A stretch of 64,000 nt of DNA from Ananas comosus (lineage: Eukaryota > Streptophyta > Magnoliopsida > Poales > Bromeliaceae), in NCBI RefSeq assembly GCF_001540865.1, contig NC_033641.1, positions 6,669,362-6,733,361 of the forward strand, in the 5' to 3' direction. A program made the position numbers and the translations under genes. The notes under the pieces were generated by a model, which was not told the DNA's origin, did no database searches, and was given only the letters and a program-made list of their open reading frames with translations. This document shows, in pieces, positions 1 to 64,000 of this stretch; within the stretch, counting starts at the first letter, position 1; every line of letters starts with the position of its first letter.

Positions 1-1527
1 ATGGGTATAATGAGCATGCTAGATAAGATTCATGTACATGTAATACTTGATATAACAAATAGGCCGTCAAGTAGATCGAGTGGCATTAACCTAGTGTTAT
101 ATATAACATAGGTCGAATATGAACCTAGGGTTGAGAATCTAGGAAGAATAAGAATGATGTTGAACCTAGCGTCGTGGACCTAGGCTAGATCGAGTGGCAT
201 TAACCTAGCGTCGTGAACATAGGTTAAACAGGATGAACCTAGAACAAGATCTAGCTAGAGAGGGTTTAACCTATTTTAAAGAACATAGGTTATGTGATAA
301 GGGCATTAAACCTCGAGTCAACTAGACCTAGGATGGAAAGTGCATTGGGCCTAGATTGGTCGATGTTATAGGGTTGAGACTACCCTAGAGGCTTGGAAAT
401 AGATTTCAGAATCTTAGGAATTGTGAACTCGATAGTTCTTGGACCGCGGGTGCATGTGGCATGTTCCTCTTCCACCAGAAGAACTTCGAGGATTATGATT
501 GAGCAAGAACAGAGAGCGCTAGGGTGTATGCGGCATGTTCCTCTCCCTATCGGGGGTCTTGGCTATAGGTGTATGCGGCTATGTTCCTCTCCCACTGGCG
601 GATCCCTGACCACGATGCACGGACCTTCGGGCGGACCGTTGGACGATGTGGTTCTTGGCTTGTAAGCTGAGGTGCATGTGACAAGGTCCTTCACCTCGAG
701 CCGAGCAGAGCGCGGATTATTCGCAGTTGATTGACTCGAGGCCGAGTCGGGTGGCTAACTTGAATAAGGTAGATGGAACCTTAGGGGCTAGTGGTATTGT
801 GATTGATCTAAAGTAATAGAAACCTTAGAGGTTAGTTGGATCTGAGCGAGATAGAAGTAGAATCAAGTGATGTACTTCTCATTGTTGCATTATTGCATCG
901 TTGCATATAGCATGGCATTATTACAATTGCGAGGCAAGGTATGGTTCTATTAATTGCATAGTCAAGATATCTATCTATCTGTTTATTAAACTAACCTGCA
1001 GTTGCCTCCTTTGAACCTGTCGGTCGAGCTTTTCCCTTGGGTGGCCGTACCCACTGGGAACCATCGAGTTGGTTCTCACCCCACGTTGATTTTGGGTGTT
1101 ACAGGTTCGCACGTGAGCGACGTGGCGGCGCGAGGCAAGGGCGTAGCTCCATAGATAGCACCCTACCCTCGGAGACCAGAGCTAGCAGTACCCCGTCGAC
1201 GTAGCTTAGGGGTATAGAAAATGAAAGGAACAAAATGTATTAAACTTGTAATATCTATGATGTAATAACTTAATTGCATTGGAAGTTGAATGTAATGTAA
1301 AGTGTGATGTAAATAAATGAATCTAATGGGAATGCTTGTAATAACATAGGATGTGTTATGTTGTGATACTTTCCTTACGCAATCATGTTCCTAGCTGGAA
1401 CTTCTTGTACTTGTATTGATTGCGACACCTAAGACGTACAGGAAAAATTCTGTCCGTTCGGCGGTCTGTCGGCGGCGCCGCGACCTCGGCCAAATAGGCG
1501 GGCGGTCGCGGCTCGTGACAGATAAGG

Positions 1528-1540
1528 TGGTATCAGAGCA
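1528..1540 (+). other. Primer binding site (initiator tRNA-Met type)
   Basis: TGGTATCAGAGCA lies 7 bases after the LTR end at 1520. It is the standard plant primer site complementary to the 3' end of initiator tRNA-Met. Confidence 0.9.
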
Positions 1541-1879
1541 TAAAGTAGAGAATGAAAAATGATTTAGGCGGACCTAGGAGACCCTGGGATAGTAAAACCA
1601 TAGGAGAATAACGCTCGTGAGAGACGAGGACTTGTGACTTGTGGCGAAAGGTTAATGATTGGGTTATATGGTAATCCTCTAAGATGGATATTAGAGGTAG
1701 ATCTAAGGTACGGTGTATTCTCAACCAAGTGTGTTCATGTTGGGCTACGACAACATGAAACCGAGTGATGAGAATAGACGCTCTTGCATAACTTTCACCC
1801 GATTTGCGTCAATGTTATGTTGTTTCGTACTTGACCCAGATGGTTGAGGATTAATCGAGTTGCCCTGTTTCAGGAAGCG

Positions 1880-2812
1880 ATGGCACCGCGTAGGCGACCT
1901 TCGTCTGGATTGAAGCGGGGTAGGACAGGCGATGTCCCTGAGCAACCCGAGGCGAGCGGAGACCCGGTACTCCGTGAGCAGATGAATACACTCATGGGCG
2001 TAGTGCTGGGACAGGAGGAGCAGATCAAGGAGCTCCATGAGTTGTTGGCACGACAGACTGCAGCGGCTACGCCGGTAGCAGCACGCCGTGTACCGACAGG
2101 AGTGGCGATGGAATCAGGGGTAGTGGCCTCTGATTCTGTAGAAATGGAGGCGGAGAAAGACCGGGCTTTGACGACCATTATGACCTTCAAGAGGTTTAAT
2201 CCGCCTGTCTTTGATGGAGAGGATGTCGACCCATGGATCGTGGAGATGTGGATTGACTCTGTGGAAATGCTCTTCGGGGAGCTGTACACCTTGGAGCGGG
2301 ACAAGGTGCCCCTAGCCGTGCATTGCTTGAAGTAGTCGGCAAAGGTGTGGTGGAAAGGCGTTCGACGGAATCGATCGCCTAGTCTCCCTCCTATGGCATG
2401 GGATGAGTTTCGGGGATTGGTGTTTTCGACTTACTTCCCCGACACTGAAAAGAGAAAGCTCCAGGACATGTTCAGGAAGCTGCGGCAAGGAGACCGTTCT
2501 GTGAGAGAATATGAACAGGAGTTCTCTCGTATTGTGAATTGTGTCCCGGATGTGGTACGGGATGATGAGGATATGGCCGATTGATTCCTGCGTGGACTTC
2601 GACCAGAGATTTACGAGAGGGTGGAAATCTTCAAGCTCACAATCTTCGCAGAGGTGTTGGATCGAGCGTTATTGGCAGAGCACGGCGAGGCTTTCGTGCG
2701 TGAGGAGCACGAGTCTTCTGGGCGTTTCAGTGTGCGTAGGCGCGAAAACGAAACCCGAAAGGTTATATTGGACTATGAGCTAAATCCACCATTAGCGTGG
2801 ATGAAAAGATGA
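1880..2812 (+). pseudogene. Retrotransposon gag fragment with two in-frame stops
   Basis: The frame opens with ATG at 1880 (MAPRRRPSSG). It shows a predicted coiled-coil-like stretch (EEQIKELHELLARQ), then a capsid-type retrotransposon gag domain with the typical WDEFRGLVFSTYFPD, QGDRSVREYEQEFSRI and FLRGLRPEIYERV segments. Stops interrupt the same frame at 2333-2335 (TAG) and 2582-2584 (TGA). The frame then runs directly into the 3' LTR at about 2810. No CCHC zinc knuckle and no pol follow, so the 3' half of gag and all of pol were lost by deletion. Confidence 0.85.
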
Positions 2813-5554
2813 TGAAAACATGCTTGAAAACATATTTGGAGAGTCTCGGTTCGATTTGAAGAGAATCGGAGGTCGAACGAACGAAAACGGACGAAATGCT
2901 GAAATTTGGCTAAGTCTGGAGTTTTGATCTACGAGGACGGGTCCCTCAGCCAAGGACCGGTCTCTCAAGGACCGGTCCCTCATCCAAGGACCGGTTCCCG
3001 TAGCCCGAAAATGCCCAATTTGGGCTGTTGAGAGAGAAGCATTGTTGAGGGTCTTAAGTGCAAAATGGCACTTATGAGAGTGTATAGAGAGGACCTTTCT
3101 CTCTTTCTCTCATTTCTTTCACTCCCCCACACCGTTTCATCTCTCTCTCTCTCTCTCTAGACGAAAGAGAAGAAGAAGAAGAAGAGAAGGAAAGGGAGGA
3201 AGAAGATGAAGGAAAAGAGGCCAAGAAGATGAAGCTTCATCTTCATCTCCTTCCTTGAGCCATTGGAGGAAGCTTAGAAAGGTAATCATCATGCTCTTTA
3301 ATGGTAGATTCTTGTAGATGGGTTTTTAATCCCTAAAATTGGATTTAGAGGAACCCTAGCATGCTATCTAGATGGATTGTGCCCAAATCACGAATCGATT
3401 TGGTGGATTTGGTTGTAGTAGTATCTAGGGCATCCAAAATGGGGTTTTGACAAATATGAGGGTTTGATCTCATTTGACCCTCTATAACCTAATTGCTAGG
3501 TAAACGAACGCGTTGGAGAAGTCGATTCAGCAATCCGTCGAGCCGTTACAAAGATATTGAAGAAACAAGCGATTTAGCTTCGTTTCCGCCTGGAGGGCCG
3601 ATGCGACGTCGTAAAATCGTGGAAAAGGATTTGGAGCACTGTGGCGCATAACCAAAGACTTATAATTTTCGAAGTTGCGAAGTGGAGCACGGTTGAGGCG
3701 CAGTTGCAATATCGGGCCATGCCGGATACGGGTGCCGCGGGAGGCCGATTGCAAGTGTCGACAAGCAATCGGAAAGCAAGCTAAGGTGGGTTGCGTTTAC
3801 CGAAGCGACTAGGTCACATTCATGTCAAAGTAAAGTGATATTTATAGTTGATGCATATGTGGATATTCATGCATAGCGAAATATATGCTAGATGCATTAG
3901 CATTTCGAAATCATGTTAGATAAGATGCATGTGCATGTTAATATGATAAGAAATCATGCTAGTGATATTTGCATGATAATCCATTGATAGTACATGCTAG
4001 TAAGTAAATGCATGTTAATACATATGGGTATAATGAGCATGCTAGATAAGATTCATGTACATGTAATACTCGATATGACAAATAGGCCGTCAAGTAGATC
4101 GAGTGGCATTAACCTAGTGTTATATATAACATAGGTCGAATATGAATCTAGGGTCGAGAACCTAGGATGAATATGAATGATGTGGAACCTAGCGTCGTGG
4201 ACCCAGGCTAGATCGAGTGGCATTAACCTAGCATCGTGAACATAGGTTAAATAGGATGAACCTAGAACAAAATCTAGGTAGAGAGGCTTTAACCTATTTT
4301 AAAGAACATAGGTTATGTGATAAGGGCATTAAACCTAGAGTCAACTAGACCTAGGATGGAAAGTGCATTGGGCCTAGATTGGTCGATGTTATAGGGTTGA
4401 GACTACCCTCGAGGCTTGGAAATAGATCCCGGAATCTTAGGAATTGTGAACTCGATAGTTCTTGGACCGCGGGTGCATGTGGCATGTTCCTCTCCTACTG
4501 GAAGAACTTCGAGGATTATGATTGAGCAAGAATAGAGAGAGCTAGGGTGTATGCGGCATGTTCCTCTCCCTATCGGGGGTCTTAGCTATTGGTGTATGCG
4601 GCTATGTTCCTCTCCCACTAGCGGATCCCTGACCACGGTGCACGGACCTTCGGGCGGACCGTTGGGCGATGTGGTTCTTGGCTTGTAGGCTGAGGTGCAT
4701 ATGACAGGGTCCTTCACCTCGAGCCGGACAGAGCGCGGATTATTCGCAGCTGATTGACTCAATGATGAGTCGGGTGGCTAGCTTGAATAAGGTAGATGGA
4801 ACCTTAGGTGCTAGTGGTAATGTGATGGATCTAAGGTAATAGAAACTTTAGAGGTTAGTTGGATCTGAGCGAGATAGAAGTAGAATCAAGTGATGTACTT
4901 CTTATTGTTGCATTATTGCATCGTTACATATAGCATGGCATTGTTACAATTGCGAGGCAAGGTATGGTTCTGTTAATTACATAGTCAAGATATCTATCTA
5001 TCTGTTTATTAAATTAACCTGCAGTTGCCTCCTTTCAACCTGTCGGTCGAGCTTTTCCCTTAGGTGGTCGTACCCACTGGGAACCATGGAGTTGGTTCTC
5101 ACCCCACGTTGATTTGGGGTGTTACAGGTTCGCATGTGAGCAGCGCGGCGGCGCGAGCCAAGGGCGTAGCTCCATAGATTACGCCCTACCCCCAGAGACC
5201 AGAGCTAGCAGTACCCCGTCGACGTAGCTTAGGGGTATAGAAAATGAAAGGAACAAAATGTATTAAACTTGTAATATCTATGATGTAATAACTTAATTGC
5301 ATTGGAAGTTGAATGTAATGTAAAGTGTGATGTAAATAAATGAATCTAATGGGAATGCTTGTAATAACATAGGATGTGTTATGTTGTGATACTTTCCATA
5401 CGCAATCATGATTGATATCTGTTCCTGGCTAGAACTTCTTGTACTTGTATTGATTGCGACGCCTAGGACGTACATGGGAAACTCTGTCCGTTTGGTGGTC
5501 TGTCGGCGGCGCCGCGACCTCGGCCAAATAGGCGGGCGGTCGCGGCTCGTGACA
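2810..5554 (+). repeat. 3' LTR of the gag-only Gypsy element
   Basis: About 2.75 kb, TG...CA. In order: an ACCGGT-palindrome cluster (2935-3002), a (CT)n pyrimidine tract (3131-3160) followed by purine-rich GAAGAAGAAG sequence, AT-rich middle with repeated CATGCTAG words, then GC-rich blocks near 4480-4760 and 5030-5240. The 3' 1.5 kb is the same as 1-1520. Other long LTRs in this window (A, B, C, D2, E1, E2) share the same block order, so they form one lineage of very long LTRs. Confidence 0.8.
2935..3002. promoter_or_regulatory. Cluster of ACCGGT palindromes in the LTR (GGGACCGGTCCC type)
   Basis: Three or four sites matching GGACCGGTYYC spaced about 20-25 bases. The same arrangement recurs in five other LTRs of the window. 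Function is unknown; position in the 5' part of the LTR suggests U3 regulatory DNA. Confidence 0.55.
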
Positions 5555-6339
5555 GCCATCGTCCTGGAGCGATCCCGGTCGCCGTCGTGGCAGCCGCTGC
5601 CCTGTGAGCCCGTGCCGAACTCATGCGGGCTTGGGATGCTCCAACGCCACCACCGCTGCCTTCCGCCGTCGGGAAGTGTGAGTGCTGGCTTTCCCTGGCT
5701 GACCGCAACCGGATTCTGCTGGCGCCCCCGCTGCTAGAGCTCCCCACCGGCCGGAATGAGCCTGTGTTCTCTATAGGATTCTTGCGGCTAGAGTGTCATT
5801 GCCCGCTACCGTCACCGCATCCCGTTGCCAGTCCACGCACGCCCGGCCTCCCTCCGTCGCCTGCACCTACCTGCCACCGACGTGCCCGCTTCCCGGCCGC
5901 CGTCGGCCGTGCCCAAGCTTCCCATAGTCCGGTGAGTTCTATTTCACTATCTTGTGCACAGTTTCGAGTTCCAGTCGTCTTTTCGACACTCTGAGGACAC
6001 CCTGATAATGTTGAAAGTAAGCACGATGATCCCTGCTTCGTGCTGAACATCGTGCTCACCTCCATTGGGGTCAACGACACCCTGGCTTGCGTGTTAGACA
6101 TGATTTAGGCGCTGTGCGTGTAGTTTTACTGAAGTTCACATCGCTCGTGCGATCGCCACAGTGGCCGACAGTGCTCGGATGTAAGGAAGTGAATTCTCGA
6201 AATACGAGAGTTGAACTTCATTTGGAATCGACTGATTGTCGATTGGGTACGCTTCGGAAAGACCAAAGGCGTCAAAAACCCAAAAAGTGCATTGGCGAGG
6301 GCCTCGGAGAGCAAGATGTGGAAATCTACAACTTTGCAA

Positions 6340-6552
6340 ATTTTGCTCTCGGGGACCGGTCCCTGGTGGGAGGGACCGATTCCTGTAAGCAGTGTGTGCG
6401 GCAGAAAACTCTGCGCACAGAAATTGCTCTCGAGGACCGGTTCCTGGCGGGATAGACCGGTCCCCGTACGCGTAGAAAGGGGGGCAGAGTCCTCTGCCCA
6501 TGAGAGTTGCTCTCTGGGACTAGTCCCTCCAAGGACAGACCGGTCCCCGTAG
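6340..6552. promoter_or_regulatory. Three pairs of ACCGGT palindromes (GGGACCGGTCCC type)
   Basis: Sites at about 6353, 6376, 6436, 6459, 6518 and 6540. Within a pair the centres are about 22-23 bases apart, and pairs are about 60 bases apart. Several sites have one mismatch (ACCGAT, ACTAGT). Confidence 0.55.
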
Positions 6553-8382
6553 CCCGAAAATGCCCAGGCTGGGCTGTGTCATGTTGGAAGAGTTGAGGGG
6601 CTTTTATGCATTTGTAGCATAAGTGAAGAGGTATAGAGGGGAAAAGAGCTCTCTTTTTCTCATTTCTCTCCCAACACTCAACCCTAACACCCTCTCTCTC
6701 TCTCTAAACTCTTTTCTCTCTCTAGAAGGTGAAGAATGAGGTGGATTTGGTGGAGGAGCAAGCTAAGAGAAGGATTAGCATCATCTTCTTCTTCCATTCC
6801 ACCATTGGAGCTTGCTTTGGAGGTAAGCTCATGAGAGCTTTCATGGTAGATCCCTCTAGATAGATTTTTATCCTTTAGAAATGATTTTTGTTGGAACCGT
6901 AGCTTCTCTAATAGATGGATTATGTATGAATCTAGAGCTCCATTGAGGAATTCTTGCATTGATTAAACCTAAGGCTCCAAATTGGGGTTTTTGAAAATAG
7001 AGGGTTTTGATCTAAATTGATCATGTGTAAACCTAATTGATAGGTGTTTAAACGAGTGGGAAGCGACGGTTTCTCAATTCGTCGAACGGGTTCGAAGATA
7101 TAGCCGAAACGAGTGTTCGTGGCTTCGTGTTGACCCGAGGAGTCGAAGCGGCAACTAAAGATCACGAAATCAAGTCCCTAACCTCGCTACGTCGCCTAAA
7201 GGTGGGGGTGTCATCCCGAAGCAACTGGGCTTCACCCTATGTCTAAGTATCTCTATGTTGATCATTCTCCATATGTAGTATTATGCATGATAGGGTGTCT
7301 AGTAGTTACTTTTACTATTCTTGCATGCTCCCTTGTAATGCGGCATAGTGACGGATCAAATGGCAACTAAGAGAAGGGAGGGTGAATTAGTTGACAACTA
7401 AAAACTCAAGTAGATTAAATTCAGATAAAAATTGCGCAACCAAATAAAAGAAGAAAATCAAACTCAGATGACACAGATGATTTATCCTGGTTCGGCCCTT
7501 CTGTCTACTCCAGTCCGGTCCTTCTTCTCCTCGAGGTACCAATTTCACTATTACTTGGCCTTTTGAACAGGGCAAGACCAAAGCTGCTTACAATCACACA
7601 AAACTTCTTTTACAACCTCTCAATGAAGCTCACAATTACAAATTAATGAACAATTAGGACTTAGAGAATTTTTCTGAAGTTGCATCCCAAACAACATCCA
7701 AGCCTCCCTTTAAATACACTAGCCATCATTTCAAAAATGGAACAAAAGCATAATAAAATCATAATTGACTTCAATTTGAATCTTCACCATATTTGCAAAT
7801 GCATTTGAATTAATTCCAAAATAAATTTGAATTCATACCATATTTGCAAAACTAATTTGAAATTATACCAAATTTGTAAAATCCTTTTAAATTAATACTA
7901 CAAATGAAAACTTTTTGAACTCATTCCACATTTGTAAAAGCTTTCGAATAATACCATACTTATAAAAATTATTTATATCATATTTCATATTTTTTAAATT
8001 CATACCATAATAAAATCAATTTCAAATTTATACCATACATAAAATCATTTTCACACCATATTAAAATAATGGCTAATTTGATGTTAAACTCAAATTAAAC
8101 CCAAAAGGTTAACCGGCCAACTTGACTAGGTTGACTGGCTCAAATCTGATAAATTGTAAAGAAGTCCTCCAAAATATTGTTGTGGCTCTTGCATCCAATT
8201 TGGTATAATTTGATCTTGTCCGGGCCAATCTGAACAATTTAATTTAATTGTTACCTTTGATCATGATTCCGGCTCGGTTTGAGCCACTTTAAATTCAATT
8301 ATAATATGAAATTGCTAAGTAACAAATTAAATCCAAAATTTGTTTGTTATCATCAAAATTTATTATTGGATAAAATCCAACA

Positions 8383-8397
8383 ATCTCTCCTTTTTTG
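8383..8397 (-). other. Polypurine tract of the Copia element
   Basis: The minus strand reads AAAAAAGGAGAGAT directly before the TGTTGG start of the 3' LTR. That is the usual position and composition of a plus-strand primer. Confidence 0.75.
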
Positions 8398-9054
8398 ATG
8401 AAGACAAACAATTTGAAAAGGTAATAAAGAAATAAATAAACTCCCCCCTCAAAATAAGCACGATAAAAAAAAATCTTTCAATTGAGATAAACAAAACTTT
8501 TAAAATAATTTTGAGATAACCTTTTCTTCTCCCCCTTTTGTTATCATCAAAAAAATTAATTTAAAAAGACGAAGGAGGAAAAGAAAGAAAAAAATTTACA
8601 CAAAAAACCTTATACCACAAAAAAAAAAAAATCGAAACGAAAGAAAAACCATAGTGATAAGAATATACCAAAAATACAAAGAAAATTAATTATTACCGAT
8701 TGAGCCTTTTCCAATAATACGACTTTTGGAGTTAATTATTTCCAAGGGTTGTGCGCCCACCCTCTTCATATTCAAACGACGATAAATTTGTTGGGTTGCC
8801 CGTCATATGCCTTGAGCTCCCGCTATCCAAGTAACATTTGTCGCTTGACTTTGTTGAGTGCGGGCATACCTACAAAAATTTAAGTTATGAAAGGTACCCT
8901 GAATTTGGGTCCACTTGTGTTAGAACCTTTCACCACCCAAAGTTGTCTAAATTTAAACTTATTTTTAAATTGACATTGGGTTACATGATGCACTATTTTG
9001 TTATAATAGGTGCACAACACATTCTTGTTGCCATTTGTATATTTTGCAAATGGC

Positions 9055-10513
9055 TTAGAAATATTTTTTTCTTTGACTAGACCTGTGTTGATATCCAAGT
9101 CCGGTCTTGTCCAAATAGGATCTTTGATTACCCAACATCATGTTTAGAACTTTTGTACTACTAATAAATCTTTCTAAAGTGTTTCTTGAATCGTTCAAGT
9201 CCTTCTTTAGAGATTCATTTTCAGTTTTAAATAAACTAGTATCTTTATAATTTTCGCCATCACTTTTGATCTCAAGTTTCTTCTTTAATAAATTTAACTC
9301 AATTTTTAAACTTTCATTTTCAGATTTTAATAAATTTAAATTGGAGATTAAAGATGTTTTTTTTTTTTTCAAAGAAGTATATTTGGGACCAAATTTTTGG
9401 AGATCATCATAAAGATCATAAAAAGCCTCTAAAAGTTCATCGTAAGTTAAATCATTACCTCATCTTCTATGTTTGTCATGAAGCAACAATTCGAAGGTGC
9501 ATCGTCATAGGTGAGACTTAAGTTAGAGACCTCCTTGGTTGATTCCTTCTTGTCGGAATCGCTATCATCTCTCCAAGTGGCGGAGAAGACTTTATTTTTC
9601 TTTTTATCCTTTCGGGGAGACTTACTTTGGTTTTGGCAATCGTAACTCATGTGCCCTGTTTTATTACAATTGTAGCATTTTACATTCTTTTTGAAAAAGT
9701 GTGATCTACCATTACCTTTGCCGGATCACTTAGCTCCGTGTTTTCTTTGTATGATCTTCTTTAATTTTCTAGTAAGATGTGAGATCTCGTCGTCAGTGGC
9801 ATTGTCGGAGTCGCTTGCATCTCCTTCTTTAGAGTTGAGGGCTAAATTTTTCGTTCCGGTATGGATGATGGAAGTAGAAGGCTTCGTCTTCAATCATAAC
9901 TCATAAGTATAAGGGACCCTATGGGTTCCTCCAATGAAAATTTGTCGAGGTCGCGCGCTTCTTGAATAGCCGCCAACTTTGGTTCCCAAGGTCCATTTTG
10001 AGAAAAACTTCTGAGTATTTTTCTAACAAGATATGCGTCAGAAAAAGCCTTTCCCAAAGCCTTTAGACTATTAATAATATTAGTAAATCTCGTATACATA
10101 TCAGTAATGCTTTCATTTGGTTGCACACAAAACATTTCATAATCACGAGTAAGCATATTTATCTTAGACTTTTTTACTTGGTTTGTCACCTCGTGAACAA
10201 CGGCTAATTTATCTCAAATTTCTTTTGCAGTTTCGCATGTAGAAATCCGGTTGAACTCGTTTGAGTCAAGAGCACAATGAAGAGCGTTCATCGCTTTAGA
10301 GTTCAAATTAAATTTACCTTTGTCCTCTGCCTTCCACGTGCTAGTTGCCGTGATAGGCTTGGTGTAGCCATTTTCTACAATGTCCCAAAGATCAAAATCT
10401 AGGGATTGTAGAAAAATTTGCATCCGCACCTTCCAATTGGTATAGTTACTCCCAGTGAAGAAAGGAGGACGGGCGATGGATTGACCCTCAATAGTAGCAT
10501 AAAAAGTTGTCAT
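9055..10513 (-). pseudogene. Copia gag (UBN2-type) remnant, frameshifted
   Basis: From 10513 leftward the minus strand codes MTTFYATIEGQSIARPPFF, then the conserved NWKVRMQIFLQSLDFDLWDIV and further gag-polypeptide (UBN2) sequence. 9638-9680 codes a CX2CX4HX4C zinc knuckle (CYNCNKTGHMSYDC). Open pieces lie at 10513-10214, 10189-9890, 9650-9447 and 9372-9055; they are in different frames or separated by stops. The last piece is lysine- and leucine-rich and coiled-coil-like (LNLLKSENESLKIELNLLKK). Nothing resembling the protease, integrase or reverse transcriptase follows in 8383-9054. This is an inactive gag-only remnant. Confidence 0.85.
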
Positions 10514-10549
10514 CTCACGAGACAGTTAGTCTGCAACAGTGAGACCGGT

Positions 10550-10561
10550 GCTCTGATACCA
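10550..10561 (-). other. Primer binding site of the Copia element
   Basis: GCTCTGATACCA on the plus strand is TGGTATCAGAGC on the minus strand, two bases from the LTR end at 10564. Confidence 0.85.
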
Positions 10562-11191
10562 AATGAATGATCAAATGACAACTAAGAGGGGGGGTGAATT
10601 AGTTGACAACTAAAAACTCAAGTAAAATTAAATCCAGATAAAAATTGCACAACCAAATAAAAGATTAAATCAAACTCAGATGACACAGATGATTTATCCT
10701 GGTTCGGCCATTCTGCCTATTCCAGTCCGGTCCTTCTTCTCCTCGAAGTGCCGATTTCACTATCACTTGGCCTTTTGAACAGGGCAAGACCAAAGCCGCT
10801 TACAATCACACAAAACTTCTTTTACAACCTCTCAATGAAGCTCACAATTACAAATAAATGAACAATTAGGACTTGAGAATTTTTCTGAAGTTGTATCCCA
10901 AACAACATCCAAGCCCCCCTTTAAATACATTAGCCATCATTTCAAAAATGAAACAAAAGCATAATAAAATCATAATTAATTTCAATTTGAATCTTCACCA
11001 TATTTGCAAATGCATTTGAATTAATTCCAAAATAAATTTGAATTCATACCACATTTGCAAAACTCATTTGAAATATTACTATATTGAAAAGTTCATTTGA
11101 AATTATACCAAATTCGTAAAATTCTTTTAAATTAATACTACAAATGAAAACTTTTTGAATTCATTCCACATTTGTAAAAGCTTTTGAATAA

Positions 11192-11245
11192 NAATTCATA
11201 CCACATTTGCAAAACTCATTTGAAATGATGGCTAGTGTATTTCTT
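11192..11245. other. Single N followed by a small inverted patch in the Copia LTR
   Basis: After the N at 11192 the LTR sequence jumps back. Bases at about 11218-11240 (GAAATGATGGCTAGTGTATT) are the reverse complement of the LTR segment seen normally near 7710 and 10925. The LTR then resumes with a duplicated stretch. It looks like an assembly join or a fold-back chimera rather than a real event. Confidence 0.6.
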
Positions 11246-11437
11246 TTAAATTAATACTACAAATGAAAACTTTTTGAATTCATTCCACATTTGTAAAAGC
11301 TTTTGAATAATACCATTCTCATAAAAATTATTTATATCATATTTCATATTTTTTAAATTCATACCATAATAAAATCAATTTCAAATTTATACCATACATA
11401 AAATCACTTTCACACCATATTAAAATAATGGCTAATC

Positions 11438-12419
11438 TATAAACCTATATTAATCCTCGTATTTTCTAGCCACGTGTCGTGTCTAAGTTTAACTTTATTT
11501 TAGGCGTAACGAGTGGGACCCAGCTGTCAGGTTTCTTTCAAGACTTTTAATTAGCACTGCTTTGATCCTTTTGCTCTCCCCCGGCGCTTCGATCCTATTC
11601 CCCACCGCTTCGTCTCCTGCCACTTCGATACCATTTCCTGCCGCTTCGATACCATCTCTTACTTCTACCTATCTCCCGTTCTCTCTCTATTCTTCCTACG
11701 TCCTCTAGGTTTTCGTAGAAGAGGGTGATGAGCGCGGCAGCAGATCCATAGGCAGCGGCAGCGAAAGCGATCACCACGACGGCAGAGGCCACAACCATGG
11801 CCATGACGAAGAGACAAGAGACTATAGGAAGAAGGGGTGGAGCATGACGGGGCCCTATTGCCGTCCTTCGAGCAGAAACCAAAATCTCTTATCGCGAATC
11901 GAAACCCTTCCCTAATTCTCCTCCTCGCCCCAATTCTCACTCCTATAGATTGATAGAAAGGGTACCATTTCCCCACCCTCTTTAATCCAATCTTACATTC
12001 TTAATTTTGTTTAATTTGCGTGGCGATTCCATTTGTTAATTTCTAGAAAACCCTATCAAGGACAATTAGTTTATGGCTATGGATTTGTTGCATGGAAGGA
12101 TCGAATGAACGAATGAAGAGAAGATCCAAAAGGCTCATATGGTAGTGGTATGAGAAGAAAAGGCGATAAAAAAAAGAAGAAAAAAGCTAAAGCAATGTAT
12201 AGCAGCAGTTAGAAAAAATTAGGACTTTAGATGTAGAAGCCCAATTCCGTGTGTTTGCTGTAGATGACAGCCTAATTTGATAGGAAGGCCATTAAGAGGC
12301 TGCATAAACACTTTTTATGCCAAGGTCAAGCTTTTTTAAAAAATTACTTATTCAATTAAGTGATAAAATATCCAATTCTTATTTTTTGTTAATTTGCACA
12401 TTTTTATGATCTTTTTTAG
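11438..12419. other. Helitron 5' part, no intact gene
   Basis: Includes a pyrimidine-rich, GC-rich stretch with repeated CTTCGATCC/CTTCGATACC words (11585-11660) and AT-rich DNA to 12419. It looks like promoter, leader and intron of a captured gene ahead of the exon at 12420. I see no convincing ORF; minus-strand frames at 11595-11976 are low complexity. Confidence 0.4.
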
Positions 12420-12527
12420 GTGTCAGTGTAGATTTCGGGAGCAAGGCACTGGAATTGCCAGAGTTGAGGGATGGTGCTAAGATTCATAACCAAGCTGCCC
12501 CACTCTCTGCTTCCCCTGATATCCAAG
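12420..12527 (+). pseudogene. Captured gene exon of unknown family
   Basis: A T-rich acceptor ending TTTTTTAG precedes 108 bases open in one frame (VDFGSKALELPELRDGAKIH...). The exon ends ATCCAAG, and the solo LTR C' is inserted exactly there. After the LTR (from 23118) the sequence continues AGGTACGTTTTG, which restores a splice donor. A second possible exon of the same gene is at 23409-23475. I do not recognise the protein. Confidence 0.5.
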
Positions 12528-13995
12528 TATGTCACGCCCCGGGGTCTCTTTGTAGTTAAAAACACGGGGGGATTTTTTTTTTTGAAAAACCTGACCCCAA
12601 GGGTATGCTAGATCCGCCACAAATACAGGGAGTCCACTGTTCACACTGACAGAGTCTCCCCTGTATTTGCACAGCGTCGCACAAATTCAAGTACATAACC
12701 ATAATACAACCACTATACTGAACATACTACATCCAACATCATATATCCATACACCATTCACCACAGGTTCACATTCATGATTTGAATATAAAATCACAAC
12801 TATTAGTTATAACGTTTCCAACTCGAAAACTGGTTTTGAAATACTAAATAACGAAAATCATGAAAAATCTTTTGAAAGCTGTTTCCCACACAGAAACTCT
12901 TTTCTTTTAAAACGCACTACCACGAGGGTAGAAAACCATTTCCAATACTTCACATGAAAACCACGAGTGTTTTAATTAACTTCTCAAAGCCATGAGTATA
13001 TATATCCAACTGAAATAAAATCATCTGAACCATGAACCATCTAAGATATAACACAGAAGTAAAGAGAGTAGTAACTAAACCAACAAACCGGGTCGGAAGC
13101 TCTATCTACTGCTACGAACATGTTTCACATCTCGTCTCAACCCTCACCGTCCGCAATAACTGAAAAATGGTGGGGGAGGTGAGAACATGTAAACATGTCT
13201 CCCCTCCCAGTGGGTACCGCAAGCCGACGAAGGCGAGAAGTACTCACCGGATCAGAAAGAGATAAACAAAGTCATGAGCAGATATACTAAATACAGTAGC
13301 AACGATAATACATGAACAGAATGTATAAGAACAACTAACGCTACTGTAAGGAAGAATTAAATACATACATGGATATCAACTATAGTAGCAAGACAACTGT
13401 AAAGAAAGAACTGTAAGTATGCATGCAACAACCGCTACTATAGTCATATGCGTCAACTAGACGATAAGTCCAAATATACCCAATCTAAAAGCTGCCCATC
13501 GGTCCGTAGACCTCAGGCCTGTGCCACAACTGCTCAACCTATACGTGACCCTCGTATAAAGCACCCGGGTTCGAAAGGTATATGACCCTCGCATAAAGCA
13601 CCTAGGTCTGAAAGTATATAACCCTCGTATAAAGCACCCCAGTTCACGAGTTGGCACCTCCAACCACTTTTTCGAAAAAGAAGACCCTCTTGCGATGGCC
13701 AAACCGCTGGTGTTCGTGAAATGCGTACGAGCAGTGGCGATCGATGCTAATAAGCTCAATAGTCAACCGTCGGCAACTAGCCTGTAACACACTGGACCTT
13801 TGCAATTGGCAAGGTTCGAGTGTTGAGTTGAGTGCTGAACTTTTCCAGATATTCTGGAGGGTCGTGGACCTTGTTCCGACCTATGGTTCATATCCCGAGA
13901 AATATAGTATTTTATGTAGTGCTAAGCCCACCAAAGAGTTGGACTTAGGCAACCCTCGGATTGCATTCTTCACATGGTGAAACCGGTGACAGGTT

Positions 13996-14162
13996 GATGG
14001 CTGTACCGGTACATGTTGATGGCTGTACTGGTATATGTTGATGGTTGTACCGGTACACTTCATTTGTACCAGTACATAGGGACATTCTCAGCCAACTCGA
14101 GGCTCGGGTTTGCATTTTCGCAGGATTTGTACCGGTACAAATGCCCGTGTACCGGTACACTT
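13996..14162. promoter_or_regulatory. Three pairs of TGTACCGGTACA palindromes
   Basis: Six sites near 14003, 14026, 14047, 14066, 14129 and 14149. Four are perfect at the ACCGGT core; two are ACTGGT or ACCAGT. They come as pairs about 20-22 bases apart. Confidence 0.6.
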
Positions 14163-15155
14163 TGCCAAACTGCGAGCAGTTTGAACTGCAGGGGTGTTTT
14201 TGCTATTGTAGCAACTCTATAATACCACCCACACCCCTTTGCTTGTCTCCTGAGCTGGGAAACACAGGGAGATCAAGGTAAGAGAGCTTCTCTCCTCCCC
14301 TCTTTGATTTTTGATCCCCTTTTGTGTGTTTTTGGTGGCTAAACTTCTCTTTTTGGCTTCTTGGTGCATTTTCACCATTGGAGGAATTTGGGAGCTTGGC
14401 TAGGAGCTCGGTAGAGGATGGATCTTGAACCCTAGTTGACTCCTAGCCTAGTTGGAAGCTTAAAAAGAGGTTTGTAACATGATTCTCTCATTAGATTCAT
14501 GTTTTGCATGATTTTGGTTATGAAACCCTAGAAATGAGGATTTAGGATTTGATTTGGGGATTTTTGATCTAGGGCTTTTGGAGCTCAATTGATCGGTTTA
14601 GAACCTTCCTTTGTGTTAGATTGGAAGGGTTCTAGCTCTCATTTGGAGCTTTAGAGGGGTTTTTTACACTTAGGTGAGATTTTGCCCTTATCTTGAGTTT
14701 GTTAATGTTTGAGTCTTTGGTTGTTCGTTTCATTTGGGTGACCCTCTTTTTGGTGCTTCTAGGGTACTAGGAGGCTAGTGGGCACCTCCGTTTGGCGAAA
14801 CGAAGGTTTCGATTTTGGTGGATTTGGCCTCACCAAAATGAGATAAACTTCTCATATTATGATTTTTATTTATCGTAAAGTGAAAATGCATGCATATTCA
14901 TACTAAATAGAATATTTGAGAATTTTAGAATGCTTAAAATGCACATGTTATATACGATGCATATTTGACCTCTATATAGTAGAGAGTTTTCATGTTGGGC
15001 TAGGGGCCTATGATTAGCATTCTTACATTTGATTGAGATCATGTTGCATATGGTGCATATGGCATATAGATTACACTCTTTGACCTAGAACGCATGCTTG
15101 ACATGGTTGGACATATCGTTATTAAGTGACATAGGCTAGAGTGTATACAAATAGT

Positions 15156-15305
15156 AAGCTAATGTCATAAAGCGGCATTTGGCTTGGACTAGATATGGAC
15201 TTAGCAAGCTAATGTCATAAAGCGGCATTAGACTTGGACTAGATATGGACTTAGCAAGCTAATGTCATAAAGCGGCATTAGACTTGATGGATATGTGAAT
15301 TGCAT
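15156..15305. repeat. 50-bp tandem repeat, three copies
   Basis: AAGCTAATGTCATAAAGCGG starts at 15156, 15206 and 15256. Shorter relatives of the 'CATAAAG(C/A)GGCA' word recur at about 15430 and 15490, and inverted in LTR B around 19720-19880. Confidence 0.85.
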
Positions 15306-16794
15306 GTGCATGTTATTATTATGAGAATTATACTAAGTTGAAAGTTGCATTGGAAGGAATATGCATGTAGCAATATGAGAACACGCTAGAGAGCATGTGT
15401 ATTAACCTATTATTGATAGAACAAGCTAATGTCATAAAGAGGCATAGAATGTGAAACGTGCTTAGAATATAGCAATATTTAAGTGCCATAAAGAGGCACT
15501 AAACATAATAAATGTTGAAACTTCACCTTGAGATTTGTACTTAGTAAAGCTAAGGTCTTTGACATAGAAATTATTGAATGGTTAAATCTTCACATTGAGA
15601 CAAAGTACTAGACCTTTGGGTTGCTAGTGACTGTTACCATGTTGGAGACATGATGATTGGGTACTTGAGACGATGACCATACTTGCTTGCCATTTGTGCT
15701 CATTCACACATGCTTGTGAGGGTCGCTCCCCACAAGCCGGCACTCCGGAGTTAGCCTACGCGACTTATGTTCGCTCGTGCGGTATCGAGTAGCCTACGGT
15801 GCCTGGAGGGTCAGACTCATTCCTAGAGTGGGAATGCTGGAGCTACCACTGGCACTTAGGCGGCACAAGCCAGACCACAACTGTGTAGGTCCTAAATGAG
15901 ATTGAACCAGAATATTAAACAACAATTTGATAATCACTACTAGACAGGTTATAGTAGTTGGATTCCTTGACATGCTATGGCATAGGATTGGACATTGAGT
16001 TACATAGTATACTTGACAGTATTGCTTATTGCATTATAGTATACTTGGTTGCCATGATAGTACATACTAGATATGTATTGAATTTTGGGACATATTGTAT
16101 ACTTGATAGTATTACTTGTTGCATCACAGCTTACTTGGTAGCCATGATAGAGCAAACTTGTTATGTATCGGCATATTGGATTCATGATAGAGTAAATGTA
16201 CTCCATGTTGTCATTCTACATACTTGTGGCATAGTAGTGTGGCATTTTATCATTATGCTTTATTTACCGCTGTTAATTTCTATTAACCTTATCTGCTCTC
16301 TTTTGGGCCTAGTGGTGCAGTTGGTGCAGGTCAGTAATTGCCCACTGGGAACTATAAATTATAGTTCTCATGCCCCCTGTTTTATGTTTTCTTTTAAAGC
16401 CTTCCACTTCGGGAGGCACTCGGGATCGCGGGAAAGGTTTCGCCTCGAGCTAGCTATCGAGGGATTTGGCGATAGGTGGTCCACCTCTCTTTTGTTTTCT
16501 TTTGGAGAGATTGTGAGAGTTTTGTACCTTATTATAGAGATCGCCCTACTGTTGTATCTTGAGATTTATGATATATTAGTTTCTTTATGTTCTAGTGGTT
16601 TAGTCTCTTTTCTTTCCGTTTTATTTTCACTTGTTGATAGAACTTAGCTGTATACTTGCTCTGATATCGTTAGTCATTGTTTATTTTTATCTTTCATATC
16701 TCTTTGTTGTAGACGCCTTATATGTGCAGGCATATGGCGGGTCTGGACACGCACTCGGCAGGGCCTATGCCGGGTCCCGGGGCGTGACATAGCC

Positions 16795-18532
16795 AACAAT
16801 CACTGCCCCTCAGGGCATACTGACCAATAGGTCATCGAACTGTAATAAACACAAGTACCGACCGCTCAGGTCAACTAGGATGGAACCACTCAACATCCTA
16901 TCGAAGATATGCAAGTATAATCCAGATGTAACGAACTGACCGTCTAGGTCCTAACCAAGCATCGACAACTAGTCGGCAATCCAACCCCTCAGGTAAACTG
17001 ACTCCGTAGGTTACCAAGTAATCCAACTGACCACATATATCACAACAATGGATGTGAAGTACGAGAACCGACCAACCAGGTCACATATGTGAAATACGAG
17101 AATCGACCAACTAGGTCACAGATGTCATATGCAGACAAATCTACTCTACTCCTAAACATGGAAACAACTGAGTAGATTATAACGGAAACAACATAGGCGC
17201 AAGGCTCAATAAATACTATGCAATAGTAACAATAGGAGAGCAAGGATAAGAAACCATCACCGAGAGTGCACCACTGTACCGACTTCAGATCGAAGTACCG
17301 ACTTGTACGAATGTCGCACCTGTATCCTGACCGCGGAAGAAACTCACCCGGACCTAAGGAAGGTCCACCGGATTAGTGTCTAACCCACAACTAATAACCA
17401 TAGTATCACAACACCACAAACAATCCCACGTGGATCGGTTTCTCGAAATCAATTACCGTAACTTGCCGGAAGTCCCGAAAATCGCAACAGGACTCCGCCG
17501 GGACCCACGGACTGTCCTGGAACTCACCGACTCAAACTACGAGTCACCTGCTGCCACAAAACACATCAAATTGGATGTCTTGGCAGCAACAATACTCACA
17601 TCGAAACGATTATCGTCGAACAATCGTTCCGAGCCGGGCTCCTGGAAGTGTCAATTTCGACATCGGAACCCACCGTCACTCACCCGCCATTTTCGAACCC
17701 TCGAAATGACGCGAGTGACCAACCAACAAGGCTCGGCGACTAAACAATCCACCACGAAGCACCGTCGGAAGAATTCCAAACCAAACACACATTCTGTCCG
17801 TGGATTTTGCCGAAAAACGCACCGAAAATTAATTTTCGATCTTCGCGAGGGCCTGGGGCCTTGGACAATTAGTCCAGAGGTTACCCATAGCTCGCACATG
17901 CTGCCAACAGCAGCAACAATAACCTTAATTGCATAAAAGCCCTCCCGATTCCATGAATCGCATTATTTCATGCGATTTTCGGGGTTTTATGGCCCGACAA
18001 CGCAAACTGAAGATCATTTAGTCAAGCCGAGACACCCGTTGATAGGTCTCAGCGTGCCGGAGGCCACGCTCACCTTTCGGAGCACTGCCAACCACTGTGG
18101 AAGGCGCACGAGCGACGCAAACATTAGCAAAACAGCGCGCACAGCGTCTAAATCGTGTCTATCACGCAAACCGGGGCATCGTTGACCCCAACGGAGGTGA
18201 ACACGATGCTCAGCACGAACCAGCGATGATCATGCTCACTTTCACAGTCATCGGGGTGCCCTCGGATCACCAAAAAGGTGACCGAATCACTGAACAGTGC
18301 GCAGGAACCTAAAATATTGCTTACCGGACCGGTGGAGACCGAGGGTGGTCGCCGGCGGCCGGACGGCGGGTGTTCCGGTCGGGGATGGGTGCGGCCGATC
18401 GGAGGGGTCTGGCGCAGATGCTGGCCGGCGGTAGCCGGTGGTACGGAGGAGGAGATCGAACCTGCAAGCTGCTCTCGGGTTCATGGGTTCCCGGCGGCAA
18501 GGCGGCGGCCGGAGGAGCTCGGGGTGACAGCA
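16795..18532 (-). repeat. Middle part of the inner family-C LTR
   Basis: Short phrases such as CCGACC...CAGGTCA and GACCAACTAGGTCAC recur here, and their inverse (GACCTAGTCGGTCAG) fills 36050-36420 in the outer copy. A GC-rich block at 18320-18530 ends in a donor-like CCGGTAAGC on the minus strand (about 18323). No gene: the 186-codon frame at 17376-17936 is a chance ORF in LTR DNA. Confidence 0.55.
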
Positions 18533-20795
18533 TGTCACGCCCGGGGACCGGCGGAGGCCCTCCTGGTAGCACGCCGAGACCCACCATATATCTACACATA
18601 TAAGGCGTCTACAATAACAGCGAAAATAAAGCAAGAAATATAACAGATAGGAATGAATAACAACTAATGATATCAGAGCAAATATGATTCTATCTTCTAT
18701 AACAAGAGTAAAAGAACATAACTAAATAATAAAAGTAAAACATAAAGTGATATAATATCCAACTCCGCAATACACAAAATGGGGTGGTCTCTACAAAGGT
18801 ACAACTCTCAACCTCTCACAAAAAAAAAACCACGAGAGATAGACCACCTATCAAACGATCCCTCGGCAACGAACGCTAGCCCGAGGCGATACTCTTCCCG
18901 CGGTGCCTAGCCTCACCCGGCGTGGAAGGCTCTGAAAAATATCGAGAAAAAGAGGGCGTGAGAACTATAATTTATAGTTCCCAGTGGGCAATTACTGACC
19001 TCAGCTCAATGCACCGCTAGGCCCTAAAAGAAAAGGGTAAGTCCAAAAGGCAACAATAATAATAAATAGATTGCATTTAGTAAAAGCATAAATAAAGTGC
19101 TAAACTACTATGTCTCAAGTAAACATGATGTCAATGTGATGTACATCTACTTTATCATAAGGAAAATATGTCCAATGGCAACAAGTAAATATCATGATCC
19201 ATTCATCAATACATGATGCGTATGCTTTATCATGGCAACCAAGTATACTATGATGCAACAAGTAGACTATCAAGTATACTACATGTCTCAACACTATGCT
19301 ATAAGCATGTCAAAGTACATCCAACTACTATACCTATCTAGTAGTGATTATCAATCCCCGGTTCAATGTCATTGTTTAATCATATTTTGGGACCTACATA
19401 TTTGTAGTCCAGCTTGTGCCGCCTAAGTGTCGGTGGTAGTTCCAGCATTCCCACTCTAGGAATGAGTCTATCCCTCCCGACCCCGTAGGTTTCTCGATAC
19501 CGCACATGCGAGTATAAGTCGCGTAGGCTAACTCCGGAGTGCCAGCTTGTAGGGAGCGACCCTCACAAGCATGTGCGAATGAGCACAAATGGCAAGCAAG
19601 CATAGTCAATGTCTCAGGTACTCAATCCTCATGTCTCTAACATGGTCAAGCCACTAGTATCCCGAAGATCTAGTTCAATGTTTCAAATTGAAGTTCCAAC
19701 ATACGCTAAGTTTAGTGCCTCTTTATGACACTTAAACATTGTTATATTCCAAACATATTTCACATTCTATGCCTCTTTATGGCACTAATTCGAGGTTCAC
19801 TCATGACCTGAGCTCAATGCCGCTTTATGGCATTAGCTCCATGATTCACATAATATTCTAGTCCGGTGCCTCTTTATGGCATTTTAGCTATCTTTCATGT
19901 CTTAATTAAACATAGGTTTAAATGCACGAATCAAAGCTCATTTTCACTCTAAGGAACATGGTCCAATATAAGAATGCTAAACTCAAACATAAGCTTCACA
20001 TGCAACTCTCTACTACATAGAGGTCCAAAAATGCATTATATGTAATATAGGCATTTTAAGCATTCTTAAATTTATAATAAATACATTTAGCATGAATATG
20101 CATGATTTTTCAATTTACGGTACTCAAATTATCACAAATGAGAATTTCTCATTGTGTGGCTAGGTCAAACCCACCAAAATCGAACCCTTCGTTTCGCTGA
20201 ACGGAGGTGCCCACTAGCCTCCTAGTACCCTAGAAGCATCAAAAACAGGGTTACCCAAACGAAACGAGCAACGAATTGCTCTAACATTAACCATCTCAAG
20301 CCAAGGTTGAGGAAAACTCACCCCAAGTGAAGAACCCTCTCTTAATCTCCAAATGGGAGTAAGAGTCCTTCCAAACCAACCTACGCAAAGGTTCTAAACC
20401 CATCAATTGGGTCCCAAAGCCCTCAAATCAAAAATCCTCAAAATAAATCCTAAATCCCAAAATCTAGGGTTTTTACCAACAAAAGCTTCAAAACTAGAAT
20501 CTAGAGGAAGGAAATCATCAACTAACCTCTAGGATGCTCCAATCCAAGCTCAAAATCCTCTAGAGTTGAAGATTGGTCCACCACCAAGCTCTAAACGCAA
20601 GCTCCAAGCCTCCAAAGGGTGAGAAAGAGAGAAGGGTTGAAGCTTCAAGGCCTCCAAGCTGCATCTCCTTCTTCTCTTCTTCTTCTTCTCCTCCTCCTTC
20701 TTCTTCTTCTTTTTCTCTTTCTAGAGGTATGAGAGAGTGAGAAGTGAGGGAGAAAGAAAGGGGAAAGGCCCTCTTAAGCCTCTAATGTAACAAAA

Positions 20796-21157
20796 TCTAG
20801 ATAAGTCCATCAAGAAAGCAATTCTGCACACTGCCCCAGCCTGGGCAGTTTCGCACTGGGGGGGCCGGTCTCCCCGACCCCAGGGACCGGTCTCCCAGTC
20901 AAAACTCGAAAAACCAACGTACGGGAACCGGTCCCTCCAGCCCAGGGACCAGTCCCTCCGGACCTTCCCGCAAAAATCCAGATAAGTCCCTCAAGAAAGC
21001 AATTCTGCACACTGCCCCAGCATGGGCAGTTTCGCACTGGGGGGACCGATCTCCCCGACCCCAGGGACCGGTCTCCCAGTCAAAACCCGAAAAACCAACG
21101 TACGAGAACCGGTCCCTCCAGCCCGGGGACCGGTCCCTCCGGACCTTCCCGCAAAAA
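20796..21157. repeat. 181-bp tandem duplication in LTR B
   Basis: The unit beginning ATCTAGATAAGTCC / ATCCAGATAAGTCC and containing CACTGCCCCAGC(C/A)TGGGCAG occurs at about 20796 and 20977. It doubles the number of ACCGGT palindrome pairs. Confidence 0.8.
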
Positions 21158-21245
21158 GGACCTACGGGAATCGGTCTCCCCACCCGGGGACCGGTTGCAT
21201 TGCCATGGGGGACCGATCTCCCCAGCCAGGGACCGGTCCCCGAGA
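20858..21245. promoter_or_regulatory. ACCGGT palindrome pairs (GGGACCGGTCCC type), six pairs
   Basis: Pairs such as GGACCGATCTCCCC...GGGACCGGTCTCCC repeat through the stretch with about 24-25 bases between centres. The tandem duplication explains part of the increase from three to six pairs. Confidence 0.6.
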
Positions 21246-22579
21246 GTGAAAACTCTCAGGTCAGTCCAGAGCTCGGATTTTCGAACTTTTAGGTTGGAAT
21301 ACCATCTACAATCTTCCACTAAGTGTGGAAAAAGCTCGGAACCCAAGTCAAACACTTGGACCTCGCAAATTGCACAGGTCCAGTGTGTTACACAACGATC
21401 AGTTGCCGGAGGCTGAGGGGAAGGCGATGCGCCCCGCAGTGTGCGACGACAGCGCGCGGTGGCCGCGTTGGCTCAACCTCGACCCCCACCAATCCTGGGC
21501 GGTCGCAGGATGCACGAACGGCGGCCGACGGCGAGCTGGGACAACAGGGAGGTGCGCCGGAGATCGCCAGGGGCCGAAGGAAGTCTGGGCAGCCGATCTC
21601 GGGCTGTCCCAACCAGCGGTTCATGAGCTGGAGTCATCTCTACCTGGGCTGACCAAGGATGGTCGCAGCTTGCACCGGCGCGGTGACGGCGGCTCCGGTG
21701 GCGCGCGGTGACGGCGGGGGCCGGCAAGGGTGGTGCCGGAGTGTTCAAGGAGGACGATGCTCACGATCCTGAGCGACGGCGTCACGAGGAGAAAGTGATC
21801 TCTTGAACTTGGCCAGACACGATCCAGTTTGGCCGCGGCTTGCCAAGACGACGGCGGCGGCGCTCGGGGGGTGGCCGGGACCGGCTAAAGATGATGCCGG
21901 AGGTGAGTCACGGCCGAGGGGTGACAGATCCAACGGTTCGGAGGCTTCTCATGGTTCCACGGCCAAGAATGAGGCAATATGGAGGGGGAGAGAGAGAAGA
22001 GGGAAGTCGGGGACAGTTTTCCGGCCGCTGGAGCAGCCTGCCGGGGGCCGAGGCACACACACGGGTTGAGCAGGAAGAAGCTGAGGCAGCTAGGAGGACT
22101 AGGGTTAGCTGGGTGCGACTAGGGTTAAGATTCCATGGATGACATCCTAATTCCAATATATATATATGCATACGAACAATTACAGAGAAGTCCACCCCTA
22201 TCTACTATTTTTAGCTGGGTCCCTGTCCATACATGTAATATACACCTAGGCCCTTCGACGTTCGAAATCCTGCGAAACGGCACAGAAAATATGGGACCTT
22301 TCGCAAATTTTCCGATTGTGCCAAATTGACCTCTCAGCGATCATTTCGCAATTCCCGAAGATCTGTCCGTCGAATTTTCGAACGGATCACGCTAGAGCGT
22401 TCAGCACGGCTGGGACATCGAATCTAGCATCTTGTTTCATCCGATATGGTCTCTGATTCATGACGGAACCACCCCTCTTTTTTCCACCACATAACCACCT
22501 ATATTAATATATGTGAAATCAATCAAACCACCCATTTTTCTCGACAACCGAGCATCAGAACCCAATTCCGTCAGTGCCA

Positions 22580-23117
22580 TTGGGTTCAGAATAGTTGAGC
22601 CGTTCGAAACGAGCTATTGGAGTCCTATGTTCAGAGTCCAATACGCACCAGAACCCTTCTCTACTCACTGGCTCATCCGAAAAGCCGAAGTTACTATTCA
22701 CTTTAAGTCATCGGTTCTGGTCACGTAACTTCTCCATCTTATCTCATTTTCTCTTGAAACTTGACGAGTGCTTATGTAATTAAATTACACACAAAAATAT
22801 TGTCAACAAAGAGCTTAGCTGCACTGTCAAAATCTCAGTCCTTACATGAATTGGGTTCAGAATAGTCGAGCCGTTCGAAACGAGCTATTGTAGTCCTATG
22901 TTCGGAGTCCAATACGCACCAGAACCCTTCTCTACTCACTGGCTCATCCGAAAAGCCGGAGTTACTATTCACTTTAAGTCATCGGTCCTGGTCGCATAAC
23001 TTTTCCATATTAACTCATTTTCTCCTGAAACTTGACGAGTGCTTATGTAATTAAATTACACAGAAAAACATCGTCAACAGAGAGCTTAGCTGCACTGCCA
23101 AAATCTCAGTCCTTACA
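22580..23117 (-). repeat. Tandem duplication of the LTR C' terminus (about 270 bp, two copies)
   Basis: The unit runs from TTGGGTTCAGAATAG to CTCAGTCCTTACA; copies are 22580-22850 and 22851-23117. On the minus strand both copies begin TGTAAGGACTGAG, so the LTR start itself is duplicated. Confidence 0.85.
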
Positions 23118-23978
23118 AGGTACGTTTTGAAAATATAATTTGACTTAAATCCCTTCTGAAATATAAATTTAAAATTTATTTGCGTTTATGATGAATTTAA
23201 TTTAAGATAGGTTGCTTTTTTTTATGTGTACAGGAGATAGGATTTGGTAATTACTTATTAGTGTATGCCTGAAATAATTGGGTATGATCTCTAAATAGAA
23301 TCAAGATATTATTTTTTTAATGCTTAATTTGAAACAACATTTATAATTATTTTAACTTTTTGTTTCCAAATATTTTTTGTTGCTAAATTATTGATGAAAA
23401 ATTTACAGTGTTGTTAATCCAGGGATCATTTTCTTTGAAAGATATACCAATGAATGGGCCTTCCAAGATCAATTGGTGAGGAGTTTTCAGTGAGAGAATT
23501 AATTTCAGAAAAGCCCCAAGCATACTTCTATTTCTTTTCTTCTTTGCATATCTTATTTTTAATGTTTACATTATGTTTCAGTTTTGGTAGTATTTTTTAT
23601 CTAATTTTGAAGTAATATATGTATGTTTTGATTGTGAAGAGTATAAGAAGTAATGCATTTGAGCAGTTGCCCTTTCAAATAATGATAATATTGTTAAATG
23701 ATTAGTTCAAATATAAAGAGAAATAGTGCTTCTTTGTGAAACACCTTTTTTTTACAAAATTAAATCATCTTGACATAGTTTAGTGATTTATGCATCGACT
23801 AAAGGGAGTACAAGAATTATTTTATGTATTTGAGAGATTGTCTTTGGGAAAGCAAAATACTGTGTGGTGATTAGTTTAGGGACAAGAATAAAAACTTCTT
23901 CTTTCGGAAGCACCATATAAATAAAGGTAAACTTCTAATATAGAGGTGTAGCTTATCTTATTAGAAACCTATGCTATA
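23118..23978 (+). pseudogene. Captured gene remnant: intron DNA and a possible second exon
   Basis: After the LTR the sequence resumes AGGTACGTTTTG, a donor that fits the exon at 12420-12527. It is AT-rich like an intron. 23409-23475 (after TTTACAG, before GTGAGG) is open as VVNPGIIFFERYTNEWAFQD and may be another exon of the same captured gene. Family not recognised. Confidence 0.4.
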
Positions 23979-24008
23979 CTAGTATAGAACCCGCGCTTCG
24001 CTGCGGTT
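23979..24008 (-). mobile_element. 3' end of a second Helitron, minus orientation
   Basis: The plus strand reads CTAG (23979-23982), TATAG, then AACCCGC, a loop, and GCGGTT. On the minus strand this is a GC hairpin (one bulged base) followed by TTCTATACTAG and a host T: the Helitron 3' signature again. Its 5' end, expected as ...GA|T on the plus strand further right, was not found. Confidence 0.65.
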
Positions 24009-24544
24009 AACATTTATATACTCTGAATAATTTAAAATTTTTTTAAAATTTCACCACGACCCCTGCAAAAGTCATTTTTTTAAAATTTTTTTAATTTGTT
24101 TTTTTAGGGTATATGAGATGTTCACAGTAATCACTCTAAGATTCCTCAACAGCGAGATGAGGTTGAGGCGAACGACCCCCGCTGATGCTCAAATGCCTCG
24201 ATGTATTATGTTTTTAATTTTTTTAATTTATTTGTTTTAATTATAGGGAATGGGTTTAGGGACGATCGGAGGGGGGTTAGAGTTTGGGGAGTGAGCGGGC
24301 TTGCAGGATCGCGATCGGCGGCTAGGGCTCCGGCGATCCACGGGGGCGGCGTCGTCGGCGGCCTCAGGGGTGGCGTCGTCTGCGACCGCGGGGGCGGGAT
24401 CGGGAAGAGGGGGCCATGGCCGTCACGGGGATCTCCGCCGGTGGCAAAGGAGAGACGAAGGGGCCGAGGGAGAGGGCGCCCCAGGCGAGGAGGGAAGCGG
24501 GGGCGGAGTGGGAGTAGCGGAGGAGCTAGGCGGAGAGGAGGTTA

Positions 24545-24964
24545 TTGCCTCTCCCCCCCTTCCTCTCCTCCTTCTCCTCCTCCGCCGCCGCCGCCTCCGC
24601 CCTCTTCGTCGAGCCCAAGCTCCGGCCCCTTCCCCTCTCCCCCCTTCCCGCCTCGCCCAGCCTCGCCTACCTCATCTCCGGCTTTTCCGGCGACGGCGGT
24701 GCGCTCCTCTACCACCCCCGCAACCGCTACGTCGTCCACCTCGACCTCGACTCCCCCGCCGCCAAGCGCGACGAGCTCCGCGACCGCCTCGCGCGCCACC
24801 CTGTCCTCGCCGCCGGCCGCAACGTCAAGATGATCTTCAAGGCCAACCTCGTCACCTACCGCGGCCCCACCATGGTCGCCAACACCCTCCACGCCGCAAT
24901 CGTGTTGCTCCGCGACACCCCCGATTGGGACTGGTTCATCAATCTCAGCGTCATTTTAGGCTAA
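24545..24964 (+). pseudogene. Captured exon of a GT14 glycosyltransferase (GlcAT14-like)
   Basis: The frame codes SLAYLISGFSGDGGALLYHP, RNRYVVHLDLDSPAAKRDEL, NVKMIFKANLVTYRGPTMVA and DWDWFINLS. These are the conserved N-terminal segments of plant family-14 enzymes (core-2/I-branching-like; GlcAT14 adds glucuronic acid to arabinogalactan glycans in the Golgi). Family proteins continue NLSxSDYPL; here the match stops after NLS and a stop follows within a few codons at 24962. Only the first-exon part is present, with no downstream exons. It lies just inside a minus-oriented Helitron end, so transduplication is the likely origin. The upstream GC-rich 24270-24544 may be its leader. Confidence 0.75.
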
Positions 24965-26063
24965 GATAGAGAGGAGAGAGGGGAGGGAGAGAGAGAGAGA
25001 AAGATGGGGGGCCTGAGAGAAAAGAGAGGGGCCCACCTTAAGAGAGAGAGAGAGAGAGAGAGAGAGATGAGGGAGGGGTTATCTGTAGAAGGCAAAGAGA
25101 GTGCTAGTTGGCAATATCTTGGTCCAAGTCCAACCTTGGGAAGGAGCCAGGAATATTCAAGAATATCTTGGAAACAGAAAAAAAAATTTTGGGAAGGAAC
25201 AAGGAGCTGTCTTGGTCCAAGCTGATCTGCCATTAGAAAGGAGCAAAGAAGCTAAAAGAAGAAATTCCAGAAAAGACAAATGTGACGTGGAGGCATAAAA
25301 TTTTGCCACGTCACCTATCACAACCATCAAATTATGTATTTGTATGGATACTTATGTTTCACACCGTTGAATGATTGACATGCTGATTAGCCTTTTGACA
25401 AATGCTTAGATATATTTGATCCCTTATTTATGTAGGTTGTATTAGATCATATGTTTCCATTCATGCAACTGATTATGTTTTGATATGCACTCATATCTAC
25501 TCTTTCCTCAAATGGACAAATATCTGATGCTAATCATATATGATGAAATGAAACAAGTAAATTCAATATTGATCCCTAAGCTATCATAAGCTATCTATAA
25601 TTATTTATGTAACATATATAGTGCATTGTACCTTCTAAATTTTTATACTCTTTTTTAAAAAAATATATAGCGCAACTTGGTAGGCAATGAAAGTTTTATT
25701 TGTTAGAGTATTCCAAAATGTATAGTACAATTTAGCCCCCAAACTTTAATGCCATTTTTTCTTCAAAAATTCGTTTGTTAAGATATTAATATAAAAAAAA
25801 GAACATACCCAAGGTGAAGTCGAGCCAGATTAGTTTTTTTATCGCATTCTCTTTGAATTCTTCTTTTCTTTACTCCCTAATTTGCGAAAAATTTCAATTT
25901 AGGTGCATGTAGGGTTTTTATAGTATTCTAATTTGATTTGGAAGTACTGGATGTGAGTATTTAAATATTCGATTGTGATACTTCTATATATTCTGTTATT
26001 GATGCTAAACCATATTTGTTGCAATTCGGCCTCCTAAATGGAACACTTACTCTGAAGTTGAAC
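24965..26063. other. No gene seen; (GA)n tract and AT-rich DNA
   Basis: 25033-25068 is a (GA)n microsatellite. The rest, to the start of LTR E1, is AT-rich without exon-like frames. Confidence 0.5.
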
Positions 26064-28689
26064 TATAACGTATCGAAACCCCGATAGCGATTATCGAACT
26101 TTAGCCAAAATGAATTAAAGTGCCGAGAGAAATGGATCGACAAGTTCCCTTTAGCATTCCAGCAAGGTTGGAAGGGCTAAAAATGAGTTTAGGAGGTGTT
26201 AGAAAGGTTTTAGTATCGATCGGCGCGAAATAGAATCGAAACGATGCAAAACTGCAGTTCTGGGCAAAGTGTACCGATACAACCATCAAGGTGTACCGGT
26301 ACAACATTGCAGACCGAGAGGAGGAGCTCTCGAGTTTGAGAAAAATTGGAAGCGTACCGGTACATTTTGAAAATGTACCGGTACAAATGCTACGAAACTG
26401 AGAATCTTGCTCTCGGGTTGCCTCTGCGCAGAAAATGTACCGATACAAAAATCCGTGTACCGGTACACTTTGGTCTGGCAGCAACATTGAAGACTGTTAC
26501 AAAATAGAAGAAATGGAGGGCTTTGTTGTAATTATTACAACATGTTAATACCCCAAACACCCCTCCCTCTCTCTTTTCACAGCCAAACCCCTCCCTCTCT
26601 CATTCCTCTCTTTCTCTCTCTAGAACTCTTGCTCTAGGGCAAGGAGAAGGTGGAGAAAAGCTTGGAGAGGTGGATTTTGAAGGTTTTGGTAGTTCTAAAA
26701 GCTCTCCTACAAGAAGGAGCTTAGTAGAGCTTAGACAAAGGTGAGTTCTCTTGCAAATAGAACTCTAGGGTTTGGTTTTAAACCTTAAAGTTTGGAGTTT
26801 CGATCCTCTAATGAGCTTAGAAACCCTCTAGAGCCTAGAACATCATGAAAACCATGGTTTTCTTGAGGTGCTCTCATGGTGAACACTTAGGGTTTAAAGT
26901 AGATGCCCTAGGAATGGTTCAAATGGCTTAGTGATGGCATTAGAATGCTTCCTAGTTGATTCTAAGCTATCATTTGCTTAGGAATGAGATCAATCTAGAA
27001 GAAAATCCTATATGGCATTGTTAAGGCATGGATTTTGGGGCTTTTGCCCTAGGTCGTTTTCAAGGTAAATTGATCTCTTGGAAACCTAATTGGGGATCAA
27101 ACGAACATGTTGGTGCACTTGGTTCGGTGATCCGACGAGCCTAAGTAGTGATATTGGGTAAAAAGCCTAATTTGGCTTTGTTATGCCTCAAGTGAGAGAA
27201 TAGGACTTCAAAAATTTCAAGAAATTCACCGTAGCATCCTTTCAACCATCTAAGGTGGGTGGTGCTTTCCAAAGACGTTGAATCTCCTTTTATGTCTAAA
27301 GTGTCATTTTTTAGCATAAGTTGTATATTTAGCATTTTGCATGATAGGGTTAATTGAAAGCTTATAATTGCATGTTGTGAGTACAAATGCATGAGAAATG
27401 ATTGTTGGAACTTGTATAACCCTATGTATGCATGAGTACAAGAACCTAGAAAGGGAATAGAACAAAATGACATTATGACATATTGATTGTGTGATATTTC
27501 TAAATGCAATGGATACTAGAAATAGACTCGTAGTAGAGTAGCATTAGTGGATGCATTGAACACTTAGAGGACAAGTGTGACATAAGTAAACAAGAACAAA
27601 GAACAATGTAGTGTATATGACACTAGTAAAGGTTAGAGAATGCAAGTAAAAAGAGATAGTGACATTGTGACATGAAAACCTTAAAGTTAAGGGTCACGTG
27701 AGCATTGGAATCCTTAAAGATAAGGATTGATCGTACTTGCCTATGGTCTTGGCTTGAGGGAGGTCGCTCCCCCTCGGGCGATGAGCTCCAGAGTTGTCAT
27801 CACTGGGATGTGGAACCCCCAAAGGACGGTCCTAGCGGGAGGAGGCTTAGGGCCCGCGATTATAGACTTGGGTTGGTGAGTTATGAAATCCGGCGGGATG
27901 AGGCTTTGGGCCCGACGGGTTAGCCACAAGATTGAATAGAGTAAAGCAAACTTGCATTCATCATGAGCATTTCATTGAGCATATGATTGACTATATATAT
28001 CGTTCAGGCATATTAGCTGCATTTGTTAGTTGGTTACTATCTATTCTTTCTTCTATTATGCCTGATTTAGACCTAGTAGGAAAGTCGGCGTGGTTGGTTG
28101 CCGAAACCACTGGAAACTTGGTTGTAGTTCTCACCCCACTATTTTCCACAGAGCTGGGACGAGCGAGCCGGCAGACGACCGCAGTAAGGGCATCGCGCCC
28201 TAGATGGAGACCACCCGAGATGGTTTCATATTTTGTAGTTGCATTCCCTTTACTATCATCTTTTGTACTTTGATGATTTTTAGTATTATGAACATGTTAA
28301 ATGAATGATGTAAAAGAGTAGATATTTAATGAAAATGGTCATATTTTGGAGAACTTGAGATGTAAAAAGAAATGATGCAAAGGATGTAAAGAATCTAAAT
28401 ATTTTAAAGATAAATGATGCAAAGGATGTAAAGAATCTAAATATTTTAAAGATGTATGCGTGTATATGATTTAAAGTTAATCATAGTACTTGTATGGAGA
28501 GTAGATAGTACTTTCACTTTGGCTACTGCTTGCCCTCGTGCAAGCCATTATGTATGCTTCCGTAGGTGCAAAATTTTACTCTATTGATACTTGTTATTGA
28601 GCCTTTGGCGGACGGGGGAGGCTATGTCCGTTCGGCGTCTGTTCGACGGGTCCGAACCGGACAAATTGGATCGGGTTCGGGGCGTGACA
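26064..28689 (+). repeat. Solo LTR E1, 2.6 kb
   Basis: Starts TATAACGTATCGAAACCCC (first G mutated to A) and ends GGGGCGTGACA. The target duplication TGAAC is perfect (26059-26063 and 28690-28694). Contains six TGTACCGGTACA-type palindromes (26266-26470), a (CT)n leader, and a GC-rich block at 27750-27920. An imperfect 48-bp repeat (ATGATGCAAAGGATGTAAAG...) occurs twice near 28370-28450. Confidence 0.9.
26266..26470. promoter_or_regulatory. Three pairs of TGTACCGGTACA palindromes
   Basis: Sites near 26271, 26293, 26354, 26374, 26435 and 26457. Four are perfect at the core; two are ACCGAT. Spacing within pairs is 20-22, between pairs about 61. Confidence 0.6.
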
Positions 28690-28694
28690 TGAAC

Positions 28695-29680
28695 CTTAAC
28701 TTTTGACCATATTTGTTTCATTGATGGTTGATCGTGAAGCTATAACTCTACCCTTGATGACGAGATGTTTGCGGATTCCAAAGTTTTGTTCGTGGGGAAA
28801 ATGTAATGTCGTTACTCTTTTTTCCTAATTGATCACTTGCTATCGTTGACCGGGAGTATCGAGGTACCTATAAGATTAGAAACCTAATAAAAATTGAGTA
28901 TGATTCACTTTCTACCTTCTATTAATTTGATTGTATTTAGTGTATCATATTATTTCTTACTGCATATCTTTACGGGTTTGCTTGATAAGTGGGATTTTGA
29001 TAGAGTGCTTGAAACACATGTTACATAGATTGTATTCTTATACTTTATTCATCAGCTCATCTGATCAATATAGTGCATTTTTCTTCTGTATCTAAACTCT
29101 GTTGTTTTTTGAACAATTTGATCACTAGCAACTCTCTTTCTCTTAGCGAACCATTCTTTCTCATAATTGTTTATTCTGATTCTCTTTCTAAGCTATATTT
29201 TCAAACAATTGTAGCCAGTTAGTTTCTCTCTCTCTTTCAGGGTTCTCTCAGTATCACGGCCTTCGACCTATTGTAGAATTCATGACATCTAACGTCTTCA
29301 CGTAGATATATGGCTTTGTTTTGTATATGTAGTTTAAAATATATAGTGCTAATTTATTAAACTTACTAAACTCAAGTTCACTATATAGGGGATAGAGCTA
29401 TGTATTTGACTGGTTGTAGATCAGTTGATTACAAATTGGCTTTTAGTTCTTCGTTCAAAATTAAGTATATAATGTAGCTGTGTACATTTAATTGTGTTAG
29501 TTCTTTATCTATATATGAATAAATTATATGAAAAAATTTATACAACCTCTAGATTTTACAATCTATATCTTATTTTTCTATCAAGAGGACTTATTGAGAA
29601 TGAGACAATTATGTATCAGAAAAGAAGATAATTATAGTGAAAATAAGGAAAGAAAAACAAACAAAGAAGAATATGGTAAT
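28695..29680. other. No gene seen; AT-rich Helitron interior
   Basis: No exon-like frames or repeats that I can support. It separates the solo LTRs E1 and E2. Confidence 0.4.
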
Positions 29681-32178
29681 TGTAACATATTGAAACCCCG
29701 AAACGATAGTCGAACTTTGACCAAATTAGTTAAAGTGTCGAGAGAAAGCGATGGACAAGTTCCATTTAGCATTTCAATAATGATGGAAGGGCTAAAAATG
29801 AATTTAGAAAGGCTTAGAAAGGTTTTAGCATCGACCGGCGCGAAATAGAGTCGAAACGGAGCTAAAACAGCATTTCTGGGCAAAGTGTACCGGTACAACC
29901 ATTGGGCTGTACCGGTACAACCATCAAGCCAAGAGAGGGTCAGCTCTCGGGTTCGAGTGTTCGTGGAAATGTACCGGTACACCCCTGGTTTGTACCGGTA
30001 CACTTTAATAGAACCCGAGGAGGCTGCTCTCGGGTTTGCCTTGCGCAGGATTTGTACCGGTACAAAATTCTCGTATACCGGTACACTTTGGTCTGGCAGC
30101 ACCTATGAGGTTTGTTGCAAATAATGCTTTTTGGGGGGCTTTGTTGTAATTGTTACAACATGTTATAACCCTAACCCCTCTCCCCTTCACAGCCAAAGCT
30201 CCTAAACACCTCTCTCTTATTTTTCTCTCTTTCTTCCTCTAGAAAGCTTGGTCTAGGGCAAGGAGAAGGTGGAGAAGAAGCTTTGAGAGGAGATTTCGGT
30301 TGGTTTTGGAGGCTTTGGTGGCTCTCCAACAAGGTGGACTTGGGTGAGCTCGTGGCTAAGGTGAGTTTGTTGCACAAGTGAGTCTAGGGTTTGGTTTTAA
30401 ACCTTGGGATTTAGAGTTTTGATCCTCTAATTAATCTAGAAACCCTCTAATGGCCATGACTCCATGGGAAACATGGTGTTCTTGAACCCCTCTCATGGTG
30501 GATCACTAGGGCTCAAAGTGGATGCCCTAGGGATGGTTTTAAAAGCTTAGAAACCTCATTAGAAAGCTTCCTAGTGGATTCTAAGCTATCTTTTGCTTAG
30601 CAATGAGATCAATCTAAGAGGAAACCCTAGAATGACATTGTTAGGGCTAAATTTGGGTCTTTTGCCCTAGATTTTTTTCGAGACAAATTGACCTCTTAGA
30701 AACCTAATTGGGGGTGTTCCCGACGCGGTGGGAAACTCCGTTTTACGAAACGAAAATGTTTAAGTATAGTTTATGTACAATGGGCCTAATTTGGCTCTAT
30801 TTTGGGATTGTAGGTCGCGGAGCGGCGATCGGTTGAGCGGGGAAAGTATCGAGATCGTATTCTCACACCTCACAAGGTGGGGGGTGCATGCCGGAATCAT
30901 CGAATTCCCTATTATGTCTATTTTCACCTTTTGAGCATACTATGTGTAGAATATCCATGCATGATAGGGTAGTTGATAATGATACATTGGTTGAACCTCA
31001 ATACTTTGATTCTAACGTAGTTGAATCTAGTGATTGAAATGGAACCATTCGAGATATTTGCAAGGTAACCCTACATGTGTGAATGTGAGACTTGGACCGT
31101 GATCTTAGTAAATAAATGTGACATTGACAATAGAGACATAATTAGCATCATGAGATGAGCCGTTAAACATCGTTTAACTATAATGGCATTGTGATATGAA
31201 TAGCTCGGAAAGTGGCATGAACAATTAGGTAGAAACCTATTGTGATAATAGCATTGTGATTGGCGGCTCAAGTCGAGGATCGGATCGATACTCACGATAT
31301 GTCTTGGCTCGAGGGCGGTAGCTCCCCCTCAGGCGGTGCGCTCCGGTGTTGGTCACCACTGGGCGTGGTAAAGTCCCCCCAGAGGACGGTCCCAAGGGAG
31401 GTTCGAGTCCCCCGTTATTAAGGGATTTGGGTTGTGAGTTATTGGGGTTAACAAGGTTAACCGGTAAAATTAGGTAAAAGCCATGGTAAGGTAAGATAAA
31501 GATTAAGCATGCATGTATATTTACTGCTTTAATATCATTGATATATCCACTGACTTCTTTCCTGCAGGCATAGTATTAGTTGCATTAGTAATTGTTACTT
31601 TCCTTTCATTGAAATACTTATGCCTGGGTAGACCTAGTGGGTAAGTCGGCGAGGTCGGTTGCCGAACCCACTGGGAACTTCGTTTTAGTTCTCATTACCA
31701 TTAACCCTATAGGTCCTAGTGCGAGCGGGGCGGCGGAGGACCGAGGCAAGGGTATAGCGCCATAGCTAGTAGCCACCGAGACTTCTTTATTTTTGTAGTC
31801 ATTCCATTTTGGGTATACTTGTATCAACTTTTATTTTGTTGATTTAGAAAGTTGTAAAAGTTATAACAATCATAAAATTTTGGTGGATGACTAAATGTAA
31901 AGAATTATGAACGAAAGCAAGGAAATGAATAGCTTAGCTTATTTTTATTTAGTGCAAATAGCAATCAAGTATAATGTATCTTGTTCATGATAGATTAGAG
32001 CTTTCGCTTCCGTTGTTGCTTGCCCTCGCGCAAGCCCTGTATAATTGCTAATCTCATTGCTTGATTACCTTATTATACATGTTGTTAGAGCCTTGGGCGG
32101 ACAGAGGAGGCTCTGTCTGTTCGGCGTCTGTTGACGTGACCCGAACCCGACCAAATTGGCGGGGATTGGGGCGTGACA
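29681..32178 (+). repeat. Solo LTR E2, 2.5 kb, same family as E1
   Basis: Starts TGTAACATATTGAAACCCCG and ends GGGGCGTGACA. Flanks GTAAT and GAAAT match at four of five positions. Block order is as in E1, with six TGTACCGGTACA palindromes at 29884-30092, all but one perfect at the core. Confidence 0.85.
29884..30092. promoter_or_regulatory. Three pairs of TGTACCGGTACA palindromes
   Basis: Sites near 29887, 29910, 29971, 29991, 30054 and 30075. Five are perfect 10-12-mers. Spacing matches E1 almost exactly. Confidence 0.6.
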
Positions 32179-32966
32179 GAAATTGAGGTTGCTTTGCACA
32201 TGAACCTGAATAAAAGCTTTCAAAGAATTAGACAACAAGGGCTGCTTCGTGTTTACAACTAATTGTGATGAGATTAAGAATCATTCATGACGAGTTAAAA
32301 AAAAAAGTAAGAACAATGTAATCCAAAGTTTCAGCTGGTAACTTTTCACAATAAAAAATAAATTCATTGTGAGGCCAAATTCATGAGATTAAGAATCATT
32401 CATGAGACAACAATGATATGCAAAGGTTGTCGTTGCAGAGAGAAACAGATGCAATGGAAAGCAGTTAATAGAAACTAATAGCTTACAAATAGTTGAGTAA
32501 AAGCAGACCTTTAATTTGACTTTCTTAACTAAGACGAAAACATAATATAGAAGATAAGAAAATATAACTTCAAAAAAGAGAAACTTCTTAGGATGTTTCT
32601 CATCTTCTTGCAACGATTAACCATATTTATCAGGTTCTTCTTTAATTTGGATTTGATGCTTTATTTGTTTACTTAGATTTTTCTACCGTATAGTATATTT
32701 TAAATTACGTGAGATTCGACTCTTCCAATTTAAGGTAAATTTTTTTTAGAATTACTGTATTTTTTTAATATTTATTTTTATTATTTTGGTTACTATGTTA
32801 TAAATTTTTATATTTATTTTTGTTTACAAATCATATTGTCTCCATTATATAATAATTTAATTGTAATGAGAATTTTAATGGATTTTATTTATATCATGGT
32901 TTAGAATTTTTTAAATGATTAATTATTATGCAGACTAATGCCATACTTAGCGAAATCTAATGGATA
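32179..32966. other. No gene seen; AT-rich Helitron interior
   Basis: Highly AT-rich. The phrase 'ATTCATGAGA' (about 32283 and 32396) is repeated. No supportable gene. Confidence 0.4.
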
Positions 32967-33615
32967 TGTTGGAATTTATTTGCTAACTATATTTTCTGTT
33001 TGTTGCCATATGGTGTGTCCACATTGGCGGGTTTTAATTTAACCCGATCCACTTAGGATGTGGGTTAGGACTTATCCTAATAGGTTTAGGATAATAATAA
33101 TAAATTATATGTTTCTTATCAGTTAAGAAACATATCTACTAGAGGATATCTATCATATCCTAGTTCTTATCCTAATCTCTTTGTGAGATTCAGGATATTT
33201 AGGGGTTCCGTTATTCTATATATACGCCCCCGTTTTCTCCCGTAGAAGAGACGATTGAATACGATCTAATTCGAGAATCCACAAAAATCTTCCTTCTTCT
33301 CTCTCCTCTTCCTCTCTGGGATTTCCACCTACGTTCCCGGGGTTTGGGATTTCCACCTACGTTCCCGGGGTTTTAGAGCGTGGACATAGGAGAGGACTCT
33401 GGTAGCCCTCTCCGATTGGCATCCGTGACGTAAGGCGATCCGTTCCGTGACGTAAGGCGTACGCGTGGAAGAAGACGAGAAACGTGAGAGATCCAGAAGC
33501 ATCGAGACAAGGACGATCCAAGAAGGCTTGTAAAACAAGCAACCCGATCCGATTACGGTTCCCGGATACGTTGGCTATCCGGTTTGTAAGTTTCCGCTGC
33601 CTATTATATCCAACA
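32967..33615 (+). repeat. Probable Copia-type solo LTR
   Basis: Starts TGTTGGAATTT and ends ATATCCAACA. Internal features fit an LTR promoter: a TATA box CTATATATA near 33217, then a CT-rich leader. A 28-bp unit (GGGATTTCCACCTACGTTCC...) is repeated in tandem at 33318-33374. No target duplication is evident, so the ends are tentative. Confidence 0.55.
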
Positions 33616-33888
33616 CTGTTGTTTCTGATTAAACCTACACGTCACTACTTATATAATAAGACATTTATATAAAGTTCTCGGAAATAGATGTGGTTCAATA
33701 CCTATCGTGATGCTTCGGTGTTAAAAAATAGAATCTTCAAAAAAAAAAAAATATTTTTCATACTTTTCAATATATTTTAAAATTACTAAAACTTTTAAAG
33801 TAAATATGTTCTACTCGTTGCAAAATAACTTATAGAAATATAAGATCTAAAATTTAGGATTTAAATTTTAAAAGATTGTAATATATCT

Positions 33889-33919
33889 ACCCGCCGCATC
33901 GCGCGGGTCACTACACTAG
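33889..33919 (+). other. Helitron 3' terminal hairpin and CTAG end
   Basis: ACCCGC / 8-base loop / GCGGGT, then 11 bases ending CTAG, then host T. This is the replication stop signal of Helitrons. Confidence 0.9.
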
Positions 33920-35561
33920 TTTGACATTAAACTCAAATCAAATCCAAAAGGTTACCCGGTCAACTTGACTAGGTTGACTGGCTCAAATCTGATAAATTGT
34001 AAAGAAGTCCTCCAAAATATTGTTGTGGCTCTTGCATCCAATTTGGTACAATTTGATCTTATTTGGACCAATTTGAACAATTTAATTGAATTGTTATCTT
34101 TGATCATGATTCCGGTTCGGTTTGAGCCACTTTAAATTCAACTACAACCTGAAATTGCTATGTAACAAATTAAATCCAAAATTTATTTGTTATCATCAAA
34201 ATTTATTATTGGATAAAATCCAACACATAGTAGGCTTGGCATGTGATCTTAGGGTGCATGAGAATGAGCTTTGTGATATAGAACCCTATAGAGATAAGTT
34301 AAACGATAACTTGATCTTGCATTGATGGATATGATGATATATTACTAGAATAGTCGAGACATTGCATCATGACGAGTGGCATACGAACCAAGTAAACAAC
34401 TTGATGAGTGGCATTAGAACTTAGTGTTAAGAGAACACTTGTGACATGATGACCCTAGTGACAGGATATCATCAGTGGACGAGGATTGGATCAAACTCAC
34501 ATTGTCTGTTCAGCACTTGTGGCGGTTGCTTCGCACAAGTAGTGTGCTTCGGAGTTTGGCATGTGAATCGATTAGGATAGCCTATGTGGGGTCCCAAGGG
34601 ATAGTCTATATGGGGTCCTGCAGACGGTCCCTTGGGTGGTTCGAGTCCCCCGTTATAGAGGGATTTTGAGATGTGAGTCGAGGGCGCGCCTACGGGCCAG
34701 CCAGAGAATTGGGTAATAAACTCATGAGAATTATGTCAATTGAGCATATTGAAATTCTTCCGACGGAACGCATTGAGCATATTGAACCCTATAGGGTACG
34801 TTTTTCTGCGAAATCCGTCGACGGAACGCGTTTTCGGTTCGAAATTCTTCCGACGGTGCCTCGTGATAAATTGTTATGTCGCTGAGCCTTGTTTGCTGGT
34901 CTCCCGCGTCGTTTCGAGGGTCTGGAAACGACGGGTGAGCGACGGTAGATTCCTGTGTAGAATTGGACACTTCCGGGAACCCTGATCGGAACGATTATTC
35001 AACAATAATCCTTTCGATGTGAGGCGGTGTGTTTGCTGATTCGTATCGAGGGTTCGGAAATGACGGGTGAGCGACGGTAGGTGTCGAATAGGACACTTTC
35101 GGGAACCCGGATCGGAACGATTATCCGACGATAATTGTTTCGAAATGTGGTGGTGAAGTTGCTACTAAGGCACACGAATATATGTGTTTAGTGGTAGCGG
35201 GTGACTCGTAGCATGAGTGGGTGAGTTCTGGGATAGTTCGTGGGTCTCAATGGAGTCTCGGTGCGGTTTTGGGAAACCGATTCTCGTAGGTTTATTAGTG
35301 GGGTTTGTGAGTTAGTGATTCGTGTTGTAGGTTGGATGCTAACCCGATGGACCCTTCGTAGGTCCAGTTGTTACTTCCTTTGCAGTTGGAAGGACAGTAC
35401 TGTATTTGTTCAGGTGGGTACTTCGACCCGAAGTCGGTACAGTGATGCACGCTCGATGACATTCCCTTCACTCTTTCCTTATTGTTTATCTTGCATTATA
35501 TATATTGAGCCTAGCACCTATACCATATCTTGTTATTGCTCTACTTAGTTGGTTTGCATAC

Positions 35562-36028
35562 TGTAACGGTTGAGCCCACTAGCAATAAAAACTCGTTAGG
35601 CCCAACCACCGGCCCAAAATGCTTAAGCCTAGTTATTGTTACTAGTGTCTAAGTTTCTTATAAACTCAATGACAACTCCTTTCCCATCCGATGTGTGACT
35701 ATTGGGGTGTCACAGACAATCCCCGTTAAGGCCCTGACGTCCTCGTCAGTCCAATCACACATAGCCCAAGATCACCAGGCGATGTGAGACTCGTCTCGCT
35801 AGCCTGTCATCCAGACCCTAGCTCAGCCGAGACTCACCACACATTTCCGGCTGGTGAACCAACTCTGATACCAAATGTAACGACCCAGCCCACTAGCAAC
35901 AATAACTCACTAGGCCCAACCACCGGCCCAAAATGCTTAAGCCCGGTTATTATTACTAGTGTCTAAGTATCTTATAAACCCAATGACAACCCTTTTTCCA
36001 TCCGATGTGGGACTATTGGGGTGTCACA
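35562..36028 (-). mobile_element. TRIM (terminal-repeat retrotransposon in miniature)
   Basis: Two 153-bp direct repeats, 35562-35714 and 35876-36028, both TGTAACG...GGTGTCACA and highly similar, flank a 161-bp middle. The middle ends AACTCTGATACCAAA (35861-35875), which on the minus strand is a tRNA-Met primer site. Total 467 bp, no coding. Flanks CATAC and GAATA are not a clear duplication. It sits inside the outer family-C LTR. Confidence 0.85.
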
Positions 36029-36896
36029 GAATACTCAGTATCATGTTTCAGAAGTAGAACGGTTTTTGCGATTGCTTGTGAGATCCGTGAGCTAGTTGGT
36101 CAGTTCTGGTATCTAGTATTGTGACCTATTCGCTCGATTCACTGCATCTATTATTGTGATTTATTTAGTCGGTTGAACCACTTGATGACCTATACGATCA
36201 GTATACCCTGAGAAGTTGCATTGTCGGCTAGTTGCCGATGTTTGGTTATGACCTAGTCGGTCAGTTCGTTGCATCTGGTATTCTAACCTACTTGGTCGAT
36301 TCTTGTATCTCGTACTAGTGACCTATTCGGTCGACATATTGCATATGTTATTGTGATCTACTTAGTTGGTTGGACTACTTGGTGACCTAGGTGATTAGTA
36401 CACCCTGAGGGGTTAGATTGTCGGCTAGTTGCCGATGTTTGGCTATTGAGCATACCATCATCGATTGCGACTGCTCGTACGCATTTCACGAACACCAGCG
36501 GTTTGATCCACCGCAAGAAGGTATTCTTTTCCGAAAAAAGTGGTTGGGAGTGCTAGCTCGTGAGCCCAAGAGGGGTTATATGCTTTTATACCCAAGAGTT
36601 TATGCTGGGGTCATGTACAGATTAGAGCAAGTGTGGCACGGGCCTGAGGTGTTGCGAACCAATATGGCTATTTTAGATTGGGTATTTGGACTTGTCGTCC
36701 AGTTGATGCATACATGCAGTAGCGGTAGTTGTTCATTATATCTCTTGTTTGTTTATCATCGTTGCTACTGTATTACACTTACCCATACCTTTATTATTCT
36801 TCTTGACTGGTGAGTACCCCTCGCCCTCGTTGACTTGTGGTACCCACTAAGAAGGAAGACATGTGTACATGTTCTCACCCCCCACCCTCATTACTN

Positions 36897-37825
36897 TCGA
36901 ATCGCTCGTTTAGTAAACGAGCCGAATATAAGTTGAATTTTTCAGCTCATTTAATAAACAAGCCAAACACGAGCAAGGGTCAGCTCGCTCGTGTTCGGCT
37001 CGATAACAGCTCGATTATATTTATTTTATATTAATATAATATTATATATATTATATATTATATATATAATTATATTTGTATTATAAATATATATATAATA
37101 CAGATTATTAATTTTAAATTTTTAGTCCAATTTTTTAAAAAAATTTAGCTTATTTATAAAAAAGGCCCATAAGCCCATTTATATATAGAAGTTTTTATTT
37201 TCATTCATGGCCCATAGATCTATAAATAAGTACCAATATTTTTATTTTTTTAAGTCCCAACCCTAATTAGTAATCCCATCTTTTTCACACTGCCCCACAC
37301 ACAGCCGCACACACAGGTGACACAGCCACACACATATGACACACATAACTCTCTCTCTTTTTTTCTCTCAGGCTCGCACAAGCACCGCACACGACCGTCT
37401 CCCTCTTTCTCTATCTTAGGCTCGAAGATCACGGCGAGGCACGCGCGGTTGGGGACGATCTCCATCTCAATCTCGCGAATCAACTTCAGGACCTCGGAGC
37501 GGTGCGCGTCCTCGGCGGTCGGGGGCCGAGGTCGAGCGCCAGCACTCGCGCCGTGCAAGGTCGACGAGGTCGCGTACGTCCTCGGCCACGGCGAACTTGG
37601 CGGTTGGGAGGATGTCGAGGAGCGAAGAATCACTGTCGAGGGTGTGCCCACGAGCTCGAGCTAACGAGCCGAACACGAGCCGTCTCGATTAAGTTTCGAG
37701 CTGATCACGAGCCAGAGTTTTCGAGCTCATCACAAGCTCGAGCCGAACACGATCCGACCTTGAAGATGACGAGCCGAGCTCAAGCTGGCTCCAGCTCGCT
37801 CGAGCTCAGCTCGTTTACAGCCCTA
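36897..37825. mobile_element. hAT-like non-autonomous element with a gene-like insert
   Basis: The right end reads GCTCGTTTACAGCCCTA, the inverse of the common hAT-type end TAGGGCTGTAAACGAGC. Both flanks are rich in GAGCCGAACACGAGC words. The left end abuts a single N (36896) and lacks the expected TAGGG, so it is incomplete in the assembly. Within it, 37360-37640 is GC-rich and open on the minus strand in more than one frame, so it may be a captured exon; I do not recognise it. Family-C LTR flanks it on both sides. Confidence 0.5.
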
Positions 37826-38467
37826 CCCATTATAGGTGACGTCGCAGGTCCTAGTGGGACAGTTCGTGAGAAGCGTACTTAGCGGTTCGGTTGAGCTTAC
37901 AGACCCGTCCATTAGTTTAAACTCTAAACTCAGTTTCTTTAAATAAACAACTTAGACTGCATTTATGGTTCAGTATTTTATGTGAATTGAATATTTGGGC
38001 TTTCGTGAATGTAATAAAAAATTTGTGATTTCTTGTGAAATAAAAATAGTTTTCTATCCCTTATAGTAGCGAGTTTTAAAAGAAAAAGGTTTCTATGTGG
38101 TAAAAAAATTTTAAAACGGTTTTCTTGATTTTCGTGATTTAGTGTTTTAAAACGAGTTTCCGGATATGAAACATTTTAAACTAATAGTTGTGGATTTATG
38201 AATAACTTTAGTTGTGGATGTGATTGTAAATGGTGTATGATTATGTGTATATGCATATGTGTGGTTGTATCCTGTATGATAAATCTTGTATCTTGTACTT
38301 GTGCTACGTCCTGCAAATACAAGGAAGATTCTATCCGTGTGAACAGTGGACTCTCTGTATTTGTAGCGGATCTGACAATACCCTAGGGGTCAGGATTTTC
38401 AAAAAAAAAAAATTTGGACACTGCCGCAATTGGATTTTAATCCAAAATAGGACCCCGGAGCGTGACA

Positions 38468-38925
38468 TATTAAAATGTAGCATTATAAGTTCCATTCCAA
38501 ATACAAACCAAATGACTTAAAATTATGCAGAGGTCGAAAACATTAAAAACGAACAACACAACACAACGTAACTCAACACAACACAACGCAACGCAACGCA
38601 GCGTATTGCGAAGAATCAATCAGAGTCGTCCGAAACTTCATTCGGGAAATCGAAGCCGTCCACCTCACCGTCGAGGTACTTACTCCTCGTCGTCCTCGTC
38701 GAAGTCCTCGCCATCGAACTCGTCATCTACGTCGTCGTCGTCGTCGAATGAACAGTAAATTAAAAAAAATAGATTGAATATATATAAAAAATAAATATAT
38801 AAAAATTTATTTATTAGACTTAATCTAATATTTGAAACTTTACATATAAATGAGTTTTTTTTATAATTGAGCTCGTCTTTATATTTTTATTTTACTAAAA
38901 ATTAAATAATAAAAATATATATTAN
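38468..38925. other. Intergenic, with low-complexity acidic-codon tract
   Basis: 38545-38600 is an ACAAC/GCAAC repeat. 38685-38752 read on the minus strand is open as Asp/Glu codons (DDDDDVDDEFDGEDFDEDDE) and is followed by a perfect donor GTAAGTACC. It could be an exon fragment of an acidic protein or simply a GAC microsatellite. 38761-38924 is AT-rich and ends at a single N. Confidence 0.35.
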
Positions 38926-39010
38926 AGAGAGAGAGAGAAACGCAGAGCCCCCGCACTTGTTTGATCGATCTACCACACCCTCGCACCTCCTTCATTAGCC
39001 CTCACCTGTC

Positions 39011-39023
39011 AAAACCGCCCTTT
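39011..39023. promoter_or_regulatory. E2F site, mirror-written, in the MCM6 promoter
   Basis: Printed AAAACCGCCCTTT; reversed it is TTTCCCGCCAAAA, the canonical plant E2F site. MCM genes are classic E2F targets switched on at G1/S, so a site just upstream of MCM6 fits. In the printed orientation neither strand matches the consensus. Confidence 0.6.
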
Positions 39024-39063
39024 AGCTACCCAAGCGCGGTTAAGCGGCCACCACCGAACGCCC

Positions 39064-39281
39064 ATCCCGCCGTTAGGTCGAGGGAAAACCGCTCGGGCAA
39101 GCAAAAGCCGAGCTTTACTCTAGCTCTAGCTTAGCGAGTAAATTATTTGCTCGGCTTGTGCTCGACTCTAGATTAGAGTCGAGCACAAGCCGAGCTATTG
39201 TCTAGCTCGCTAAACTAAAGCTCGAGTAAATCTGGGCTCGTACTTGACCGAGCGTTTGTAGCTCAACCTAACGGTAGGGAT
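39064..39281. mobile_element. Small hAT MITE, mirror-written
   Basis: 218 bp. After string reversal the ends are TAGGGATGGCAATCC and GGATTGCCGCCCTA, an imperfect terminal inverted repeat of hAT type. Its centre holds a 22-bp perfect inverted repeat around GAT (39149-39170 and 39174-39195). No clear 8-bp duplication. Confidence 0.6.
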
Positions 39282-39767
39282 CACGATTCACTATTTGCTG
39301 TACTCGTTAAGAAACTAAAAAAAAAATTAAAATTTAAAAAATAAAAAAGCCCTATTTCGGTAGGGAAACCTACCCCCAAACCGTAACCGGGGATGGGCAA
39401 GTAAAATTTAGTTTATTTTCAGTTTAACCCTTAAGAACACGTCAAAGGCGGGGTGGCGTTTCTTTTTATTTGTTTTAGATTTATAACTGCTCTCCAGTTC
39501 ATATCTTAAAACTTTTAATAACACTTGTGTTCGCTCTTAACGATTTCACACTTCCTCCAAAAATACATAAAATCGAAGAGGAATTATGGAGAGATAGAGG
39601 AGAGTGTAATGCCTCGGACTCGTTCTCGACCTTGACTCCTCTCTCTCTCCCCTGTCTCTGCTGATGCCCTAGCCTCCTTCGCTCCGCCGGAGATCCGCCT
39701 TCCCCGTCAGATCGCCTCACCAATCTCGCTTCTCCCGCCTTGCTGCAGCTCCTTTCCTCCTTAACTG

Positions 39768-39835
39768 GTAAAAACTACTACTTTTACTATTTCTCTCATA
39801 CTTGTTAGCTATACTACTAACTGCTTGTTGTTAAG
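39768..39835 (+). other. Putative 5'UTR intron of MCM6
   Basis: Donor CTG|GTAAAA, a perfect TACTAAC branch site at 39815-39821, and acceptor TTGTTAAG. It ends 22 bases before the MCM6 ATG. Confidence 0.55.
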
Positions 39836-39857
39836 GTCGTTACAGAGAGAGAGAGAG

Positions 39858-45967
<6,110 letters not shown>

Positions 45968-46965
45968 CACATCAAGTTAACAAAGAACTAACCTATTCAA
46001 TTGACATGGAGAAACTATCAGATTGTGCCACCAATTGTTCCGGACATCAGGTTTCGTTGAAGTGTGACAACACATACGGACTCTATGAAAGTTTCACAGT
46101 TCAGCAGCCCTGCTTAGAAGAGGATTAAAGTAGGCTTTAGTTTGGGACTTGCGAAGAGGATTTTCATTTCCTAATGTTATTTGCTATCCTAAGTTGCAAT
46201 ACATTCTTCAGGATATAAGATATACTCTTGCTTCCGCATGGCAAATCTATCAGTCGCCCTGTTAAAGTTTGATATAAGCTGGCAACAACATTTTCCTCTT
46301 TTCTTAGACTTTGCCCATTTGATTCTGTATGAAATATGTCCTATTGAGAGGGTTGTACTGTGTTAAAAGGTTGACTACTCCGTAACTGATTTCCTTTTCT
46401 GGTTGTATTACATTTTGTTGCTGTAAATCGCAACAGTTTTCAGCCGTCAGCAGGAAGCGGCCTTCTCTTAGTCGTCTAACACAGTTCAGTTGGTCAGCAC
46501 TTTTTCCCCAATTGCAGAGCTATTATTTTCATTAGCAAGACAAGAAGATAATGAATGGATCATGTACTTGTACTTTTGCAGCACAATGGCCTGGGTGCTT
46601 CTTTCGCTTAGCCTTTGAAGCGATTTTTTTTTAAACTTTTTCAGTTTATTATTCTGCAATACATTCTAGATGTAAATCCTAATATATCTTTATTATCAAT
46701 CACTCAACCAAAACCTGCCAGGCTTCACTTCCCTCACGTTACAATTGGGTCCCACCCCCAGCCGGCATGCAAAGAAGAAAGATGTACGCATCACAATAAC
46801 GCTACTCGATCGAAAGTCTAAATTTAATTCGCGGGTGAAGAACATGGCCACCACATTTGTCTAAACTTTTTTTTTTTTTTTTCGCTTATTTGATTCTAGA
46901 AATGATCTTTTGATGATGCAATTCGATTACTCAAGAGTATGGTTTGATTATTTTTTCACCTACAG
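45968..46965 (+). other. MCM6 3'UTR and intergenic DNA
   Basis: No further gene is seen. In particular I find no exon coding the GGWVRDK segment expected just upstream of the CCA-adding enzyme exon at 46966. Confidence 0.5.
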
Positions 46966-47093
46966 CTTTTGGGAAAAGATTGTTATGATATAGATATCGC
47001 CTTGGACAACATGTTGGGCCGAGATTTCTGTGAAAAAGTCAAGGAGTACCTCAAATTTGTAGGCCAAGAACAACAAGGAATTGGTGTTATAAA
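46966..47093 (+). pseudogene. Isolated catalytic exon of CCA-adding tRNA nucleotidyltransferase
   Basis: Between an acceptor (CACCTACAG) and a donor (AA|GTGATA), 128 bases code LLGKDCYDIDIALDNMLGRD and FCEKVKEYLKFVGQEQQGIG. This is the class II CCA-enzyme segment with the catalytic DxD (DID). The enzyme adds CCA to tRNA 3' ends. The preceding exon (GGxVRD) and the following one (RRDxTIN region) are not visible. The rest of the gene is 6 kb downstream on the same strand, beyond an unrelated HAD gene. It may belong to the same, disrupted or misassembled, gene. Confidence 0.8.
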
Positions 47094-47280
47094 GTGATAT
47101 GCCATCTTTCTCTTGCTGTTATTTTTGATCTGAATGATTATGCACGTCATAATGTATCTGTTATCGTGTACTTGCTATATGAAATATACATATTTTTCTA
47201 TATTAAGAAATCAATAAACCTGATACGTTTTGAATAATGGGTGTTGATTTATATTAGTGATGCAGTGTTGCAGCCGGTGG

Positions 47281-47300
47281 CACTACAACAAATAAGATTT
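47281..47300 (+). mobile_element. CACTA-like terminus
   Basis: CACTACAACAAATAAG resembles the conserved end of plant CACTA (En/Spm) elements. The opposite end was not identified. Confidence 0.35.
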
Positions 47301-47516
47301 GTTCCAGCAGTTTTTTAGCCAGCAGTTAAGCTAACTGCTGCTAAAACTATATTATACCAGTATTTTTTATTTTTCTGTAACATTTAGTAACCCGCTGATA
47401 TAGTAGTAAAAATTTTTAATTGTATAAATAAAAATGTTTGAAAAGCCATTGATCTCTGTATGAATATACTAATTAATTCCATCTCTCTCTCTCCCCCTTT
47501 CCTTTTTTTTTTTTTT

Positions 47517-47884
47517 GGGAAAACTTCAAAAACCCCCCTGTGGTTTCCAAACTTCTCACTTTAATACCCTGTGGTTTAAAGTGTATCAATTTGCCCCCCT
47601 GTGGTTTTATTTGTATCTTTTCTATAGCTTTTTTCTTAATATTTCGTTAAATTATATGCTAAAAAACATCAGATATCCATCTAGATTTACTGAATATATT
47701 AATTTAGTACCCTTTAATTTTAATTTTGTCACTGATTTGAAAAAAAAATAATAAAATTGATAAAAAAAAGAGAAAAAAAAATCACAGGGGGGCAAATTGG
47801 TATAGGCAAATTGGTACATTTTAAACGACATGGTACTAAAGTGTGAGAAAGTTGGAAACCACTGTGGGTTTTTGAAGTTATCCC
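47517..47884. mobile_element. Fold-back MITE with about 100-bp terminal inverted repeats
   Basis: Left arm begins GGGAAAACTTCAAAAACCCC, with CCCTGTGGTTT repeated three times. The right arm is its inverse, ending GGGTTTTTGAAGTTATCCC. The AT-rich centre is non-coding. T-tracts flank both sides, so the target duplication cannot be judged. Confidence 0.75.
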
Positions 47885-47889
47885 TTTTT

Positions 47890-48092
47890 TTTTCAAATCG
47901 GAGCTTCTCCACGCACCGCGAGCTTCGAGCTCTCTCTCTCGATCTCTCTCCCTTTCCTTTTTTTTTTTTTTTTTTTTTTTCCACGAGCTCGAGCTCGAGC
48001 TGCTCGAGATTGGGATTTTCGGAGATTTCGCACTCAATCGCCTTCTCCGGGCGATTTCTCACTTGGATCTACACACGATTCCACGATCGGGA
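47890..48092 (+). other. Probable 5'UTR exon of the HAD-family gene
   Basis: CT-rich, then GAGCTCGAGC repeats, then a GC-richer stretch ending CGGGA|GTGAGTG, a strong donor. No long ORF starts here. It is the right composition and distance for the leader of the gene whose coding exons begin to be visible at 49015. Confidence 0.4.
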
Positions 48093-48732
48093 GTGAGTGA
48101 GCTATTGATTTTTCTTTCATTTTTGGCTTTGATTTCGCAGTGTTAGTGTAATTTGATCTCGAATAGCTTCTCAATTAAGCCGAAGTGTTCCTAATCGGGG
48201 GTTTTAGGAGTTAATTTTTGGATGCGCTTGCGATTTGTGGGAGATATTATCCAGTTTTCTGACAATGTTCGATCATCTACATGCTCATCTCTTTTAAATT
48301 TGTTTCGAAACCGAAATTTAGGCCTCTTTTGTGCTTCATTAACACTGATTGATTAAGCTGTGCGAGATTATTTAGGTTTCAAGAACGTTTTTACTTGTGA
48401 ATCTCCATTGCTCTGATGACATTTACCTTTCTATAGGGAAGTGTACTAAATCTCCATTGCTCTGATGACATGTTTGCTCTGATTATGTTTTAGGTCCTTT
48501 GGGTTTTCTATGGATTCCAACATGCTATCAATAATTATATTCCTTGTGATTAAAAATATTTTTGAAGTTGAGAGGGTTTCCTAATTAGCTTTGCTTGTGG
48601 TGTACATGGTTTGTGGAGTCCTTGTTTAAGCTGTTGTGCCAGTAGAGCTCTTACATGAACTGTTATTTTGTGTTTGTTGTCCAATGAATTGTCTTGTGGA
48701 CAATATATATGATATTAGACCTAGCATCGACA

Positions 48733-48773
48733 GTAAAAAAAAAAGAAGAGTAAATAAATAAATAAATAAATAA

Positions 48774-48852
<79 letters not shown>

Positions 48853-48886
48853 NNNNNNNNNNNNNNNNNNNNNNNNNNNNNNNNNN
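48733..48886. repeat. AT microsatellite and 34-N assembly gap
   Basis: (TAAA)n then (TA)n up to 48852, then Ns at 48853-48886. The true gap size is unknown. Confidence 0.95.
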
Positions 48887-49014
48887 TTTTCTTTTATTTA
48901 CTTATTTCATCAAAATACGTCTTTCTCGATGAAAAAAGGGAAAGAAATTTGATCATGATTAAGTTGATCAAGTTTTACTTGCATAACTATTATGTTTGCG
49001 GATTTTAATTGCAG

Positions 49015-52001
49015 AGTTCCTCGCAAAGAAATGCGGTGTGTCTGCAGAAAGAGCTCGCTCGCTCCGCGTCGAGCACTTCCGCAACTACGGCAGTTCCCTC
49101 GCAGGCCTCATTGTACTCATCTTTCTTAATCTCTTTCACAATTTTATTAAACGAATCACGCGGATACCCAATCCATTTTATTCGAGAACTATTCCTAGTA
49201 ATTAAGTTTGGATTTTGAATGATCGATCAAACAGGCACTCGGTTACGACGTTCATCCAGATGAGTATCATAGGTTCGAACAAGCCCCTTTTTCATTTTTA
49301 CTGTAAAACGCAGAGTGATTTTATGTACGTTCCACTAAAAAAATACAACCGAACAAGATCGAATTACAATAAATTGTATTTAAATTTTAACTCTGTTTGT
49401 TCTAAATTTCTAATTTCTATTCTATATATCTCGGTTGTTGAATTGTAGCTACGTGCACGGAAACTTACCGTACGAGCAAATTGCACCAGATCCACAGTTA
49501 GTAAAGTTACTGAGGAGTATTCCTCAACCCAAAATAGTAAGTATTTAATAATAAAGGGCAATTGCTTATATATTTCTGAAAAATTTTCGATTTTTCGATT
49601 TATCCCCCTTAGAAGGCTAATATTGAAAATACTCTTTCTACGTTTCAATCTATTTCTAACATACTCTTAGAGTTAAAATCTGCTAATAAAATCTATTATC
49701 TCGATAAAATTACTATTTTGCCCTTTCAAATATATCCTTCCACTATTACTGTCTTTCTTATTTGCCCTTACAGTCAGGGGCACAAAAAGTTTTTTGACTT
49801 TTGGTCTTTTCTAATATACCCCTCTACCATCACTAATATTTCTTATTTGTTCTTAAGTTAACGGCAAAATTGACATTTTAATTTTTTTTAACTGTGGTAG
49901 ATATTTAACTCACGTTTAACTCAAGTTAACTTAACAGGAGAAACTGCAGGGGTATTTTGTAATAATGGTGAAACATATGAGGAGTATTTTAGAAAAAAAA
50001 AAAAAGAGTAAATCGGATATTTTCAAACGTATGAGAGTCATATAGGCAATTATTCCTAATAATAAATTGTAAAATTTTTTAGGTTTCAAAATATTTGTTC
50101 TTATTTTTCTGACAACTTGAGCGACATGTTGGTGGCGATTCTTGTTTCAGTTATTTACGAATTCAGATCAGGCGCATGTGCAAAAAGTGCTAAAAAGACT
50201 AGGCATCGACGAGGACTGCTTTCAGGGGATCGTGTGCTTCGAGACGTTGAACCGCCATCTCTTCCAGGAGGTCAAAGGGGACGCAACTGCGGCTTCTGCA
50301 AAAGTGACTTTAAAGCCGTCGGCTGCCGCCATAGAAGCAGCCGTCGGCTTTACTGGTTTCGATCCCCGTCGTACTGTAAGGCATTATTAAACTATTTCAT
50401 TTTTCTTTTCGAGTTTTAGGAACATTAATTGCGTTGATATTTCGTATACCATTATTTCAATAATGTAACTTAATTCACACGTTTTTTATCTAAATAATCT
50501 AGTCGCTGGTTTTTTTTTTCTCTAAAAGGACTCTATATTTTTCAACATTAAGAAAAATATAATGCCGACCATCTGAGGGGTGGTACTGAAGTTTTTAAGT
50601 TGGAAATCTAACTACTTTATATTTTTAACTAAATTTATTTTTTAAAAAATAAATAAAATAGGTAAACATAAAATTTAATCTCAGTAATTTATAGTAAAAT
50701 ATTTTTTATTTTACAAATTTTATTTTTTTGGGATATTATCAGCTGTTCGTGGATGATAACGAGAGGAACATCGCCGCAGGAAAAGCCGTAGGGCTTATAA
50801 CCGCACTGGTAATGAAATTTGGAAATTCCACCTCCTCTTATATATTAACCAATCTCTCGCTCCCTATTGGTTGTACATCACATCAAAAACATAAAATTTT
50901 TTTATTATAAATCAAAAGGAAAAAAAAAAATTGAATTGTTCTATGGTTTCTATTTCACCAATGATGTTCAATTCATCTAAGATGAGAATTCGAATTAGTT
51001 TTGAAGTTTGAATTAGTTCCCTTCAAGGATGGTGCATCTCCCAAAAAAAATAAAATAAAATAAAATAAAATAAAGATAACACATTTTCAATTTGCCACTT
51101 TTTTTATTTAAAGAGTTGTACTTAATTATTTTATAAATTTATTTTTGTTTCAACATGAAAAAATATTATAAAATAAAATAGCAAGAAAATACATTTATAA
51201 ATCACGAGATGGTAAAGTGGAATTAATATATTTGTATCGTCTGTGATTTGAAAAAAAAAAATATTACTTTTTAATGTTGTTTGATCATGATCATAGGTTC
51301 TATGTGAAACAAAAATAAAATCGTAAGGTAGTGTTTAATATAATTTTCTGAAACATATGGCGGTAAAATAAAAATTTCCCAAAACAAGAGGGCGCCACAA
51401 ATTGAAGTTTAGGCAAAATTTTGCTCACAATTTCGTCCATATTTCAATTATCACCTTGTATTGTTGCATACAAAATTTAATTTTAATTGTACACTTTATC
51501 ATTGTAATAACTATATTAGAAATTTGAATGCATTACTTATCTTTACATGTTTAGGTTAATATATTTTATAGAATCCACATAGCTACAAATTTACTAAAAT
51601 AAGTAATTAATTTAAATTTTACATCGGAAGAGCCATCAAATTATTTAAATTAAATAAATTGAAAGGCTGATATTGCAATCAAAAATCACGTCTCAAATCA
51701 ATCAAAAAGCCTCGAGTACAAACGTTTTTTTACCACAGTTTAAGATCTTAGAAAACAACAGTTATTTTGCACTGTATTAACATTATATCATATATAAACA
51801 TACGTTCAGATTGGAAAGAGGGCGAAGACGAATGAAGCAGACTACTTGCTCAATAACATTCATGATCTGGGCCGAGTCGTCCCGCAAATGGGGTTGCGGG
51901 GCGTGTTAAAGGAGGAGGAGAAGGAGAAAGAGGAAGGGGTGGATAAGATGAGATCCGAGTTGGGTTCCATTAGACCACCACCCACCCCAATTCAGGCCTG
52001 A
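49015..52001 (+). CDS. HAD-superfamily hydrolase, pyrimidine 5'-nucleotidase (SDT1)-like; first coding exon missing
   Basis: Six exons are clear: 49015-49112, 49235-49272, 49449-49536, 50151-50375, 50743-50808, 51810-52001. They code 234 residues ending ...RPPPTPIQA. Conserved segments in order: cap-domain HFRNYGSSLAGL and YDVHPDEYHSYVHGNLPYE, motif II LFTNSD, motif III lysine in VTLKPS, motif IV LFVDDNERNI, then an acidic/lysine tail. Family members dephosphorylate small phosphates such as nucleoside monophosphates; the exact substrate is unknown. The essential motif I (DxDxT) must lie in an upstream exon that is not in the visible sequence. The first visible exon begins two bases into a codon, and a 34-N gap lies 128 bases upstream, so the exon is probably in the gap. 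All six introns and ends look functional. Confidence 0.85.
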
Positions 52002-52095
52002 GTGGATTACTAGTCACCACTTTGGCTTAATTAACATTTGTTAATGTTAATTGTTAATCCCCACTTTGCTAAATCTTAGGTAAAAGCGTACGTAG

Positions 52096-52238
52096 ACCCC
52101 TCGACTATAGCCCATTCTGAAGTAGCCCGCTCAATTTCGTTCTCTCAGCTTCTAATTTTTTGAAATTAAGAGATTTCGGTTAAAGAAGATAGGTAGTTGA
52201 GGAGGCTGCTTTAGAAGGGCCTATTGTTGAAGGGGATA
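52096..52238. mobile_element. Short fold-back MITE
   Basis: The left arm (GACCCCTCGACTATAGCCCA...GTAGCCCGCTCAA) and the right arm (GTTGAGGAGGCTGCTTTAGA...TTGTTGAAGGGG) are imperfect inverted repeats of about 40 bases with a roughly 60-base centre. Confidence 0.6.
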
Positions 52239-53328
52239 TTTTTTACATTTTTACCTAAATCATGTGGATGTGGGACAAAATAAATTGGCTTTGGTGGTGA
52301 CAGTGACACCTCTCCACTTGTGTTGTTGTTATTATTCTCCTTTAATGCATTGCTGACACTATGACATTTGGCTGCTTTTGTTTTGTTATAGTCATGTATG
52401 AGAACAGTGATGTGAATAAAGCAAATAAAATTTGGGGCCAATGATGCTTTCTATTGTGTTGATTGGGCATTGGATATGGGTGGGGGTGGTGGTGGTGTGT
52501 TAGATCATGCCAGAATGGTAAGACATTCTTAGTAGACTTCCTTCTCATAGGTAGTACATTTCATGTTACTTTTAAATGCAAATAAATCATTTCTCTCGTT
52601 CAAATTTCACAGTAATTTTATTTTTGGTTTCAGTTTCATTTTAATTTCTAGAGTTTCAGTAGTTTTTTGTTTAGATTCAGATGTTAGTACAAAAATTTTC
52701 ATGTTTCTTAAAAACATGCAATACATATGGATAATGACTATTGAGGCATCGTAGAGCTGCCTGATATTTATAACTTTTAACTAAGTTTCCTATTAAAACG
52801 ATTCTCAACTGCCTCATCAAGCTGTAGGGTTCTGGTGAAAGAGGATTAGGATGACTGATCCCCTCTAGTTCTTTGAAGATACACAGGCTCGATCCTACAT
52901 AGAATCAGAAATAAGTACATTGGGTAGCTATCTTAAGTTTCTATTTTATTTTATCTTTTTTATGCTTGATAGGAACAGTTCCAACGTGCCTTTATTTTGT
53001 ACTAAGGGTTGACTTTTCTCATTCATCCTTGAAATTATTGATATTCATGTTCTTCTAGTCATGCTTTCATTTGACAGAAAGATTCATCTGTTTTTATGAA
53101 CAAACTCTGTAGTTTTCCCCTTCTATACGCTCAAATTTCAAGCATTACACGCGAAAGCAAGTGGAAGTACACTGCTAGCATTCCCTGCTCTCTAGCTCCC
53201 TCTTGCAATATGTTACAGTTCTAACTCTACTTCTATTTGTGTAATCTTTAGCTACTATTGCTACTTGTGTAATTCTGTAGCAAGTGGTTATGCTCCTGCT
53301 TTACTGTTGAGGTGTTCTCTTTTGACAG
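52239..53328. other. No exon seen
   Basis: I searched here, in both strands and in mirror reading, for the CCA-enzyme exon with the RRDxTINS motif, which should precede 53329. I did not find it. Confidence 0.5.
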
Positions 53329-56300
53329 CCTTTTCTACAATATCAACACCAATTCAGTTGAAGATGTAACTGGAAGAGGTTAGTTTTTCTCCTCTTCTTC
53401 TGTGTTAGTAGTCAATCTTGATAACATTTTTTAGGCCGAAGGTCCAGATTTGCTCATGACCTAGTTAATCTTATTTAATTCAGGCATCCAAGATCTGAAG
53501 TCCGGGCGCATTGTTACTCCTTTGTCACCAAAAGCTACTTTTCTGGATGATCCCCTTAGGGTTCTTCGAGCAATTCGATTTGGTATTCTAGCAAGTTTCT
53601 TTAAATTTTAATTGCTTTATTAGAAGTAGCTTTCAGCCAATATGCTAGCTACTTTTGTAAGTTATTGAACTATACTGGTAACTTTTTTGAGTTTTTTTAG
53701 TCACTTCAATCTGAAAAGGTTGATGATAAATAATGTACATTAATTATTGATAAGGAGCAAAAAAATTAGTTCAACGATGTGCTTAAAATAAATAATATAT
53801 CTTTTTTTTCATCAAAAAACTTAAAATTATCATGATACCTTTTTCTTTGTAATAATGAATATGCTGTTGTGTTTACAACATAATATTGATGTGCTTTTCA
53901 AATTGATGATCTTATTAAGATGTAAAAATAATACCATATCTCATATGATACATTTGGTACATGTCACAGTTCAACCCCTGTTAAATTTTCAACCCCGATC
54001 CTCTCTTTTCGTCTGTTCGATGAGCTGTTTGGTTTTGTGTACATTGAGTAGTTATTGTCCATCGTCAGGATCGTCAGACTATAATTCTTTTGACAGGGGG
54101 ATGATAGTGAGATTGAAGTACTTAAATTTGATTAGTGCAAAAAGTTTTCACTGATTTGATTATTCATCCATCTGTTTCTAAAATAAAAGACTTCATGTGT
54201 AAATAGACTTTGTATAAGACTAACCTGTATACACAGTAAGTTCTGATTCCACTCTTCATGCTGTTAGGTGCTAGGTTTGATTTTGAATTGGCTGAAGAGT
54301 TGAAAGAAGCTGCTTTTGATGAGGAAGTAAAAACTGCACTTGCAAATAAGATTAGCAGAGAGCGGATTGGACATGAGGCATTTTCCTTTTCTGTTTTCTC
54401 TTCCCATATCAAATTTTCTGTAGCACATAATTTTTTCCCCAGTAGATATAGATTTAGAGATTTAGCTATATGTATCTTCTTCTTCTTTTTTTTTTTTTTT
54501 CTTAACTTGGTAGTGAATGCTTCATTTGGTATTTATGCACAGGTTGACCTGATGGTGTCTGACAAGCAACCTGCTAAAGCAATGGCATACATTCGTGATT
54601 TGAAACTATTTTATGCAGTATTTACTTTCCCAGAAAATCTACAGCCTGCAGTTCTCGAGCAATGTGACAGGTTTTAATTTAACTTCTGTTACTTTTTAAG
54701 GCATGCAATGAATGAATATTTCACTTGATATCATCAGAAGCGGTTGAAGAAAATTCATTAGGTTAGCTCATAGATAGCTATCTGTTCTTCTCCTTGTGGA
54801 GAGCATGATCAATGCATTTTTGAAAGCACAGCTAACATTCCTTCTATCTAAATATGTATAGGCCTAGGCCTTGAAATTTAATATTTGATCTTTGTGAGAT
54901 TGCTCTGACATGTTTCTTGTTCATATGGGCCTTGAATTGAAATGTTAATGGTTGGATACATTTGATGTATGAGCTAATAGCTTGTGCAAAAGGCTGAAAG
55001 CACATGGTTTTCTCAAAGAATTACATAATTATTGCATTCTTTCTTTGGAGTTATCACATTATGCAGGTATTGTGTATTACATATAAATGCAGCATGGACC
55101 CTTCTACAATCTATTGGCTACTCGATATTTAGTGTAAGTCATTTATTAGCTGCCGATATCCCAAAATTTTATTTTCATGTTCTAGAGCACATATTGTAGA
55201 AATGACATCATTCTACATTCTTAGATACAATCCATGCAGCCTTATTATGATTGCATATTATGCTTTTCTTACACATTTTTTTACTTGTTCTCAGGATGAA
55301 CAGCGTAGGCTTTACTTGTATGCATCTTTATTTCTTCCTGTGAGAAGTACGATATGCATTGACAAAAAGTCAAAAGAGGTAATTTGTTTGTCTTGTTATG
55401 TTAATATCATTTTCCTTTTTGTATGAGCGAATTGCACTTATTTTTTCTCTACTGAGATGAAAATGTTGTTCATGTTTCATGCTTTCCTCTTCAGCATAAA
55501 AATTAGTCTCTCTATACCTTTAAAAAAGGCTATGCCCTTTGTCTTAAATAATCCATACAGTACTTCTGTTGGTATTGTACATATATCAACCACTGAATGA
55601 GCTGGCAATACATTTGGTTTGTGATGAGAAGAGAAGATAAGTGGGAGTAGGGCTAGAGGGTGAATGTTTTAACATTAACATAAGACATGTTGTTTTGTGA
55701 TAACTTTGTTATTTATAGATGGACTTCAGAGGTCATCTTTGTTTGTCGATGCTTGCTTTGTATTTGAACACTTCTATTTTTCTTTGTTCCACTAAAGAGT
55801 TGGGAAAATTAAGTAGATCTATTTGCTATAGTGATGATGATTGGTTATCTACACCATTTTGATTTTGGTAATACCTGCTCGACCAGACCACAATTATATT
55901 TTGTCCGTTAGTCAGACACTTGTTATGAGACTTACGAGTCATAAACTTTGCAGGTTCCTGTTGCGAGTTACATCATTCGTGATTCTCTAAAACTGAAAGC
56001 TAGTGATGCTGAAATGGTATGTCAACCCCTAAGAAAGCTTTGTGAAGTTTGCCAAGGGGAGGCTTCTTCTATGCTCTTTACCCAATTGTACTCCATCGGT
56101 TCATCATCAATTCTAATCTTTTTTTTCCTTTCATTTTGACGTGTCATTGACTTGTAGGTAACAAACTTACACGTGGCATGTGAGAAGTTTGTTGATCTAA
56201 TTCCTTTTCTGGAGTCAAATGAGGATCCAGAAGATCTTAAAGTAAACCTAGAAGATGAATACCTAGAGATACCACCAGCTTCGACCAAACGAGTTTTGGC

Positions 56301-57492
56301 AGGTTGAGGGCGGTTTCTGTTGTTTATTTGAAGTTTTTTGTGTTCTATCTTATTGGCCACTCCCATACGAAAATTTCTGACTTTAAGAATTTGGCAATAT
56401 TAAATGATCTACACACTACAAGTAGGACAAGTATCTACTATTGTTTCTCTATGCTAATTGAATGCCAATATAACATGATAACGACTCACTCGCATAGACT
56501 GAGCTTGCACACTTTCTTGACTAGTCAAGCAGAAACAAATATCCGAAAGCTTACCACGCTGATTTGTTTGGCTTTTGTGCACTATCATATATATATATTA
56601 TTGTCTTTTTATGTTGCATGTAATTATTTTATGAAGCAAAATAGTAATGTGTGCGCTTCTGTTGGCAATTCTTGTCGGATATGTCTGTTACCATCCATTT
56701 TTCATGCTATGGTTATATTAGGCTTGATTCAAATACTCACAATGTTGAGAATGGACTGAACAGGGTTGCTGCTTCGTCAAATAAAAGACTTTTGGCGCGT
56801 TGCTTTGTTAATTTCCACTCTACTACACCCTAAGGCAAGTCATACCTGTGATAGTCTCAACAGTCACACTGAACTGGACAGAAGAAAAATATTTGGAAAA
56901 TTTGAGAGCGCAATAACTCAACTTGGTAATTAATTTTTCTGATACTTTTTATCTATAATCATTTGTGATGATTATTATTATTATTTTTGTAATTATTTGT
57001 GCTGAGTTGCCATTTGTGGTATCTCAAATCTTCCGAAACTTGCATATACTCAATAGGTATATGATAGTTTGTGGGAAACTATTCGCTGTTTCTTTCTCTG
57101 CATGTGCAGGGAGTTGATTCCTTTTATTTCTTTTGCTTCCTCTTTAAATAAGTCACTATTGTGTTCGCTCGCTACCAATTATTTCTTTGGTTGATGTGTT
57201 CAGATCTCGACCATGTGTGGAAAATGAAGTTATTGCTTGACGGGAAGGCAATGATGGGAGTTCTGCAGCTTAAATTGGGAGGGCCATCAATTGGGAAATG
57301 GGTAAAACAAGTTCCTGTTATGTTAGAAGCTGATCTGAGCTTTTCTATCTGCTTACAATTATTAATGCTTGTTTGCAGCGACAAAGGCTGCTAAAGTGGC
57401 AGCTCGCCCATCCGAACGGAACGATGGAAGAGTGCATTGATTGGATAAAGCAATCTCAAGCGAAATGCCAGAAAATAGATTGTTCCGCTTGA
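53329..57492 (+). pseudogene. CCA-adding tRNA nucleotidyltransferase, C-terminal 11 exons (gene incomplete here)
   Basis: Exons: 53329-53378, 53484-53582, 54268-54377, 54543-54670, 55067-55133, 55295-55378, 55954-56016, 56158-56302, 56764-56925, 57204-57301, 57379-57492. They code 372 residues in one consistent frame from LFYNINTNSVEDVTGRGIQD to KCQKIDCSA. Recognisable: [20 protein letters not shown] (neck/nucleotide-recognition motif), ISRERIGHEVDLMVS, the helical tRNA-binding body, and the typical plant C-terminus with TMEECIDWIKQ. The gene product matures tRNAs in cytosol, nucleus and organelles. Missing are the N-terminal GGxVRD exon and the RRDxTINS exon; the DxD exon is stranded at 46966-47093. 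The intron after 54377 has a GC donor. Because the remaining exons are clean, a living gene damaged by assembly is as likely as a pseudogene. Confidence 0.8.
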
Positions 57493-57728
57493 ACATGTTC
57501 CCCTTTGCGGCTTGTCTTCTGCCTAATTCTAACTTGTCTTCGCCCTAATTTATCCAATCAAAATCCCCAGAAATCTTGTGGAGTAATTTACAAAAGCATG
57601 ACTTGATTTGCGCATCAACGAGTGGCATGAAGCATCAGTATTTTTGCTGGAGAGCTAAGTTTACAGCTTGGAGATTGTAACCATCATCCTCATCTTGCGT
57701 GTTTTTTTTGTTTTTTTTTTTGTGGGGN
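57493..57728. other. Intergenic, ends at a single N
   Basis: 3'UTR-like DNA after the CCA-enzyme stop, a T-rich run, GTGGGG and an N at 57728. The next base starts the mirror-written segment. Confidence 0.6.
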
Positions 57729-60126
57729 AGTAGGTGTTCCACAACACAACCACTTTAAATTCCTAGCTTCTCTACCACGCTTTACGTAGCTCAACTACTT
57801 ACCTTCTACCAAACAAAAGTTGGAGAGTTGCGTTTACGTCTCAAATTTTAACCAAAATTTAATTGATCTGTGTTAGTTTACGTTCGTTGAGGTCCGGTGT
57901 CAAGTATGGATCAGAAAATGGATAATTACTTACCCGGAGTGCCATGGACTTGGTTTTTTTTATTGTCCAAATTGTCACGTTTGGACCAGTATATCTTCCT
58001 TTTATATGGGCTCAAATAATCGTCAAATTTGAGAGTCTAATCCTTATCCTTTGACAACTATTGAAGTTTTTAGTTCGATATTAATCCTTAATGTTCATGA
58101 CTCCGAAAGCGATTAAGAAAAGTGAGTCTCTAGCCAAATAAAATATAGACTGCCAAAATTTCTTGTTTGTTTTCGTTACTCGTTTCCCGATAATATAATA
58201 TGACAACGGCTAGTTAGTTTTACCACTAGTGGTATGGATTAATACAGTGTTCGACAATTTTGTATAATGTGCGGAACAAGAAAGTTAATATGAAAAACAA
58301 GTTTTAGATATTTTTTCCGGTAGGATAATCGTCTTTCCCCTAGCATAATCGCCTTTCCCTGAGTCTAGTTCTTCCTCCAAAGTGGTGCGGGGTGAGGCGA
58401 CGGGGGTTCTTATCGACGAGTTAACCTTTAAGACACCTTTTAGTTTAACAAACGTATAACCCACGTATATACAAAGATCATCACTTGAAACTTTAGAATG
58501 TCAAACCAGTTGTATATCCAAACGCCCCTCCGTTTAAGTACGATCACTTCTACTACCAAGCCAATTGGTGCGAGAATAAGCACTAAAGCTGCTCCTCCGT
58601 CGTTCCGAACTCGTTAAACCACGTCTTGAACTTCCGCTGACTACGTTTTAGAATAGGGTGACATTAAACCGTAAGAAAATCTCGGTTCTCCCACTCCTAG
58701 GTGTTTGATTAAACGATTTGAAAATGTTAAAAATAACTGTGAAATTGTAGCCGACCATTACCCATCGATCAAATCAACAGGATCAACTGGTTTTACTCGT
58801 GATTTATGAGAGTACTCAAAGGAGGTTTACTCACCAAACTGATAACTTTAACACTTGTATAAATCTAGGTTTGGTCATGATAGTTTCTTAGATAGCTATT
58901 CGTTCAAGATTGCTCCTCGGCTTTTGGTTTGAGTATATTTTAAATCTATCTTACATGATCCCGATACACTTGAGCTTCAACTTCTGGGGCTATTTTAACG
59001 AGCTTAACTAATAAAAAATTTCACTGAGCCGGATACGTAAAACAAAGTACCCGAAATTTACGTTGCACACCACTTTGACCAGCTCAACTAAACGATCTTG
59101 TACACTAAGCCACCGAAGACTAAACATCGGTGATCGTGGTTGAGATACCAAGTTTCATGATGTGTTAAGTACTGATACCAAAATAAACCAAGAGTCGAGA
59201 GTGACTAACGTATTTTGGCGGTCTTAAACGTTGTAAACCCACATTCTGCTGTTATTAATTGTCGTTGGTGTCGTGATAACTGGCCTACATACTTTACGTA
59301 AATAGAGAAAAAAAGAGAAAGATGTAAAGGTGGAACGAAACAAATCGTCAAAAATGGGAAAAAATTAACGAAGATACACGAAGTATCATCCTTACTTATT
59401 AGTGAAAGGACGATGAACTCTGAGTTTACACTCCGAAACAGAGTAAAGAGAAAGTCTACCGCGCTTCCTTTACAGAGCAAATTTATGGAGTTTAGTTTAG
59501 GAATGAGCTTTGGTTGGATGCCTTCCACTACAGGCGTACAGGCGTACTTTTCTCGCTACGTCGTGTTTACGCCACTGTTTGTCTCTTTAGAAGCCGTGCA
59601 GTACAAAGAGATGTTTTGAAACAAGAGTTTCGGTAGTCGAGAGTGGAACAGTTGTATTCCTTTAAATGTAGGAAGAACGTCGTTGCTTTGATTCATACCG
59701 ATTGTAACCTGCGTTCCCGAATTAATACATATTAAACAAACATAATACCAGGACCTAATAATTAGATAATTTAAAACTTTGAAACTGGAATTAAACCTCT
59801 ACCGAGCTTTGTCTACGCATAAAGTATAGAACAAGAAAAAAAGGAATAACAAGTACACGACTAAGAATAACTTTACCACATGTTATTTCCGGGAAAAACT
59901 TTTAAAACGTGGACTACAAGAGAATATTATAACGGAAGAAAGTTACCACCAACCGTATCATAAACCCTCCTTAGACCAACCTTAAAACGACGAACAAATC
60001 CCGGTGACTTACTTTTTGTAATGCTGGGATAAACATGGATAAACTTACATACTTATAAAATAAGTCATATAGAGTATCTAAACAACATATATTAATTTTT
60101 TCATATTAGGTTCCAGACTAATCCCA
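57729..60126. other. 2.4-kb segment written in reverse without complement
   Basis: The base-by-base complement read left to right gives 57729-57809 as CATCCACAAGGTGTTGTG... coding HPQGVVLVKFKDRRDGAKCI, with a donor GTTTGT. It gives 58519-58642, after acceptor ATATAG, as FAGRQIHASEDDGSVNHAL ... GAELEGD and a TGA stop. These are the last two exons of the minus-strand Tat-SF1 gene, which otherwise breaks off at 60127. The frame crosses the joint exactly: GAGAA (60127-60131 side) plus TCATCC. Printed, the segment also has a CpG excess over GpC, the opposite of neighbouring AT-rich DNA, as mirror-reading would cause. Confidence 0.93.
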
Positions 60127-63100
60127 TTCTCGCAAACCTGCATGTTCATTTATAGGTAAATCAGTACACTTCGAACATCAGCAAAACAAGAAAAGGCTTC
60201 CTACTCTTACCACAACAAGTGTCAAACAAAGGCAATCTGTAGCAAAAAGTAAAGAAGTTCGATCCCTAAAATTTATAGCAATATCAATTACTCTAAAAAA
60301 CCATACAATAATGGGCAGATCAACTTAATCAAAGACAACATAAATTGACACTGTATATAGGCAGAAAGTGGGAAATCTCTAGTAAAGTCGCATACATGGG
60401 CAAGCTAAAGTCAAGCAGGAAATGAAGTTTTCATTACTTAAAAATGAGTGACTTAAATCTGAGACAGTTACAACGTCATTTGATATTTTCTCTACTAGAA
60501 CAAGAGATGAACAAGTGCAAAGTAGCCATTGAAAGGATATAAGAAACTAAAGAATTCCTAAGGTCAATCCAAATACAGAAGCTTACAAAGGAACAGATGT
60601 TGAACTTGATATATACAACAACAACAAGAATTATTCAAGTTCATTAACAAACTCATATTACTCCAAATGCTTGTATTCATCAGCAGCAGAACGGATCTCT
60701 CAAATAAACATACCAAGAAAAGAGGCATGCAGATAACTATATATGTAAAACTTTTCTACTTCAACACACAACAAAATGAGTAGTGCAAAAGTATAATGAA
60801 TTTCATCACATAAATATAAAATTACTTTCAAAACAGTATATTCTAAACCAGCGTGCCACAAACCTAATTAAAAAACATTTAAATGAATTGTACTAACCTT
60901 TACATTTTCAACCGGACCCAGCTTCATGCATTCCTCTCTAACATCTGCATCTAGCTCTGGAAGAAGACTTTCATCACTCTGCAAATACAAGAACATCCCC
61001 ACTCATCATTAGACCATGGCACCAAATTATCTAAGCATTTCATTCATGCAGATAAACATCAGAAACAAATTGCCGCAAAAATGTGCCCGGTAATTTGGAT
61101 CATAAAAGCAAACAGAGTAACAAGGCCCGTTTGAAACTGTTTACCCTCAATTCAGCAGGAACGAACATGTTCCTTAAAACAATGGTGGTCGGAATAGACA
61201 CCTTCGCATCATCATGCCCACCTAATCAAAGAAAGAGAGTTAGGTTGGATAGCACCTCTCAAGAGCACCAAAAATTCACAAAAGATATATCGACATCAAT
61301 CAAAGATATGCATACTGACAACATGGACTAGGTAGGCCTTACTTCACTCAAAGAAATGCATGTACTTAGATATGTAAGACTGATGATTACCCCATCCAAG
61401 AATTTTATCTTCAACTCTCTTTATTTTCTTTTTCTTATGCTTATCAGCCTTCCTCGCTATAAATTTCTCACCTGTACACAAAGCAGAAAATAAGTCTTTT
61501 TATCCAATATTTAAACATTCTCAGCATTACGATGGCAGGAAACTATGCCAATGTTAACCTTTTTGTTCAAATTTAGCTTGGCTTACAGACATGGGAATCT
61601 TTCCACCAGGACGAAGTGGAGTGCCATCCAATATTTGAATTGCTAAAGCAACGGAAGGTTCCTGGAATGGACAGGAAAAAGTTATACACAAATTTAAGTT
61701 GATATTCACGTAATGTTTCAATAGGAAGAGTACTACTTACCTTCAGATAGGTGACAAGTGCATCACCCTTCTTTCTACCTGTTTCTTTGTCTATGTATAC
61801 CTTCACTCGAGGCTTCCTTGTTTCAGGGTCCTAAAGATGTTAAGACGTATGAGTGAAAAGGATGCCCTCATCTATGAAGGATGAACTTAACCAAAGGTAA
61901 CTTTATATCACGCTTAATCAATTATTCAGTACTCGAAACAACTAAAAAGTGCTATCAACATCAACGAGACAGCGATGAATCAAAGACAGAAACAGCTTAA
62001 ATCTTGCCCTAAAACCAACCGGAATGTAAAATAGGACAAACCACAAGACAAGTGTGATACAGACACATTTGTCTTGCATGCAGAAAATTAACGCTTAACA
62101 AGTGGAACTTGCTTTGAATAAGCAATCGGAGACTTTCATCTTAAAAGAACTCCCCTCCCTCCCCCAACAAAAAATGTTGACAATCAACCTATTGCGTTCA
62201 AAAGCTCTCAAGTCAAACAAATTTGTTAAAAGATAATAATTGTGCACTTGCATGCATTAGGCCAGGCAAATAGCTAACATAGTTTGCAAAAATGCAAACA
62301 ACACATATATACAAAAGAAAAGAGAATTATGGCGGGAAAAAAAATCTGAAGTGCAAATAGATAAATAATTTTTCTTACCTCCTTTATAATTCCACACTTA
62401 GAGAATACTTCCACTACCTGCAAGATAAATTTGAGATTAGAGCCACAACTATGACACGCGATGCATGGAACTAAACAGGTGCAAGCACATTTAATTATTT
62501 CTTGCTAGGCAGTTGCCAAGTAATGTGCCATGAAATAACAATTATGTGAAGCATGAAATAAAAGTAGGAGACCTAATACTTACTTCTTCGACAGTAACAT
62601 CATCAGGCAACCCAGTCACATAAACATGAGTATTGACCTTCAAATCAAACCAGCTATCTGGCGGGTTATTAGCTTCCTGTCACAGTTTGAATGGTTTATT
62701 AGCTTCCTTTCGCAGTTTCATTCAAAAACCATCATCATCCTCCCATAAAAAATATTCAAGCATGTATAATATCAGAAGTAGCAACTTGGTAAGTGTCATT
62801 CCTTCTCTTGACTAGTAATTAAAGACAATGCCAGTGCTAAAAGACCATGTACAGAGGGTAAAAGTGCAAATATCTGCTTCCTACTTGGCTCAAGTGTGCA
62901 AGGAAGGCCCTCTAAAGCAGAATAATAGTTTGTTCCATTCTATGCAAACTCGAATGAATAGGAAGCTAAAACATGCCCTTACCTAAGAATTAGAGAAACA
63001 ATAATAATAATCAAAAGTAAAAAAGCAAGAAAAAGGTACCTTCTTTTCAGTTGGCTTCTCAGATGATTTCCGCTTCTTCTCCAATTTTGTTTCAGCTTTT

Positions 63101-64000
63101 TCATTCAAAACATTGCTCTCCTCTGGCACAGAGGGATCAGGAACCTCTGAAGTTGGAAATACCTCCTCCTCATGTGCAAAAGTCATCTCTTCAAGTCCAT
63201 ATTCACCTCCCTTACTTGAAGGATTATCCTATGGAATAACAACGTTCATGTAATTTCCACCTTTTCATGTGTTTTAAGAGAAATAATATATTGACACTGT
63301 AACACAACTGCATAGAGTAGTGGTCTTAACTTGAAAGTGGATTACAGGAGGAAGCATAAGTACACATGTATTTCCAGCAAATAATTTTGCCCAAGATTAA
63401 AGCAAAGAAAAAAAATTCATAGGAAGCTAATATCATCTGGCAAAGTTCTATGGCTAAACTGGAGAACTTCAATAATCTCACAAAGCAAATTGTGGCAAAT
63501 AAGCATTAAGGCAACTTACTTTGAGTTCATACATGTATTTTGTTACACTGATTTGGCACAACTGAGGGGGAAAAAAAATCAGATTACCTAAGAATTAAGA
63601 CCAGACTACATGGAGTAATGCTTACTTGAGGAACCCACGCCCTGACGCCACGATCCCATTTATAAACAGTTCCGTCATCATCAGTAAATTCTTCCTCACC
63701 ATCTGGTGGGGTCGCCGGTCTATCATTGAGACCCGCTTCTGTCCCTCCTCCCTCACCCTCAATATTTCCACCTTTCAGGGCCTCAGCCTCGGCCTCAGCC
63801 TCTAACACCTCTTTCTGCCATTTCACAAAATCATCGTTGTTTTCTTCCGCATCTACGAGAAAAAGACAAAATGAGGAAGGGCTCCTTTTGTTTGTCGAAA
63901 TCAAGGTTTAATTAGGTAATAATAACTTTGTTAACCTTCGGTAGGACGATTAGCTGTTTGAGCTGAAATCCCTATATATAGCTCAGGAATTGAGGATAAT
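57729..64000 (-). CDS. Tat-SF1/CUS2-like splicing factor (RRM plus UHM), partial at the 5' end
   Basis: Homologue of human HTATSF1 and yeast CUS2, which help U2 snRNP bind SF3B1 during prespliceosome assembly. Minus-strand exons: 64000-63936 (runs off the window), 63852-63626, 63228-63040, 62676-62584, 62417-62379, 61830-61741, 61661-61559, 61471-61391, 61221-61145, 60978-60898, 60137-60127. The next exon and the last one lie in the mirror-written block (57729-57809 and 58519-58642, readable only as direct complement). Domains: acidic N-terminus with DDDGTVYKWDRGVRAWVPQ; first RRM (RNP2 HVYVTGLP, RNP1 KKGDALVTYL); a basic KHKKKKIKRVEDKILGW linker; second RRM of UHM type (TIVLRNMFVP ... MNGRWFAGRQI) with the RWF signature that binds tryptophan-containing ligands. 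It ends GAELEGD. All splice sites used are GT-AG. Confidence 0.9.

Follow-up and report, generated by a model that had tools for sequence, protein, structure and literature searches.

A 2.4-kb block of pineapple DNA printed as its own mirror string beside a single N, with gap filling as its probable source

According to the respective publications, GapFiller extends contig edges one nucleotide per step (PMC3446322), LR_Gapcloser can leave partly filled gaps with an N between two fills (PMC6324547), the pineapple MD2 v2 assembly was gap-filled with LR_GapCloser and has a contig N50 > 1.5 Mb (PMC8774480), and gap fills benchmarked in the DENTIST paper were less than identical to the truth (PMC8848313). 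Gap-filling errors (LR_Gapcloser, GapFiller, PBJelly, TGS-GapCloser) resemble the case described here in that the insert lies beside a residual N and would derive from extension of a contig edge; the present case differs in that the string is reversed, although the fill sits at the right locus and its coding part is accurate. A search by phrase found no account of a string-reversal fault of gap fillers among the best literature matches. The affected gene is akin to the plant Tat-SF1/ELF9/‘splicing factor U2AF-associated protein 2’ gene (once reversal is undone), from which the printed copy differs in missing its last 67 residues. Mirror repeats and H-DNA have mirror symmetry in common with this locus in name only: a mirror repeat holds both halves in one molecule, whereas reversed 300-bp pieces of the block yielded no match in the rest of the window (the whole 64-kb stretch of DNA analyzed here, to which all positions refer) at E ≤ 1e-3.

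Positions 57729–60126 of the window are real plant DNA printed as a mirror string, i.e., reversed without complement, and represent a data error and no real feature of the organism. The features on which this assignment is based are as follows.

57729..60126, no strand: mirror-string block, 2398 bp (from homology, translation and composition); its reversal maps position p to 117855-p
57728, no strand: single N that borders the mirrored block on its left, a residual gap
60127..63853, minus strand: upstream exons, in native orientation, of the Tat-SF1/ELF9-type gene, in nine pieces from DAEENN... to ...VENVK
60127..60137, minus strand: start of the penultimate exon (11 bases) in native orientation, GTTTGCGAGAA; the gene is cut here
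57729..57809, no strand: mirrored remainder of the penultimate coding exon, TCATCC... to ...AGATG (from translation and tblastn)
57810..58518, no strand: mirrored last intron, GT...AG if complemented left to right
58519..58642, no strand: last coding exon, mirrored, including the stop codon, FAGRQIHASEDDGSVNHALIRDFDEEAARLEQFGAELEGD (from translation and tblastn)
58643..60126, no strand: mirrored DNA downstream of the stop codon (from whole-block composition; protein comparison was with Tat-SF1 homologs alone)

The joint between native and mirrored DNA can be read at the level of single bases. Complemented and read left to right from 57729, the block gives VCENHPQGVVLVKFKDRRDGAKCIELMNGRW, a donor GT at 57810, an AG before the exon that starts at 58519, FAGRQIHASEDDGSVNHALIRDFDEEAARLEQFGAELEGD and a stop codon ending at 58642; across the joint, GAGAA|TCATCC stays in frame and is followed by a GT-AG intron and the stop. 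These positions, together with the N at 57728 and GTTTGCGAGAA at 60137-60127, agree with those given by a first-pass annotation of this DNA; the frame of its complemented reading from 57729 (VCENHPQGVVLVKF) is kept as well, while the string it quoted omits one T supplied by 57729. The limits of the block are fixed to one base (reversing 57730–60125 restores the same string as 57729–60126). Once reversal is undone, the exon frame of the flanking contig runs from 60127 into 57729, so that the base on the N side of the block is the true neighbor of 60127, the start of the right-hand contig, and the opposite end should in turn belong beside the N. No N is present at the right joint 60126/60127. 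Besides the N adjoining the block, the window contains four further N runs (one base each at 11192, 36896 and 38925, and 34 bases at 48853–48886).

Comparison with homologous proteins supports the mirror reading. A search with the joined exons (the query thus including the reversed ones) collected 597 proteins at E ≤ 0.001, of which the best 120 were used. The reversed block was matched by all 120 homologs in tblastn at E < 1e-10 (best 1.4e-21), vs. 0/120 at E < 1e-3 for the printed block in all six frames, where only 24 homologs gave some match at E ≤ 10 (best 0.23). As a control, pieces of 2398 bp from elsewhere in the window, overlapping and taken at steps of 600 bases, were reversed in the same way, and 0/95 gave a match at E ≤ 1e-3. 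Two exon stretches (28 and 40 amino acids, with one residue in common) correspond to residues 408–474 of P0002 with 67/67 identical. The penultimate-exon stretch, which in tblastn overruns the intron edge by a few bases, is identical to P0002 at 28/28 positions, and the last-exon stretch is identical to both P0001 and P0002 at 40/40; identity to P0001 over the two stretches is 96.4% and 100%. The proteins that we checked (P0001–P0004 and P0022) are ordinary full-length plant proteins. A second search, in which the query carried the printed continuation instead, returned mostly the same proteins among the matches listed; no public protein with the printed tail appeared among the best 120 of 485, which are representatives of 90% clusters with other members hidden in them, and their cover of the query did not exceed 96%. 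Reversing the block in place and repeating the protein search, a check proposed in the first-pass annotation, restored the last 67 residues of the Tat-SF1-type gene. Its claims of a mirror string, with which the composition described below agrees, and of a silent failure of homology searches, the latter for the Tat-SF1 exons, are thereby upheld.

The gene that is cut by the block is closest, among the best 120 of 597 proteins, to P0001 of Ananas comosus (94% identity for the joined exons) and P0002 of A. comosus var. bracteatus (88%), named splicing factor U2AF-associated protein 2 and RRM domain-containing protein, respectively; an N-terminal domain, PF14237, is listed for both. The best PDB match of the joined exons is HIV Tat-specific factor 1 (E 1e-46), and the HTATSF1 chains 6n3d and 6nsx match query residues 288–375. 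After reversal, RRM_1 matches both RNA-binding regions, at 1.6e-08 for the piece with the reversed exons and at 4.7e-10 for the native first RRM, vs. no family matched by the native piece of 51 residues preceding the joint, taken alone. The reversal-restored gene carries two RRM-type RNA-binding domains, the second of them of UHM type. As printed, the sequence after GTTTGCGAGAA reads VCENGISLEPNMKKLIYVV-stop, and the residues lost (HPQG... to the end) include the end of the second RRM. The restored coding part of the block contains no frameshift. By eye, the exons of the window mostly (but not fully) agree with the var. bracteatus protein; at 63626–63853, P0002 has a frameshifted version of the exon, QKRVPMIDRRPHQM..., and the window reads in frame, TEAGLNDRPATPPDGEEEF.

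A line of evidence that requires no homology comes from composition. Reversal without complement turns a dinucleotide XY into YX, and the biases of CG/GC, AC/CA and AT/TA are indeed swapped inside the block (observed/expected: CG 1.17, GC 0.63, AC 1.19, CA 0.86, AT 0.73, TA 0.92) relative to the rest of the window (CG 0.80, GC 1.04, AC 0.85, CA 1.04, AT 0.96, TA 0.83). A Markov orientation score comparing the printed with the reversed string, trained on the window minus the main block and 33000–40500, has its strongest negative segment at 57781–60130 (k = 4) or 57718–60129 (k = 5), limits that span both the exons and the 1.5 kb of non-coding DNA. The score of the block is -57.3 at k = 4 and -60.0 at k = 5, vs. 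averages of +42.4 (sd 17.6) and +61.9 for segments of the same length elsewhere, and none of the 2141 such segments, taken every 25 bases, is as low. The score also flags 33032–33815 (28.0) and 34824–35439 (18.1) at k = 5, with no N adjoining either. We take both for false positives: the former has, by eye, the ends TGTTGGA...TCCAACA as printed, as in a native LTR (such ends being typical of copia-type LTRs), and the latter has repeat matches in printed orientation within the window (pieces 34801 to 35401). The score alone is, therefore, no proof at a length of 0.6–0.9 kb. In a repeat-rich part, at 35570–36020, two similar copies of CCCACTAGCAA...GGCCCAACCACCGGCCCAAAATGCTTAAGCC are seen by eye in the same orientation.

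A second block, again starting right after a single N, is probably mirrored as well, on evidence weaker than that for the main block.

38925, no strand: single N, left edge of the second candidate block
38926..39843, no strand: second probable mirrored block, upstream of MCM6, right limit approximate beside a GA tract (from a reversed repeat match, a motif and the score)
39858..40968, plus strand: native start of MCM6, first exons, with the start codon at 39858 (best PDB match: DNA replication licensing factor MCM6, E 5.2e-58)

Four 300-bp pieces lie wholly inside this block; two of them match other parts of the window after reversal, and none does so in printed form (E ≤ 1e-3); the matches of the reversed block are at 36945–37014 (84.9% over 73 bp, E 1.2e-16) and 36897–36926 (93.3% over 30 bp, E 2e-7). 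Across the window, some match at E ≤ 1e-3 is obtained with 18/425 reversed 300-bp pieces, and the strongest one outside this pair reaches 3.8e-10 (piece 7801, beside tandem repeats). The motif GAGCCGAACACGAG, counted on either strand, is found in printed form at positions 36988 and 37666 and in mirrored form at positions 39150 and 39181. Going right from the N, the score is lowest at 39842 with k = 4 or 5 (at 39925 with k = 3, at 39626 with k = 6). A GA tract adjoins 39842, and the block also opens with one after the N; with GA tracts at both ends, the growth-order geometry proposed below for the main block would fit here too.

The block scores -7.7, -8.2 and -12.7 (k = 3, 4, 5), vs. about -12.2, -16.3 and -23.8 expected for a fully mirrored stretch and +16.3 (k = 4) for an average native segment. 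Scores as low or lower are found in 38, 19 and 4 of 2318 overlapping segments (k = 3, 4, 5) and in none at k = 6; these null segments also trained the model, which biases the null, most at k = 6. Freely placed negative segments nearby are weak and start left of the N (36718–39842, 19.4, k = 4; 37661–39900, 21.1, k = 5), and the two native-looking stretches mentioned above score similarly. With a modest score and a biased null, the second block rests mainly on the mirrored repeat copy. The repeat match would also arise if the 36897–37014 side were the mirrored one. We consider this less likely: the run from 36897 scores -13.1 and that left of 38924 scores -14.3 at k = 3, but they reach only -5.3, -2.7, -0.9 and -5.2, -2.0, -1.6, respectively, at k = 4 to 6. 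By orientation score, the single Ns at 11192 and 36896 have no clear mirrored extension on either side (36896 has a weak run at k = 3 only), so that a further probable block is seen at one among three further single Ns of the window.

The main block is very probably an assembly artifact, namely a gap-fill extension of the right contig written in growth order. An N followed by a block whose N-side base is the neighbor of the right contig argues for a right-flank extension written in this order. A gap would once have existed between a contig ending at 57727 and a contig starting at 60127; software would have added 2398 bases to the left end of the right contig, growing it into the gap, the extension would have failed to join the left contig, leaving one N, and it would have been written contig-neighbor first, in order of growth, without reversal. 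We infer that the fault lies in this gap-extension step, as a growth-order slip or as complement without reverse, either of which would produce an N, the mirrored extension and the right contig. The fill appears to have been accurate at the time of insertion, because its coding part is free of frameshifts and in perfect agreement with a relative, and it would have escaped later polishing, because reads would not map to the mirrored sequence. The adjoining N and a second probable block of the same geometry support, as the best explanation, the gap-filling or scaffolding fault suggested in the first-pass annotation.

The scaffolding variant of this idea, in which a separate 2.4-kb contig was set via a faulty reverse-complement routine (reversed only) and then merged with the right contig, is unlikely. 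It would also yield a mirrored block beside an N, and the coding part, with 67/67 residues identical to P0002, is of contig-grade accuracy. However, 60126/60127 lacks an N, and with the N-side base neighboring the right contig there would be no real overlap at 60126 for merging; an extension in place accounts naturally for either. Deliberate or accidental editing after assembly, e.g., a planted test or a conversion script applied to a sub-interval, is even less probable: although an editing command would give a clean in-place reversal with exact limits, and the printed continuation is reached by no public protein among the best 120 of 485, the start of the block coincides with a residual-gap N, and the second probable block shows the same geometry at another N (38925), favoring systematic software over a one-off edit.

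A biological rearrangement, be it an inversion, a palindrome, a mirror repeat or an insertion of hypervariable or foreign DNA, is so improbable as to be practically negligible, its sole support being that the printed sequence disagrees with the gene. A true inversion gives the reverse complement, yet the printed block is without a homolog match in all six frames at the threshold given above (0/120), and inversion is, therefore, rejected. By established chemistry, antiparallel synthesis cannot give a 2.4-kb mirror string; Thg1-type 3′–5′ polymerases also yield an antiparallel duplex.

Under the preferred reading of a growth-order extension, we lean towards the view that such mirroring is a systematic and unnoticed class of gap-filling error, and that many accurate but reversed blocks may lie right of single Ns in this assembly and perhaps in others made by the same tool. 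The biological interest is low, and the importance lies in data quality and annotation. Any annotation of the sequence as printed loses the 67 C-terminal residues of a conserved splicing factor, and the block would count as species-specific DNA, being invisible to ordinary aligners because only the strand and its reverse complement are tried; the second block, if mirrored, would hide the 5′ flank of MCM6. If the fault is systematic, each reversed block hides exons or promoters and poses as lineage-specific ‘orphan’ DNA, with spurious truncations, wrong presence/absence calls and missing promoters as a result. Detection is cheap and can combine CpG/GpC asymmetry or a k-mer orientation score with a reversed-string homology search beside single Ns.

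To the left of the N, 57200–57492 contains the end of a gene that lies on the plus strand and converges on the Tat-SF1 gene; the last exons of this converging gene, joined by hand, match in the PDB a polynucleotide adenylyltransferase family protein (E 1.8e-14) and the tRNA nucleotidyltransferase cca2 (E 3.7e-6).
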